Assembly (NCBI RefSeq): GCF_014489845.1
Contig: NZ_JABURY010000006.1
Span: 372,001 to 436,000, forward strand
From: Frischella japonica
Lineage (GTDB): Bacteria > Pseudomonadota > Gammaproteobacteria > Enterobacterales > Orbaceae
Length of the DNA stretch: 64,000 bases
Direction: 5' to 3'
This document shows positions 1 through 64,000 of the stretch, in pieces. A model generated the notes under the pieces. The model was not told the DNA's origin. It worked only from the letters and a program-made list of their open reading frames with translations, and did not search any database. The position numbers and the translations under genes were made by a program. Every line of letters begins with the position of its first letter. The first letter of the stretch is position 1.

Positions 1-1973
1 CGGCAATTAATATAACTAAATAGATATTGATCTTCACTTTGACAACATTCTAAAAAAAATTTACTCGCTTGTGGCAGATTATTTTTATTATCTTGATAAA
101 TGACACCCAACAAAAATTGAGCTAATTCAAAGGCCTGTTTATTAGCATTTTTGTCAATGTTTAAGTAATGCTGTTCTGCTTGATCGAGATTTTTTTCCTC
201 TATTTGAAAAATATAACCTAAATTTAGTTGTGCTTGGGAGTAAATCAAGGCGTTACTTTTATCAATGTTTAAGTAATGTTGTAGCGCAAGCGCAACATTT
301 TTTTTGTCAAATTGATAAATTTGGCCCAAATTAAATTGTGCTTGAGTATAAATTAACGGATCAACGCCATTTTCAATATTTAAGTAATGTTGTTGGGCTA
401 GCTCTAAATCATTCTTTTCGAATTGGTAGATTTGACCTAAATTAAATTGTGCTTGAATATATATTTTAGGATCATAAGTTTGATCTATATTGAGATAGTG
501 TATTTCAGCTTGCTCATAATCGGCTTCATTAAAATAAAACTGAGCTAATTCGAATTGTGCTTTAGTATAGGCTTTAGGATCATCTTGCTGAGCCACATTT
601 AAATAATGACGTTTAGCTTGTGCCAAATCTTTCCTATCATTTTGATATATCATACCTAAATTAAATTGTGATTTTGCATAAGCTTGCGGTTCATCATTTT
701 GCGTTACACTTGAATAATGGTATTGCGCTCGTTCAAGATCATTTTTTTCAAACTGATAAATATAACCTAAGTTGAATTGTGCTTTTGCATAAGCTTCACT
801 ATCATCATTTTTGGCAACATTTAAATAATGAAATTCGGCATATTCAAGATTATTTTTTTGAAATTGCTCAATATAACCCAAATTAAATTGCGCTTTTGCA
901 TAAGCTTCGCGGTCATCATATTTTTCAACATTTAAATAATAACGTTTAGCTTGTTCAAAATTATTTTTCTCAAATTGGTATATAAACCCTAGGTAGATTT
1001 GAGCCTTAGCAAAGGTTTCAGCATTATCAGCTCTTTTAATATTTAAATAATGTAATTCGGCTTGTTTAGGATCTTTTTTATCAAATTGATAAATTTCTGC
1101 TAAATTTAGTTGTGCCAACGCATATGCTTCAGGATCATCTGTTTGACTTATATTTAAATAGTGCTGCTCCGCCTGCTGAAAATTTTTTTTCTCATTAAGA
1201 CAAATTTGTGCTAAATTGAATTGAGCCTTTGCATAAAGTTCTGGATCGCCCTCTTTAATCACGCATGAATAATATTTTTCAGCCATTGCAAGATTATTTT
1301 TTTCCAGTTGATAAATCTCACCTAGACTAAATTGTGCTTTAGTATAATATTCAAGGTCATTTTCTTTCTTTATGTTCAAATAATGCTGTTCGGCTAATTC
1401 AAGGTTGTTTTTCTCATGTTGATAAATTTCAGCTAAATTAAATTGTGCTTTGGCATAAGTTTGTGTGTTATCGCTTTTCTTTATTTTTAAGTAATAGCGT
1501 TCGGCAAGTTCAAGATTATTTTTTTCCAGTTGGTAAATTTCAGCTAAATTATATTGTGCTCTGATATAAGCTTCGGCATAGTCGGTTTTATTAATATTCA
1601 AATAATAGCGTTCGGCAAGTTCAAGATTTTTTTTCTCAAACTGGTAAATTTTACCTAAATTAAACTGTGCTTGCGCATATATTTTAGCATTATCTTTTTT
1701 TTCTATGTTTAAATAATGTGATTCTGCTTTATCAAAGTTATTTTCTTCAACTCGATAAATATTTCCTAAATTAAATTGCGCTCTTGCAAAGGCTTTAGCA
1801 TTATCATCTTTGCTAATGCTTAAAAAATATTTTTCTGCTCGTCCGATATCTTCTTTATCAAAGTAATAAATGACACCCAATTCGGATTGGGCCTGTGCGT
1901 AACTCGCTTTACCATCTTTAAGCGTGATTTTTTTGAGTTGCCGAATTCTTTTGTCAATATTTTTTCCATCCAT
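1..1973 (-). CDS. Giant TPR/Sel1-like repeat protein, C-terminus beyond the window
   Basis: An open frame runs without a stop from ATG at 1973 to the left edge (657 codons seen). A short N-terminal head of about 25 residues is followed by 17 tandem units, nearly all 37 residues, with the pattern AxAQFNLGxIYQxEKNxLExAExHYLNI. Alternating small, Leu and aromatic positions are those of TPR or Sel1-like helical hairpins, so the protein is most likely an alpha-solenoid scaffold. There is no signal peptide, which suggests a cytoplasmic location. An AGGA sits just upstream of the start. It lies 57 bases downstream of the RadC-like gene on the same strand and is probably co-transcribed with it. The repeats are also clear in the DNA (period 111 bases), so copy number could change by recombination. 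Function unknown. Confidence 0.85.
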   Translation of the reverse strand, partial: MDGKNIDKRIRQLKKITLKDGKASYAQAQSELGVIYYFDKEDIGRAEKYFLSISKDDNAKAFARAQFNLGNIYRVEENNFDKAESHYLNIEKKDNAKIYAQAQFNLGKIYQFEKKNLELAERYYLNINKTDYAEAYIRAQYNLAEIYQLEKNNLELAERYYLKIKKSDNTQTYAKAQFNLAEIYQHEKNNLELAEQHYLNIKKENDLEYYTKAQFSLGEIYQLEKNNLAMAEKYYSCVIKEGDPELYAKAQFNLAQICLNEKKNFQQAEQHYLNISQTDDPEAYALAQLNLAEIYQFDKKDPKQAELHYLNIKRADNAETFAKAQIYLGFIYQFEKNNFEQAKRYYLNVEKYDDREAYAKAQFNLGYIEQFQKNNLEYAEFHYLNVAKNDDSEAYAKAQFNLGYIYQFEKNDLERAQYHYSSVTQNDEPQAYAKSQFNLGMIYQNDRKDLAQAKRHYLNVAQQDDPKAYTKAQFELAQFYFNEADYEQAEIHYLNIDQTYDPKIYIQAQFNLGQIYQFEKNDLELAQQHYLNIENGVDPLIYTQAQFNLGQIYQFDKKNVALALQHYLNIDKSNALIYSQAQLNLGYIFQIEEKNLDQAEQHYLNIDKNANKQAFELAQFLLGVIYQDNKNNLPQASKFFLECCQSEDQYLFSYINC

Positions 1974-2030
1974 TTTGATATCCTATTCTTTTTTCTTATG
2001 TTTAATCAAACATACATATAGTTTTCATTA

Positions 2031-2717
2031 TTATATAGGCGTAACTTTGAGTATTTTTTCTAATTGTTTTACTGTAATATTCAGTATTTTGGCAATCGTT
2101 TCCTGATCGACAGCTTTATTAATTAATTCTATTGCTAATAAAGTCGTTTGGGTTTTAGCTCGTTTTTCCGCTTCCTTAGCTGCTTTAGTTTTATCTTTTT
2201 CGACTGCTAATTTTTGTTTTGCTATCGCTTGTTCTTGTTTTCGGATTTGTTTAGCGATTTGGTAATTTGGTACATATTTTAAACTTTTTTCTAATTCTGT
2301 CATTAATTGTATCTGTCGAAAACTCAGATAGTTTTCGGGGGTAATTATCAAATGATCGACTAACGCTATATTTAATATTTTACCAACCTGAATAAGGCGA
2401 TCTGTAATATCTCTGTCTTCATTGGAAGGTGTTAAACGACCCGATGGATGATTATGTACCGCAATAAGGCGCGTTGCATTTTTCATGATCGCAACCCGAA
2501 ACACATTCATTGGCTCAACGGGAACTTCACGTACACTACCTAGAGCAATTAGTTCAATATAAAGAATAAATCCTGCTTCATTCAGACCAAGAATCCAAAA
2601 ATGTTCTTTATCTCTATCGATTTTATCATCACGTAATAATACTTTTTGCATGATATTAAAGACATCCTCAGTGCCTTCAATAAACTTTTTATCATTTTTG
2701 CCGAATTTTATTTCCAT
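2031..2717 (-). CDS. RadC-like JAB/JAMM (MPN) domain protein with charged C-terminal extension
   Basis: The central part is a RadC-type MPN domain: a Glu in LYIELIALGS is followed by the metal-binding signature HNHPSG, seven residues, then S-x-x-D, as in JAMM metallo-hydrolases and the short RadC family. The first domain residues line up with other short RadC-like proteins that begin near this Met, so ATG 2717 is chosen. ATG 2756 and TTG 2798 are in frame but have no better ribosome binding site. After the domain comes a Lys/Glu/Ala-rich coiled-coil stretch and then a terminal segment (ETIAKILNITVKQLEKIL) that resembles a small helix-turn-helix. The extension is not part of ordinary RadC. It is followed at 57 bases by the large repeat protein. 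The molecular role of RadC-family proteins is unsettled, so no precise function is claimed. Confidence 0.8.
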   Translation of the reverse strand: MEIKFGKNDKKFIEGTEDVFNIMQKVLLRDDKIDRDKEHFWILGLNEAGFILYIELIALGSVREVPVEPMNVFRVAIMKNATRLIAVHNHPSGRLTPSNEDRDITDRLIQVGKILNIALVDHLIITPENYLSFRQIQLMTELEKSLKYVPNYQIAKQIRKQEQAIAKQKLAVEKDKTKAAKEAEKRAKTQTTLLAIELINKAVDQETIAKILNITVKQLEKILKVTPI

Positions 2718-3294
2718 ATTTTGCCATAAATAAGGTATTTTAAAAATATAACACATTTTAGCAGTAAGTTTACTGTTAGCTAGTGAATTTACTTTCAAGG
2801 TTATAATTTTGCGATCTGGATTCTAATTTTAATCAATTTTTTCAAATTGTTGGAACATATAAACAGAAAAACTGTAAAATACAAGATTTAAATTATTTTG
2901 TAGTAAAATATAGCCTCTCGATAATCGTAATTATATAGTAATAATTTATTAACGATGGGTTTTTATATTCCATCGTATTATTGCGTAAAAAAGATTTATG
3001 TTTATATGTGATTACATGGAAATTTTTATTAGATGGGTTCAATTTTTTATGAACAAGATGATATCATTTCATAATGAAACCATAATTATTATCATGACTC
3101 TTGATAAATTTATTAAATCAATATGTTATAAGTAAAATTTAACATAGATTTTATTTTCTATGTCTAAGGAAAAGAATGGCGTTGAACGTTATAAATTATT
3201 GCAATGATTAATTATTGTTATTTCCCTTGAATTTATAAAATTTAAGCCAATATAATAGGGTAATCTTTTTAAAATACTTTATAAAGGTATTGTC
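2718..3294. other. AT-rich intergenic region between the divergent radC-like gene and prlC
   Basis: About 580 bases with no credible coding sequence. It must hold the promoters of the two divergent units, but I cannot single out convincing -35/-10 pairs because nearly the whole stretch is A/T. An AAAGG ribosome binding site precedes prlC. Nothing repeat-like or RNA-like was seen. Confidence 0.5.
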
Positions 3295-5334
3295 ATGACA
3301 AACCCATTATTAATCCAATCAGAATTGCCGTTGTTTTCTAAAATTAAACCTGAACATGTTGTGCCGGCTGTTAAACAGACGATTAGTGATTGCCGTGAGG
3401 TAATTGAACGTGTAGTAAATCAAGATCATTATACGTGGAATAATCTGATTCAACCCATTGATGAAGCCGAGGAAAAATTTAATCGAGTTTGGTCGCCAGT
3501 CAGTCATTTAAATTCTGTTAAAAATAGCCCAGAACTGCGAGAAGCTTATGAAACGTGTTTACCTTTATTATCCGAGTATAGTACTTGGCTTGGTCAACAT
3601 AAGGGGCTTTATCAAGCTTATAAAACATTAAAATCTAGCGTGGAATTTAATCAATTAACCAAGGCGCAAAAGAAAGCTATTAACGATGCTTTACTCCAAT
3701 TTAAATTATCGGGTATTGGTCTACCTGAAGCACAACAAAAACGCTATGGTGAAATTGTCGCTAAACTATCAGAATTATCTTCAAACTATAGCAATAATGT
3801 GTTGGATGCCACAATGGGGTGGACTAAATTGATCACTAATCCTGATGAACTAGCTGGCTTACCAGAAAATGCATTAGCAGCTGCCAAAGCTCAAGCGTCA
3901 GCTAAAGGTCAAGAAGGTTGGTTACTGACATTAGATATGCCAAGCTATATACCGGTGATGATGTATTGTGATAACCGGGATTTGCGCTATGAAATGTATT
4001 ACGCTTATACTACACGCGCTTCAGATCAAGGACCAAATGCTAATAAATGGGACAATACCGATAATATAAAACAAATTTTAGCGTTACGTCATGAATTAGC
4101 TCAATTATTGGGATTTGACAGCTATGCTCATAAATCTTTAGCCACTAAAATGGCGAAGCGACCAGAGCAAGTGCTTGCTTTCTTAACCGATTTAGCCGAA
4201 AAAGCCAAGCCTCAAGGCGAAGAAGAATTAGTCCAGCTTAAACGTTATGCTTATGAGTTTTTTGGTGCCAGTGATATTCAACCGTGGGATATCAGTTATT
4301 ATAGCGAAAAGCAGAAACAATTCTTATATACAATAAATGATGAGGAATTGCGCCCTTATTTTCCAGAAGAGCGTGTTATTAGTGGCTTATTCGAGGTGGT
4401 TAACCGTATATTTGGCATTACCGTTAAAGAACGTAAAGGCGTTGAAGTATGGTCTCCTGAAGTACGTTTCTTTGATCTATTTGATAAACAAGGTCAATAT
4501 AAAGCGAGTTTTTACTTAGACTTATACGCTCGTGAAAATAAGCGTGGTGGTGCATGGATGGATGATTATATTGGTCAGATGCGATTTGCCGATGGACATT
4601 TACAAAAACCGGTTGCTTATTTAACCTGTAATTTTAATCGCCCCGTTGATGATAAGCCAGCATTATTTACCCATAATGAAGTGACTACTTTATTCCATGA
4701 GTTTGGTCATGGTTTACACCATATGCTAACCGAAATCGAAACCTCTTCAGTTGCTGGCATCAATGGTGTGCCATGGGATGCGGTGGAGTTACCAAGTCAA
4801 TTTTTAGAAAATTGGTGTTGGCAGCCCGAAGCTTTAGCCTTTATTTCAGGACATTATCAGACAGGTAAACCTTTACCTAATGATATGCTAAATAAAATGT
4901 TGGATGCTAAGAATTTTCAGGCTGCGCTATTTATTTTACGGCAATTAGAATTTGGCTTATTTGATTTCCGTTTACATGCAGAATATTCACCTCAACAAGG
5001 GGCATTAATTATGGAAACGTTACAGCAGGTTCGAAAACTTGTTGCCGTGACACCAACAGTTGAATGGGGACGATTTCCACATGCCTTTAATCATATATTT
5101 GCAGGTGGTTATGCTGCTGGTTACTATAGCTACTTATGGGCTGAAGTTTTATCTGCCGATGCGTTTTCCCGTTTTGAAGAAGAAGGTATTTTTAATGTTA
5201 AAACGGGAAATGACTTCCTTGATCATATTTTATCGCAAGGTGGTAGTGATGAGCCGATGGTGTTATTTAAAAACTTCCGCGGTCGAGAGCCTAAACTTGA
5301 TGCACTATTACATCATTATGGCATTAAAGCCTAA
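3295..5334 (+). CDS. prlC: Oligopeptidase A (M3 family zinc metallopeptidase)
   Basis: A cytoplasmic thimet-oligopeptidase-type enzyme that degrades short peptides, including cleaved signal peptides. The zinc site is visible: HEFGH at residues 468-472, and the third ligand Glu498 in VELPSQF, spaced as in thimet oligopeptidase. At 679 residues it matches the E. coli enzyme (680). ATG 3295 has an AAAGG ribosome binding site. The next gene is rsmJ, 30 bases downstream, the same pair found in E. coli, so they are probably one operon. No anomalies seen. Confidence 0.97.
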   Translation: MTNPLLIQSELPLFSKIKPEHVVPAVKQTISDCREVIERVVNQDHYTWNNLIQPIDEAEEKFNRVWSPVSHLNSVKNSPELREAYETCLPLLSEYSTWLGQHKGLYQAYKTLKSSVEFNQLTKAQKKAINDALLQFKLSGIGLPEAQQKRYGEIVAKLSELSSNYSNNVLDATMGWTKLITNPDELAGLPENALAAAKAQASAKGQEGWLLTLDMPSYIPVMMYCDNRDLRYEMYYAYTTRASDQGPNANKWDNTDNIKQILALRHELAQLLGFDSYAHKSLATKMAKRPEQVLAFLTDLAEKAKPQGEEELVQLKRYAYEFFGASDIQPWDISYYSEKQKQFLYTINDEELRPYFPEERVISGLFEVVNRIFGITVKERKGVEVWSPEVRFFDLFDKQGQYKASFYLDLYARENKRGGAWMDDYIGQMRFADGHLQKPVAYLTCNFNRPVDDKPALFTHNEVTTLFHEFGHGLHHMLTEIETSSVAGINGVPWDAVELPSQFLENWCWQPEALAFISGHYQTGKPLPNDMLNKMLDAKNFQAALFILRQLEFGLFDFRLHAEYSPQQGALIMETLQQVRKLVAVTPTVEWGRFPHAFNHIFAGGYAAGYYSYLWAEVLSADAFSRFEEEGIFNVKTGNDFLDHILSQGGSDEPMVLFKNFRGREPKLDALLHHYGIKA

Positions 5335-5364
5335 TTGAATAGTAATTAAGGACTCTTTTGATTC

Positions 5365-6081
5365 ATGAACTTGTTTGAACAAGCTAATCATTGGTTGGCT
5401 GAACATCAGCTTGATAAGATTTTTAAATTATCAAATGATAATGGTTATTTAACGTTATTTAAAATTGATGAACCAAAATTAGGTGGTATTTTCGTTGATT
5501 TTATTGGTGGCGCATCAGCCCATCGCCGGCGCTATGGTGGTGGTAGGGGGGAGGCCATTGCCAAAGCGGTTGGTATCAAAGGCGATTATTTACCAACGGT
5601 GCTTGATGCTACCGCTGGACTTGGGCGAGATGCTTTTGTATTAGCCGCTATTGGCTGTCATGTGACTATGTTTGAACGTCATCCGGTAGTGGTTGCATTG
5701 CTAGATGATGGTTTAAAACGTGCTTATCTTGACCATGAAATCGGAGAAAGATTACAACAGCTATTGACGTTATTTCACAATAATATTTTAAATAGTCTAA
5801 CTAATATGCCTGAAAAAGTGGATGTTGTGTATTTAGACCCTATGTTTCCTCATCGTCAAAAAACAGCGTTAGTTAAAAAAGAGATGCGAGTTTTCCAACA
5901 TTTGGTTGGCAGTGATAATGATGCTGACGGATTATTGTCTTTGGCACGACATATAGCTAAAAAACGGGTAGTGGTTAAACGTCCTGATTATGCGGATTAC
6001 TTAGATAAGCAAAAACCTGTTTCCTCAATCAAAACGAAGAGTCATCGTTTTGATATCTATGCACCAATCGTCAATGATTGA
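5365..6081 (+). CDS. rsmJ: 16S rRNA (guanine1516-N2)-methyltransferase
   Basis: An S-adenosylmethionine-dependent methyltransferase of the small ribosomal subunit RNA. The SAM-binding motif [11 protein letters not shown] lies at residues 81-91, and the catalytic-type motif DPMFPH is near residue 152. The N-terminal IDFVGGxxxHRRxxGGGRGE-type segment typical of RsmJ (YhiQ) is present in the form [18 protein letters not shown]. The length of 238 is slightly below E. coli (250). It follows prlC by 30 bases, as in E. coli, which supports both the identity and co-transcription. Confidence 0.95.
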
Positions 6082-6270
6082 AAGTAATTATTGTTACTTA
6101 CATTAGGTAATCAATATGTATATCTCCCAATATTGCCTCTTACTAAGTAAAAATTAATTAAGTTTGGTGTTTTTTACAAGATAATGTTTTGTTATGCATT
6201 TTTTTCTGCCATAATTTGCAGCGAAAATTGTCTTGTTTACAATTAACTTTATAATTTGAGGAATTACACC

Positions 6271-7089
6271 ATGCATAAGACCAATGATATTCAAGAAGCG
6301 GTCAACTATATACAAAAATTAACTGATATTAAACCTAGTATTGGTATTATATTGGGATCAGGTCTTGGTCCTTTTGCCGATACCTTAGAAAATGCTGTTC
6401 GTATTCCTTACGATAATATTCCTCATTTTGCCCAATCTGCTGCCGTGGGGCATGCTAATGAATTAGTCATTGGTGAAATCGCCGGTAAAAAAGTTGTTGC
6501 CATGAAAGGTCGTTTTCATTATTACGAAGGATTTACTTTGGATCAGGTTACGTTCCCTGTACGAGTAATGAAAATGCTTGGTGTTGAAAAACTTATCATA
6601 ACCAATGCATGTGGGGCAGTGAATACTGAATTTGCGCCAGGTGACTTAATGTTAATTACCGATCATATCAATTTAACAGCGAATAACCCACTTATCGGAC
6701 CAAATAATCCAGAACTTGGCGTTCGTTTTTTAGATGTTAGCGAAGTTTATAGCAAAAAATTACGATCGATTGTGGCAGATGTAGCTAAAGAAATGCATAT
6801 CACCTTACGCCATGGTGTTTATGCTTGGTGGACTGGTCCTACTTACGAAACTCCGGCCGAAGTACGTATGATACGTGTTCTTGGTGCTGATGCGGTTGGT
6901 ATGTCGACCGTACCTGAGGCCATTATTGCCCGCCATTCTGGTATTGAAACGGTGGGAATTTCTTGTTTAACTAATATGGCTTGTGGCATTTTAGATCAAC
7001 CATTAGGTCATGAAGAAGTGATCGAAACGGCGGAAAGAGTCAAATCGACATTCTTAAAACTTGTTACCCAAACAATTGCTAAATTTTAA
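6271..7089 (+). CDS. Purine-nucleoside phosphorylase (trimeric PNP-II/XapA-like family)
   Basis: Phosphorolyses purine nucleosides to base plus ribose-1-phosphate. Phosphate-binding GSGLG is at residues 29-33, and KGRFHYYEG, TNACG and a GPTYETPAE segment followed by VGMS are family hallmarks. The 272-residue length fits the trimeric, mammalian-type PNPs such as E. coli XapA. ATG 6271 is used because GAGG lies 9 bases upstream; the in-frame TTG at 6256 would put the ribosome binding site inside the gene. The nucleoside permease gene follows after 75 bases, so the pair forms a purine-nucleoside salvage unit like xapAB. Whether it prefers xanthosine cannot be told from sequence alone. Confidence 0.93.
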   Translation: MHKTNDIQEAVNYIQKLTDIKPSIGIILGSGLGPFADTLENAVRIPYDNIPHFAQSAAVGHANELVIGEIAGKKVVAMKGRFHYYEGFTLDQVTFPVRVMKMLGVEKLIITNACGAVNTEFAPGDLMLITDHINLTANNPLIGPNNPELGVRFLDVSEVYSKKLRSIVADVAKEMHITLRHGVYAWWTGPTYETPAEVRMIRVLGADAVGMSTVPEAIIARHSGIETVGISCLTNMACGILDQPLGHEEVIETAERVKSTFLKLVTQTIAKF

Positions 7090-7105
7090 TGTCAATTATT
7101 GCTAT

Positions 7106-7134
7106 GTTGATATTTCTATCACGGAAATATCAAC
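7106..7134 (+). other. Intercistronic 11-bp perfect hairpin
   Basis: Arms 7106-7116 and 7124-7134 (GTTGATATTTC and its complement) enclose a 7-base loop between the phosphorylase and permease genes. An A-run rather than a T-run follows on the plus strand. It is therefore a poor terminator in this direction and may instead stabilise mRNA or attenuate the downstream gene. Confidence 0.6.
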
Positions 7135-7164
7135 AAAAAATATAATAACAGCTAGGATAGAATA

Positions 7165-8397
7165 ATGGATATTAAGTGCCGCTTAAAAGTCATGTTATTT
7201 TTACAGTATTTTATTTGGGGATGTTGGCTGATAACACTGGGAGCTTATATGAATAAAACATTAGGCTTTTCAGGAACTGAAGTTGGCTTAGTGTTTAGTT
7301 CAAAAGGAATGGCTGCAATATTTGCTCCATTAATCATTGGTATTATTGCTGATAAGTTTATACCTGCTAAATATCTCTATATGTTATGTCATTTAATTGG
7401 TGCCATATCATTGTTTTATGCGGCATCAGTCACCGATTCACAGATTATGTTTTTAGTAATGCTAGTAAATATGATGGTATTTATGCCAACAATCGCATTA
7501 TCGAATTCGATCAGTTATATTACATTAGCCAAAGAAAAATTAGATACAGTAGCCGTATTTCCTAAAATTCGGGTTTTTGGTACTGTAGGTTTCATTATAG
7601 CAATGTGGATAATTAGCCTTATGAAATTTGAACTTAGTAAAGTTCAATTATATATGGCATCAGCAGCATCACTAGTGCTGGTGATTTATTCAGCGACGCT
7701 TCCTGTTGTGCCTTTAGCGAAAAAACCAAGTCAGTCATGGATCACTTCGTTAGGACTTGATGCCTTTGTGTTATTCAAAAAACCAACAATGGCCGTATTC
7801 TTTTTATTTGCTATGTTACTGGGTGCGGTTTTACAAATTACCAATACGTTTGGTGGTACGTTCTTACGCGATTTTGGTTCTAACCCAGCTTATCAAGATA
7901 GTTTAGTTGTTCAATATTCAGCAATTTTACTCTCGGTATCGCAAATGGCTGAAATAGGATTTATTTTAGTTATTCCTTTCTTTTTACAACGTTTCGGTAT
8001 TAAGAAAGTGATGATTATCAGTATGTTAGCATGGACGTTGCGATTTGGTTTATTTGCTTTTGGCGATCCTTCACCAATTGGATTTGGCTTACTTATACTA
8101 TCCATGATTGTTTACGGCTGTGCTTTTGACTTTTTTAATATTTCTGGATCGATTTTTATTGAAAAAGAGGTATCACCAACCATTCGCTCGAGTGCGCAAG
8201 GTTTGTATATGACTATCGTTAACGGTATTGGTGCGATGATAGGTGCTATCGTCAGCGGTAAAGTGGTTGATATATTTACCCATGATGGAATAAAAGATTG
8301 GCATACAATTTGGCTGATTTTTGCAGGTTATTCGTTAGCCTTAGCGGTAGTTTTCTGTTTTACATTTCATTATAAATCCAATTCTAACGCTATATAA
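7165..8397 (+). CDS. nupG: Nucleoside:H+ symporter (NupG/XapB family, MFS)
   Basis: An inner-membrane nucleoside importer of 410 residues with about 12 predicted membrane helices. Extended identity to E. coli NupG can be recognised by eye, for example FLQYFIWGCWLITLGAYM near the N-terminus, LGLDAFVLF in the middle and SMIVYGCAFDFFNISGS in the C-terminal half. XapB is nearly as similar. The adjacent purine-nucleoside phosphorylase makes import coupled to phosphorolysis likely. AGGA precedes ATG 7165. A strong stem-loop follows the gene. Confidence 0.93.
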   Translation: MDIKCRLKVMLFLQYFIWGCWLITLGAYMNKTLGFSGTEVGLVFSSKGMAAIFAPLIIGIIADKFIPAKYLYMLCHLIGAISLFYAASVTDSQIMFLVMLVNMMVFMPTIALSNSISYITLAKEKLDTVAVFPKIRVFGTVGFIIAMWIISLMKFELSKVQLYMASAASLVLVIYSATLPVVPLAKKPSQSWITSLGLDAFVLFKKPTMAVFFLFAMLLGAVLQITNTFGGTFLRDFGSNPAYQDSLVVQYSAILLSVSQMAEIGFILVIPFFLQRFGIKKVMIISMLAWTLRFGLFAFGDPSPIGFGLLILSMIVYGCAFDFFNISGSIFIEKEVSPTIRSSAQGLYMTIVNGIGAMIGAIVSGKVVDIFTHDGIKDWHTIWLIFAGYSLALAVVFCFTFHYKSNSNAI

Positions 8398-8426
8398 CAT
8401 CACAAATTAAATATATTTTTTTATTT

Positions 8427-8470
8427 AACGTTAATATCGGTATTGTAACAATACTGATATTAACGTTTTG
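8427..8470 (+). terminator. Long stem-loop after the nucleoside permease gene
   Basis: Arms 8427-8445 and 8449-8467 pair over 19 positions (one G-T wobble) around a TAA loop and are followed by a short T stretch. This is a likely rho-independent terminator for the nucleoside salvage unit. Confidence 0.7.
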
Positions 8471-8655
8471 CGGTTAAAAATCGGGATAGCATTGTAATAA
8501 TAGCGTACCCGTTAACTTTATTTCGATTGAATAGCTTAATGTCAATATCACTTTTATCGTGTAATTTTTATTTAATTTTTTTAATTAGCATCATAATTGA
8601 ATTGATTTTTTAGCGGTTAATCCGGTAAAAATAGTTTAAATAGTAGGTATAAAGT

Positions 8656-9561
8656 ATGAAACAACGTTTTTGGGGCGGTGCACTTGTTTTTTTAGGTGCA
8701 TGTAGTTTTGGAGTATTATCATCAATCGTTAAGACCGCCTACAAAGCTGGTTATACATTAGGTCAAGTAACCGGTGTTCAAAATTTATTTGGTATGTTAA
8801 TGTTATGGATTTTATACATTGTTTATAAATTTTTTAGACATTCATCTTTAGCATTGACTGTAAAGCAGCAAACAACCAAAAATTGGCAAGTCTGTTTAGC
8901 GGGCATTTTTCCATGTTTAGTCGCCATTTTCTATTATCAGTGTGTTCAATTGGTTCCTGCATCAATTGCTATTATCCTATTAATGCAATATTTATGGATA
9001 AGTGTAATTGTGGATTATCTACGCTTCAGAAATAAACCCTCATTACCACAAATCATTGCCGTGGTAATGATTATTGGTGGTAGTATCTTTGCGGCTGGTA
9101 TATTTAATCAAAATATAACTCTTAACATAAAAGGATATATATTCGGTTTTTTAGCTGCGATTACTTATACTTTATTCATTATTACCAGTAACCGAGTGGG
9201 TGTTGACTTGCCTACGCTAAAAAAGAGTGCTTTGATGATTACCGGAGCATGTATTTTAGGATTTATTATTTTTCCACCTATATTTTTATTGCAATTTGCT
9301 TGGGATGAAAAACTATATCAATGGGGTTTATTACTCGCATTATTAGGCACCGTGATCCCGCCGTTTTTATTTGCAATTGGGATCCCTAAAGTCGGTATTT
9401 CGGTCAGTGCAATATTAACTGCGGTCGAATTACCAGTTGCGGTATTGGCTTCTTATTTTTATTTAAACGAATCAGTCAATGCCAGCCAGTGGTTAGGTGT
9501 TTTGATCATATTAATCGCAATTGTTGCTTCGAATTTATTTGTAGCTAAAAAATTAAAATAG
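8656..9561 (+). CDS. EamA/DMT-family transporter
   Basis: A 301-residue integral membrane protein with ten predicted helices arranged as two EamA repeats (about residues 7-147 and 155-298), ending in the family's usual Lys-rich tail. The first repeat starts with a small-residue-rich helix (GGALVFLGACSFGVLSS), and the second ends with a GVLIILIAIVASN helix. Members export or import amino acids, drugs or metabolites; the substrate cannot be inferred. It is preceded by the terminator after nupG and followed by a long non-coding stretch, so it appears monocistronic. A weak TAGG lies before ATG 8656. Confidence 0.88.
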   Translation: MKQRFWGGALVFLGACSFGVLSSIVKTAYKAGYTLGQVTGVQNLFGMLMLWILYIVYKFFRHSSLALTVKQQTTKNWQVCLAGIFPCLVAIFYYQCVQLVPASIAIILLMQYLWISVIVDYLRFRNKPSLPQIIAVVMIIGGSIFAAGIFNQNITLNIKGYIFGFLAAITYTLFIITSNRVGVDLPTLKKSALMITGACILGFIIFPPIFLLQFAWDEKLYQWGLLLALLGTVIPPFLFAIGIPKVGISVSAILTAVELPVAVLASYFYLNESVNASQWLGVLIILIAIVASNLFVAKKLK

Positions 9562-9756
9562 AACCTTGTTTGTTAAATTGTGACGATTGTTTTGGACATA
9601 AATTGTGAAAATGTAATATTTAAAATTTTTGTTGTGCCAGAATCTAACACTGCTGATTCCGCGATGCTTATTGCTAGCATTAAGGACGCCGTTGGACCTT
9701 CCGTCTTTGTCAAATTTTAATGTATCGCGCATAATTTGCTGCTGGCAAAGCACAGG

Positions 9757-9782
9757 TATGTCACACATTCATGTGTGACATA
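9757..9782. promoter_or_regulatory. Perfect 26-bp palindrome, possible operator or cruciform
   Basis: Arms TATGTCACACAT (9757-9768) and ATGTGTGACATA (9771-9782) are exact inverted copies around TC. The symmetry suggests a dimeric regulator site or an RNA hairpin. No T-run follows on either strand, so it does not look like a terminator. It does not fit the CRP arrangement, because the TGTGA halves point outward. Confidence 0.45.
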
Positions 9783-10159
9783 TAACCTTGGAAAGTCATC
9801 AGCCCTTTGTAAAGTGCCAATCAAAGTTAATAAATATAAAATTATTCAATAATATATTTAAATAAATAAAAATAACGACTAATTCTACGCTACGCAGCAG
9901 TAGGCAGGAACTGGGGTTTTCGTTTAAAAACTTTAGATCGCCTGAGCACATTTAGTGATATATTTTCCCTTTAATTAAAAAGGGCAAACAAGTTGTGCGG
10001 TGATTTATTTAGCTCCCTGTTTCACAAAGTTTAACGTTGCAGTGAGTGGATATTTATCTCGAAAATTGTATTTCCCTAATGCTGACTATTAATTTTTTGT
10101 ATTTTTGGTTTTTAAATAATATGTTTTTTGTAAAAAAATTGTTAAAATATGTTTTTCCC

Positions 10160-10188
10160 TTGAAAAACAAATAATTACCTTCATAATA
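10160..10188 (+). promoter_or_regulatory. Putative sigma-70 promoter for the small gene at 10242
   Basis: TTGAAA at 10160-10165 lies 16-17 bases before CATAAT/ATAATA at 10182-10188. The pair is followed by about 55 bases of leader with a GAGGAG ribosome binding site. Confidence 0.4.
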
Positions 10189-10241
10189 ACCTCGAACCGT
10201 TAATCGGTTTGTGTTTGTTTCTATTGAGGAGATGTGTACTT

Positions 10242-10430
10242 ATGAAAGAAAATTTCACTAAGGAAAAGCTCGAATCTGTTTTGCGTAAGATTAATTGGGC
10301 ACAGCAGATTTTAGATTCTGCACGTGATAGCTCTGATGATTTACAAGTTATTGATATTTTATCAGGGGTATCGTTTATCATGGATTCAGCATCTGATGAT
10401 GCTGAGAATCTTTATCGTTCATTGCGTTAG
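10242..10430 (+). CDS. Small conserved-looking protein of unknown function (62 aa)
   Basis: ATG 10242 is preceded by GAGGAG, and the gene ends just before a strong terminator, so it forms a complete monocistronic unit. The product is mostly helical and acidic, with a Lys-rich first third and a second half (LQVIDILSGVSFIMDSASD) ending YRSLR. There is no signal peptide or membrane segment. I do not recognise the family. The segment vaguely recalls short phage-borne DUF3077-type proteins, but this is not strong enough to name it. Expression is likely, given its own promoter, ribosome binding site and terminator. Confidence 0.65.
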   Translation: MKENFTKEKLESVLRKINWAQQILDSARDSSDDLQVIDILSGVSFIMDSASDDAENLYRSLR

Positions 10431-10474
10431 TTTTTAGTGAACGAATTTTTTCATTTATCCTTCAATCCCTTATT

Positions 10475-10501
10475 AGCCCGCTTTTTTGCGGGCCTTTTTT
10501 T
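10475..10501 (+). terminator. Rho-independent terminator of the small gene
   Basis: Stem GCCCGC (10476-10481) pairs with GCGGGC (10488-10493) around a T6 loop and is followed by CTTTTTTT. This is a textbook intrinsic terminator on the plus strand. Confidence 0.92.
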
Positions 10502-11150
10502 ATAAAAACGTGGTAATATCGTCCATGGACCAGCGTATTTGTTTTGGCTGTGGATTTTTGCGATAACCAAATGCTAAACATAGTGTAATACCAAAATTGT
10601 TGCGACTAAACTGAGGTGTGGCTTTTTCGAGTATTTGAATAACTTTATCTGGCTCGAAACCTCCAATAGTACAAGAATCAATGCCTTGATATGCTGCTGC
10701 GGTTAACATATTTGCACTGGCGATGTATCCTTGCATTTCAGACCAATGATCTAGATTGGTTCCCTGTGCTAATAAAAAGTTGGCATAATTAATAAAATAT
10801 TGGCAAGCAACATCTAAATCATAACTTGTCGCATCACTTGTTAAGCTTCTCTGTTCTGTTTGGCGCAGATATTCACTTTGCATGGTGAACTGTCCTGCTT
10901 TGCGGTGTAAAACAATTACTAGATGTGAGCAGCTGGTAACCTGCTCTTGGTTAAAGCATGCTAATTTTAGTTCCGCTTTAAGCAAATCATCTTTAACTAC
11001 AACGAAATGCCAAGGCTCTAAACCAAATGATGATGGTGATGTTCTTCCTGCCTCAAGGATGTAATTCAAATCATCTGATGGTATTTTTTTTGTTTCATCA
11101 AATAGTTTACAAGCATGGCGAAAATGAAAGGCCTGAGTTAATTTATCCAT
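10500..11150 (-). CDS. NAD(P)H-dependent nitroreductase family oxidoreductase
   Basis: A 216-residue FMN-dependent nitroreductase. The N-terminal FHFRHACKLFD carries the Arg that contacts FMN phosphate, SPSSFGLEPWHFVVV is the flavin-binding strand-turn, and IGGFEPDKV plus FGYRK complete the C-terminal FMN site. It resembles Haemophilus-type NAD(P)H nitroreductases more than E. coli NfsB. ATG 11150 is chosen for the GGAG five bases upstream; the GTG at 11183 would overlap the preceding gene. It starts 14 bases after the ampG stop, so the two genes are probably co-transcribed. The physiological substrate is unknown. Confidence 0.88.
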   Translation of the reverse strand: MDKLTQAFHFRHACKLFDETKKIPSDDLNYILEAGRTSPSSFGLEPWHFVVVKDDLLKAELKLACFNQEQVTSCSHLVIVLHRKAGQFTMQSEYLRQTEQRSLTSDATSYDLDVACQYFINYANFLLAQGTNLDHWSEMQGYIASANMLTAAAYQGIDSCTIGGFEPDKVIQILEKATPQFSRNNFGITLCLAFGYRKNPQPKQIRWSMDDITTFL

Positions 11151-11164
11151 ATACTCTCCAAAAA

Positions 11165-12415
11165 TTATTTTTCTATGTTCCACGGTGCGACTTTAAGTAA
11201 TAAAACCATTCCAGGGAATGCTAAAATAAAGCATAACCAGAAATAGTTAGTCCAACCTAGGCCTTCAGACAATATGCCAGATGTTGCATTGATAAATGTT
11301 CTGGGTATAGCCGTAAGGCCTGTCAATAATGCAAATTGCGTGGCGGTAAATTGCGGATTGGTATTCTTAGAAATATAGGTAACCAATGCAGCACTGCCCA
11401 TTCCGACGCCGATTGATTCAAAGCTGATAACCATTGCGAGCATCGTTAGTTCATAAATGCCAATCGTAGCAAATGGACCTTTACTACTCAGCCATACAAA
11501 ACCTAATATCGATAGCATTTGTACTAAACCGGAAATCCATAATGCCCGATTCAATCCTAATTTAGCAATCAATATACCGCCAGCAAAAGCACCGAAAAGA
11601 CTCGGCCATAAACCTGCATTTTTGGTGATAGTACCAATTTGCAACGTATCAAAATTCATATCTACATAGAAAGGTGATGCTAATGCAGTGGCTAGGTTGT
11701 CGCCTAGTTTATACCAAATGATAAATAAGATTATCAAGATACTATATTGTAAAGTATTACGATCAAAGAAATCTTGAATTGCATGTTTAAATAATGATTT
11801 TTGTTGCTGCTTTTTAAAATGATGAATCGGTTCTTTAATAAATAGTGTGATAATGATGACCGGTATCATAAACGCAGCAGTGAAAAGATAGACCTCAGAC
11901 CATGGTAGGAATTTGGCAATAATTAATGATAAACCACCCGGTATTAGTCCCGCAATACGGTAAGCATTGGTGTGAATGCTGTTACCAAAACCAAGTTGTT
12001 CATCAGTAAGAATTTCTCGTCGATATGCATCAACGGCAATATCTTGTGTTGCTGATAAAAATGCAGTAATTAAACTCAATGAAATAATGATATTGATTTC
12101 AGCATTTGGATTAAATATTCCAAAAGCCGGCAAAATTAATAATAGACCAATCTGCGTAACCAATAACCAACCTTTTCGATACCCTAGAGCGAAAGGTGAT
12201 ATTTTGTCTAGCAGTGGTGACCATAAAAATTTTAATGTATATGGGAGCTGTGTTAGGGCAATAAATCCAATGGTTTTTAAATCAACTTGATTAATACGTA
12301 GCCAAGCCGGAATTAATTGTAAAATAAAATAAAGTGGTAGCCCAGAACAAAATCCCGTGTAAATACACAATAAAAATTTTTTATTGAAAAACGATGAGGG
12401 CTTGGAATAATTCAT
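11165..12415 (-). CDS. ampG: AmpG-family muropeptide permease (MFS)
   Basis: An inner-membrane permease that imports GlcNAc-anhydroMurNAc peptides for cell-wall recycling. The protein has 416 residues and about 12 helices. Matches to AmpG are clear in the N-terminal half: GFCSGLPL, a DLKTIG loop followed by LWSPLLDK, and ATQDIAVDA. It is shorter than E. coli AmpG (491) and corresponds to the 12-helix core without the extra C-terminal helices. It forms a two-gene minus-strand unit with the nitroreductase. Confidence 0.9.
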   Translation of the reverse strand: MNYSKPSSFFNKKFLLCIYTGFCSGLPLYFILQLIPAWLRINQVDLKTIGFIALTQLPYTLKFLWSPLLDKISPFALGYRKGWLLVTQIGLLLILPAFGIFNPNAEINIIISLSLITAFLSATQDIAVDAYRREILTDEQLGFGNSIHTNAYRIAGLIPGGLSLIIAKFLPWSEVYLFTAAFMIPVIIITLFIKEPIHHFKKQQQKSLFKHAIQDFFDRNTLQYSILIILFIIWYKLGDNLATALASPFYVDMNFDTLQIGTITKNAGLWPSLFGAFAGGILIAKLGLNRALWISGLVQMLSILGFVWLSSKGPFATIGIYELTMLAMVISFESIGVGMGSAALVTYISKNTNPQFTATQFALLTGLTAIPRTFINATSGILSEGLGWTNYFWLCFILAFPGMVLLLKVAPWNIEK

Positions 12416-12719
12416 TAATGATACAGTATTTCTATTTCGCGGATTAAAAAATTTTGGTCATCATAGCATGATATTTCATTTTTCTAAAATCTGTTTTAAA
12501 AGTCGTTACTTATTAAAGCAAGAAGAGAACAACTCGATTATGTAGGAGTTAAATCTGCTAGTTTTTAATCTAAAATGATGGGATTACTAAGGATGTTACA
12601 GTGAATTTCCACCGTTCGCTAAGTTATTAACGATAGCTGTTATTGCTTTATCTTTATTACGGATTATGCTAATAATTAATAAAATTTAGTACTTAAGCCC
12701 TTATAAGGAGTAAGGTTTT
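12416..12719. other. Divergent promoter region between ampG and ldhA
   Basis: About 300 bases of A/T-rich DNA containing the start regions of two divergent genes. AGGAG precedes ldhA. No repeat, RNA or small gene was recognised. Confidence 0.5.
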
Positions 12720-13724
12720 ATGAAAGATAAATTGAAAATCGCGGTTTTTAGTAGTAAACATTATGACCGTGAACATTTAGAGTTAGCTAATCAGAGTTTT
12801 GGTTTCGATCTTGAATATTATGAACATAAATTTAGTTGTAAAACAGCGGTTACTGCGAAAGGTTTTGATGCGGTTTGTATATTTGTTAATGATGAAGCTG
12901 ATAAAAAAGCGCTGCGAGAATTATCGTCAATCGGAGTAAAGATCCTAGCGTTACGTTGTGCTGGCTTTGATAATGTTGATTTGGATGAAGCTGCAAAATT
13001 AGGGATTACGGTTGTACGAGTGCCGGCTTACTCCCCAGAAGCAGTGGCAGAACATGCTGTTGCGTTAATGATGACGCTTAATCGTCGTACTCATAAAGCC
13101 TATCAACGGACGCGTGATGCAAACTTTTCTTTAGATGGTTTAACCGGTTTTAATATGCATAACCGTACTGCTGGTGTGATTGGAACAGGTAAAATTGGTT
13201 TAGCTATGATCCGTATCCTAAAAGGATTTGGTATGACAATATTGGCTTATGACCCTTATCCAAGTGATACGGCTGTGGAATTAGGTGCACAATATGTCAG
13301 TTTGGATGATCTGTATGCGAAATCAGATGTAATCACTTTACACTGTCCAATGTCACCGGAGAATTATCATCTACTAAATGCTGAATCATTTAATAAAATG
13401 AAAAAGGGTGTAATGATTATTAATACCAGTCGTGGAGGTCTATTGGATGCAACCGCAGCCATTGATGCATTAAAACAAGCTAAGATTGGTGCGTTAGGAA
13501 TGGATGTTTATGAAAATGAACGTGATCTATTCTTTGAAGATAAATCCAATGATGTGATTCAAGATGATGTATTTCGTCGTTTATCATCTTGTCATAATGT
13601 AATTTTTACAGGTCATCAGGCGTTTTTAACCCAAGAAGCATTGCTAAATATCTCTGAAACCACGTTAGCTAATATTCAAGCTGTTTATGAGAATAAACCT
13701 TGCCAGAATATTGTTAAGAAATAA
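12720..13724 (+). CDS. ldhA: Fermentative D-lactate dehydrogenase
   Basis: Reduces pyruvate to D-lactate with NADH during fermentation in the cytoplasm. It is a 334-residue D-isomer-specific 2-hydroxyacid dehydrogenase. The NAD-binding GTGKIG is near residues 154-160, the substrate-binding Arg sits in NTSRGG near 238, and the catalytic His is in GHQAF near 299. The sequence follows E. coli LdhA closely, including LRCAGFDNVDL and MDVYENERDLFFED. AGGAG precedes ATG 12720. This suggests mixed-acid or lactate fermentation, in keeping with a host-associated, low-oxygen lifestyle (inference). Confidence 0.95.
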   Translation: MKDKLKIAVFSSKHYDREHLELANQSFGFDLEYYEHKFSCKTAVTAKGFDAVCIFVNDEADKKALRELSSIGVKILALRCAGFDNVDLDEAAKLGITVVRVPAYSPEAVAEHAVALMMTLNRRTHKAYQRTRDANFSLDGLTGFNMHNRTAGVIGTGKIGLAMIRILKGFGMTILAYDPYPSDTAVELGAQYVSLDDLYAKSDVITLHCPMSPENYHLLNAESFNKMKKGVMIINTSRGGLLDATAAIDALKQAKIGALGMDVYENERDLFFEDKSNDVIQDDVFRRLSSCHNVIFTGHQAFLTQEALLNISETTLANIQAVYENKPCQNIVKK

Positions 13725-13753
13725 GCTTATTAGCTAATGTGATAACGATTGTT

Positions 13754-13820
13754 AAAGAAATAGTGTATACTTCAATCGTAATACATGAAAAGTTAAAGAA
13801 ACGGTGGTAGCTATTTCTTT
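13754..13820 (+). terminator. Possible terminator-like inverted repeat after ldhA
   Basis: AAAGAAATAG (13754-13763) and its exact complement CTATTTCTTT (13811-13820) are 47 bases apart and are followed by GATTTTTGTT. The long loop makes terminator function uncertain. Confidence 0.35.
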
Positions 13821-13911
13821 GATTTTTGTTACACATTAAGCCAGAAATGTTGTTCGCAAAAAGATTAGCTTTTTTTATGCGATTTAAAACACGCTATGGC
13901 GAATAAAGAAA

Positions 13912-14499
13912 TTATTTGATTAATAGAGGATTAAAGCCCATCCTAATCATAATTTGATTGAGTTGAATTAAAGGCAAGCCAACGAGAGCATTAAGATCGT
14001 TACCATCAAGTTTTTCAAAAAGCGTAATTCCTAGTTCATCACATTTAAAACTTCCGGCACACTGAAAGGGTTGATCTTTATCGACATAAGCCGTGATTTC
14101 CGCCAGAGATAATTGTCGAAAAGTGACGTTAAAGGGTTCGTAAGTGGTAATATTCTGTTGGCTAGCAAGATGAATGACGCTTAATCCGGTATAGAAATTA
14201 ACAGTTTTACCACTACTGGCAAGTAGTTGTGCAATAGCTTTCTCACGAGTATACGGTTTACCAATAATTTTGCTGTCTAACAGACCCACTTGATCGGAAC
14301 CGATCACAATCGCATCAGGATATTTTTTAGCAATGGACTGGGCTTTAATTTGCGATAATCTTAATACTAGATCTATAGCAGATTCTTGTGCTAAGGGTGT
14401 TTCATCACATGTAGGTGCAATACATGTGAAAGGTAGTGCTAATTTTTTCAAGATTTTTTTACGTGATGCGGAGGTGGAAGCTAATATAATGTTTGTCAT
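13912..14499 (-). CDS. yceF: Maf-like nucleotide pyrophosphatase (7-methyl-GTP pyrophosphatase, YceF)
   Basis: A nucleotide-sanitising Maf family enzyme of 195 residues. The N-terminal ILASTSASRKKIL is the phosphate-binding loop, VIGSDQVG holds the catalytic Asp-Gln, and CAGSFKCDELG matches YceF rather than its Maf (YhdE) paralogue. YceF homologues hydrolyse m7GTP. ATG 14499 gives the MTNIILAS start typical of the family; the TTG six bases earlier is less likely. The usual neighbours (rpmF and the fatty-acid genes) are absent; here it lies beside galE on the same strand. Confidence 0.92.
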   Translation of the reverse strand: MTNIILASTSASRKKILKKLALPFTCIAPTCDETPLAQESAIDLVLRLSQIKAQSIAKKYPDAIVIGSDQVGLLDSKIIGKPYTREKAIAQLLASSGKTVNFYTGLSVIHLASQQNITTYEPFNVTFRQLSLAEITAYVDKDQPFQCAGSFKCDELGITLFEKLDGNDLNALVGLPLIQLNQIMIRMGFNPLLIK

Positions 14500-14562
14500 A
14501 GTCAATAAATAATAAATTTCAAATTGAGTTTAAACAGTATTGCAGGTGAAAATTAACTTTGA

Positions 14563-14588
14563 ACGAGGTAGAACATGCGCTACCTCGT
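14563..14588 (-). terminator. Hairpin after galE
   Basis: Arms 14563-14571 and 14580-14588 (ACGAGGTAG and complement) with an 8-base loop lie just past the galE stop. The following minus-strand tract is only moderately U-rich, so terminator strength is uncertain. Confidence 0.6.
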
Positions 14589-14618
14589 CATTTATTGATA
14601 ATATTATGTGCTCAGTTT

Positions 14619-15635
14619 TTATTCATCCGGATAGCCATTGGGATTTTTAGATTGCCAATTCCAGCTATCATTTGCCATGTCTTGTAGATTATATTGGGTG
14701 CGCCAATTTAATTCTTTTTCTGCTTTGCTTGCATCTGCCCAAAAGGCAGCAATATCACCCGCACGCCGTTCAACAATTTGATAGCTTAATTTTTTACCAC
14801 AAGCTTTTTCATAGGCGTGTAATACATCGAAGACACTACTGCCGATTCCAGCACCTAAATTATAGATATGGACGCCCGATTGATTCATTTTGTTTAAGGC
14901 AACAACGTGGCCTGCTGCTAAATCTTCTACATGAATATAGTCTCTTACTCCCGTACCATCTTGAGTGGGATAATCATTACCATAAATAGATAATTTATCT
15001 CGCTTACCAATAGCAACTTGGGCGATATAAGGCATCAAATTATTCGGGATACCTTGTGGATCTTCACCCATTAATCCAGAAGGGTGGGCGCCTACTGGAT
15101 TAAAATAGCGTAATAATGTTATGCTCCATTGGGGCGAAGCATGAGCAAAATCTTGATAAATCTGCTCTACCATATATTTACTCCAACCGTATGGATTGGT
15201 GATATTTCCAGTCGGAAATGTTTCCAGATAAGGTGTTGGATTTTTTTCACCGTAGACGGTTGCTGAAGAACTAAAAATAAGATTATATACCTGATATTCT
15301 TGCATAACTTGTGCTAAACAGATCGAACCATAAACATTTTTTTCATAATATGTTAATGGTTTAACAACAGATTCGCCGACAGCCTTAAGACCAGCAAAAT
15401 GGATGACGGCGGCAATTTGATGCTTTGCAAACACTGAAGCTAAAAATTCTTTATCACAGACATCCCCATAATAAAAAATGGGTTGTTGATTGGTTAATTG
15501 TTCAATACGATTTAAGACACTTTTTTTACTATTATATAAATTATCAATGATGATAGGCGTAAAACCTGCCTCAATTAGCTTAACGCAGGTATGACTGCCA
15601 ATATAACCTAAACCACCCGTTACCAGTATGTTCAT
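14619..15635 (-). CDS. galE: UDP-glucose 4-epimerase
   Basis: Interconverts UDP-glucose and UDP-galactose, supplying galactose catabolism and surface polysaccharides. An extended SDR protein of 338 residues (E. coli 338). The NAD loop GGLGYIG is at residues 7-13, the catalytic pair Tyr149-xxx-Lys153 is in YGWSK, and the Ser of FSSSATVYG is present. The rest of the gal operon is not nearby, as is common when GalE mainly serves LPS or exopolysaccharide synthesis. Confidence 0.96.
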   Translation of the reverse strand: MNILVTGGLGYIGSHTCVKLIEAGFTPIIIDNLYNSKKSVLNRIEQLTNQQPIFYYGDVCDKEFLASVFAKHQIAAVIHFAGLKAVGESVVKPLTYYEKNVYGSICLAQVMQEYQVYNLIFSSSATVYGEKNPTPYLETFPTGNITNPYGWSKYMVEQIYQDFAHASPQWSITLLRYFNPVGAHPSGLMGEDPQGIPNNLMPYIAQVAIGKRDKLSIYGNDYPTQDGTGVRDYIHVEDLAAGHVVALNKMNQSGVHIYNLGAGIGSSVFDVLHAYEKACGKKLSYQIVERRAGDIAAFWADASKAEKELNWRTQYNLQDMANDSWNWQSKNPNGYPDE

Positions 15636-15856
15636 AGTATTTTATTAATTAGTTGATATTGTTTTAGTATAACGTGAGTTTAGCTTGAAATATAGTATTA
15701 TTGCTTTATGATTTTGGCTATTAACTTTAAGTCGCTAATTTAATATTGCGTTCAAAATTAAATTAATAAACTCAATAAAATGGATAACTTAAACTATTAA
15801 ATTGCTCAGTTTACGATATAATTATGTTAAAATTTTATTAAAATAAAAAAAACAAA

Positions 15857-16543
15857 ATGATGTTAAGTATTTGGTTAGTTGAAGACGAAGCGTATATTGC
15901 CGATTCTTTAATCTATATGTTGGAAAAAAATCACTATCAAGTACGATGGTTTGAAAGAGGCGAGCTTATGCTAAAGGCATTGAGTACGAGTCAACCTAAT
16001 TTAATGATCCTTGATGTGGGACTTCCTGATATTATTGGTTTTGAATTAGCCAAACAAGTTTTATTAAAATATGATATCCCAATTATTTTCCTCACTGCTC
16101 GTGATGATGAGATAGATCGAATTATTGGTCTTGAGATCGGCGCTGATGATTATATTGTCAAACCCTTTTCATTAAGAGAAGTTTTAGCTCGAATTAAAAC
16201 GGTATTGCGTCGATTTCATAAGCAATCCCCTCCGATAGCCAATATTGCCTTAGGACCATTTATGTTAAACGAAGAAGGTTCGGTTATTTATTATTATAAT
16301 GAAAGACTTTCTTTAACCCGTTATGAATATTCATTATTAAAAACAATGATTAAAGCCCCTAACCGAATTTTTTCCCGAAAACAATTGCTGGATATTGTTT
16401 GGCAGGATAATTTATCTTCTATGGAACGTACTGTTGATACTCATATAAAAACAATTAGACAAAAATTAACGATGGTATACTCCGCCGACGAGCAACCCAT
16501 TCAAACTCACCATGGCTTGGGTTATTCATTAAAAATTGATTAA
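15857..16543 (+). CDS. creB: Two-component response regulator CreB
   Basis: An OmpR-type DNA-binding response regulator of 228 residues. In the receiver domain the acidic pair is Glu9/Asp10, the phospho-acceptor is Asp53 in ILDVGLPD, the conserved Thr is Thr80 and the Lys is Lys102. The C-terminal winged helix contains RTVDTHIKT and HGLGYSLK. It follows E. coli CreB almost position by position. The sensor gene creC starts 10 bases after the stop. In E. coli CreBC responds to carbon metabolism and envelope stress and activates cre-regulon genes. A clear tandem TTCAC cre-tag was not found just upstream. Confidence 0.95.
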   Translation: MMLSIWLVEDEAYIADSLIYMLEKNHYQVRWFERGELMLKALSTSQPNLMILDVGLPDIIGFELAKQVLLKYDIPIIFLTARDDEIDRIIGLEIGADDYIVKPFSLREVLARIKTVLRRFHKQSPPIANIALGPFMLNEEGSVIYYYNERLSLTRYEYSLLKTMIKAPNRIFSRKQLLDIVWQDNLSSMERTVDTHIKTIRQKLTMVYSADEQPIQTHHGLGYSLKID

Positions 16544-16553
16544 GGTACGATTC

Positions 16554-18017
16554 ATGCGTATTGGTTTGCAGTTACTTTTTGGCTATGTTTTAGTTGCTAT
16601 TTTGGCTTGTTATTTAGTATTTACCATTTTTGTTAAAGAGGTTAAACCCACAGTTAGGCGTGCTACTGAAGGTCTATTAATTGATACCGCAACATTATTA
16701 GCTTCCATTGTTTCGCAAGAACTTTCTTCCATTAATCAAATAAAAAAAAGTCATTTAGGTAGTGCGTTTGAACATATTAATGAGTTACCTTTTAATATCA
16801 ATATTGATGGGGTTATTAAGAGTAAAATGGCTTATCGGGTTTACATTACTGACATTAACGGGATAGTTATATTTGATTCTGATAAACGTGATGAAGGTAA
16901 AGATTATTCTCGTTGGAATGATGTGTATTTAACGTTGCGTGGAAAATATGGTGCTAGAACAACCCGCGAAAAACCTGAGGATCCTACAACATCGATAATG
17001 TATGTTGCAGCACCTATAAAAATTGATGGTCAATTAGTCGGTGTTTTAACGGTAGCAAAACCTAACCAAAGTATGTCCAGTATTATCATTAAAGGGGAAA
17101 AAAGAATACTTATTGGTGGTGTTATATTGATTATTGCAGCATTATTAATTGGTATTTTTATTATTTGGTGGATTAATCGTTCAATCAAAAAGTTAGTCGA
17201 TTATGCCCAACGAGTATCCAACCATGAAGTGGTTAATCTGCCTAAGTTTAGTTCGCCTGAACTGAGTATGTTAGGTCATGCTTTAGAAGTCATGCGTTTA
17301 AAATTGGATGGCAAAGATTATATTGAAAAATATGTTCATACCTTAGCGCATGAAATTAAGAGTCCATTATCATCGATTCGGGCGGCAACGGAAATTCTAC
17401 AGGATACGACTAAAAAAGAACTGGACACTTCCAAAGATATCGAAGAAGTTAAACACACTCAGCAACGTTTTCTATCAAATATTGAACAACAAACGGAGCG
17501 GATGAATATTTTGATTGAACGAATGTTACAGTTAGCTCGATTAGAAAGTCGTGTAGGTGTAAATTTTCAAACGATTCAAATGCAAAATCTTATTCAAGAC
17601 GTGATATCGAGTAAAATGGCAGATGCACAATTACAAGGTGTCAATTTAATTATTGAGCATAATGTAGTAATTAAATTAAAAGGTGATAAATTTCTTTTGA
17701 TTCAAGCATTATCGAATTTATTAAGCAATGCATTAGATTTTACCCCTAGTGGTGGTACAATTAGGGTCGATACTGAGATTAATGATGGTTATTATTCTAT
17801 TAAAGTGATTGATTCAGGTATTGGTATACCTGATTTTGCTTTAGAACATGTTTATGAACGGTTTTATTCATTACCAAGACCAAATAAAGGTAAAAGTAGT
17901 GGGCTGGGTTTAGCTTTTGTTAAAGAAGTTGCATTGCTACATAATGGTAATATTGTGCTGAATAATCGTGTTAATGAGCAAGGTGCCATTGCAACGTTAA
18001 TTTTAAAAATTCACTGA
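16554..18017 (+). CDS. creC: Sensor histidine kinase CreC
   Basis: An inner-membrane sensor kinase paired with CreB. One membrane helix (about 6-27) is followed by a periplasmic sensor region with the CreC-specific EVKPTVRRATEG and DYSRWNDVYLTLRG, then a second membrane helix near 180-205 and HAMP. The phospho-acceptor His266 is in AHEIKSP, and the ATPase N, G1 and G2 boxes (SNLLSNALDF, DSGIGIPD, GLGLAF) are present. It has 487 residues against 474 in E. coli. ATG 16554 gives the conserved MRIG start with AGG upstream; a TTG 18 bases earlier overlaps creB. creA and creD are not adjacent. Confidence 0.95.
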   Translation: MRIGLQLLFGYVLVAILACYLVFTIFVKEVKPTVRRATEGLLIDTATLLASIVSQELSSINQIKKSHLGSAFEHINELPFNINIDGVIKSKMAYRVYITDINGIVIFDSDKRDEGKDYSRWNDVYLTLRGKYGARTTREKPEDPTTSIMYVAAPIKIDGQLVGVLTVAKPNQSMSSIIIKGEKRILIGGVILIIAALLIGIFIIWWINRSIKKLVDYAQRVSNHEVVNLPKFSSPELSMLGHALEVMRLKLDGKDYIEKYVHTLAHEIKSPLSSIRAATEILQDTTKKELDTSKDIEEVKHTQQRFLSNIEQQTERMNILIERMLQLARLESRVGVNFQTIQMQNLIQDVISSKMADAQLQGVNLIIEHNVVIKLKGDKFLLIQALSNLLSNALDFTPSGGTIRVDTEINDGYYSIKVIDSGIGIPDFALEHVYERFYSLPRPNKGKSSGLGLAFVKEVALLHNGNIVLNNRVNEQGAIATLILKIH

Positions 18018-18028
18018 AAGGATGTTTT

Positions 18029-18724
18029 ATGTTAAAAAAATTACTATTATTAAATTTATCAATACTACTTATGTCAATGACAAATAGCATTCATGCTAAA
18101 ACTAAAGAGTGTCCAATCAAGCCAGCTTTTGATATTGTTGTGAGCGACAATTCAGCACACTTGGTTAATAATATGAAAAACATTATTATTGATGCTAATG
18201 GTATGATTAATATGAATGGATCTCCACGCAAAGTCGGAAATAATGTGCAACAACAAGCCAAAAATTTGCATGCTTTTCTTCGCCAACAGTTACCCGATTT
18301 AGCATATCAATCACAACAACATTTAGATAATCTTCGTAGTGCTTTTAAAACAGCAATTCGCAAGAATTTAGGCAATAAAAGTAAGTTAGCAGAAAATTTA
18401 GACGGTTTATATTTCGAAGTAAAGCAGTTATTACAAAATACAATTATTACCCGCGATGGTGTAACCTATTTTTATTATCAACCATTTAACACTTTTAAAA
18501 AAGATGGTGAAGCGCTTGGGAAAAAAAGAATTTATAAAATAGTGGGTAATAGTGTTTTACATTTTGATGTTTTTAAAAATTTTTCAACGGTGAAAACAAT
18601 AGCTGAAAATGAATGGAAAGAGCAAAAAGTTAAACTGGAAAAATTTGATTCGCACGTCTGTGAACTTATCACTCAAATTGATCACAAATATAATCAATTG
18701 ATTTTACAACTCGGTCAATATTAA
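18029..18724 (+). CDS. Exported DUF2884 (YggN-like) protein
   Basis: A 231-residue exported protein. Residues 1-23 form a signal peptide (Lys-rich start, Leu-rich core, cleavage after SIHA). The mature part keeps the YggN pattern: an early Cys, a DIVVS strand, PDGN-like IDANGMI followed by NGSPRKV, a helical middle and a late Cys near 211 that could pair with the first. It begins 11 bases after creC and may be transcribed with creBC, a partnership not found in E. coli. Function is unknown for the whole family. Confidence 0.78.
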   Translation: MLKKLLLLNLSILLMSMTNSIHAKTKECPIKPAFDIVVSDNSAHLVNNMKNIIIDANGMINMNGSPRKVGNNVQQQAKNLHAFLRQQLPDLAYQSQQHLDNLRSAFKTAIRKNLGNKSKLAENLDGLYFEVKQLLQNTIITRDGVTYFYYQPFNTFKKDGEALGKKRIYKIVGNSVLHFDVFKNFSTVKTIAENEWKEQKVKLEKFDSHVCELITQIDHKYNQLILQLGQY

Positions 18725-18881
18725 ATAGTATGATGATATCGTTAACTTTTGTTGCTGCATGCACTCATGTTGGGCATTATTTCGTGTTACAATAAAACGA
18801 TTATTGACATGTTAAGATTCAATCAAGCTAAATGATTGGCGTTTTATAATTTAAGAACTATATCGGGGAGTTTAAAAGCGA

Positions 18882-19733
18882 ATGAGTGCTAAAATCATCG
18901 ATGGGAAGTTATTGTCTCAACAAATTAGAGCAAACATTGCTATACAAGTAGCAAATCGTAAACAACACGGTTTACGAGTACCGGGATTAGCGGTTATTCA
19001 GGTTGGTACTAATCCGGCATCAAGGATCTACGTTCAAAATAAACAAAAAGCATGTGATGAAGTCGGTTTTCGTTCATTTGCTTATGAATTTGCCGAATCA
19101 ACAACCGAAGAATTACTCAATCTCATTGATCAATTAAATCATCAAGCTGATGTTGATGGTATTTTAGTTCAATTACCTTTACCGGATAATATTGATAAAA
19201 CACGCGTACTTGAGCAAATCAATCCGAAAAAGGATGTTGATGGTTTTCATCCATTTAACATAGGCCGTTTATTACAACGAGAACCAATTTTAAGACCATG
19301 TACACCTTATGGTATTGTCACAATGCTTCAATCAACGGGTATTAACTTGTCTGGGCTTAATGCGGTGGTAGTTGGTGCTTCGAGTATTGTCGGTAGACCA
19401 ATGGCATTAGAATTGTTGCTGTTAGGTTGTACAACCACCATTACCCATAGTCGGACTAAAGATTTAGCAGATCATGTTCGCCGAGCAGATATTGTAATTG
19501 CTGGAGTTGGGATCGCTAATTTCGTTAAGGGTGATTGGATAAAACCGGGTGCGATTGTGATAGATGTTGGCATTAATCGTTTGGATAATGGTAAAATAGT
19601 TGGTGATGTTGAATTTAGTGAAGCTGTCGAACGCGCTGGATTTATTACTCCCGTACCTGGAGGGGTTGGACCAATGACAGTGGCAACATTATTAGAAAAT
19701 ACCTTACAAGCCTGTGAAAAATTTGGCATTTAA
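18882..19733 (+). CDS. folD: Bifunctional methylenetetrahydrofolate dehydrogenase/cyclohydrolase
   Basis: Catalyses the NADP-linked oxidation of 5,10-methylene-THF and hydrolysis of the methenyl product, feeding one-carbon units to purine and formyl-Met synthesis. The 283-residue protein keeps YVQNKQKAC (catalytic Lys), [19 protein letters not shown] and the C-terminal [12 protein letters not shown] signature. A GGGGAG ribosome binding site precedes ATG 18882. ppiB and lpxH follow on the same strand. Confidence 0.97.
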
Positions 19734-19803
19734 AGTAAATAAGTAACATGAAGTGATTTCTGCCACAGCAAGCAGATTAAGATAAGTAATTAAGGAACAT
19801 TAT

Positions 19804-20295
19804 ATGATTATATTTCATACCAATAAAGGTGATATTAAAATTGAAACTTTTGCCGATAAAGCACCGGAAACAGTGAGAAATTTTATTGAATATTGTCAGG
19901 ATGGATTTTATAACAATACAATTTTTCATCGAGTCATAAATAATTTTATGATTCAAGGTGGTGGTTTTGAACCTGGTATGAAACAAAAACGCACTAAAGC
20001 AGCAATAAAGAATGAAGCTAATAATGGTTTGACCAATCAACGTGGTACGTTAGCAATGGCACGGACAATGGATCCTCATTCAGCCACTGCGCAATTTTTT
20101 ATCAATGTGGTGGATAATGATTATTTGAATTTCCGTTCAGCGGATGCTAATGGCTATGGTTATTGTGTGTTTGCTAAAGTTGTTGATGGTATGGATGTGG
20201 TCGATCAAATTAAAACCGTCAAAACGGGTCGCCATGGTATGCATGCTGATGTTCCGGTAGAAGACATTATCATTGAACGTGTTACGGTTGAGTAA
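19804..20295 (+). CDS. ppiB: Cytoplasmic peptidyl-prolyl cis-trans isomerase B (cyclophilin)
   Basis: A 163-residue cyclophilin without signal peptide, equal in length to E. coli PpiB (164). Active-site features are FHRVI (catalytic Arg), [24 protein letters not shown] and the [15 protein letters not shown] strand. A TAAGGA ribosome binding site precedes ATG 19804. lpxH starts 16 bases beyond the stop; the ppiB-lpxH order is the same as in E. coli. Confidence 0.96.
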
Positions 20296-20311
20296 AGGCA
20301 ATATATTCGTA

Positions 20312-21052
20312 ATGCAACGCTTTTTTATTGCCGATATTCATCTTAATGATCATGAGCCTGTAATTACTACAGGCTTTTTACAATTTATTGATAGTTTACC
20401 TGCTTATAGTGAATTATATATTTTAGGTGATTTATTTGATTATTGGATCGGTGATGATGAATTGACCCCACTTCATCAGCAAATTGCTTCAGCACTCTGT
20501 CACCTTAGACAACGTAACGTTACTGTCTATTTTGTACATGGTAATCGTGATTTTTTGCTGGCGCAAAGGTTTGCGCAAGCTTGTCAAATGCAACTTCTGC
20601 CAGATATTAATTTGATTAATAATCAGCATTCAAAATTATTAATTTTACATGGCGATTTATTATGTACTGATGATCAAGATTATCAGAAATTTCGCAAGAA
20701 AATGCATAATCGCTGGTTGCAGAAACTGTTTTTATCTCTTCCGTTATTTTTGCGCCGTAAAATCGCCACTAAATTACGAGGTGAAAGCCAACAGCATAAT
20801 AATCGAAAATCTGAACGCATCATGGATGTTAATCAGCAAGCTGTAGTAGAAATGATACAACAGTATCAAGCTGATATGATGATTCATGGTCACACCCATA
20901 AACCGGCAATTCATATTTTTAACGTAAATGCGAAAGAAGTGAAACGAATGGTATTGGGAGCATGGCATGATGGTATCAACTATATTTACCAAAGCGCAGA
21001 AGAAACGCTTGAATTTTATCAATTACCAATAGACATTGACCCACCAGCGTAG
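20312..21052 (+). CDS. lpxH: UDP-2,3-diacylglucosamine diphosphatase (lipid A synthesis)
   Basis: Cleaves UDP-2,3-diacylglucosamine to lipid X and UMP at the inner-membrane surface, so the organism makes lipid A. It is a calcineurin-like metallophosphoesterase with metal motifs DIHLND (Asp8, His10), GDLFDYWIGDD, GNRDF, HGD and GHTHKPA in order. The length of 246 matches E. coli (240). ATG 20312 is used because the family starts directly at the first metal strand; upstream in-frame codons run into ppiB. Confidence 0.95.
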   Translation: MQRFFIADIHLNDHEPVITTGFLQFIDSLPAYSELYILGDLFDYWIGDDELTPLHQQIASALCHLRQRNVTVYFVHGNRDFLLAQRFAQACQMQLLPDINLINNQHSKLLILHGDLLCTDDQDYQKFRKKMHNRWLQKLFLSLPLFLRRKIATKLRGESQQHNNRKSERIMDVNQQAVVEMIQQYQADMMIHGHTHKPAIHIFNVNAKEVKRMVLGAWHDGINYIYQSAEETLEFYQLPIDIDPPA

Positions 21053-21175
21053 ACATTTTTATAATAAAAGCTTTACGATTTGTTGCGGTTGTATAATCAT
21101 TTGATTTGTGGTTAGGTTATTTTTGTTTAAATTTTTGATATTTTTATTAAAAAGATAATGGAAATATACTATGTT

Positions 21176-21238
21176 ATTCACAATATTCACAATATTCACA
21201 ATATTCACAATATTCACAATATTCACAATATTTATAAT
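21176..21238. repeat. Six perfect 9-bp tandem repeats
   Basis: The unit ATTCACAAT is repeated six times without change (21176-21229), followed by a seventh copy with two substitutions (21230-21238). It lies between lpxH and the RidA paralogue, about 80 bases before the latter start. Such short repeats can slip during replication. The minus-strand Ile-Val-Asn open frame across it is only a by-product. Confidence 0.95.
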
Positions 21239-21320
21239 AAAATTAGCCAAGCAAAAAATGTTTATCTATTTGTAAGTTAATGAAATACAAGCACTTTAAT
21301 ATAAAGGATAAAGAAATACG

Positions 21321-21689
21321 ATGACAATAGAATATATCGATCCGATGGAATGTTGGTCAGAAGCTGTTATCTACAATGGTATTGTATATTATACCAGTGT
21401 ACCGATAAATTTAGTGGATGATGCTTACATCCAGACGCAAAGTGCCTTGACTGAAATTGATAAGATGTTAGTACGGGTAGGTAGTGATAAAAATCTTATT
21501 CTTGATGCAACAATTTTTATTGTTGATAAAGCTGATTTGCCAGCCATGAATCAAGCGTGGAAAGAATGGGTTGTGAAAGGAAGAGCACCGGTGCGATGTA
21601 CTGTGCAATCTAATTTAATGCATGATGATTATAAGGTCGAAATTAAAATTATAGCGGGGTTAAAGAACAATATGAGTAAACAAATATGA
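21321..21689 (+). CDS. yoaB: RidA-family enamine/imine deaminase paralogue (YoaB-like)
   Basis: A small YjgF/RidA fold protein of 122 residues. RidA members hydrolyse reactive enamine/imine intermediates; the conserved Arg needed for that activity is kept in PVRCTVQ. The sequence follows E. coli YoaB (SEAVIYNGIVYYTSVP, ILDATIFIVDK, YKVEIKIIAG) more closely than RidA itself. The C-terminus is a few residues longer than YoaB. AAAGGA lies before ATG 21321, downstream of the tandem repeat. It is convergent with fabA. Confidence 0.9.
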   Translation: MTIEYIDPMECWSEAVIYNGIVYYTSVPINLVDDAYIQTQSALTEIDKMLVRVGSDKNLILDATIFIVDKADLPAMNQAWKEWVVKGRAPVRCTVQSNLMHDDYKVEIKIIAGLKNNMSKQI

Positions 21690-21726
21690 TATCAGCAATA
21701 GCATTAGCAAATGATAGCCAATAATA

Positions 21727-21756
21727 CATAGTGGGTTTGCTTTTATACCCACTATG
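21727..21756. terminator. Hairpin between the convergent RidA-paralogue and fabA genes
   Basis: CATAGTGGGT (21727-21736) and its complement (21747-21756) with a 10-base loop form a 10-bp stem 13 bases before the fabA stop. Its place suggests a shared terminator, although neither flank has a strong T-run. Confidence 0.5.
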
Positions 21757-21769
21757 GTAAAGAACTAGT

Positions 21770-22291
21770 CTAAAATGAAGTAGTATCTTGGAATAACCCA
21801 ACTTTTAGATCAGTTGCTTGATAAATTAATTTACCATCGACAAATACTTCACCATCGGCAATTCCCATGATTAATTTGCGATTAATCACGCGTTTAAAAT
21901 GGATTTTATAAGTTACTTTTTTAGCTGTTGGTAATACTTGTCCGGCAAATTTAACTTCGCCGACACCTAATGCTCGGCCTTTTCCTTTGCCACCTAACCA
22001 ACCTAAATAGAAACCTACTAATTGCCACATGGCATCAAGTCCTAAGCAACCAGGCATAACCGGATCATTTTTAAAATGACATTTAAAAAACCATAGATCA
22101 GGATTAATATCAAGTTCTGCCTCAACATACCCTTTATTATGTTTACCACCATGTTCATTCATTTCAATTACACGGTCCATCATGAGCATTTGATCGGATG
22201 GTAATGGCGGACCATCATGACCAAATAGTTGATTATCACCTGATTTAATTAAATCTTCTTTGGTATAGGATGATTTTTTTTCAAAAGTCAT
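21770..22291 (-). CDS. fabA: 3-hydroxydecanoyl-ACP dehydratase/isomerase
   Basis: Dehydrates 3-hydroxydecanoyl-ACP and isomerises the double bond, the entry point of unsaturated fatty acid synthesis. The 173-residue protein is highly conserved with E. coli FabA, including the catalytic His in [13 protein letters not shown] and the Asp in [18 protein letters not shown] 22291 is chosen for the AAAGG upstream and the family start; the ATG at 22318 lacks a ribosome binding site. lonH lies upstream on the same strand as in E. coli, and a FabR-like palindrome sits 36 bases before the start. Confidence 0.97.
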
Positions 22292-22326
22292 ATAAAGCCT
22301 TTTATTATTTGAAGTCATAAAAAATT

Positions 22327-22344
22327 AGCTTACAAGTGTAAGCT
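22327..22344 (-). promoter_or_regulatory. FabR-type operator in the fabA promoter
   Basis: The perfect palindrome AGCTTACA-AG-TGTAAGCT lies between lonH and fabA. It has the architecture AGCnTACA-nn-TGTAnGCT known for FabR sites before fabA and fabB of enterobacteria. Read on the minus strand, a TTGCAA and a TACACT 17 bases later form a plausible promoter whose -10 falls inside the palindrome, consistent with repression by occlusion. The fabR gene is not in the window. Confidence 0.7.
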
Positions 22345-22365
22345 TAATTAAATGCTTTTGCAATG

Positions 22366-24099
22366 CTATTTACGCCATTTATCAAACCAACGAGACGAAC
22401 GCTTATCACCATTAGTGATAGCCTCAATACGGGCTTTAATTAATTTATAAAGGCTGATTGCTTTATCATCTTTATAAGGAATACCGGTTAATAAATATAA
22501 TGCATCAGCTATGTTTTCTACGGCCCAAATATGGAATTGCTGATTTTTAACAGCGGTAACTATTTCATCGCTTAAGCATAAATGGTACTGATTAGCGGCA
22601 GGAATAATCACACCTTGCTGACCTGTTAAACCTTGATGCTGACAGATAGCAAAGAACCCCTCAATTTTTTCATTAACCCCACCAATGGCTTGTACATGAC
22701 CAAATTGATCAACAGATCCAGTAACTGCGAGTTGTTGATCAATCGGTTGGCCAGATAAAGCGCTAATAATCACCGATAATCCTGCTAACGAAGCACTATC
22801 ACCATCCACTTCATTATAGGATTGTTCAAAAACTAATGACGCAGAAAAAGGGAAGGGGTGCGTTAGGGCAAACTGGGCGGTAATGAATGAGTGCATTATC
22901 ATCATCCCTTTAGAGTGAATATTTCCTGCAAGGTCATTTTTACGTTCAATATCATTGATTTCACCATCACCGTTATGGATAAGGCAGCTTATACGTGTAG
23001 GTTCGCCAATTGCCTTTGGATAACCTGGGTACTCAATTACGGATAATCCATTAATTTGGCCTACAATCTGATCATGGGTGTTAATTAAAATCTGTTTATT
23101 TAAAATAGCCTCTCTTAATCGAAGTAGTAAATAATTTTCATGCCAGTTTTTACGTTCGGTTGCTTTTCTTATAGCATTATCATCGATATATAGGTCATTT
23201 TCTTGAGCAGCATTAACTAATTGTGTATTAATCCAATCAGGGATGAGTGGCAGATAGTTTTGATCTTCAGTGTATTTTATGCCATTTTTGACTAATTCAG
23301 CAAAAGCTGTGTTTTTAATACTTGGTAATTTTTGAAATTGAGCAATTGATTTAACATAGCCAGCCCAATGTTGAATAGTTTCATCAGTATTTATAGCTAC
23401 TTCATTTTCGAACTCACAATATAATGCTGAATTATAAAACTCGGGATCGTAATCTTGTAATTCAGCCATACTTAGTCGATCACCTAGTAATATAATACGA
23501 AGATCTAATGGCATAGGTGGAATACTAATCGGTAAGGGATTAGCATCATCAGTGGAAATCCAATTAAATTCTTCATTGATAACCATATGTTTGAGTTTTT
23601 GCCAAATATTGGCTTGTGCCATTAATGATCGTAAACTTAAAATTAATATTCCACCATTAGCTTTATGTACGATGCCTGGTTGTAATTTAAAGCGATTGTC
23701 TTCGGGTTGTCTGACACAGCCGAATAATCTTTCACTTTCTACGCTGATGGAAAATATACAGCTATCAGTTGCAGCAAAATTATCTTGAGGGCTTTTAGCT
23801 TTAGATAATGTCATTTTATTATCTTGGCTATAGTAGGCAAATCCACCCTGATTGATCGGTGTATTTAATATAATATTTCGTTGAAGTAGTGAACCAAGTA
23901 AATGGCTGTCAGGTGCTTTTAATAACATAAAACGTGGGTGATAAGGTTTTCTGACTTTTGGACATAGCAACGATAGCGTTGATTTAATTCGCGGTTGCAG
24001 TGTTAAAAGATCAGCTTCACGATCGCGTTTATTTAATATAGCAATAAGTTCTTCAACATTTGGCGTAATTGCTTGCCAAGGTAATGTGGTAATAGTCAA
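22366..24099 (-). CDS. lonH: Lon-related ATP-independent-type protease LonH (YcbZ)
   Basis: A 577-residue protein with a degenerate N-terminal Lon-like region and a C-terminal Lon protease domain. The Ser-Lys dyad is intact: Ser435 in EVDGDSAS and Lys478 in NEKIEG, 43 residues apart as in Lon. Walker A is not evident, as in E. coli YcbZ (586 aa). It ends with a basic RWFDKWRK tail. It precedes fabA exactly as in E. coli. Its substrates are unknown. Confidence 0.92.
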   Translation of the reverse strand: MTITTLPWQAITPNVEELIAILNKRDREADLLTLQPRIKSTLSLLCPKVRKPYHPRFMLLKAPDSHLLGSLLQRNIILNTPINQGGFAYYSQDNKMTLSKAKSPQDNFAATDSCIFSISVESERLFGCVRQPEDNRFKLQPGIVHKANGGILILSLRSLMAQANIWQKLKHMVINEEFNWISTDDANPLPISIPPMPLDLRIILLGDRLSMAELQDYDPEFYNSALYCEFENEVAINTDETIQHWAGYVKSIAQFQKLPSIKNTAFAELVKNGIKYTEDQNYLPLIPDWINTQLVNAAQENDLYIDDNAIRKATERKNWHENYLLLRLREAILNKQILINTHDQIVGQINGLSVIEYPGYPKAIGEPTRISCLIHNGDGEINDIERKNDLAGNIHSKGMMIMHSFITAQFALTHPFPFSASLVFEQSYNEVDGDSASLAGLSVIISALSGQPIDQQLAVTGSVDQFGHVQAIGGVNEKIEGFFAICQHQGLTGQQGVIIPAANQYHLCLSDEIVTAVKNQQFHIWAVENIADALYLLTGIPYKDDKAISLYKLIKARIEAITNGDKRSSRWFDKWRK

Positions 24100-24348
24100 T
24101 TTTTATCATCTTAAAAATAAATTATTTTTTAATTATACTCGAATAGCAACAGTTTGTAATAAATTACACAATAATTTTATCTATAATTAATTGTTACCTT
24201 TCAGAAAAAAGGATTAAATTGGACACTCTAATAAAAAGTGTAACGCTTATTAAAATATTGATTCGTTGTAAAAATATACAGAAAGATTTTTTAAAATCAG
24301 TTAAACTAATTAGAATTTAACTTAAGCTAGCTAAAATGATTCTCTTTT

Positions 24349-26088
24349 ATGGTCAAACTTGAAAATAATGCATTACATAACGATCGCTGTTCACAGATTA
24401 TCAGTTGGGGACACTGGTTTGCACTATTTAATATTTTTTTAGTGATTGCTTTTGGAAGTCGCTACCTTTTTATTGCCGATTGGCCTCCTACATTCCTTGG
24501 TCGTTTGTATGCCATAATTAGTTGCATTGGGCATTTTAGTTTTTTAACGTTTATTGTCTATTTGATTTTAATATTTCCTTTTGGCTTTATTACTCAATCG
24601 GTAAAATGGAATCGGATTGTGGCAGTTATGATTGCGACGATTGCTATAACTTTATTACTGATTGATATAGAGATGTTTTCGGGTTTCAGAATGCATCTGA
24701 GTTTTTCGCTCTGGCAGGTTTTAACTTCACCAAATGATAATATTTTAAGTTCTCAATGGCAAAAACTATTTATTTTTGTACCGTTTATTCTACTTATTGA
24801 AACGATTTTTGCGTTATGGAGTTGGCGTAAATTACGTAGCTTAAATAAAAGACGTCGTTATTTTCGCCCAGTGATTGGTATATTTATCTTATGTTTTGTT
24901 TCGTCACATTTAATTCATATTTGGGCGGATGCCAATTTTTATCGACCAATTACGATGCAACGTTCAAGTTTACCGATTTCCTATCCGCTTACTGCGCGCC
25001 ATTTTTTAGAAAGATATGGATTTATTCAAGCGGGTAATTATGAAATGCGCGTTGAGCAAGAAGGTAATCCTTTTGCTATTGCCGTTGAATATCCATTAGG
25101 TAAGATTTCATTTAATCCATTATCAAAACCGTATAATATTTTAATGATTGTCGTTGATGATTGGTATTCTGTCGATCAATTATCGAATCTGCCTAAGTTA
25201 GAAAAATTTGCCAAGCAACATATTCAATTTACTAACCATTTTTCTGCTAGTAATCAAAACTATTTGGGTGAATTTTCTCTGTTTTATGGTTTAGATGCAA
25301 ATTACTATAATAGTATTCTTGCCAGCCATAAATCATCAGTGCTAATAGATACCTTAACAAAGCAGCATTACAATATTGGTTTATTTTCTGCACAAGGTTT
25401 TGCTCACCCTTTGTATCATTATGCTTTACTGTCTAATTTCTCCTTAACTGAAGCAAAAAAGCAAACCAATTTGGAAGTAACACAATTATGGAATAAGTGG
25501 TATGCGAATATAAAGGAACAGCAAAACCAGGCACCATGGTTCTCATTTATTCAGTATAAAATTGATCGTCGTAGCAAAGTAAATCTCACTAATCAAATGA
25601 AAGGGCTCGATGATAATATCGAAAATATTGTGACCACGTTACAACACTATAATGCCTTTGCTAATACGATCGTGGTCATTACTGCGGCCAATAAACTACA
25701 TGATCATGATAATCATTTCCAAAGACAATTATTCAATGTACCATTGATTGTTGCTTGGCCTGATAAGAGTAGTGCCATTATCGCTCGGCCAACTGCTCAT
25801 GTTGATATCATGCAGACTTTGATGCAAGATGCTTTATCAGTAACTACTGCAAGTAAACAATATAGTCAAGGGCAGAATTTATTTGTTGATAATGAGCGTA
25901 AATGGTTGATTGCCGGTAAAGAGAATCAAATTACAGCCTTTTTCGCAGATAAGAGTATTGTGATTAATAATACCGGTGGCTATCTTATCTACGATGATCA
26001 TGATAAACCACTTCATCACGAACAGATTGGTTTAGCGACTTTTTTACAGTTGCTTACTGAAAATAGGCGATTTATGGTAACTAATTAA
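24349..26088 (+). CDS. yejM: Inner-membrane sulfatase-like LPS regulator (YejM/PbgA/LapC)
   Basis: Five N-terminal membrane helices (about residues 15-195) are followed by a periplasmic alkaline-phosphatase/sulfatase-fold domain. The start SWGHWFALFN, the GSRYLFIADWPPT loop and WADANFYRPITMQR are almost identical to E. coli YejM, which controls LpxC turnover through LapB and so balances LPS synthesis. The sulfatase active site lacks the usual Cys/Ser formylglycine motif, as in E. coli. The length of 579 is close to E. coli (586). It is divergent from lonH; the partner yejL is not upstream. The ribosome binding site is weak. Confidence 0.93.
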   Translation: MVKLENNALHNDRCSQIISWGHWFALFNIFLVIAFGSRYLFIADWPPTFLGRLYAIISCIGHFSFLTFIVYLILIFPFGFITQSVKWNRIVAVMIATIAITLLLIDIEMFSGFRMHLSFSLWQVLTSPNDNILSSQWQKLFIFVPFILLIETIFALWSWRKLRSLNKRRRYFRPVIGIFILCFVSSHLIHIWADANFYRPITMQRSSLPISYPLTARHFLERYGFIQAGNYEMRVEQEGNPFAIAVEYPLGKISFNPLSKPYNILMIVVDDWYSVDQLSNLPKLEKFAKQHIQFTNHFSASNQNYLGEFSLFYGLDANYYNSILASHKSSVLIDTLTKQHYNIGLFSAQGFAHPLYHYALLSNFSLTEAKKQTNLEVTQLWNKWYANIKEQQNQAPWFSFIQYKIDRRSKVNLTNQMKGLDDNIENIVTTLQHYNAFANTIVVITAANKLHDHDNHFQRQLFNVPLIVAWPDKSSAIIARPTAHVDIMQTLMQDALSVTTASKQYSQGQNLFVDNERKWLIAGKENQITAFFADKSIVINNTGGYLIYDDHDKPLHHEQIGLATFLQLLTENRRFMVTN

Positions 26089-26213
26089 AATGCCTTAATA
26101 TAATTGGCTAAAAATGGTTTTATTATTGATTAAATTACCAATATATAATAAGTCGCTTAATACCTATGGTATTTATCTCGCTAGAAAGATAAAGAATTAT
26201 GGAGATACAATGA

Positions 26214-26684
<471 letters not shown>

Positions 26685-26715
26685 TGAAGCAAACTATCAA
26701 TAAGGATTTAAAATT

Positions 26716-26973
26716 ATGATGTGGTGTTATATTTACCGCAGTACAAATAAAGAAAATAGCTATTTGTATATTGGTAAAGAAAATGATTTTTCAACGGTAC
26801 CTGAAGTACTCATGAAAGCCTTTGGACAGCCGATTTTTGTTATGAAAGTATTGTTAGATGGTAAGCGCCAATTTGTCGCTGGTAGTGCGCAACATATAGA
26901 GGATAAAATTCAGCAAGATGGTTTTTTTCTACAAATGCTCAAAGATAATGATTTTGTTGTTAAAACCCATTAA
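26716..26973 (+). CDS. ycgL: YcgL domain protein
   Basis: An 85-residue protein of the YcgL family (E. coli 108 with a long tail). The fold core is clear: an IYRSxxKENSYLYI strand pair, DFSTVPEVLMKAFGQP and LDGKRQFV. It is the first gene of a ycgL-transglycosylase-ycgN run with gaps of 21 and 1 bases, so all three are probably one operon. No biochemical function is established for the family. Confidence 0.9.
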   Translation: MMWCYIYRSTNKENSYLYIGKENDFSTVPEVLMKAFGQPIFVMKVLLDGKRQFVAGSAQHIEDKIQQDGFFLQMLKDNDFVVKTH

Positions 26974-26994
26974 GGTGATATTAAAGGAGTATTA

Positions 26995-28050
26995 ATGAAA
27001 GTTATTCATATCGTTATGACGATAACCATCATGCTTTTTGTAACGAGCTGTGAAAGTGAAACTGCTAATTTAACAACAAATCAATCCTTATTTAGTTTTC
27101 ACAAACCAAGAGAGGAGCGCTACTTCTCTGATTACGTAACAATGTTAAAAAAATATGCTAAAGCTCAAGGAATTGATAATCAAACTATCGATTTAGCATT
27201 TGATAATATCCATTATATTGAACATGTGGTAACTGCAGATAAGAGTCAGCCGGAAAAAAAATCATCAATTAATGATTATTTAGCGCAGCGGGTATCATCA
27301 GCCAGAATAAATTTAGCTAAGCAGAAATATTTGCAATATCATAACCAACTAAGCGATGCAACGTTGTTAACCAATATACCGCAACCCTATATTTTAGCCT
27401 TATGGGGGGTAGAAAGTGGTTATGGTAAATATCAGGGGAAGGAAGATATCGTATCGGCTCTATCTACCTTAGCTTTTGAGGGTAGACGAGAACCGTTTTT
27501 TCTCAAAGAGTTAATTGCCGCTTTAACCATTTTACAAAATGGACATATCCAAAAAAATGAATTCAAAGGTTCATGGGCGGGGGCAATGGGGCAAAATCAA
27601 TTTATGCCTTCATCTTATTTAGCCTTTGGGTTAGATGGTGATGGCGATGGTAAAATCGATATTTGGAATAATCTATCGGATATTTTTGCTTCGATTGGTA
27701 ATTATCTTGCTACGATTGGTTGGAATGAAAAAGAAGGTTGGGGGGTAAAAGTTAAATTGCCTGACAATTTTGATCTTGCGCAAGTCGGTTTAGATAATGA
27801 CAAAGCTAAATCTATTGATGATTGGTTAAAAAATGGAATTACTATTGATAATGTTAAAATGATAACGAATAATCAGACAAAAGCATGGCTAATTATTCCT
27901 GATGCCGATAGTCTAGAAGGTTATTTAGTGTTCAACAATTTTAAAACACTTATGCACTGGAATCGATCTTATCACTTTGCCATTAATGTGGGGATGATAG
28001 CCGATAGTTTAGTCGGCGGCAATCTAAATACAAGAGTCGGTAAGCAATAA
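26995..28050 (+). CDS. Lytic murein transglycosylase, MltB-like lipoprotein
   Basis: Cleaves glycan strands of peptidoglycan to give 1,6-anhydromuramyl products in the periplasm. The N-terminal signal ends in the lipobox VTSC, so Cys19 would be lipidated. Catalytic Glu140 lies in WGVESGYG, followed by the MltB/SLT_2 blocks [30 protein letters not shown] and the Ca-binding-like [11 protein letters not shown]. The length of 351 compares with 361 in E. coli MltB. It lies between ycgL and ycgN, an arrangement seen in several gammaproteobacteria but not in E. coli. Confidence 0.92.
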
Positions 28051-28051
28051 T

Positions 28052-28477
28052 ATGAATGCATTTTGGCAAAATAAAACACTGGCACAACTCACTGATGAGG
28101 AATGGGAACTGTTATGTGATGGTTGTGGTCGTTGTTGCCTAAATAAATTGATTGATGAAGACACAAATCAAATTCTTTACACTAATGTGGCCTGTAATCA
28201 ACTTGATAGTCGTACGGGGATGTGTCGTCATTATCATGATCGCTTTCGTTACGAGCCTGATTGTATAAAGCTCACCAGAGAAAATCTGCTGACAATTGAA
28301 TGGTTACCTAAAACCTGTGCTTATCGCTACTTTGAGGAATTTCAGACGCTACCTGAATGGCATCCCCTAATAACAGGTAATAAGAAAATGATGCATAAAA
28401 AAAGAATATCAATTCGCAATCGTGTCGTTTATGAAAAAGATGTGATTCATTGGGAAAATCATATTATTCAAGAATAA
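28052..28477 (+). CDS. ycgN: YcgN family Cys-cluster protein (UPF0260)
   Basis: A 141-residue cytoplasmic protein with a Cys-rich Zn/Fe-S cluster-like pattern: CDGCGRCC near residues 23-30, then further Cys near 49, 58, 70 and 90, as in YkgJ/YcgN proteins. It starts one base after the transglycosylase stop, implying translational coupling. The function is unproven; a metal-binding role is inferred from the Cys pattern. Confidence 0.9.
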
Positions 28478-28510
28478 AAAAGCGCTGTCAGTTATTATGA
28501 CAACGCTTTT
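28478..28510. terminator. Bidirectional terminator between ycgN and hemY
   Basis: AAAAGCG-c-TGTCA (28478-28490) pairs with TGACA-a-CGCTTTT (28498-28510), one mismatch, 7-base loop. T-tracts are present in both reading directions, fitting the two convergent operons. Confidence 0.8.
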
Positions 28511-28560
28511 GTAATCATATCTATAATTATTAGTTAACAATTGATTCCTAAATCAGATAC

Positions 28561-29388
28561 CTAATTATCATTGCCTTCAATTAACAATTTATATTCATTG
28601 TTATGGCGGATTGCTTTAGGTTGTTCATTCCACCAACTTTTTAATTCAATGGCGTTATTTTTGGCAAGCAACTGTTTGATTCTTGCTGTATAAGCGACAT
28701 GTTTTATTTTATCAAGTTGCTCTGTTGTATAAGCATTTGCTTTATACATTGAAGGTAATATTTCTATTAAAGCTTGATAGTCAGCACATTCATTGAATAA
28801 TAAATAAGCTAAGCGAAGTACTTCTCTGTTTCGAGGGTTTTCATCTAATAGTTTTTCAACATTCTCTTTTGCTGACTCATATAGTTGTGATTTTAGTTGC
28901 AATTTTAATTGTACTAAATGAAAAGCAAATTGATATTCAGGTGGACAAGGTTGTTTAATTTGTTCTAAATGATTGTTTGCTGACTTTAACTGATCATGAT
29001 TAATTTCAATTTGTGCAGCTTGTAGATGTGATAAGACTCGATTTTGTTTACATTTCGCACTTTTTTCTAGCAATTTAAGGGCCTTATCGTCTTCACCCGC
29101 TAATAAATAACCTTGGGCTTGTTCAAAGCGTTTTATGGCTTTTTTTCGTGAACTTATATTTACCCATTCACTAAACAATGTGTGTGAAGTAACAAGTGTT
29201 CTTAAGATGACAAAAAACACATAAAGTAACACACAGAATATTATTTCGATAATAACAAAAGCCGTTAGGCTCGTTGAAATGCGATAGCCGGCTACTTGGA
29301 ATAACACTGAGCCTTGATGATTAGCCAATAACGGACCAACAATGATACCAGCAATGAGTACTAAAAAAATAATCAATATACGTAACAT
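28561..29388 (-). CDS. hemY: HemY protein, short form
   Basis: An inner-membrane protein with two N-terminal helices (about 2-22 and 40-63) followed by TPR-like helices; in proteobacteria it accompanies heme synthesis genes. At 275 residues it lacks about the last 120 residues of E. coli HemY (398). No frameshift or continuing frame is seen after the stop, so this is a genuine short version and not an obvious break. It starts 9 bases after hemX with a GGAG site; the order is hemC-hemD-hemX-hemY. Confidence 0.88.
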   Translation of the reverse strand: MLRILIIFLVLIAGIIVGPLLANHQGSVLFQVAGYRISTSLTAFVIIEIIFCVLLYVFFVILRTLVTSHTLFSEWVNISSRKKAIKRFEQAQGYLLAGEDDKALKLLEKSAKCKQNRVLSHLQAAQIEINHDQLKSANNHLEQIKQPCPPEYQFAFHLVQLKLQLKSQLYESAKENVEKLLDENPRNREVLRLAYLLFNECADYQALIEILPSMYKANAYTTEQLDKIKHVAYTARIKQLLAKNNAIELKSWWNEQPKAIRHNNEYKLLIEGNDN

Positions 29389-29397
29389 CGCTGTCTC

Positions 29398-30828
29398 CTA
29401 ATTTGCTAACATTGCACGAACACGTACTTGCATCAATTTGTTCAATTCATTATAACTAGCAAGCTGCTGAGGGACATTTTCATTACTGATGGTTTGTTGT
29501 TGTAATGATTTAAGTTCATAAGAGAATGCTTGTACCGCGCTAGCATTTTTATCAAAGTAGATATTTGTCCATTTTATTGCATCATTCAATGCATGTTGAT
29601 AGATTGTTTCTTGATGTCGAGGAACGGCTTGCGCTGCAATTAATAATCTTAATTTAATATTTTCTCTTAAATAGGGCGCTTGTTCTGGCAGGAGAATAGC
29701 ATTGTGCTCTTGGCATTGATTAAGCAATTCTTTATCTTGACCAGCATTAGTAATACACTCATTGAAACTATCGTATTTTTCCACTTGAATAAATTTATTG
29801 AAAAAAGATTGTGAACTTTTAACTAAATTCTGATACCAATCAGCAATCGAAAAGGAAATACTCGTATCGTTAGCATTATGTTGAGAAGTCACTGAAATTT
29901 CATTATTATCTGCTGTCATTTCAATATTGTGATAGTGATCGACTAATGGCAATTGGTTGATCGTGTTAGTTAGATTCATCAATTTAAGCACAATCCCATC
30001 AAGATCGGTAAAACTAATTGTCGCCAATGAGGCAATATCTTGGTTTATTGCTTGTCTGGCTGGCAATAAACTTGGATCATTGGCTTGGGCAAGACTCATA
30101 TCGGCATTTTTAAGTAATAGACGAGCTGTGGTATAGTCTTGATCATTCCATATTTTTCGGCCGGCTAAATTGACGTAATAGTTAGCTTGTGAAATAAGCC
30201 AAATATTATTATCTGAGGTTGATAATGCCGCAATACGTTCATTTAAATGCTCAATGTTTTGTTCCGCAACTTGCACGGTGTTACTAATTTGGGACATAAA
30301 TTTTTGTTGTGATTGTGCTTGCGTAGTTAGTTGCTGATCAACTTTTTGAGTCAGTTCATTTAGTTGCTGATTTTGTTGTTCAGTTAAACTTGCTAATTTA
30401 TGATTTACAAAATCAAGGAGCGATTGGGATATGGATTGTTCTAAAGAAGATAATTTTAATTGTAATTGTTCAATAGTTTGTGTTTGTTGTTTAGCTTGTT
30501 CATGAGCATGGTAATAGAGAAAACCACCTAAACCAAGCGTTAAACCGATAGCGACAAGTGACAGTTTAGAGATAGGTGTTTTGATGGTCGTTCTTTGCTT
30601 TGGTTGGCTTGTCTGTTGTTTAGGTAATGAGTTATCACTATTTTTATCTGCCGGTATATCGGCATCAGTTTGTCGAGTTGGTTTCTTCATATCTTGCTGC
30701 TCTATAATGGATGGTTGCATTGGTTCGGCATGATTTAATTTTGTGTTAATGACGGTACTGATATTCGAAAGTGTTGCATTAGCACTAACCAAATATATCT
30801 TTGACGATGAGATTTTGTTTTTTACCAT
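29398..30828 (-). CDS. hemX: HemX-like inner-membrane protein
   Basis: Often mislabelled a uroporphyrinogen-III methyltransferase, HemX has no methyltransferase motifs and its role in heme synthesis is unclear. The protein has 476 residues: a Gln/Thr/Pro-rich cytoplasmic head (about 1-85), one membrane helix (LSLVAIGLTLGLGGFLYYH), a Gln-rich coiled coil to about 200, and the conserved periplasmic domain with LISQANYYVNLA and DYTTARLLLKNAD. The head is longer than in E. coli (393 aa). It starts 8 bases after hemD. Confidence 0.88.
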   Translation of the reverse strand: MVKNKISSSKIYLVSANATLSNISTVINTKLNHAEPMQPSIIEQQDMKKPTRQTDADIPADKNSDNSLPKQQTSQPKQRTTIKTPISKLSLVAIGLTLGLGGFLYYHAHEQAKQQTQTIEQLQLKLSSLEQSISQSLLDFVNHKLASLTEQQNQQLNELTQKVDQQLTTQAQSQQKFMSQISNTVQVAEQNIEHLNERIAALSTSDNNIWLISQANYYVNLAGRKIWNDQDYTTARLLLKNADMSLAQANDPSLLPARQAINQDIASLATISFTDLDGIVLKLMNLTNTINQLPLVDHYHNIEMTADNNEISVTSQHNANDTSISFSIADWYQNLVKSSQSFFNKFIQVEKYDSFNECITNAGQDKELLNQCQEHNAILLPEQAPYLRENIKLRLLIAAQAVPRHQETIYQHALNDAIKWTNIYFDKNASAVQAFSYELKSLQQQTISNENVPQQLASYNELNKLMQVRVRAMLAN

Positions 30829-30836
30829 AATAACAT

Positions 30837-31604
30837 TTAACCTAAAGAGTTTGCCATTGTTACATTATGATGTAGAGTGGAAATCGCGCTCAACAAATTT
30901 TGATTGTTGGCATTTTGCGCTAAGTGAATTTTATTCCATCCTAGTGTTTTTGCGAATTGTTTAATTCGCATGCTGCTGACAATTAATATTAATTGCTGTT
31001 TTTGTTTTTCAAAACAATATTTTTCGATCTCTAACAAATGTGCCACGCTCGTTACTACCAAAATGTTAATATTAGACAATGTATCGATGTAGTCGTCAAG
31101 TACAGTAATGGGGTGTATTATTCTATCTTTATGATAAATATATATATTTTCAACATTTGTTACTAGCAATGATAAACGATCTTTGAGCAAAGTACGCCCA
31201 TTGGTGCCACATAAAATAAGTATTTTTTGTCGAAGTAGGGGTCTTGGTTGCATAGTTAAAAACTCGAATAATCCTTCACTGCTTTCGTCAGTTGACGGTG
31301 ATTCGACGATTTGCTGAGTTAACAGGCTAAAGCGAGTTGCAGTTTGCTTACCTACCGCACAATAGCGAATGTGGGGCGGAAATTTAATCGTTGTTTGGTA
31401 TTGATTAATCATTTCAATAACTTGTGAAGAAGTGACAATCACTACATCATCTGCTTTTAAGGTATTAAGATGATTTTGTAGCGTTTTTGCATCAATTGCT
31501 GCGGTGATGTTAAACAAGGGTAAATGTTGGGCAACAAAACCCTTTGCCTGACAGAGGGCCATTAATGATTCACCGTATGGTGAGGGACGCGTAATAATAA
31601 TCAT
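30837..31604 (-). CDS. hemD: Uroporphyrinogen-III synthase
   Basis: Cyclises hydroxymethylbilane with inversion of ring D. The 255-residue protein has the weakly conserved two-domain HemD fold. The N-terminal IITRPSPYGESL, central VIVTSSQVI and YCAVGKQTA, and second-domain LILCGTNGRTLL and VVTSVAHLLEI match the family. It sits between hemC and hemX with short gaps, which is as informative as the sequence given how divergent HemD proteins are. Confidence 0.93.
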   Translation of the reverse strand: MIIITRPSPYGESLMALCQAKGFVAQHLPLFNITAAIDAKTLQNHLNTLKADDVVIVTSSQVIEMINQYQTTIKFPPHIRYCAVGKQTATRFSLLTQQIVESPSTDESSEGLFEFLTMQPRPLLRQKILILCGTNGRTLLKDRLSLLVTNVENIYIYHKDRIIHPITVLDDYIDTLSNINILVVTSVAHLLEIEKYCFEKQKQQLILIVSSMRIKQFAKTLGWNKIHLAQNANNQNLLSAISTLHHNVTMANSLG

Positions 31605-31640
31605 ATATTTCCTGATATGATAATCATGAATATTATCTGA

Positions 31641-32561
31641 TTAATTCGTTCTAAGCAGCTTGCTAGCGCCGCGTTTAAGTAATTGCTGTGCTAATGTCAT
31701 GCCTAAATCTTGTGCTTGCCGTTTTTTGCCAACAACATGTGCTAATATCATTTGATCACCGTCTAAACTTCCAACTAACCCATGTAATTCAAGTTGATCA
31801 CCGTTTAGTTTTGAGTGAGCAGCAATTGGTACCTGACAACCACCTTGAAGATGAAAATTCATAGAACGTTCAGCAATAATTTGATAGCGTGTATCCTCAT
31901 CATCTAGGGGGTTAAGAAGTGATGTTATACGCTTATCATTTACGCGTGTTTCAATACCGATAGCGCCTTGTCCAACGGCTGGCATCATTAATTCAATAGG
32001 TATGTATTGTTTAATTCGTTCGGTTAAATTAAGGCGTTTTAAGCCAACTGCTGCAAGTACTATAGCATCATATTCGAGATTATCCAATTTAGCTAGTCGT
32101 GTTCCCACATTACCTCTTAAATCTTTGATTTTTAAGTGTGGATAGCGTGCTTTGAGCTGACATTGTCGACGTAAACTTGAAGTTCCAATGGTTGCTCCTG
32201 GTGGTAATTCATCAAGATGCTGATAACAATTTGATACCAAGGCATCTCTTACTTCGTCTCGTTGACAAATTGTCGTTAACACTAAACCATAAGGCAATTC
32301 AGCCGGAATATCTTTAATAGAATGAACCGCAATATCTGCTTCACCATTTAATAACGCAAGCTCGAGTTGTTTAACGAACAGTCCTTTACCGCCAATTTTT
32401 GCAAGTGGACTGTCAAGTAATACATCACCTTGAGTCACCATCGGAATTAATTCGACTGCTATACCAGGGTGATGATTCATCAATTGTGCTTTCACATAAT
32501 TGGCTTGCCATAGTGCTAATGGGCTCTTGCGGGTGGCTATTTTAATAGTATGATGCGGCAC
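31641..32561 (-). CDS. hemC: Hydroxymethylbilane synthase (porphobilinogen deaminase)
   Basis: Polymerises four porphobilinogens into hydroxymethylbilane. The dipyrromethane cofactor-binding Cys242 lies in GGCQVPIA, the same number as E. coli Cys242. [17 protein letters not shown] (catalytic Asp), GTSSLRRQ and [10 protein letters not shown] are all present. At 306 residues it is close to E. coli (313). First gene of hemCDXY; the neighbouring adenylate cyclase gene of E. coli is absent. Confidence 0.97.
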
Positions 32562-32656
32562 AAAATTTCCTTCTCGAACGACTAAAATTTAACATATCCT
32601 TTATAGCGTTACAGGATAACTTCCATAATATTTTTGACATAATTTATATCTCATCA

Positions 32657-32676
32657 GACCATTAGTTTTCATGGTC
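32657..32676 (-). terminator. Weak hairpin between purB and hemC
   Basis: GACCAT (32657-32662) and ATGGTC (32671-32676) with an 8-base loop lie just past the purB stop. No good U-tract is present, so function as a terminator is uncertain. Confidence 0.35.
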
Positions 32677-32696
32677 AGAGAGTAGATTTTACTGAG

Positions 32697-34082
<1,386 letters not shown>

Positions 34083-34124
34083 TCAAATTAATCATGTTAA
34101 TTTGAATTATTTTGAAAATTAGTT

Positions 34125-34763
34125 TTATTGTTGCAAAAGAACCTTGGCTGTATTGATGATCTTTTTTCTAGCAAATAAGAAATGCCACCGATTACCACCG
34201 ACTTGATACCATAATACAGCCGCTCTAACACAACCAAAAAGCGCACTACGAACTTTTGCCTGGATTAAAGAGTTTTGTAAATATTCAATTTTACCTTTTA
34301 CTCGAATTTTTGTGGTTAACGGACTAATGATATCTGTATATATACCAGCTAATGAATAGGATAATTGATCGTGCTGTGCTTGATGTTCATTGTCAAGTTC
34401 GTGGCCGTAAAGTGATTTTATCCGTTGTAAGCGTTGAGAAATTTGCTCAAGTTCATTGATTTTTTTTAACAATTTAACAGCGATACGTAATGTACTAAAA
34501 ATATAGTCCATTACTTCAAACTTTTCTTTATCTTGCTGATTACTCGATAATAATTGGATTAAGAATTCTAGGCCATCGCGAATATTAGCCAAGCCATCAA
34601 ATACCTCTTCTGTGCTTGTGGGCGAAGTATTTAAAATACTTTTCAACGAAGTGTTATATAAATGGGCATTACATTGGCCAGTGTTAGCCAATTGTGGTAC
34701 TAACAATGCACTTTGACAGATGCCAGCTAATGCGATAGTAATATGATGATATTTATCAGCCAT
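34125..34763 (-). CDS. hflD: High-frequency lysogenization protein HflD homologue
   Basis: A 212-residue membrane-associated helical protein; in E. coli it modulates lambda CII and lysogenisation. Typical parts are the N-terminal ALAGICQSALLVPQLA, a GLEFLIQLL helix and the C-terminal KVRSALFGCVRAAVLWYQVGG signature. It sits 30 bases after mnmA and before purB as in E. coli, which argues for a housekeeping role. The ancestral function is not known. Confidence 0.93.
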   Translation of the reverse strand: MADKYHHITIALAGICQSALLVPQLANTGQCNAHLYNTSLKSILNTSPTSTEEVFDGLANIRDGLEFLIQLLSSNQQDKEKFEVMDYIFSTLRIAVKLLKKINELEQISQRLQRIKSLYGHELDNEHQAQHDQLSYSLAGIYTDIISPLTTKIRVKGKIEYLQNSLIQAKVRSALFGCVRAAVLWYQVGGNRWHFLFARKKIINTAKVLLQQ

Positions 34764-34793
34764 GGTTTTCTCTTTATAATTTTTTATTGTTAG

Positions 34794-35936
34794 TTAGCGA
34801 AGCATTTCACCTTGACGTAATATTCTTTCTTCAATAATCCCCCCACCTAAGCAGACCTCATTCGAATAAAACACAGCCGATTGTCCTGGGGTCACGGCAG
34901 CAACAGGCTCATCAAATATAACTTCTATTTGCTGCTCATTAATAGGGTTGATCTGACAAGGAATATCTTGTTGACGATAACGGGTTTTTACTGTGCAACG
35001 TAAGCTTGTTGTCAGTGGTTGCCGATCTACCCAATGCAGTTGTCCGGCAATTAAGCCTCCGGAAAAAAGTGCAGGATGATCATGCCCCTGGGCTACAATC
35101 AATTCATTATGGGCGATATCTTTATCGACCACATACCAAGGTGTTTCGTCAGCATTTTTTAAACCACCAATGCCTAATCCCTTTCTTTGCCCTAATGTAT
35201 GATACATCAGACCTTGATGTTCACCAATGACTTCGCCATCAACGGTTCGAATAAAACCTGATTGTGCTGGCAGATAACGTGCTAGAAAATCACGAAACTT
35301 TCGTTCACCGATAAAACAAATACCTGTGGAATCTTTTTTGGTTGCAGTAACTAAATCAAGTTGTTCGGCAATTTTTCTGACCTGCGGTTTTTCCAGTTCA
35401 CCTACTGGAAATAATGATTTACTAATTTGCGTTTCACTCAAGGTATATAGGAAATAACTTTGATCTTTATTTTTATCTAATCCTCTAAGCAGTTCGACCT
35501 TGCCATTTTGTTCTCTTTTACGTACATAATGACCCGTTGCGATATAATCAGCACCAAGATCTTCAGCTGCGTAGTCAAGGAATGCTTTAAATTTAATCTC
35601 TTTATTACATAAAATGTCTGGATTAGGTGTGCGCCCTGCGCGATATTCAGCTAAGAAATGTTCAAAGACATTATCCCAATATTCTGCAGCGAAATTAATT
35701 GTGAGCAGTTTTATACCTAATTTATCACAAACAGCTTGTGCATCCGCCAGATCGGATGCTGCTGAACAGTATTCTTCATTATCATCTTCTTCCCAGTTTT
35801 TCATAAATAACCCTACAACATCATAACCTTGCTGTTGCAGTAAATAGGCTGAAACCGAAGAATCAACACCGCCAGACATTCCAACAATAACTCTAATCTT
35901 TGAATTCATAATATTACTAGTTTTATCTAATGACAT
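34794..35936 (-). CDS. mnmA: tRNA-specific 2-thiouridylase MnmA
   Basis: Installs the 2-thio group on U34 of tRNA-Lys, -Glu and -Gln, using sulfur relayed from IscS and the Tus proteins. PP-loop GMSGGVDSS at residues 19-27, catalytic Cys in NPDILCNKE near 112 and persulfide Cys in DSTGICFIG near 208 are present. Extended identity with E. coli is visible ([11 protein letters not shown]-type and [17 protein letters not shown] segments). The start is uncertain: ATG 35936 is used, but ATG 35909 gives a length closer to E. coli; neither has a strong ribosome binding site. Confidence 0.96.
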
Positions 35937-36170
35937 AAATAATTTAATAAAAATACCGATAAAAAATTTCTAACGATTTTAGCATGAATGATTTAATAGC
36001 TGTATTTTATGTTGTAAAAAAGTCAAATTAATATAATCGTATATATTTATTAAAATTTGATCAAAACTATTTGGCGGTATCGTTCCGCCCAATAGCATTG
36101 TAATTTTTGTAGGTCAACATATAACATATGTTGTTAAAAATGCTAGTAATTTTTCACTTTTTTAAGAAGG

Positions 36171-36887
36171 TCATGAAAGATCTTTTAAAATAGCAATGAC
36201 CTTTCCGATAATTTTTAATTCTTGCTCGCTATTAGTTTTATCGATTTGAATTGACTGATATTTGTCGTTATCGGATATCAGTAAGAAATATTTTCCATGA
36301 TTTTGTATTCTTTTTACACTCAATGCATCACCATATTCAATGATATACAGATAACCATCAAACAATTCCGTATTACCTGTATCTATAATAATCGTGTCAT
36401 TATTGTTAATAGTGGGAACCATTGCATCACCTTTTGCCCAATAAAAATAAAGGTCATTTGGATTAAAATCATGCGATTTAATACATCTCAAATCAAATGG
36501 CATTCTATTCATAACTTGATATCTAATATTATGAGGTACTGCTTTATTGGTTGAATTTTTAGGAAAAGGATAAACAGGAATAGAGATGATTTTAGTTGTT
36601 TGTTCATCCATTAATAGGCGACATTCACCTTTTCCTGTGGCTAACCATTCAATTGGTACATTACAGCTTTTGGCAATTTGTGCTAATCGATTTAATGAAG
36701 GATAGGTTTTACCTGAAAGGTAATCTCGAATTACTGCTTCAGACATCCCCACCTTTTTGGCGAAAGCATTACCAGACATCCCTTCTTGAGCAAGTGAGAG
36801 TCTATTCTTAAATTCAATAACTCCAGTGTCTTCTAAAAGCCTCTTCTTTTCATGACCAAACGATGTTATTTTTATATTTTCACTCAT
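36171..36887 (-). CDS. Phage-type repressor: XRE helix-turn-helix plus inactive S24/LexA-like domain
   Basis: Residues about 25-85 form a helix-turn-helix (GNAFAKKVGMSEAVIRDYLSG). Residues 130-235 form an S24 peptidase-fold dimerisation domain. The position of the nucleophile Ser is Ala155 (KGDAMVPTI) while the partner Lys192 (SVKRIQ) is kept, 37 residues apart as in LexA. Autocleavage should therefore be impossible, and SOS induction by RecA is not expected. It is divergent from a Mu Ner-like gene across a 176-base region full of operator-like repeats. No integrase, transposase or structural phage gene is near, suggesting a leftover or adopted immunity switch. Confidence 0.85.
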   Translation of the reverse strand: MSENIKITSFGHEKKRLLEDTGVIEFKNRLSLAQEGMSGNAFAKKVGMSEAVIRDYLSGKTYPSLNRLAQIAKSCNVPIEWLATGKGECRLLMDEQTTKIISIPVYPFPKNSTNKAVPHNIRYQVMNRMPFDLRCIKSHDFNPNDLYFYWAKGDAMVPTINNNDTIIIDTGNTELFDGYLYIIEYGDALSVKRIQNHGKYFLLISDNDKYQSIQIDKTNSEQELKIIGKVIAILKDLS

Positions 36888-36918
36888 TTTTCATCCATCT
36901 TGTATAAGTTTATTTGTG

Positions 36919-36967
36919 CTTTTTTATGTAAAAAAGTGTATTTTTTTGTTTAAATTCGTTTTTTTGT
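36919..36967. promoter_or_regulatory. Operator-like repeats between the repressor and ner-like genes
   Basis: CTTTTTTA-TG-TAAAAAAG is a perfect palindrome (36919-36936). Two direct copies of TTTTTTTGT follow at 36941-36949 and 36959-36967, 18 bases apart. Their spacing near two helical turns and their place between divergent regulatory genes suggest binding sites for the repressor, Ner, or both. This is an inference from layout. Confidence 0.5.
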
Positions 36968-37063
36968 GTGGTATTCTTTGGACTCGATTTATATTCATAC
37001 ATAGTTAATATTTTACAACGATAATCATAACTATATCTATATACACAATAAGAGGATCTCATA

Positions 37064-37279
37064 ATGGGAGTACAAGATCAAGATTGGTTACCTTCAAGAG
37101 TTGTTGGGGAAATCAAAATTAGAGGTGGAAGTTTGCGTGAATTGTCTCGTTCAAATGGTTTACAAGCTGATACCTTAAGAAATGCACTATATCGTCATTG
37201 TCCAAAATATGAAAAAATTATTTCTGAGTATTTAAATGTTCCTCTAGAAAAAATCTGGCCAAGTCGATATAAAAAATAG
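37064..37279 (+). CDS. Ner/Nlp family DNA-binding protein (Mu Ner-like)
   Basis: A 71-residue winged-helix-type protein of the Ner/SfsB family. DWLPSRVVGEIKIRGGSLRELS, NGLQADTLRNALYRH, PKYEKIISE and the closing WPSRY match Mu Ner in order and spacing. Ner of phage Mu shuts down the early and repressor promoters; the E. coli homologue SfsB/Nlp acts in sugar-gene regulation. AGAGG lies before ATG 37064. Paired head-to-head with the repressor as in Mu, but with no transposition genes. Role here unknown. Confidence 0.88.
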   Translation: MGVQDQDWLPSRVVGEIKIRGGSLRELSRSNGLQADTLRNALYRHCPKYEKIISEYLNVPLEKIWPSRYKK

Positions 37280-37396
37280 TGGTTGCACTATTTTTCTAAA
37301 TTTTTTATTTCTCTGTAAAATAGATTACTTTCGCTAGCTTAATTAATTATCTATTATCAATCTATTTTACACCTTACTAAAGTACTGAAGAATGGA

Positions 37397-37428
37397 TAAA
37401 GCAGTAAATAATTTTATTTACTGCTTTA
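37397..37428. terminator. Terminator between the convergent ner-like and tpiA genes
   Basis: A 13-bp perfect stem (37397-37409 with 37416-37428, TAAAGCAGTAAAT and its complement) encloses a 6-base loop. It lies 15 bases before the tpiA stop and is followed by TTTC on the plus strand. Probably serves both genes. Confidence 0.75.
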
Positions 37429-37443
37429 TTTCATAGAAAGGAT

Positions 37444-38208
37444 TTATTTTTTCGCTTTCGCGGCAGCTTTAACGATCACGGCAAACGCGTCCGCTTTTAG
37501 TGAAGCTCCGCCGACTAATGCACCATCAATATCTGGTTGAGTGAAAAGTTCAGCAGCGTTTTTATCATTTACAGATCCGCCATATTGGATAATGACTTTT
37601 TTCGCTACATCTGCATCAAGTTTAGCAATATGCTCACGAATAAATTTGTGAACAGCTTGTGCTTGCGCAGGTGTTGCCGATTTGCCAGTACCAATTGCCC
37701 AGATTGGTTCATAAGCAATCACTGCATTATCAAACGCTTTTACGCCAAGTAGGTTAATAATAGCATCAATTTGTTTAGCACAAACAGATTCTGTTTGACC
37801 CGCTTCATTTTCAGCTTCTGTTTCACCAATACATAAAACTGGAGTCAAATTATTCTCTTTTAATACAGCAAATTTTTGCGCGATAAATTGATCGGATTCT
37901 TTATGATAAGTACGGCGTTCTGAGTGACCAATAATCACATGAGTTACGCCAACTTCTTTAAGCATAGCAGCTGATATATCACCAGTATAAGCACCCGATA
38001 AGTGAGTATCAACATTTTGCGCACCAAGAATGAATTTTGAATCATCTAATAGTGTTTGTACATAATCTAAATAAACAACTGGAGGAGCAATTGCAACATC
38101 ACATCCTTCAACACCAGCAAGTTCTTTTTTTAGCCCTGTAACGAGATCTAAAGCCATTTGTTTACTGCCGTTGAGTTTCCAGTTACCCATAACAAGTGGT
38201 TTACGCAT
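37444..38208 (-). CDS. tpiA: Triosephosphate isomerase
   Basis: Interconverts dihydroxyacetone phosphate and glyceraldehyde 3-phosphate in glycolysis. The 254-residue TIM barrel has Lys in GNWKLNG, catalytic His in VIIGHSERR and Glu in [12 protein letters not shown], with the phosphate loop YGGSVN and GGASL. GGAG precedes the start. Codon use is richer in G and C than in neighbours, as expected for a highly expressed gene. Confidence 0.97.
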
Positions 38209-38306
38209 AAAAATTCTCCATTAATTGATTTTTAATAAGTGTAGATTTAAAAGGAATTGGTTATAATGGTGCTCATTATACACAAATATTATTGTTGAGG
38301 ATCAAT

Positions 38307-38552
38307 ATGTCTTTAGAAATACTAAACCAATTAGAAGCTAGAATTCAGCATACCGTTAATACCATAAAAACCTTGCAAGATGAGATTGATATTTATAAGC
38401 AAAAAAACAATGATTTAGAGCAATTGATCAATGACGAAGCTGAAGAAATGAAAAAATTACAAGCTGAAAATGAAAAGCTAAAACAAGAACAAAATCTTTG
38501 GCAAGAACGTATTTCTACGCTATTAAATAAAATTGGCGAAATTTCCCAATAA
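38307..38552 (+). CDS. zapB: Cell division protein ZapB
   Basis: An 81-residue, almost continuous coiled coil that stabilises the Z-ring through ZapA. The N-terminal MSLEILNQLEARI and the C-terminal WQERISTLLNKI match E. coli ZapB, with a clear heptad pattern in between. ATG 38307 follows GAGG; the TTG at 38292 would include the ribosome binding site. Divergent from tpiA. Confidence 0.93.
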   Translation: MSLEILNQLEARIQHTVNTIKTLQDEIDIYKQKNNDLEQLINDEAEEMKKLQAENEKLKQEQNLWQERISTLLNKIGEISQ

Positions 38553-38707
38553 ATGATTGGGAAAAATATAAGCATATTTTAAAGATAAAATAACACCAAT
38601 AATAATGCATGATTGAACCCCCATTAGGAGTTGGATTTGTAGTGCGTTAATTTTATTTTAAGTTAATTTAAAGTGTTATGTTTAAGGTATGAATTTATAT
38701 AAAATAA

Positions 38708-38777
38708 TCAGCGAAATTGTCATTATCATGATTTATTATGTTTCATGAAGTAATGCAAGATATTTCAATTTCGCTGA
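38708..38777. other. 70-base imperfect palindrome between zapB and ypfN
   Basis: Terminal arms 38708-38719 and 38766-38777 are exact 12-bp inverted copies (TCAGCGAAATTG). The inside continues as a second stem (CATTA/TCATGA against TCATGA/TAATG with a two-base bulge). It may be a double terminator for the convergent genes or a small REP- or MITE-like element; the right arm ends just before the ypfN stop. Confidence 0.6.
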
Positions 38778-38785
38778 AAGTAAAG

Positions 38786-38983
38786 TTATTGATTATTATC
38801 ATCCAACTTTTTGTTTGAAGATGTCTTTTCAGTTGGTGAATCATCATCGTAAGGAATAGGTTTTATATTTTTGTTTTTTAAATAATCTTTGAATGATGTT
38901 TTTTGCAAATCTTTAATCGTGTTGATAAAAATCCCCGCTAAGAATATAAGAATTAACCACCAGTAATTTTCTAGCCATTCCAT
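38786..38983 (-). CDS. ypfN: YpfN-type small membrane protein (UPF0370)
   Basis: A 65-residue protein with one N-terminal membrane helix (YWWLILIFLAGIFINTI) followed by DLQKTSFKDYLKNK and an acidic, hydrophilic tail. The layout and start (MEWLENYWW) match E. coli YpfN, and it directly follows dapE as in E. coli (5-base gap). Function unknown. Confidence 0.9.
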   Translation of the reverse strand: MEWLENYWWLILIFLAGIFINTIKDLQKTSFKDYLKNKNIKPIPYDDDSPTEKTSSNKKLDDNNQ

Positions 38984-38988
38984 AATAT

Positions 38989-40122
38989 TTAGTGACCCAA
39001 AAGTTGAATTAAAATTTCGTGGTAAATATTTTTTAAATTAACAATATCATCACATGATACATGTTCATTTACTTTATGGATAGTTGCATTGGTAACACCA
39101 AGTTCAATAATTTGGCAACCCATTTTGGCAATGAATCTACCGTCAGATGTACCACCAGTAGTTGATAGCTGACTGTCAATATGCATTACTTTTTTAATTG
39201 CCTGACAAGCAATTTCTGTTAATTTACCCTGTGGCGTTAAAAAAGGATGACCAGATAAACGCCAGTTTAAAGTATAGTTCAATTGGTGTTGATTAAGAAT
39301 AGTTTCAACTTGATGTTTTATTTTTTCATCAGTTAATTCACTGCTAAAACGAAAATTAAATTGTACTTTTAGATCGCCCGGAATCACATTTTCAGCCCCG
39401 GTACCACCATTGATGTTAGCGATTTGCATCGATGTCGGCGGGAAATAGATATTACCGTTATCCCAAATCGTATTAACAAGTTGGTTTAATGCAGGAGCAA
39501 AACGGTGTATTGGGTTTTCTGCTAGCTGTGGATAAGCAACATGACCTTGAATGCCATGAATGGTAAGATTAGCAGTAAGTGAACCTCGTCGTCCATTTTT
39601 GATTTGATCGCCTACAATTTTTTCACTGGAAGGTTCACCAACAATACAATAATGCACCTGCTCTTGACGCTTAATCAGTGTTTCAACTACTTTGATAGTA
39701 CCATCAGTAGCTTCTGCTTCTTCATCAGATGTCAATAAAAATGCAATTCGACCTTGATGATGTGGATACTGCTTTATATACTCTTCAACGGCACAGATCA
39801 TTGCGGCAACGCCACTTTTCATATCAGCTGCACCTCTTCCGTATAAATTGCCTTGTTGGTCAATGGTCGGTTTAAATGGTGGAAAACGCCATTTTGATTC
39901 ATCACCAGCTGGTACGACATCGGTATGACCGGCAAACATAATCGTTTCGCCTTCACCATGATATGCCCAGAGATTTTTTGTTTGATTGATATTCAATGTT
40001 TCAATAATAAACCCGAGGGATTTTAATCGTTCGATAATAATGTTTTGACAAGCTTTATCATCGGGGCTTATAGATTTTTGTTCAATTAATTGTTTAGTGA
40101 GTGCTATGACATCATCAGACAT
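38989..40122 (-). CDS. dapE: Succinyl-diaminopimelate desuccinylase
   Basis: Zinc enzyme of the lysine/diaminopimelate pathway, needed for peptidoglycan. The 377-residue M20 protein has metal motifs [22 protein letters not shown] and [11 protein letters not shown], plus CIVGEPSS and a late His in [13 protein letters not shown] 40122 gives the family start ([13 protein letters not shown]); the TTG at 40137 lies inside the upstream gene. It follows yffB by 4 bases. Confidence 0.96.
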
Positions 40123-40126
40123 AAGA

Positions 40127-40477
40127 TTAGTTCTCAAAAAATTGTTGATATAAATCGGCCGAAAAACCGGCTAATGCTTTATTTCCCATGATAATAATAG
40201 GGCGTTTAATGATTGATAAATTTTGTAAAATCAGCTCCTGAGCGGTTTCTTCATTTATTATACGTGTTTTAATCGCTTCATCGAGCTTACGCCAAGTCGT
40301 GCTTTTTTGATTAAGTATTGTCTGCCAACCGATTAAATTGCAAAATGATTGCAACTGTTTACGGCTGAGTCCATCCGTTTTGTAATTGTGAAATTGATAA
40401 GTAATGGCGTGTTCATCTAACCATTTAAAGGCTTTTTTTATGGTATCGCAGTTTTTAATTCCATATATAGTAATCAA
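40127..40477 (-). CDS. yffB: ArsC/Spx-family reductase YffB
   Basis: A thioredoxin-fold protein of 116 residues. The single active-site Cys10 is in KNCDTIKKA; the ArsC-type Arg/IKRP region appears as [10 protein letters not shown]. The family is glutathione- or thiol-dependent, but arsenate reduction has not been shown for YffB. Position before dapE is as in E. coli. Confidence 0.9.
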
Positions 40478-40496
40478 GCTTATTCTCCTTATTCGG

Positions 40497-40934
40497 TTAA
40501 GAAATAAATTTATTTAATTGATTTGCAAAATTTTCACGGTCTTTACTAGAAAATGGTGCTTGACCACCAGTTTGAATGCCACTTGCTCGCATGGTTTCCA
40601 TAAAATCACGCATAGTTAAAATTTCCTTGATGGTATCAAGTGTATAGTTTTGTCCGCGTGGTGTTAATACTTTAGCTTGCTTATTTAATACCTCGGCAGC
40701 TAAGGGAATATCGGCAGTAATAACAAGATCATTAGGTTGTACATGTTCAACGATAACGAGATCCGCAATGTCATAACCTTTAGCGACTTGCTGCATCTTA
40801 ATGTAGGCAGATTTGGGTAAAGTTAACCATTGATTAGCAACAAAAATAGTAAAGATTTGTCTACGAATAGCTACCCGACAAATGATCGTTTTGATCGGGT
40901 TAGGGCAAGCGTCGGCATCAATCCAAATCTGCAT
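40497..40934 (-). CDS. yaiI: YaiI/YqxD family (DUF188) protein
   Basis: A 145-residue PIN-like-fold protein. The N-terminal WIDADACPNPIK and central DLVITADIPLA carry the conserved acidic residues; LTMRDFMETMRASGIQTGG is the C-terminal signature. Function unknown. It starts the minus-strand run yaiI-yffB-dapE-ypfN (20-base gap to yffB). Confidence 0.9.
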   Translation of the reverse strand: MQIWIDADACPNPIKTIICRVAIRRQIFTIFVANQWLTLPKSAYIKMQQVAKGYDIADLVIVEHVQPNDLVITADIPLAAEVLNKQAKVLTPRGQNYTLDTIKEILTMRDFMETMRASGIQTGGQAPFSSKDRENFANQLNKFIS

Positions 40935-41219
40935 ATTATTCCTTAAATATACTCTATTATTGCCATTATAGCAGCACTTTCTTATCTATATGAGTTAAAA
41001 TCGAGATTGCGAGTGTTTTTATTTGTTAGATTGTTAAGGTAATATCAATTCCCTTATGGGATGATAAATGTATCTTAATTTAATTTTACATCGAAAAACC
41101 TTTTATTATCTTATATAAACTCAGGGATATTTACTTAACAATTATAAATTAATCATTATAATCTATGGATAAATAATGAATAAAGATGATCACATTTTAA
41201 AATCTTATTGGAGGCTTGC

Positions 41220-42938
41220 ATGGCAAAATTGTCAGGCGCAGAGATGGTTGTTCAATCTTTGGTGGATCAAGGAGTAAAACAAATATTTGGTTATCCCGGT
41301 GGAAGTGTGTTAGATATTTACGATGCACTTCATACGCTTGGTGGTATTGAGCATGTGTTAGTTAGACATGAACAAGCCGCGGTGCATATGGCTGATGGTT
41401 ATGCAAGAGCAACCGGTGATGTAGGTGTTGTGCTAGTGACCTCAGGACCTGGTGCAACGAATACTATTACCGGCATAGCTACCGCTTATATGGATTCGAT
41501 CCCTATGGTTGTTATTTCAGGTCAGGTACCAAGCCATTTAATTGGTAATGATGCGTTCCAAGAGTGTGATATGATTGGAATCACTCGTCCGGTTGTTAAA
41601 CATAGTTTTTTTATTAAACGTTCTGAAGATATTCCTGAAACCATTAAAAAAGCATTCTATATTGCTTCGACTGGGCGCCCTGGACCAGTTGTTATTGATC
41701 TACCAAAAGATGTGATGAATCCTGCTGTAAAATATAATTATAGCTATCCACAATCTGTCACAATGCGTTCATATAACCCAACGATGCAAGGTCATAAGGG
41801 GCAAATTAAAAAAGCACTAAAAGTGCTATTATCCGCTAAAAAACCGGTTTTATATATTGGTGGTGGAATTATATCGGCCAATGCCGAAGCCGCGGTAAAA
41901 ATGCTAGCCGAAAAATTAAATTTACCTGTTACCACAACGCTTATGGGAATTAGTGCTTTTCCTGGAACGCATAAGCAAAATTTAGGTATGCTGGGAATGC
42001 ATGGCGTATATGAAGCGAATATGGCAATGCATTACGCGGATGTAATATTAGCCATTGGCGTGCGATTTGATGATCGTACAACCAACAATCTCGTTAAATA
42101 TTGTCCCGATGCCAAAATCGTCCATGTGGATATTGATCCAACCTCAATTTCTAAAACCGTGATGGCAAGTGTGCCGGTCGTCGGTGATGCCAGATTTGTT
42201 ATTAATAGTATGCTTGAACAATTGGATGATGAACAAAGTCATCTTGATTTGGATGCGTTAGTTAATTGGTGGAAGCAAATTGAACATTGGCGCGCTAAGC
42301 ATTGCTTAGCTTATAGTAACGAGGGAGAATTAATTAAACCTCAAGCAGCGGTAGAAATGTTATATAAATTGACCAAAGGTGAAGCTTATATTGCAACGGA
42401 TGTCGGTCAGCACCAAATGTTTACCGCACTTTATTATCCATTTGACAAACCACGCCACTTTATTACCTCAGGTGGTTTAGGTACCATGGGCTTTGGTTTT
42501 CCGGCTGCTTTGGGGATTAAGTTAGCTTTTCCAGAACAGCGTGTTGTCTGTATCACCGGTGATGGAAGTATCCAGATGAATATCCAAGAACTTTCTACCG
42601 CTTTGCAATATGATTTACCTATTTTGATTCTTAACTTAAACAATCGATTCTTAGGGATGGTTAAGCAATGGCAAGATATGATTTATGCAGGACGCCATTC
42701 AAGCTCTTATATGGAATCACTTCCAGATTTTGCGAAGATTGCTGAAGCATATGGTCATGTTGGAATTTCAATTAAAAAACGTAGTGAACTCGAACCAATG
42801 CTAAAAAAAGCATTATCAATTAGAGATAAACTTGTCTTTGTTGATGTTATGACTGATGCTACAGAGCATGTTTATCCGATGCAAATTCGTGGCGGAGCAA
42901 TGAATGAAATGTGGTTAAGTAAAACGGAGAGAACATAA
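41220..42938 (+). CDS. ilvI: Acetolactate synthase III, large catalytic subunit
   Basis: Thiamine-diphosphate enzyme that condenses pyruvate to acetolactate or acetohydroxybutyrate for valine, leucine and isoleucine synthesis. ThDP-activating Glu51 is in VRHEQAA; the GDGS...N ThDP-Mg motif is in the last third (TGDGSIQMN). The 572 residues and the end [12 protein letters not shown] are nearly those of E. coli IlvI (574), which identifies isozyme III. ATG 41220 follows GGAGG. It overlaps ilvH by one base. Confidence 0.96.
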
Positions 42939-43432
42939 TGCGTTATATATTATCGATTTTAATTGAGAACGAACCCGGCGCATTATCACGAGTGATTGGA
43001 TTATTTTCGCAACGAGGTTTTAATATTGAGAGTGTTACGGTTGCACCGACTGAAGATCCTACTATGTCCCGTATGACGATTCGAACCAGTGGTGATGCAC
43101 ATGTGATAGAGCAAATTCAAAAACAACTTCATAAATTGGTTGATGTTTATCGGGTTTATGATTTGACTGAAGGCCCTCATGTTGAACGTGAAATTATGTT
43201 GATTAAAATTGCCGCCAAAAGTTCTCAAGCAAGAGAAGAAGTGAAGCGTTGTGTTGACATTTTTCGTGGTTCTATTGTGGATGTAAAAGCGACGCAATAT
43301 ATAGTTCAGTTAGTTGGTACCAGTGAAAAATTAGCATCTTTTTTAGCAGCTATTCGTGAAACATGTGATGTGATTGAAATGGTTCGCTCTGGTATTGTTG
43401 GTTTATCACGAAGCGATAAGACAGCTAAATGA
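42938..43432 (+). CDS. ilvH: Acetolactate synthase III, regulatory small subunit
   Basis: Regulatory subunit giving valine feedback inhibition. An N-terminal ACT domain (LSILIENEPGALSRVIGLFSQRGFN) and a C-terminal domain with RSGIVGLSR are present. The 164-residue length is that of E. coli IlvH (163). Its ATG overlaps the ilvI stop (TAATG), implying translational coupling. Confidence 0.96.
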   Translation: MRYILSILIENEPGALSRVIGLFSQRGFNIESVTVAPTEDPTMSRMTIRTSGDAHVIEQIQKQLHKLVDVYRVYDLTEGPHVEREIMLIKIAAKSSQAREEVKRCVDIFRGSIVDVKATQYIVQLVGTSEKLASFLAAIRETCDVIEMVRSGIVGLSRSDKTAK

Positions 43433-43455
43433 TTGACATTAGGTCTAACAAACAA

Positions 43456-43473
43456 GGCGCATTGTATTGCGCC
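43456..43473 (-). terminator. Hairpin between ilvH and cyaY
   Basis: GGCGCA (43456-43461) and TGCGCC (43468-43473) with a 6-base loop; the minus strand continues TTGTTTGTT, so it better suits termination of cyaY. Confidence 0.55.
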
Positions 43474-43484
43474 CTGATTGTCAA

Positions 43485-43796
43485 TCAGTGTTCCATTTGT
43501 TCTATTACTGCTTGAGTAAAAAGCTGCTTGAATGATTGATGACTTCGATTACAGAACCAGGTGTTATCTTTATAGTCAAAGTGATATCCTTGTCGTCGTG
43601 TTGCCATCCAAATCTGTAATAGCGGTTCTTGAGTATTAATAATAATTTTGCTCTGATTTTCAAAGGTGATTGTCACAACATTACCATGACTTTCTAAATC
43701 AATATCAGTATCATACTTTTCGGCAAAAGTATCAATTTGTTGTTCCACTTCAGCAAATAGCGCTTCTGCTAATTGGTGAAATTGTTTAATATTCAT
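43485..43796 (-). CDS. cyaY: Frataxin-like iron-sulfur cluster regulator CyaY
   Basis: Binds iron and modulates IscS-dependent Fe-S assembly. The 103-residue protein has an acidic first helix (FHQLAEALFAEVEQQID), TITFENQSKIIINTQEP, LQIWMAT and GYHFDY signatures of frataxins. ATG 43796 follows GGAAG; the TTG at 43808 is less likely. E. coli length is 106. Here it is not beside cyaA. Confidence 0.95.
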   Translation of the reverse strand: MNIKQFHQLAEALFAEVEQQIDTFAEKYDTDIDLESHGNVVTITFENQSKIIINTQEPLLQIWMATRRQGYHFDYKDNTWFCNRSHQSFKQLFTQAVIEQMEH

Positions 43797-43924
43797 AATC
43801 ACTTCCAAAGTAGTTGTTTTTCATTTATTTTAACATTGATCGTATTTTGAAACAAAAAACGGAGATACTTTATCGGTATTTTAGCAAAATTAGCATTTAG
43901 CGATGTTTAGAATGATTAGTTAAA

Positions 43925-43960
43925 TAACTATAAAAGCGCAATCGTGCGCTTCTATAGTTA
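43925..43960 (-). terminator. Strong stem-loop after the secreted-protein pair
   Basis: A 16-position stem with one mismatch (43925-43940 against 43945-43960) and an ATCG loop begins 2 bases after the minus-strand stop at 43963. U-rich sequence flanks it. Terminator of the two-gene unit. Confidence 0.8.
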
Positions 43961-43962
43961 TT

Positions 43963-44475
43963 TTAATTATTCAACGGCAAAGAACAGATCACTTGTAAAT
44001 TTTGACGTGCTTTGGTTTTTGGAAATGTTGCTATTAAACGTTTTGGCGTATTATTACTATCTTCAAGTTGACCTTCACCAAAATAGTTTTCATAAAATTG
44101 GATTAATCCTCTAGCATATTCCTTTTTATCGCAATTTACATATTCATGAATGACTTGAGAACGATAGGAAAATCCTTGTTCACTATCTTCTTTATCTTGC
44201 GATAATGCCCGTGAATAATTAATTATTCGTACATAAGTACGAATTAAAGGATTATAAGGATGAAGTTTAACGCTGGTACGATCAACAAAGCTATAACCAA
44301 CATAATCAGAAATATTCATCTTTTCTAGCGGTAGATAACGTGACGGAACTCTTGGATCATCAAGACTTCTAATTTTCTCATTTGTGTCAATGTCACCAGC
44401 AAAAGCAGTATTTGATGCACATAAAATTGATAAGGTAACAAGTATTTGAATAAGGTAATTAGGTTTTTTTTTCAT
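43963..44475 (-). CDS. Secreted protein of unknown function
   Basis: A 170-residue exported protein: residues 1-26 are a signal peptide (MKKKPNY, hydrophobic core, cleavage after NTAFA). The mature part has FVDRTSVK, a RTYVRIINYS strand and HEYVNCDKKEY, then a second Cys near the end. This strand/Cys layout distantly recalls CNP1-like and surface-adhesin-E-like proteins, but the match is too weak to assign. AGGG precedes ATG 44475, which lies one base after the upstream gene's stop, so the two are translated together. Confidence 0.75.
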   Translation of the reverse strand: MKKKPNYLIQILVTLSILCASNTAFAGDIDTNEKIRSLDDPRVPSRYLPLEKMNISDYVGYSFVDRTSVKLHPYNPLIRTYVRIINYSRALSQDKEDSEQGFSYRSQVIHEYVNCDKKEYARGLIQFYENYFGEGQLEDSNNTPKRLIATFPKTKARQNLQVICSLPLNN

Positions 44476-44476
44476 T

Positions 44477-45217
44477 TTAGTCCCTACTAATTTTGACATC
44501 ATCACTTTGTTTTTGTGTTGGAATAGCGTGTTCCGTTTGTTGTTCTTGTAATGCTTTTATTTTAGATTCGCGCTTATCAGCCAACTCTTGGTCAATATAT
44601 TTCATATCAGGATGAATTAAGTAAAGAGTATTTTTATCGATATCACCTTGTAATGAACACAGTAACATGGCGTGATTATCGTCAATTTTTTCAAGATAAA
44701 TTGATTTTTCAATGGTGTTAGCACGCGGTACGACACCATCAAAAATATACGGGTTATTCTGCCAGCCTTTATCATGATTTTTGCTATCATAGATCCTTGA
44801 ATTAGCAACGGCAGTCATTTCGTTAAAAGGTTGCCATGATAATTGTGGTAAACGACCCTGTATTTCTTTAATCGAGTTATTCACGGTGAATCCCCAATAA
44901 TAATATTTACCTAACAAATTGGTGTTAATATAAATGTTTTGATAACCCGCTAATTCCAAACCACGATATTTAATTGGTTCTTTGAACCTATATTCATGAT
45001 CATTTGTTGATGATACATCGCTGACTGGAATGTAAGCTATATCATCTTTTATAGTCAGATCACTGTAAGGTGAAATGTCTTCAATATTATCTTTTAATTG
45101 ATGAAAAAAACTATTATCACAATTAAGAAATGAATCTACGACGCTAGTAACATTATCATTACCTATTGCATAATGGCAGACAAAAAGGCAACCCAAAAGA
45201 ACAGTCTTTTTATTCAT
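44477..45217 (-). CDS. Secreted protein of unknown function, first gene of the pair
   Basis: A 246-residue protein with an N-terminal signal peptide (MNKKTVLLGCLFVCHYAIG). The mature part has Cys in LNCDNSFFHQL and a late Cys in AMLLCSLQG, many aromatic residues, and a hydrophilic, Gln/Lys-rich C-terminal tail from about residue 215. Secretion to the periplasm or surface is likely. I recognise no family. Its only partner is the downstream secreted protein, and the unit ends in a strong terminator. Confidence 0.72.
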   Translation of the reverse strand: MNKKTVLLGCLFVCHYAIGNDNVTSVVDSFLNCDNSFFHQLKDNIEDISPYSDLTIKDDIAYIPVSDVSSTNDHEYRFKEPIKYRGLELAGYQNIYINTNLLGKYYYWGFTVNNSIKEIQGRLPQLSWQPFNEMTAVANSRIYDSKNHDKGWQNNPYIFDGVVPRANTIEKSIYLEKIDDNHAMLLCSLQGDIDKNTLYLIHPDMKYIDQELADKRESKIKALQEQQTEHAIPTQKQSDDVKISRD

Positions 45218-45566
45218 CTTATTCTATCCTTGAACGTTAAAGTGTTCAAATTTATTTAAAGTTTTCGATTAAGTATTAAAATTATATCGCTATTTTTATC
45301 TAATTTATGTAAAAAGTTTTCTTTTTTGAAAATACTCGAAGGTATACATATTGTCAAATCAAAAAATGTAAAGCATCTAATTTTCAGTTAGACGGTAGAT
45401 AGCTAAATTATTTTATAGTTTATCACATTGGTTTTTATTAAATAATGAATATCTATATTAACTTAGTTCTTACATTATTTTTACTCTTTTGATTTTTTAC
45501 TGACGTAACATTTTTATCTTCATATTTTTTACTTTCAAAAAGTGCTTGTTAAAAAATTATGAAGTA
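45218..45566. other. AT-rich divergent intergenic region upstream of the thrS promoter
   Basis: About 350 bases with no open frame of note. It separates the secreted-protein unit from the thrS operon and must contain the promoter of the former. No repeat or RNA gene seen. Confidence 0.45.
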
Positions 45567-45595
45567 TTTTAAAGCAAAATAATAAATGATATAAT
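45567..45595 (+). promoter_or_regulatory. Putative thrS operon promoter
   Basis: A consensus TATAAT lies at 45590-45595 with a weak -35 region 17 bases upstream (45567-45572). Initiation near 45602 would give a leader of about 100 bases carrying the tRNA-like operator. Confidence 0.5.
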
Positions 45596-45652
45596 TCGCG
45601 ACCATAAAATTTGTATCCCATTTTGAATTAATTTTTTTACCTAGCTGATGCA

Positions 45653-45675
45653 AGTGTACTGTCGTAGGGTACACC
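45653..45675 (+). promoter_or_regulatory. tRNA-Thr anticodon-arm mimic: ThrRS translational operator
   Basis: GTGTAC (45654-45659) pairs with GTACAC (45669-45674); T45660 and G45668 can add a wobble pair, leaving the 7-base loop GTCGTAG. In anticodon-loop numbering this places U at 33, CGU (a Thr anticodon) at 34-36 and A at 37. In E. coli ThrRS binds such an arm in its own leader and blocks ribosome loading. Here it lies about 31-53 bases before the thrS start, as expected. Confidence 0.75.
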
Positions 45676-45705
45676 ACTACATTAATAGGGTTTTAAGGAA
45701 TGTCC

Positions 45706-47634
45706 ATGCCAGTAATAACTCTTCCTGACGGAAGCCAACGTCATTATGAATCTGCAGTCACTATATTAGAAATTGCACAGAGTATTGGAGCCGGTCTTGC
45801 CAAAGCATGTATTGCAGGCAGAGTAAATGGTGAAAGAAAAGATGCCTGTGATTTAATTGAACACGATGCCAATGTTGCTATTATCACGGCGAAAGATGAA
45901 GATGGATTAGAAATTATCCGTCATTCATGCGCTCATTTATTAGGGCACGCCATTAAACAACTTTGGCCTAATACCAAAATGGCAATTGGACCTACCATAG
46001 ATAATGGTTTTTACTATGATGTTGATTTAGATCATACCCTTACTCAGGAAGATCTCGATGCATTAGAAAGACGTATGTTAGAGTTAGCCAAGAAAAACTA
46101 CGAAGTAAAAAAAGAAGTAGTCAGCTGGCAGCAAGCACGCGATGTCTTTTGGCAACGACAAGAGCCTTATAAAATTGCAATTTTGGATGAAAATATACCA
46201 CAGGATGCTAAACCAGCCCTTTATCATCATGAAGAATATATTGATATGTGTCGTGGGCCACATGTTCCTAATATGCGTTTTTGTCACCATTTTAAATTGC
46301 AAAAAATTGCTGGTGCTTATTGGCGTGGTGATAGCAAAAATAAAATGTTACAACGTATCTATGGAACTGCGTGGGCTGATAAAAAGCAATTAGATAGCTA
46401 TTTACAATTTTTAGAAGAAGCGGCTAAACGTGACCATCGTCGTATCGGTAAACAATTGGATTTATATCATATGCAGGAAGAAGCACCTGGCATGGTATTT
46501 TGGCATAACGATGGATGGACAATTTTCCGTGAACTTGAAGTATTTGTTCGTCTTAAACTAAAAGAGTACCAATATCAAGAAGTGAAAGGTCCATTTATGA
46601 TGGATCGTGTTCTATGGGAAAAAACTGGACATTGGGCAAATTATCAAGATCTTATGTTTACAACATCATCTGAAAATCGAGAATACTGTATTAAACCAAT
46701 GAACTGCCCAGGCCATGTGCAAATTTTTAATCAAGGTTTAAAATCATATCGTGATTTACCATTACGCATGGCTGAATTCGGTAGTTGTCATCGAAATGAA
46801 CCATCTGGATCTTTGCATGGTCTTATGCGTGTTCGTGGTTTTACCCAAGATGATGCACATATTTTTTGTACAGAAGAACAAATTCGTGGTGAAGTTAATA
46901 GCTGTATCAAAATGGTTTATGATATGTACAGCACCTTTGGATTTAAAGATATTACGGTAAAATTATCTACACGCCCGGAAAAGCGTATTGGTCGTGAAGA
47001 AATTTGGGATATGGCCGAAAGAGATTTGGCAGAATGTTTGACTGAAAATGGTATTGAATTTGAATATTTACCAGGAGAAGGGGCATTTTATGGTCCAAAA
47101 ATTGAATTTACCCTTCATGACTGTATCGGTCGTGCATGGCAATGTGGTACTGTACAACTTGATTTCATGTTACCCGACCGTTTAGAAGCAAGTTATGTCG
47201 GTGAAGATAATGATCGTCACGTACCGGTTATGATTCATCGGGCAATTTTAGGTTCAATGGAACGGTTTATCGGTATTTTAACTGAAAACTGTGCAGGTTT
47301 CTTTCCAACATGGTTAGCGCCAACGCAAGTTGTGGTAATCAATATTACTGACAATCAAGCAGATTATGTTAAAAAATTAACCGAAACATTACAAAATGCC
47401 GGTATTCGAGCCAAAGCAGATTTGCGTAATGAAAAAATAGGTTTTAAAATACGTGAACATACTCTAAAGCGTGTACCATATATGTTAGTATGTGGCGATA
47501 AAGAACTTGAAGCAGGAAAAGTTTCAGTTCGTACACGCCAAGGTAAAGATCTTGGTAGCTTTGCAGTCGAACATGTTGTAGAATTACTGCTCAACGAAAT
47601 TCGTACTCGTTCTTTGAATCAGATCAGTGATTAA
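45706..47634 (+). CDS. thrS: Threonyl-tRNA synthetase
   Basis: Charges tRNA-Thr. The 642 residues equal E. coli ThrRS. Order: TGS domain (1-61), editing domain with [10 protein letters not shown] and a later CRGPH, catalytic core with [10 protein letters not shown] (zinc Cys) and class II motifs, then the anticodon-binding domain. ATG 45706 is preferred over ATG 45700 because AAGGA lies 6-7 bases upstream and the start [11 protein letters not shown] is conserved. First gene of the thrS-infC-rpmI-rplT block. Confidence 0.97.
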
Positions 47635-47677
47635 AATGATCTGGTTTTGTTATTGTATTTGATTGGAGGATTTAGGT

Positions 47678-48217
47678 ATTAAAGCTGGAAAACGTATTCA
47701 AACAACTCGTGCACATAAAATTAATGATGAAATTACCGCACAAGAGGTCCGATTGACTGGAGTTGAAGGCGAACAAATCGGAATTGTTAGTTTAAAAGAA
47801 GCGATTAGGCAGGCAGAAGAGGCATCTTTAGATCTTGTAGAAATTAGTCCCAATGCAGAGCCACCAGTTTGCCGTATTATGGATTATGGCAAATTCCTTT
47901 ATGAAAAAAGCAAGGCAACAAAAGAGCAGAAGAAAAAGCAAAAAGTTGTTCAGGTTAAGGAAATTAAGTTCCGACCTGGTACAGATGAAGGTGATTATCA
48001 GGTAAAACTCCGCAGCCTGATACGCTTTCTTGAAGATGGTGATAAAGCCAAAGTTACGCTGCGGTTCCGTGGTCGTGAGATGGCTCACCAGCAGCTAGGT
48101 ACCGAAATGCTCGATCGCATTAAGGAAGACTTAGTTGATTTGGCGATTGTTGAATCTTATCCAAGTAAGATTGAAGGGCGTCAAATGATTATGGTGCTTG
48201 CACCGAAGAAGAAATAG
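47678..48217 (+). CDS. infC: Translation initiation factor IF-3 with AUU start codon
   Basis: IF-3 keeps subunits apart and proofreads start codons. Alignment with E. coli places the first residue at ATT 47678 (then Lys-Ala-Gly-Lys-Arg), with GGAGGA seven bases upstream. The only in-frame alternative, TTG 47663, would overlap that ribosome binding site. E. coli infC also starts at AUU, which lets IF-3 repress its own synthesis by rejecting non-standard starts. The 179 residues have the N-domain, Lys-rich linker (KEQKKKQK) and C-domain ([11 protein letters not shown]). Confidence 0.93.
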
Positions 48218-48303
48218 TAAGGTTTATCAAGTATATTCTTATGTAAATAAGAATAACACCTTCTATTTTATGTCATTAACAATGCGGATGTGGAAGTATT
48301 AAT

Positions 48304-48501
48304 ATGCCAAAGATTAAAACTGTACGAGGCGCAGCAAAACGCTTCAAAAAAACAGCTTCAGGTGGGTTTAAACACAAGCAAGCTAACAAAAGTCATATCT
48401 TAACTAAGAAATCGACTAAACGTAAACGTCATCTTCGTGGTTTGACCATGGTTTCTAAAGGTGATTTAGGTTTAGTCAAAGCGTGTGTTGCACACGTTTA
48501 A
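48304..48501 (+). CDS. rpmI: 50S ribosomal protein L35
   Basis: A 65-residue basic ribosomal protein. [17 protein letters not shown] and [11 protein letters not shown] match E. coli L35. It lies 86 bases after infC and 18 before rplT; in E. coli this leader is the target of L20 autoregulation, which I infer but cannot demonstrate here. Confidence 0.97.
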
Positions 48502-48873
<372 letters not shown>

Positions 48874-48878
48874 TTTTT

Positions 48879-48909
48879 CTGAGGTCGGATTAGTTCGACC
48901 TCAGTTTTT
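48879..48909 (+). terminator. Rho-independent terminator after rplT
   Basis: CTGAGGTCG (48879-48887) pairs with CGACCTCAG (48896-48904) around an 8-base loop, followed by TTTTT. Confidence 0.9.
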
Positions 48910-48932
48910 CAAACAGAATAATGTGATTTATG

Positions 48933-49016
48933 ATGAATACAGTTTTTTTTCGTTTCTTTTTTGGCTTTATAAATAAATTCATTTTGAGGCAAAATGAAAA
49001 CGAAAATAGATTGTAA
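48933..49016 (+). CDS. pheM: Phe-rich leader peptide of the pheST attenuator (pheM-like)
   Basis: A 27-codon frame begins MNTVFFRFFFGF, with seven Phe in the first sixteen residues, and stops just 2 bases before the attenuator stem. An in-frame ATG at 48930 could also start it. In E. coli the pheM leader peptide (14 residues) has the same role: ribosome stalling at Phe codons decides whether the terminator before pheS forms. The run of Phe codons, place and following terminator make the call secure even though the peptide is longer than in E. coli. Confidence 0.85.
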   Translation: MNTVFFRFFFGFINKFILRQNENENRL

Positions 49017-49018
49017 GT

Positions 49019-49044
49019 GGCCTCGTAAAGAGGCCTTTTTTTTT
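49019..49044 (+). terminator. Attenuator of pheST
   Basis: GGCCTC (49019-49024), loop GTAAA, GAGGCC (49030-49035), then T9. The left arm GCCTC (49020-49024) can instead pair with GAGGC inside the leader coding region (48986-48990), giving an antiterminator when a ribosome stalls on the Phe codons. Confidence 0.85.
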
Positions 49045-49131
49045 GGTATAGTTATTTGAAATGTTCGTTACATCACGTAAAAGAATATTTAAACATCTAG
49101 TAGTTAATAAAGTTTTTAACAAATAAAATAA

Positions 49132-50124
<993 letters not shown>

Positions 50125-50139
50125 TCTGGAGGACCAAAC

Positions 50140-52527
50140 ATGAAATTTAGTGAAAGTTGGCTACGTGAATGGGTTAATCCAGCAATTAGTAGTGAACAAT
50201 TATGCGATCAGCTCACTATGGCTGGTCTAGAAGTTGATGATGTAGAAAATGTCGCTGGTGACTTTTCTGGAGTAGTGATTGGGCGAGTGGTTGAATGTCA
50301 GCAACATCCTAACGCTGATAAACTTAGGGTTACTAAAGTTGATATTGGTCAAGCGCAATTACTAAATATTGTTTGTGGCGCTCCTAATTGTCGCCAAGGG
50401 TTAATGGTTGCTTGCGCAACGATTGGCGCTGTGTTACCAGGTGATTTTAAAATTAAGGCGGCTAAATTACGTGGTGAACCTTCAGAAGGAATGTTATGTT
50501 CTTTTTCTGAATTGGGTATTTCCGATGATCATAGTGGTATTATTGAATTACCTGATGATGCACCCTTGGGTGAAGATGTTAGGAAATACTTGCAATTAAA
50601 CGATAAAATGATCGAAATCAGTGTTACTCCTAATCGGTCAGATTGTTTTGGCATTATGGGTATTGCAAGGGATATTTCATCAATTAATGATGTAAGTCTT
50701 ACACCTGCAAAATTTGTGGAGCCACAAGTTACTATTGCTGATAAAGTTAATGTATCAGTACTAGAACCTGAGGCGGCGCCACGTTATTTGGCTCGGGTGA
50801 TAAAAAACATAGATGCTACAAAGTCGACACCTTTATGGATGAAGGATAAGTTACGTCGAAGTGGTATTCGTTCAATTGATATCGTAGTTGATATTACCAA
50901 TTATGTGCTTATTGAACTTGGTCATCCAATGCATGCTTTTGATTTAGATAAAATTGAAGGTGGCATTACGGTTCGTTATGCTCATCCTCAAGAAAAACTG
51001 ATTTTATTAGATGGTAATGAAATAGAGATCAAAGACAATACATTAGTCATTGCTGATGATAAAAAAACGTTAGCATTAGCGGGAATATTTGGTGGAAAAG
51101 AGTCAGGGGTGTCACCTGAAAGCAAAAATGTGCTATTAGAAGCGGCATTCTTTTCTCCAGTTACTATTGCGGGTAAGGCAAGACAATATGGTTTGCACAC
51201 TGATGCTTCGCATCGTTATGAGAGAGGCGTGGATCCTTCACTACAACATATCGCAATGGAACGAGCAACAGAGTTATTATTATCGATTTGTGGTGGTTCA
51301 GCAGGGCCAATAACTGATGTTACCGATCACAATGCTCTACCGAAACCCGCAGTTATAACGTTGACTCGACAAAAGATTGATCGATTGATTGGGTGTCATA
51401 TTGCTGGGCAACGTGTCACTGATATTCTTACTCGCCTTGGATGTGAGGTAATAGCTAATGATGATCACTGGCAAGTTAAGGGACCAAGCTGGCGGTTTGA
51501 TATCCAAATAGAGGAGGATTTGGTTGAGGAAATTGCTCGCATTTATGGATATAACAATATTCCTAATGAACATCTTAATATTGAATTAATGATGCATTCA
51601 AACCCAGAAAAGAATATTTCGCTAAATAAATTTAAACAGTTATTAGTTAATCAGGGTTATCAAGAAGCGGTAACATACAGCTTTGTTGATCCTAAAATTC
51701 AAAGTCTAATACACCCAAATCAGATGGCATTAGCATTACCAAATCCAATATCAAGTGAAATGTCAGTAATGCGTTTGTCATTATGGACTGGCTTGCTTAA
51801 TGCGGTTATTTATAACCAGAACAGACAACAACAGCGGGTCAGATTGTTCGAAACAGGGTTGCAATTTGTACCTGATGTGAATAGTGAATTTGGCATTAGT
51901 CAGCAAACTTTATTAGCTGGTGTTATTACAGGAAATCTTTATGATGAACACTGGGCAATGAAAAAACGTACGGTTGACTTTTTCGATTTAAAAGGTAATG
52001 TTGAATCGTTGTTAGCACTTTCTGGGTTGACCGATCAAGTTCAATTTAAAAAGTCACAACATCCAGCATTACATCCTGGACAGAGTGCGACTATTTATGT
52101 TAATGATGAACAGGTTGGCTATTTGGGGGCTATTCATCCTGAAATCGAAAAGAAATTAGGATTAAATAGTAAAACACTTGTTTTTGAATTTATTTTAGAT
52201 AAAATTAATAAAAAGACAGTACCTATAGCAAAAGATGTTTCTAAGTATCCTGCAAACAGACGGGATATAGCTATCATTGTTGATAGTGATGTCTGTGCAG
52301 CAGATGTTTTAAGTGTATGTAAAAATATTGGTGGTGAGCAGCTAATCAACGTCAATCTGTTTGATGTGTATCAAGGTGAAAATATCAAAGAGGGGCAAAA
52401 AAGCTTAGCTATCAGCATGATATTGCAAGATAAAGCACGTACACTTGAAGACGAGGATATAACTCACATTGTAAGTAACTGTATTGTTGCTTTACAAGAT
52501 CGTTTTAAAGCATTATTAAGAGAATAA
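50140..52527 (+). CDS. pheT: Phenylalanyl-tRNA synthetase beta subunit
   Basis: A 795-residue multidomain subunit carrying tRNA recognition and editing. The order is an N-terminal tRNA-binding OB fold (about 39-150, with [13 protein letters not shown]), B3/B4 editing region ([11 protein letters not shown]), B5 domain, catalytic-like core and C-terminal anticodon-binding FDX-ACB domain ([10 protein letters not shown]). GGAGG precedes ATG 50140. Length equals that of E. coli (795). Confidence 0.97.
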
Positions 52528-52532
52528 TAATT

Positions 52533-52826
52533 ATGACATTGACTAAAGCCGATATTGCAGAACGTCTAACAGACAAATTTAATCTTGATCGCCAAGAATC
52601 CAAAATTTTGGTGGAATTATTTTTTGAGGAAATCCGAGTCGCCTTAGAAAAAGGCGATACCGTGAAGTTATCCGGATTCGGAAATTTTTCTATTCGCGAT
52701 AAAAAATCTCGTCCTGGACGTAATCCAAAAACTGGTGAAAATGTTGCCATTACTGCTCGTCGTGTAGTAACATTTCGTCCTGGGATTAAATTTCGAGAAC
52801 GTGTTGAAAAAAATTTAGGGGCCTAA
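52533..52826 (+). CDS. ihfA: Integration host factor alpha subunit
   Basis: A DNA-bending histone-like protein of 97 residues. [16 protein letters not shown] and the beta-arm [10 protein letters not shown] with the intercalating Pro identify IHF-alpha. It starts 5 bases after pheT, the same operon arrangement as in E. coli. The beta subunit gene is at 60399 in this window. Confidence 0.97.
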
Positions 52827-52851
52827 TTCAGGCTAATTAAAAGTTTTATCG

Positions 52852-52883
52852 AAGCACTAACAAATGTTAGTGCTTTATTTTTT
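52852..52883 (+). terminator. Rho-independent terminator after ihfA
   Basis: AAGCACTAAC (52852-52861) pairs exactly with its complement (52866-52875) around AAAT, then TATTTTTT. Confidence 0.92.
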
Positions 52884-52885
52884 AC

Positions 52886-52922
52886 TGTGGTTCGCAATCC
52901 TCCCACAAAAAAAAACTAAGGA
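52886..52922 (+). promoter_or_regulatory. preQ1-I riboswitch upstream of queF
   Basis: TGTGG (52886-52890) pairs with CCACA (52903-52907) as stem P1. The loop starts TTCGCAA and ends in a C directly before the 3' arm, the position that pairs preQ1 in known structures. An A-rich strand ACTAAGGA follows. Its AGGA (52919-52922) can pair with TCCT in the loop (52898-52901) to make pseudoknot P2 and hide the queF ribosome binding site. This is the class I preQ1 consensus, six bases before queF. Confidence 0.85.
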
Positions 52923-52927
52923 AAATT

Positions 52928-53401
52928 ATGAGTAACGTTACACTACTTGGCGATCAATCTGTTCGCTATCCAACTGACTATTGTCCAAATATTTTAGAAA
53001 CCTTTGATAATAAACACCCCGGTAATGATTATTTTGTTAAATTTAATTGCCCGGAATTTACCAGCCTTTGTCCTATCACAGGTCAACCTGATTTTGCGAC
53101 GATTTATATTTCGTATGTGCCGAATATTAAAATGGTCGAAAGTAAATCGCTCAAACTCTATTTATTTAGTTTTCGTAATCATGGTGATTATCATGAAGAT
53201 TGCATTAATATCATTATGAAAGATCTGATTAAATTAATGGATCCTAAATATATTGAGGTTTGGGGGAAATTTACACCACGTGGTGGTATCTCTATCGACC
53301 CTTATGCTAATTACGGTAAACCTGGTACAAACTGGGAACAAATTGCGCTTAATCGTTTAGCTAATCATGATCTTTATCCTGAAAAAGTCGATAATCGTTA
53401 A
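52928..53401 (+). CDS. queF: NADPH-dependent 7-cyano-7-deazaguanine reductase, unimodular
   Basis: Reduces preQ0 to preQ1 in queuosine synthesis. The catalytic Cys in [12 protein letters not shown], the Asp that follows, and [16 protein letters not shown] with the NADPH-site residues are present. At 157 residues it is the short Bacillus-type form, not the two-module 282-residue form of E. coli. A preQ1 riboswitch precedes it, and queC follows. Confidence 0.95.
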
Positions 53402-53438
53402 TTTTTTTCGTACACAAATTATATCGGAACCGTTAAAA

Positions 53439-54098
53439 ATGCAAAATCGTAAAGCACTAGTGATATTTTCTGGTGGGCAAGATTCTACTACCTGTTTACT
53501 GCAAGCCATTGCTGATTATGGGCGTGAAAACGTTGAAACAATCAGCTTTCAATATGGTCAACGACATGCCATTGAGCTTGAAAAAGCCAAATGGATTGCT
53601 GACGATCTTGGTGTAAAGCAAATCGTCATTGACACTTCAGTGATTAAACAAACGACTAATAATGCCTTGATTGATGACTCGCAAGAGATTAAATCAGCTC
53701 AAGAAGGGAATTATCCGAATACCTTTGTTGACGGGCGTAATATGCTATTTTTATTGTTAGCCGGGTGTTATGCCAAACAGCACAGTATTAAAGATATCAT
53801 TATTGGCGTATGTGAAACCGATTTCAGTGGTTATCCGGATTGTCGAGATATCTTTATTAAATCCATGAATGTTTCGATGAATTTAGCCTTGGATTACACG
53901 TTTAACATCATCACCCCATTAATGTATCTGACTAAAGCGCAAACATGGGAAATGGCTGATAAACTTGGTTATCTTGATTATATTCGGCAACACACTCACA
54001 CTTGTTATTATGGGGTAGAGGGGGGATGTGGTAAATGTCCTAGTTGCGACTTACGTGAAAAAGGGTTAAATCAGTATCTAACCCATAGCTTTAAATAG
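53439..54098 (+). CDS. queC: 7-cyano-7-deazaguanine synthase
   Basis: ATP-dependent conversion of carboxydeazaguanine to preQ0. PP-loop FSGGQDSTT at residues 9-17, YGQRH, and the C-terminal zinc Cys cluster GGCGKCPSC are intact. ATG 53439 gives the usual start 8 residues before the loop; upstream in-frame codons overlap queF. The length of 219 is near E. coli (231). Confidence 0.95.
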
Positions 54099-54119
54099 TA
54101 TTATTTAAAGGAGAAATGC

Positions 54120-55280
54120 ATGTCTGACAATCATCAACGATTAGTCTCATTGGATGTATTGCGAGGAATGACCATTGCAGGAATGATTTTAGTGAATAAT
54201 CCCGGGTCGCCAAATGCTATTTATCCTTTACTTAGGCATGCTAAATGGAACGGGCTGACTTTTGCCGATCTCATCTTTCCTTTATTTATGTTTATTATGG
54301 GCGTGTCGACTTATATTTCCTTAAATAAATTAGATTTTAAGCTTAATAAAATTCTGTTAATTAAAATCTTGAAAAGAACACTGATTATTTTTGCTATTGG
54401 ATTATTGATTGCTTGGTTTTCGGGTTTTCTTGCTTTGTATAAGTATTTTAATTGGCTGCCGTTTCATGAGCGGATGGTTGAATCTTTGTCTTGTATAGAT
54501 CAAATCCGAATTATGGGCATTTTACAACGTTTAGCGATCTGTTATTTGTTTTCTTCTCTTATTATTTTATGTTTTGATAGAAAATATTTGCCTGTTCTGA
54601 TCGTTCAAATATTACTGTTTTATTTTTTCATCTTATATTTGGGCGACGGGTTTGAGCAAAAAAATAACAACATTATTGCTAAAGTCGATAGAATGATTTT
54701 GGGTGAAGAGCGTATGTATCTGGATAATGGTATGTATTTTGAACCGGAAGGGATATTAAGTACTTTTCCGGCCATTGCTCAAGTCCTTATCGGTTTTTGT
54801 ATCGCCAAACAAATATTTGCGGCTAATGTCAATGTCGACAAAATAAAAATCTTGATCAAATACGGGATAATTTTTTCAATAATAGGGTTTATTTTGAGTT
54901 TTATTTGCCCAATTAATAAAAAAATCTGGTCACCGTCATTTGTATTGGTGACTTGTGCTATAGGTTGTGTCTTATTTGCCTTATTAATTTGGTTGATTGA
55001 TATCAAAAAATACAAAAACGCCGTTCATTGTTTTATCCCCTTTGGCATGAATTCTTTATTCATTTTTGTTATCGCCGGTATTATTTCGATTATAACGCGT
55101 AGAATGACGCTGGTTTATCATTCTGATTCACTCAGTTTGCGACAATTTCTGTATTCAAAGGTTTTAGGGCAATATTTTGGAAACTACCCCAGTTCTTTTA
55201 TCTATGCCTTATTCATTGTCGTAATTTGTTGGTTGATTGCTTTTATTTTATATAAAAAGCATTTTTTTATAACAATTTAA
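54120..55280 (+). CDS. NagX/HGSNAT-like membrane acyltransferase (DUF5009-type)
   Basis: A 386-residue multi-helix membrane protein (about ten helices). It opens with RLVSLDVLRGMTIAGMILVNNPG, the signature of the heparan-alpha-glucosaminide N-acetyltransferase/NagX group; FADLIFPLFMFIMGVS and GILQRLAICYL also fit. Such proteins acetylate sugars across membranes, but bacterial substrates are mostly undefined. AAAGGAG precedes ATG 54120, 21 bases after queC, so it is probably read from the queF-queC promoter. A link to queuosine is not known for the family. Confidence 0.82.
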   Translation: MSDNHQRLVSLDVLRGMTIAGMILVNNPGSPNAIYPLLRHAKWNGLTFADLIFPLFMFIMGVSTYISLNKLDFKLNKILLIKILKRTLIIFAIGLLIAWFSGFLALYKYFNWLPFHERMVESLSCIDQIRIMGILQRLAICYLFSSLIILCFDRKYLPVLIVQILLFYFFILYLGDGFEQKNNNIIAKVDRMILGEERMYLDNGMYFEPEGILSTFPAIAQVLIGFCIAKQIFAANVNVDKIKILIKYGIIFSIIGFILSFICPINKKIWSPSFVLVTCAIGCVLFALLIWLIDIKKYKNAVHCFIPFGMNSLFIFVIAGIISIITRRMTLVYHSDSLSLRQFLYSKVLGQYFGNYPSSFIYALFIVVICWLIAFILYKKHFFITI

Positions 55281-55294
55281 AAATATTAGATATC

Positions 55295-55347
55295 GATGTA
55301 ATTAAATTCGGGTTATCCGACATTTTTAACCTTAATTACATCATTTT
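55295..55347 (+). terminator. Long stem-loop ending the queF-queC unit
   Basis: GATGTAATTAA (55295-55305) pairs exactly with its complement (55332-55342); an inner stem GGTTA/TAACC (55311-55315, 55327-55331) extends it. ATTTTTAC follows. It separates the acyltransferase gene from the second riboswitch. Confidence 0.7.
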
Positions 55348-55360
55348 TACATTAAAGATT

Positions 55361-55389
55361 ATGGGTTCTCTCACCCCATTTAAAAAAGG
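55361..55389 (+). promoter_or_regulatory. Second preQ1-I riboswitch-like element, upstream of yhhQ
   Basis: ATGGG (55361-55365) pairs with CCCAT (55375-55379). The loop starts TTC and ends with C just before the 3' arm, and the A-rich strand TTAAAAAAGG follows. The final GG (55388-55389) belongs to the yhhQ ribosome binding site and can pair with loop C residues. Shorter loop than the first element, but the same layout and a queuosine-precursor transporter downstream. Confidence 0.7.
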
Positions 55390-55397
55390 AAACGAAT

Positions 55398-56075
55398 ATG
55401 TATTTGAATATTCATTCTGAAACACTTCAGAACAAATTTAATTCAGCTCAGCAGCGCAAGGCGCTTTTCTGGCTCTCTTTTTTTCATATTTTAGTTATTG
55501 CTTCGAGCAATTATCTGGTACAAATCCCATTTGATATCTTCGGTTTTCATACCACATGGGGAGCATTTACTTTTCCATTTATCTTTTTAACCACCGATTT
55601 AACCATTCGGGTATTTGGTGCTAGTCTTGCCAGAAAAATTATCTTTGTTGTTATGATACCGGCATTACTGTTCTCTTATTCCATTTCGGTTGTGTTTTTT
55701 GAAGGGCATTGGATGGGATTTTCAGCTTTATCTGATTTTAACAGTTTTGTTTTCCGTATTGCTTTAGCCAGTTTTGCCGCTTATTTAGTCGGGCAATTGA
55801 TGGATATCACCGTGTTTAATTATTTACGTAAGAATAAAGCATGGTGGGTTGCGCCTTCGGCGTCAGCGGTGTTAGGTAATGGTATAGATACTATTGTCTT
55901 TTTTGCCATTGCCTTTTATCAAAGTAGCGACGAATTTATGGCCAATCATTGGATCGAGATTGCTGCAATTGACTATAGTTTTAAAATTCTGATTTGTGGA
56001 TTATTCTTCTTACCGCTTTATGGCATATTGTTGAACTTGCTATTAAAGCGTTTGGTCACATCAAAGACAAGTTAG
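55398..56075 (+). CDS. yhhQ: Queuosine precursor transporter (YhhQ family)
   Basis: An inner-membrane ECF-type transporter that imports preQ0/preQ1. The 225-residue protein has about six helices with NYLVQIPFDIFGFHTTWGAF, FIFLTTDLTIRVFGA and GNGIDTIVFF signatures. The organism can therefore both make and import queuine precursors. AAAAAAGGA lies within the riboswitch-like element just upstream. Confidence 0.94.
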   Translation: MYLNIHSETLQNKFNSAQQRKALFWLSFFHILVIASSNYLVQIPFDIFGFHTTWGAFTFPFIFLTTDLTIRVFGASLARKIIFVVMIPALLFSYSISVVFFEGHWMGFSALSDFNSFVFRIALASFAAYLVGQLMDITVFNYLRKNKAWWVAPSASAVLGNGIDTIVFFAIAFYQSSDEFMANHWIEIAAIDYSFKILICGLFFLPLYGILLNLLLKRLVTSKTS

Positions 56076-56112
56076 ATATTGTGATAATATTAATTTAATT
56101 TTTAATAATTAG

Positions 56113-56135
56113 AAAGGCGCTTAATTTGCGCCTTT
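56113..56135. terminator. Bidirectional terminator between yhhQ and fis
   Basis: AAAGGCGC (56113-56120) pairs with GCGCCTTT (56128-56135) with a 7-base loop; T-rich sequence on both strands suits the convergent genes. Confidence 0.75.
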
Positions 56136-56177
56136 ACTTGAATTAAAATCATATCTCTCATAAGAGACAAGTAATAA

Positions 56178-56474
56178 TTAACTCATGCCATATTGTTTCA
56201 ATTTTTTACGTAAGGTACCACGGTTAATGCCAAGCATATTTGCAGCTCGAGTTTGATTACCACGAGTATACTGCATCACCATGTCAAGAAATGGTTGTTC
56301 TACCTCAGCCAATACAAGTTCATAAAGATCGGTAGGGTCTTGACCATTTAATTGTGATAAGTAGTTCCGTAATGCTTGTTTGACTGAATCTCGTAATGGT
56401 TTTTGGGTAATTTGCTCTTGAGAGTTAACAGTTGTGAATTTTAACGCTTCAGCTGTAACACGAATTTCTGACAT
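56178..56474 (-). CDS. fis: Nucleoid protein Fis
   Basis: A DNA-bending global regulator of 98 residues (E. coli 98). The C-terminal helix-turn-helix [28 protein letters not shown] is almost unchanged; the N-terminal half with the beta-hairpin arm is more variable. It follows dusB by 15 bases, the standard dusB-fis operon. Confidence 0.97.
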
Positions 56475-56489
56475 AGTATTTTTAACTCT

Positions 56490-57476
56490 TTAATTAAAAT
56501 TAGTTTTTTGAAAAAATGCTTCTAGTGCATTAATTTGCTGATTGGCATTATCAATGCAACTAAATAAGCGCCTAAAACGATCGCTCCCAACACAATTTTG
56601 GGTATACCAAAATACATGCTTTCTTGCAATCTGCAATCCTTTCTTTTCACCATAAAATTGATACAGAGCTTTTAAATGTTGTAATACAATGTTTTTTACT
56701 TCATTTATACTCTTTTCTGATTTTGATTTTCCATATTGTAAATAGAACGCTATGTCTTCAAAGATCCAAGGCCTACCTAATGCTCCTCTACCGATCATTA
56801 TAGCATCAGCTTTGGTATATTGGAAAACTTCTTCCGCCTTTTCGGGGGTTATTATATCTCCATTAGCTATCACGGGAATAGAAATATATTGTTTTACTTG
56901 CTTAATCGAATCGTATTCCGCAGAACCTTTAAATAAGCATTCACGTGTCCTACCGTGAATAGTAATCGCCTTTATACCGCATTTTTGAGCAATTTGTGCG
57001 ATATCTAAACAATTTTTATGCGCTTTGTCCCACCCCGTGCGGATTTTTAACGTAACTGGGACATTCACTGCTTGTACCACGTTAAGCAAAATTTGTTCCA
57101 CTAATTTTGGATACTGTAACAGGGCAGAGCCAGAAAGATTTTTATTCACTTTCTTGGCGGGACAACCCATATTGATATCAATTAGCTCTGCACCTGAATT
57201 CATATTTAAAATAGCTGTTTTTACCATTTCATCAGGATCGGCGCCGATAATTTGTACCGCTTTAATGCCAAGCTCTCGTTCATTAGCAAGTTTTTGTCTT
57301 GACTGTTGGGTATGCCAAATTCGCGAATTGGCTAAAAACATTTCTGCGAAAGCTAATCCCGCACCAAATTGATAACATAGTGAACGAAAAGGTAAATCAG
57401 AAATGCCAGCCATGGGAGCAGCAATCAACCGATTTTTGATCGTTAAATTACCAATTTCAAATGATTCCAGTATCAC
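56490..57476 (-). CDS. dusB: tRNA-dihydrouridine synthase B
   Basis: FMN enzyme reducing uridine to dihydrouridine in tRNA. AAPMAGISDLPFR, DINMGCPAKKV (catalytic Cys), TIHGRTRE and IANGDI with IGRGALGRPWIF are present; 328 residues (E. coli 321). GTG 57476 is chosen: GAGG lies 9 bases upstream, while the TTG at 57482 is too close to it, and no ATG fits. Promoter lies toward cmk. Confidence 0.94.
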   Translation of the reverse strand: MILESFEIGNLTIKNRLIAAPMAGISDLPFRSLCYQFGAGLAFAEMFLANSRIWHTQQSRQKLANERELGIKAVQIIGADPDEMVKTAILNMNSGAELIDINMGCPAKKVNKNLSGSALLQYPKLVEQILLNVVQAVNVPVTLKIRTGWDKAHKNCLDIAQIAQKCGIKAITIHGRTRECLFKGSAEYDSIKQVKQYISIPVIANGDIITPEKAEEVFQYTKADAIMIGRGALGRPWIFEDIAFYLQYGKSKSEKSINEVKNIVLQHLKALYQFYGEKKGLQIARKHVFWYTQNCVGSDRFRRLFSCIDNANQQINALEAFFQKTNFN

Positions 57477-57801
57477 AAACAAAATCCTCTATAGGGGCGC
57501 GTATATTAGCACTTTTTTTTGTTCTGAAAAGAGGGAAACAGTAAAATAACGTAATATTTTAAAAAAAATTTTTTTATATTCGGTTTTTTCACAGTTTTTA
57601 CTACAAATTATTGAATAAATAAGTTAATTAAATTAAGGCGTACTTAGCTGATATTGATAAAGTTATATTTTATTTTTTATTGTTTATTACCATATTATGA
57701 ATATCGACATAGTATAGATCGCTTTATTAATGACTTTAGCGAAAGCGAATTTTTGCCTATAATTAGTGAAATTACACATTATAACACTCAAGGTAATTAA
57801 T
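57477..57801. other. Divergent promoter region between dusB-fis and cmk-rpsA
   Basis: About 325 bases, extremely A/T-rich, including an A8/T7 tract near 57560-57575. It probably carries the strong growth-regulated dusB-fis promoter on one strand and the cmk promoter on the other; I cannot place them exactly. AAGG precedes cmk. Confidence 0.45.
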
Positions 57802-58491
57802 ATGAATTCAGAGCATATCCCCGTCATTGCCGTTGATGGCCCTAGCGGCGTCGGTAAAGGCACTTTATGTGTTTTATTAGCTAAGCATCTGAAATGGCAT
57901 TTACTTGATTCAGGAGCAATATATCGAGTTTTGGCGTTATCAGCAATTAAGCAGCATGTGGCATTGGAAAATGAGTTAGAATTGGCAATACTTGCAAAAA
58001 AATTATTACTTAGATTCATTTCAGACGAAACAGGTGTGCAAGTGATGCTAGATGATGAAAATGTATCAGCTCAATTACGTCTGCAGGAGATTGGTGATGC
58101 CGCATCTAAAATTGCTTCGCTACCGAAAGTAAGAGAGGCATTATTGCAACGACAACGAGCTTTCAGGACTTCTCCAGGATTAGTTGCGGACGGTCGAGAT
58201 ATGGGTACCGTGGTATTTCCACAGGCTACGGTGAAGATATTTCTCGATGCAAGTCCCCAAGCTAGAGCCGAAAGACGCATGAAACAGTTGCAAAAAAAGA
58301 AGATTTGTGCTATATATGACGAGATTTTGCATGAAATTATAACACGGGATGAACGCGATCGTAACCGAGCCATTGCGCCACTTAGATCTGCCACAGATGC
58401 ATTTTTAATTGATTCAACTGATTTGTCAATTGATGAAGTATTCAAGCAAGCCTTAAATATAATCAATAGCAAAATTAATATTAATGTGTAA
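57802..58491 (+). CDS. cmk: Cytidylate kinase
   Basis: Phosphorylates CMP and dCMP. P-loop GPSGVGKGT at residues 13-21, [21 protein letters not shown] and the lid [13 protein letters not shown] are present. ATG 57802 (229 residues, E. coli 227) follows AAGG; an upstream in-frame codon at 57766 is not supported. rpsA follows after 93 bases, as in E. coli. Confidence 0.97.
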
Positions 58492-58584
58492 GCTTTACCA
58501 TAGGAAGTGGTGGAGTATTTTAAACAACCCCCATCAGGCAAGAAGCTAGATGGACGTTATTTTAAATTAAAAAAGTATATAAAT

Positions 58585-60267
58585 ATGACAGAATCTTTTG
58601 CTCAACTCTTCGAAGAGTCTTTAAATCAACTTGATACTCGTTCTGGTAACATGATTCGTGGCGTTGTTGTCGCTATCGATAAAGATGTAGTATTAGTTGA
58701 TGCTGGTTTAAAATCTGAATCAGCTATTCCAGTAGAAGAGTTTAAAAATGCCCAAGGCGAATTAGAAGTTAAAGTTGGTGATGAAGTTGATGTTGTTTTG
58801 GACTCCATTGAAGATGGCTTTGGTGAAACCATTTTATCTCGTGAAAAAGCTAAACGCCATGAAGCTTGGGTAACATTAGAAAAAGCTGTAGAAGATGCAG
58901 CGACAGTATTAGGTGTTATTAATGGTAAAGTTAAAGGTGGCTTTACAGTTGAACTTAACGGTGTTCGTGCTTTCTTACCAGGTTCATTAGTTGATGTTCG
59001 TCCATTACGTGATACTTCTCATATTGAAGGTAAAGAGATTGAACTTAAAGTTATTAAATTAGATCAAAAACGTAATAACGTAGTTGTTTCTCGTCGTGCC
59101 GTAATCGAATCTGAAAGCAGTGCAGAACGTGAACAACTTCTTGAAACCTTACAAGAAGGTTCAGAAGTTAAAGGTGTTATTAAAAATCTTACTGATTATG
59201 GTGCCTTCGTTGACCTCGGTGGAGTTGATGGTTTACTTCATATTACTGATATGGCTTGGAAACGTGTTAAACACCCAAGTGAAGTGGTTGAAGTTGGACA
59301 AGAAATTTTAGTTAAAGTATTGAAATTTGACCGTGACCGTTCTCGCGTTTCTCTTGGCTTAAAACAACTTGGCGAAGATCCATGGGTATCAATTGCTAAA
59401 CGTTACCCAGAAGGAACTAAAGTAACTGGTAAAGTAACTAACTTAACTGATTACGGTTGTTTTGTTGAAATTGAAACGGGTGTTGAAGGTTTAGTACACG
59501 TTTCTGAAATGGATTGGACTAATAAAAATATTCATCCATCTAAAGTCGTAAGTCTTGGTGACGTGGTTGAAGTTGTGGTTCTCGAGATTGATGAGGAACG
59601 TCGTCGCATCTCTTTAGGCTTAAAACAATGCAAACCAAACCCATGGTTACAATTTGCTGATTCACATAATAAAGGTGACAGAGTTAGTGGTAAGATCAAA
59701 TCAATCACTGATTTTGGTATCTTCATTGGTTTAGATGGCGGTATTGATGGTTTAGTTCATCTTTCAGATATTTCTTGGAATGTTCCAGGTGAAGAAGCAG
59801 TTAAAGCTTATAAGAAAGGTGATGATATTGAAGCTGTTGTTCTTCAAGTTGATGCTGAACGTGAACGTATTTCGTTAGGTATCAAACAACTAGAAGAAGA
59901 TCCATTTAACAGTTTTGCAACTAATTTCAAAAAGGGCATGATTGTTAAAGGTAAAGTGACATCAGTTGATGCCAAAGGTGCAACAGTTGAAATTGCTGAA
60001 GGTGTTGAAGGTTATTTAAAAGCACAAGACATTGCTCGTGAACGCATTGAAGATGCAACCACTGCAATAAAAGTAGGCGATGAGGTTGAAGCTAAAATTA
60101 TTAATTTAGATCGCAAAACGCGTGTAATAACTTTATCAGTCCGTGCTAAAGATGAAGCTGATGAGAAAGAAGCATTGGCCGCTGTAAATAATGCCCCTGC
60201 ACAAGATGATGCATCATTTACTAATGCCATGGCTGAAGCATTCAAAGCAGCTTCAAAATCAGAGTAA
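58585..60267 (+). CDS. rpsA: 30S ribosomal protein S1
   Basis: Binds mRNA at the 30S platform and helps load structured or leaderless-type messages. The 560 residues hold six S1 (OB-fold) repeats; the first begins [18 protein letters not shown], and repeats 3-6 share the D-Y/F-G-x-F pattern. Start [13 protein letters not shown] at ATG 58585 is conserved with E. coli. No purine-rich ribosome binding site precedes it, which matches E. coli rpsA, where S1 controls its own unusual start region. Confidence 0.97.
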
Positions 60268-60294
60268 TTTTTCAAATTATTTAGGGTTCAAATT

Positions 60295-60320
60295 AAAGAG
60301 GGCATGCCCTCTTTTAATTT
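60295..60320 (+). terminator. Palindromic terminator after rpsA
   Basis: AAAGAGGGC (60295-60303) and its exact complement (60306-60314) flank AT; a T-rich stretch follows. Probably partial termination, since ihfB lies 79 bases on. Confidence 0.75.
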
Positions 60321-60398
60321 TAATAAACATTACGAATAAAATTTATAACAAAAAAATAATTAGCTAAAGTTACAACAAAAATAAAAAGGGTACTACTC

Positions 60399-60683
60399 AT
60401 GAACAGATCAGATCTAACTGAAAAAATCGCCAATTGGCGAACGCATCTCCCAGTGCAATTAGTTGATGAAGCCATTAGAGATATTATTGAGCAAATTACT
60501 ACAGCTATGGAATCGAACGATCGTGTTGAAATCCGTGGATTTGGTAGTTTCGCATTAAATTATCGGGCACCTCGAAAAGCAAGAAATCCAAGAACAGGTG
60601 GACAAGTTGAAGTTAGACAGAAGTATATTCCACACTTCAAACCTGGCAAAGAATTAAGAGAAAGAGTTAATAATGGTATATAA
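60399..60683 (+). CDS. ihfB: Integration host factor beta subunit
   Basis: A 94-residue partner of IhfA. MNRSDLTEKIANW and the arm segment ARNPRTGGQVEV with the intercalating Pro identify the beta subunit. Order cmk-rpsA-ihfB-comEC-msbA is that of E. coli. AAAGGG precedes the start. Confidence 0.97.
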   Translation: MNRSDLTEKIANWRTHLPVQLVDEAIRDIIEQITTAMESNDRVEIRGFGSFALNYRAPRKARNPRTGGQVEVRQKYIPHFKPGKELRERVNNGI

Positions 60684-61004
60684 TTTAGTTTTTCTACTCT
60701 TTTAACTATTTAAAGAATAATCAATAGCGTTTGTTCCAAAAGAATAAACGCTTCTACCTTTAATGATCAGTTGTTGTGCAAAATTGATTAAATGATAATT
60801 AATTGTAATATTTACTATAATTTTTATTAATCAATTTTGGTGTTTTTTTTATTCGTCAATTTTTAGAATAAAATTTAATTGGAAAAGTTAAATAAAAACA
60901 CAAATTATTGCGATTTAAATTGCATTTTTATGTTATTTAACCATTCTTCTAGAATAATTATGTAATTCTTTATATTCGTTATACTACGCGATATAAGGGA
61001 TCAT
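60684..61004. other. Intergenic region between ihfB and comEC with a terminator-like hairpin
   Basis: About 320 bases. AGCGTTT (60726-60732) and AAACGCT (60746-60752) form a 7-bp stem with a 13-base loop after ihfB, perhaps a weak terminator. The rest is A/T-rich and presumably holds the comEC promoter. No gene or competence (CRP-S) box was identified by eye. Confidence 0.45.
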
Positions 61005-63299
61005 TTGATTAATAAAATTCCATATGACCTAATTTGTTTATCTTATTCTTTAGGTTGTTTACCGCTTCTGTTTATATCTTCTTTACCATCTGAATACAAT
61101 TGGTATTGTTGGCTAATTCTGGCGATTCTTCTTTGCGGCATTTATTTTTTTTATCAAGTATTTAAACTTCTACCCATCATATTTATCTTACTAGGATTCT
61201 TATGGTCAACCAATTATGCCAAGGAATATCTGATTTATGTTCAGCAATATATTGATGAAACGCTAGTAATTCGTGCTAAAGCGATTAGTTTGAATATGAG
61301 TGATAATCATGAAGTTGCACAGAAAAATGTCCATTTTTCAATTACTCATATAAATCACCAGTCAGTCAATTCTCCTCTGCCGATCGTTTTATTTTGGCAA
61401 TCTACAACTTCACCTTATGCTGGTCAAATATGGGATATGAAAATTAAAACAAAAGTTGTTCATAGCTATCTTAACGAAGGAGGATTCGACAGTCAGCGAT
61501 ATGCAATGGCAAATCACCTATTATTAACCGGTACAGTAGAACAGGCAAAAATTGTTGAAGAACAAATTGGTTTAAGACAAATGGCAGTGAACGCCTTATT
61601 ACCTTATGTAAATTTATTTGAATACAGCGATATTATGTTAGCCTTGGCTTTTGGTGATAGGTCAAGATTAACTCCAGAGCACAAAAAAATAATGTTTGAA
61701 ACAGGAATAGCCCATCTAATGGCAATATCCGGTATGCATATTTTATTAGTAGCTTTAATGGGGAATCGCCTCACCCGTGGATTACAATTTTTACTTCCTA
61801 ATCAAATGATTAAATATTGGCACCCATTATTAATCGGTTGGGTAATGGCATTATTTTATGCCTGGCTAACCGGTTTGAATGTACCAGCTTTACGGGCGAT
61901 TTTGGCACTGACTTTATGGTCAGCTTTTCGTTACTTTAATTACTATTTAACGTCTTGGCAATTGATTAATCGCATTATTGCCATCTTACTAATATATGAT
62001 CCATTAATGATTCTTGCTGAAAGCTTTTGGTTATCATGTTATGCAGTCTTTTGTTTGATATATATAGCAAATTGGTTTCCCTATCATGTTGTTGATAATA
62101 AATGGCAATATTTTAGACAATTGTTGCGTTTACAATGGTTATTAACTTTACTATTTTTACCACTACAACTAATTATTTTTAATGGAATAAGCGGTGTAAG
62201 TTTGGTGGCAAACTTGCTAGCAATACCACTTATCACAATAATCATCTTTCCTGCAATTTTGATGTTATTAGTTTTCAGTATAATTGGTAATGTTTATATT
62301 ACAGTTTGGTTTGGTTTTATTGCGGATCAAACACTTTATTATTTATTTGCTTTTCTCAAACCTATTGCTACATTTTGGATTAATGTAGAACAAGCCTATT
62401 TTCTGTTGAGTTTAAGCGGATGGTTAATGCTGATTATTTTGCGGATCAGTTTTTGGCGTAATTATTTTATATCCTGTCTTTTAATTTTGATAATTTTGCT
62501 TACTCCCTTATTAAAATCTAACCGAGTTCTATGGCGCGTAGATATGCTAGATGTAGGTCATGGATTGGCTGTTGTAATTAGGCAAAATAAATCGGCTATT
62601 CTTTACGATACAGGTGCAAAATGGCAAAATAGTTCTGCTGCAGAAAGAATTATTATTCCCTTTCTAAAATGGCATGGACTTAAACTTGAGGGAATTATCA
62701 TCAGTCATGAGCATAATGATCATATTGGTGGACTTAATGTAATTCAACAACATTATCCCGAAGCATGGCTAATCACATCAAAAAAGCACTTAACTAATAC
62801 TTATCCATGTATAGCCGGCAAAGAAATGTCTTGGAAGAATCTAAAAATGACATTTTTATGGCCATTAAAAATGCATGATCAAGCTTTTAATGCCGAATCT
62901 TGTGTGGTCAGAATAACAAGTAATAATTTTTCATTATTATTAACCGGCGATTTAGAACGACAACAGGAAGAACAGTTAGTATTAAAATATCGTAAATTAT
63001 TATTTTCAACAATTTTACAAATCCCTCATCATGGGAGCAATACTTCTTCCTCATTTGCTTTCTTATCACATGTTAATCCAAAACTTTCGATAGGATCTGT
63101 TTCACGATATAATCCTTGGAAATTACCGTCTAATAAGGCTTTACATCGTTACGAAGATCTTAAATTAAAGTTTCTTTTAACTAGTAAAACGGGGCAAATA
63201 TCACTGCTGTTTTATCAAGACAATTGGCTGATTCAATCCTATCGTAATCAAATAAAACCACGTTGGTATCATGATTGGTTTGGTGCTTTTGCTAAATAA
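61005..63299 (+). CDS. comEC: DNA-uptake channel protein ComEC/Rec2
   Basis: An inner-membrane protein thought to pass single-stranded DNA into the cytoplasm during transformation. The 764 residues comprise N-terminal helices and OB-like region, the Competence helix bundle (about 200-500; MALAFGDRSRLT, HLMAISGMHILL), and a C-terminal metallo-beta-lactamase domain with HEHNDH at 568-573 and QIPHHGSNTSS. TTG 61005 is the only plausible start, with AAGGGA at suitable spacing. It is intact, so competence may be functional. Precedes msbA as in E. coli. Confidence 0.92.
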   Translation: MINKIPYDLICLSYSLGCLPLLFISSLPSEYNWYCWLILAILLCGIYFFYQVFKLLPIIFILLGFLWSTNYAKEYLIYVQQYIDETLVIRAKAISLNMSDNHEVAQKNVHFSITHINHQSVNSPLPIVLFWQSTTSPYAGQIWDMKIKTKVVHSYLNEGGFDSQRYAMANHLLLTGTVEQAKIVEEQIGLRQMAVNALLPYVNLFEYSDIMLALAFGDRSRLTPEHKKIMFETGIAHLMAISGMHILLVALMGNRLTRGLQFLLPNQMIKYWHPLLIGWVMALFYAWLTGLNVPALRAILALTLWSAFRYFNYYLTSWQLINRIIAILLIYDPLMILAESFWLSCYAVFCLIYIANWFPYHVVDNKWQYFRQLLRLQWLLTLLFLPLQLIIFNGISGVSLVANLLAIPLITIIIFPAILMLLVFSIIGNVYITVWFGFIADQTLYYLFAFLKPIATFWINVEQAYFLLSLSGWLMLIILRISFWRNYFISCLLILIILLTPLLKSNRVLWRVDMLDVGHGLAVVIRQNKSAILYDTGAKWQNSSAAERIIIPFLKWHGLKLEGIIISHEHNDHIGGLNVIQQHYPEAWLITSKKHLTNTYPCIAGKEMSWKNLKMTFLWPLKMHDQAFNAESCVVRITSNNFSLLLTGDLERQQEEQLVLKYRKLLFSTILQIPHHGSNTSSSFAFLSHVNPKLSIGSVSRYNPWKLPSNKALHRYEDLKLKFLLTSKTGQISLLFYQDNWLIQSYRNQIKPRWYHDWFGAFAK

Positions 63300-63341
63300 A
63301 GGTAAAATAGACCAATTCTAAACGTATTATGGATTTTTTTA

Positions 63342-64000
63342 GTGAATAAAAATACAATAGATAAAGATTTGTCTACCTGGAAAACCTTTAAGCAATTATG
63401 GCCAAATGTTTCTAAATATTGGGGCTATTTGCTGATTATCATAATTAGCTTGGTGATCAATGGTTCTTCTGACACTTATATCATTTCTTTAATTCAACCT
63501 TTATTGGATAAAGGGTTTGTTAAAAATGACCATGAATTTCTATTCAATTTAGCATTTATTGTATTAGGATTATTTTTTATTAGAGGACTTTCCAGCTATA
63601 TTTCTGGTTATATTCTCGCTTGGATTTCCGGTAAAATTGTTATGGAGATGCGTCAGAAGTTATTTGCGCATTTTGCTTATTCACCGGTAAGCTTTTTTGA
63701 TCAGAACTCAACTGGGCGATTATTATCACGAATTATTTACGATTCAGAACAGGTGGCATCTTCCTCTGCTGATTGCTTAATTAGTGTTGTACGAGAATCA
63801 ATTTATTTAACTGGATTAGTTTGTGTCATGTTTTATAACAGCTGGCAATTATCATTGATTCTGTTAGTAATTGGACCGATTGTCGGCGTTTTGATTGTTG
63901 TAATTTCTAAACGATTTAGAAAACTAAGTAAAGTTATTCAAAATAGTATGGGAATGGTGACCGCTTCAGCCGAACAGATGTTAAAAGGTCATAAAGAGGT
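63342..64000 (+). CDS. msbA: Lipid A flippase MsbA (ABC exporter), 5' part only
   Basis: The first 219 codons are present; the gene continues beyond the right edge. The translation DKDLSTWKTFKQLWP, ISGKIVMEMRQKLFAHF, PVSFFDQNSTGRLLSRI and YDSEQVASSSA aligns with the membrane domain of E. coli MsbA, which flips lipid A across the inner membrane. The nucleotide-binding domain lies outside the window. GTG 63342 is taken as the start with GGA nine bases upstream; ATG 63329 is out of frame. It lies 42 bases after comEC. Confidence 0.93.
   Translation, partial: MNKNTIDKDLSTWKTFKQLWPNVSKYWGYLLIIIISLVINGSSDTYIISLIQPLLDKGFVKNDHEFLFNLAFIVLGLFFIRGLSSYISGYILAWISGKIVMEMRQKLFAHFAYSPVSFFDQNSTGRLLSRIIYDSEQVASSSADCLISVVRESIYLTGLVCVMFYNSWQLSLILLVIGPIVGVLIVVISKRFRKLSKVIQNSMGMVTASAEQMLKGHKE

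Follow-up and report, generated by a model that had tools for sequence, protein, structure and literature searches.

A hairpin in the leader of thrS, the gene for threonyl-tRNA synthetase (ThrRS), was located in the window (the whole 64 000-nucleotide stretch of DNA that was analysed) and was read, with a probability of about 0.9, as a translational operator of this gene and the equivalent of E. coli operator domain 2. The hairpin is real. Its stem covaries while G35 and U36 of the loop are nearly fixed, and its place, architecture and loop are as in E. coli, so that feedback by ThrRS is the best reading. The E. coli thrS operator is the textbook example of a bacterial mRNA that imitates a tRNA, and both the mechanism and this famous counterpart of the window element are known. 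The class-wide spread, an NGU rule for the loop, a triplet absent from the tRNA-Thr genes found and an apparently one-armed form in the family Orbaceae go beyond the known mechanism; among the open-licence PMC papers searched, none compared thrS operators outside E. coli.

Table 1. Parts of the thrS leader in the window.
Feature	Position	Strand	Description	Basis
Predicted sigma-70 promoter	45568-45595	+	TTTAAA, 16-base spacer, TATAAT preceded by TG	Prediction; similar one in relatives
Expected transcription start	near 45602	+	From the TTTAAA/TATAAT promoter	Prediction only
Basal stem, 5' side	45640-45643	+	CCUA; partner UAGG 45686-45689	Sequence, folding
Lower stem, 5' side	45646-45652	+	UGAUGCA; mismatch C45651 x A45679	Sequence, alignment, model R1
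Upper (anticodon-like) stem, 5' side	45654-45660	+	GUGUACU	Sequence, alignment, model R1
Seven-base loop	45661-45667	+	GUCGUAG; anticodon-like CGU 45663-45665	Sequence, alignment
Upper stem, 3' side	45668-45674	+	GGUACAC	Sequence, alignment, model R1
Joint of upper and lower stem	45675-45677	+	Conserved CAC	Alignment
Lower stem, 3' side	45678-45684	+	UACAUUA	Sequence, alignment, model R1
Basal stem, 3' side	45686-45689	+	UAGG	Sequence, folding
Shine-Dalgarno	45694-45699	+	UAAGGA	Sequence
thrS	45706-47634	+	Threonyl-tRNA synthetase, 642 amino acids from ATG 45706	

Leader hairpin and its E. coli counterpart

The upper stem (Table 1) is formed by six Watson-Crick pairs and a closing U.G pair, which a loop of seven bases requires. 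The loop registers as U33, C34 G35 U36 and A37; the initial annotation had given the interval 45653-45675, the loop and these registers correctly, as read from the sequence. Its distance of 31-53 bases before the start likewise fits a start at 45706, from which the protein begins MPVITLPDG, as does E. coli ThrRS, with six bases between the Shine-Dalgarno letters and the start codon. An in-frame ATG at 45700 was rejected as the thrS start: it abuts the Shine-Dalgarno letters, and the MPVITLPDG start is the later one. Downstream of thrS, the genes were read by name (by eye) as infC, rplT, pheS, pheT and ihfA, in what we take to be the E. coli order. The infC gene of E. coli has a rare AUU start; in the window, infC likely starts at ATT 47678 after GGAGG at 47665-47669 (+ strand), where an ORF caller would choose TTG 47663.

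The E. coli leader (L033) reads GUGAUCU-UUCGUGU-GGGUCAC-CAC-UGCAAA-UAAGGA. In both leaders the hairpin immediately precedes the ribosome-binding site of thrS, a 7 bp stem closed by U.G carries a seven-base loop with CGU at 34-36, and the stem is followed by CAC and then by the lower stem; the Shine-Dalgarno letters are identical to those quoted for E. coli in a passage of PMC3858243. The window differs in its extra basal stem, in CACUA where E. coli has CACUG, and in the position of CGU (-43 versus -33 in E. coli), and a second anticodon-like arm was not found for its leader. The predicted window leader is about 100 nt long, whereas the E. coli thrS leader has 162 nt. The E. coli element that matches the window hairpin in place, architecture and loop is operator domain 2.

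The window ThrRS is full length and aligns to E. coli 1qf6 over 641 residues with no gap; the N-terminal domains and the anticodon-binding domain are present. It keeps N575, R583, R589, E600 and R609, which we take to be the loop contacts; structure 1kog presumably contains the E. coli thrS operator. According to the papers cited, ThrRS binds the E. coli operator, which imitates the anticodon arm of tRNA-Thr, and the 30S subunit is kept from binding (PMC9976931, PMC11088916, PMC7373986, PMC3858243), a change of the triplet switches control of the operator to MetRS (PMC9976931, PMC11088916, PMC7373986), domain 4 forms a further hairpin that resembles an anticodon arm (PMC9976931, PMC11088916) and the N-terminal part of ThrRS is needed (PMC7373986). 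PMC9976931 and PMC7373986 also describe control of an mRNA by a synthetase through an anticodon mimic for yeast AspRS and other synthetase mRNAs; these are eukaryotic and are likened here by mechanism, not by homology.

ThrRS probably switches off its own production via the hairpin. The leader RNA would fold as an anticodon-arm-like hairpin whose loop presents the threonine identity bases G35 and U36 to ThrRS. Free enzyme, when in excess of its tRNA, would bind this loop by the anticodon-binding domain, and the N-terminal domains of the bound ThrRS would hinder the 30S subunit at the adjacent ribosome-binding site downstream; tRNA-Thr would compete ThrRS off the leader, and thrS would then be translated. 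In Orbaceae a single arm would do the work. Of the E. coli-like feedback that had been proposed for this leader, the operator reading stood, by the match to domain 2 and the covariation, and the two-armed form was not supported. Gram-positive thrS T-box leaders also respond to tRNA-Thr; unlike the leader described here, a T-box RNA itself binds the tRNA. The Rfam search gave no T-box in the window.

Covariance models and the loop rule

Two covariance models were used, R1 (30 leaders) and R2 (74 leaders), the genus of the window being left out of both. R1 gave the hairpin 28.5 bits (E = 1e-4) and the next match in the window 16.5 bits; across the entire genome, with E <= 0.1, the hairpin was the only match (E = 0.004). 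R2, run unfiltered on the window, gave 26.4 bits for the hairpin versus 15.5 for the runner-up. Changes on both sides were found in six of the 12 pairs of the R1 alignment, and its covariation score was 0.338, compared with a shuffled mean of 0.160 and with values of 0.105 or less when the partner was slid. The stem pairing of 99.4% in the R2 alignment, which fell to 57.3% or less on sliding, is partly selection because the finder rewards paired stems and CACUG; the slide test and the two-sided changes (79 cells versus 15.8 shuffled) are less affected. In the Rfam search no family was at or above its gathering score at the window hairpin, and none matched the E. coli thrS leader at E <= 5. The thrS operators would outline an RNA family matched by none of the searched Rfam models.

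The loops were tallied at 265 loci, which gave 262 elements, 198 of them distinct, scored by stem and CACUG with the triplet not used; the finder failed at L105 (which carries GGU), L106 (CGU) and L316. Base 34 of the distinct elements was C in 137, G in 43, A in ten and U in eight. G35 was present in 195 of the 198, U36 in all and a purine at 37 in 196. U33, which the initial annotation had read in the window loop, was present in just 164 and is not invariant. The three elements without G35 were L022, a real CUU, and two that the finder had mis-registered: L126, a decayed element, and L304, an eight-base loop with GGU in register by eye.

Without deduplication, the loops comprised 41 CGU and one CUU in Orbaceae (n = 42), 12 CGU and two UGU in families f5 and f19 and E. 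coli (n = 14), and 70 CGU and ten UGU in 80 named leaders, eight of them from Orbaceae; all three sets had been picked by ThrRS similarity alone. Other loci of the order (43 looked at, 41 with an element, including L121, which was counted yet is unconvincing) gave 16 CGU, 20 GGU, four AGU and the L126 artefact. In other orders (86 looked at, 85 with an element) there were 50 CGU, 24 GGU, five UGU, five AGU and the L304 artefact, an NGU share that is biased upward because these elements were picked by models rewarding G35-U36. All four threonine anticodons occur across the operator loops, and the rule for the loop is NGU, not CGU, with base 34 free. Table 1 of PMC9976931 gives G34, G35 and U36 as the bacterial determinants of the threonine anticodon and G35 and U36 as the eukaryotic ones. 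A covarying stem with an invariant CGU or UGU had been expected in relatives; the covariation was found and the invariance was not, GGU and AGU occurring as well as the CUU of L022. Loss of the triplet or of the stem in close relatives had been named as counter-evidence, and the triplet was lost in one of the 42 Orbaceae elements, L022, where the stem is kept. This locus lies at 1448-1495 (+ strand) in G003, a genome of the genus Gilliamella, and either G35 was lost naturally there or the CUU is a sequencing error.

The genome of the window gave 45 tRNA matches, identified by ARAGORN on the fetched loci, one of them, a tRNA-Asp that lies at the end of contig C34, being truncated. The tRNA-Thr genes among them read GGU and UGU only, with no CGU, and their arms (CACCC-UUGGUAA-GGGUG and ACUGA-CUUGUAA-UCAGU) are unlike the operator stem. 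As neither tRNA-Glu nor tRNA-Ile is represented in this set, some tRNAs must have escaped the assembly or the search, and a tRNA-Thr(CGU) could be one of them. On this incomplete list the operator triplet imitates a tRNA-Thr arm without being copied from one, and the description of the arm as copied was dropped.

The probable operator in Orbaceae

Orbaceae, which include Gilliamella and Zophobihabitans entericus, share their order with Enterobacteriaceae. Family f19, which holds Pectobacterium versatile, belongs to the same order, and its ThrRS sequences are mostly 80-83% identical to that of the window. The lineage had been called distant and AT-rich: the second term holds, the first does not. 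Both thrS and the element (by R1) were found in 42 of the 44 family genomes, and every genome with thrS found has the element; the two others, G032 (67% complete) and G035 (74%), gave no thrS match.

The genus of the window scores lowest of the family with R1. Both of its genomes have CACUA for CACUG and a lower-stem mismatch at a nearly invariant pair. An insertion puts CGU at -43 and -46 in this genus; in other family members it lies at -31 to -34, except in L007 and L008 (-40) and L023 (-37, a value that depends on an uncertain start codon). The insertion also adds the basal pairs, CCUA/UAGG in the window and CUUA/UAGG (by eye) in the other genome (L004), which would keep the Shine-Dalgarno near the stem end. 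The lower stem is lengthened in L007 and L008 too (by eye). CACUA after the stem was also seen in family f186 (L334, L335, L336 and L342, from large genomes), in which the block between the hairpin and thrS is almost identical.

A second arm was searched for in about 110 bases upstream of the element, as hairpins with GU in register and loops of 7-8 bases in one run and 7-9 in another. Strict settings demanded six pairs with at least two G-C, relaxed settings five pairs with one G-C (loops of 7-9). Under strict settings an arm was found in 42 of 82 Enterobacteriaceae-like leaders (shuffle mean 2.0 with loops of 7-8, 2.8 with 7-9), 40 of these 42 lying at a near-equal distance with stems and triplets changing (loops, for example, AUUUGUUG, AGAGUGAA, AAGGUAAA and AAUCGUGA), and in 13 of 36 leaders from other families of the order (shuffle 0.9; loops of 7-8), three of 17 in a further mixed set (0.7-0.8), four of 59 in other orders (2.5-3.7) and none of 41 in Orbaceae (shuffle mean 0.1-0.2). 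Relaxed settings gave 59 of 82 Enterobacteriaceae-like leaders (shuffle 11.8), 17 of 28 in other families of the order (3.0), six of 17 in the mixed set (2.7), 22 of 59 in other orders (mean 9.4, maximum 16) and one of 41 in Orbaceae (2.1). Families f9 and f26 gave five of five (0.7) and three of three (0.6); the f9 matches lie at differing distances and so need not all be the same arm. In other orders the second arm is at chance level when strict and above chance when relaxed. Near 45608-45626 the window has a weak A-U hairpin (AAAAU...AUUUU), which was rejected as a remnant of the second arm, its triplet being out of register and relatives not keeping it (by eye).

Folding of the 100 bases upstream gave a mean z of 0.31 in 42 Orbaceae leaders (L005 at -2.45) and 0.49 in the window, compared with -3.07 in E. 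coli, a mean of -1.39 in 83 Enterobacteriaceae-like leaders and -1.36 in 36 other leaders of the order, to which negative values upstream terminators may contribute. This folding agrees with the predicted loss of the second arm in Orbaceae. The promoter predicted in relatives consists of TTTAAA (or TTGAAA), 16-17 bases and a TGn TAnnAT-like element. For 27 of the 33 leaders from the genus Gilliamella the predicted start falls 16-36 bases ahead of the hairpin, the script having picked another promoter site in the other six (it picked a different promoter in L005, L006, L017, L025, L026, L028, L031 and L035); in the window it lies 51 bases before the hairpin. A promoter so placed would often leave a second arm no room in Orbaceae.

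The Orbaceae operator has apparently been reduced to one of the two arms, the loss being a prediction from these searches, and since no domain 4 was found in this family the element was filed as a variant and not as the two-armed type. We give even odds to the wider picture, namely an old NGU-coded element of the GTDB class Gammaproteobacteria that is one-armed in Orbaceae, near the promoter, where it regulates a dimeric synthetase with a triplet, CGU, found in no tRNA-Thr of the window genome, the second arm of E. coli being an option that some lineages have lost and perhaps never required. Should the NGU rule and the arm loss hold, nature has carried out a mutagenesis in which base 34 is free, G35-U36 are fixed and one arm is enough, and the question of why E. 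coli has two arms for a dimeric enzyme becomes directly testable.

Several observations count against the operator reading: the CUU of L022, the broken lower-stem pair and lowest family score of the window's genus, the second arm not found, the 76 of 247 order genomes without an R2 match and the ordinary folding. Some of them would suit a relic or ribosome-standby structure, that is, a descendant of the operator that lost its second arm, represses weakly in Orbaceae and is kept for spacing or initiation; the empty second-arm searches in Orbaceae, the loss of G35 with the stem retained in L022 and the altered CACUG motif all point that way. We consider it unlikely, however, since CGU is kept in 41 of the 42 Orbaceae elements while the rest of the loop varies, and a spacer alone would have no need of G35-U36. 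That the hairpin serves another factor (a ribosomal protein, small RNA or RNase), with NGU incidental, is very improbable: the CAC-ACUG part, which has no tRNA counterpart, is conserved as well as the loop (the finder favoured it), but the matches precede thrS, are almost always single in a searched genome and carry each of the four threonine anticodons but hardly ever another triplet. A chance hairpin can practically be dismissed, as the independent model R1 gives a single match in the genome and the stem covaries in relatives, even though single-sequence folding is ordinary against shuffles (hairpin, z = -1.11, 33 of 200 shuffles folding equally well; predicted whole leader, z = +1.17, 178 of 200 equally good) and its energy, not being significant, was rejected as proof of the hairpin.

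Distribution beyond the family

R1 matched 117 of 247 genomes of the order (E <= 0.1) and 17 of 274 of the class (E 0.01). With R2, matches were obtained in 171 of 247 order genomes (E 0.01), 89 of 252 class genomes (E 0.05) and 52 of 299 phylum genomes (E 0.01), almost always one per searched genome. Among the class genomes matched by R2, 87 lie outside the order; 75 of these were examined, the other 12 having E values of 0.003 to 0.046; the match directly precedes thrS in 74 of these 75 (15 of 15 and 59 of 60), the exception being L316. Among the 14 of 52 phylum-search matches examined, all 11 within the class precede thrS and the three outside it do not. The element was rejected for these three matches outside the class: G759, G782 and G569 have no ThrRS start downstream and no tRNA there, and loci L331 and L332 look like protein-coding DNA (by eye).

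The order genomes without an R2 match at E 0.01 comprise some of 0.3-1.1 Mb and others whose size is normal (f8, f15 and f24 include such genomes). At L126, in a 1.2 Mb genome (G189, family f19), the operator before thrS looks decayed, and no match was obtained in three further small genomes belonging to f19 or f25; operator control may go with genome reduction.

Elsewhere in the window, a PreQ1 riboswitch was matched at 52881-52925 (+ strand; RF00522, 54.5 bits), and the ORFs that follow it, 52928-53401 and 53367-54098, read like QueF and QueC (by eye).
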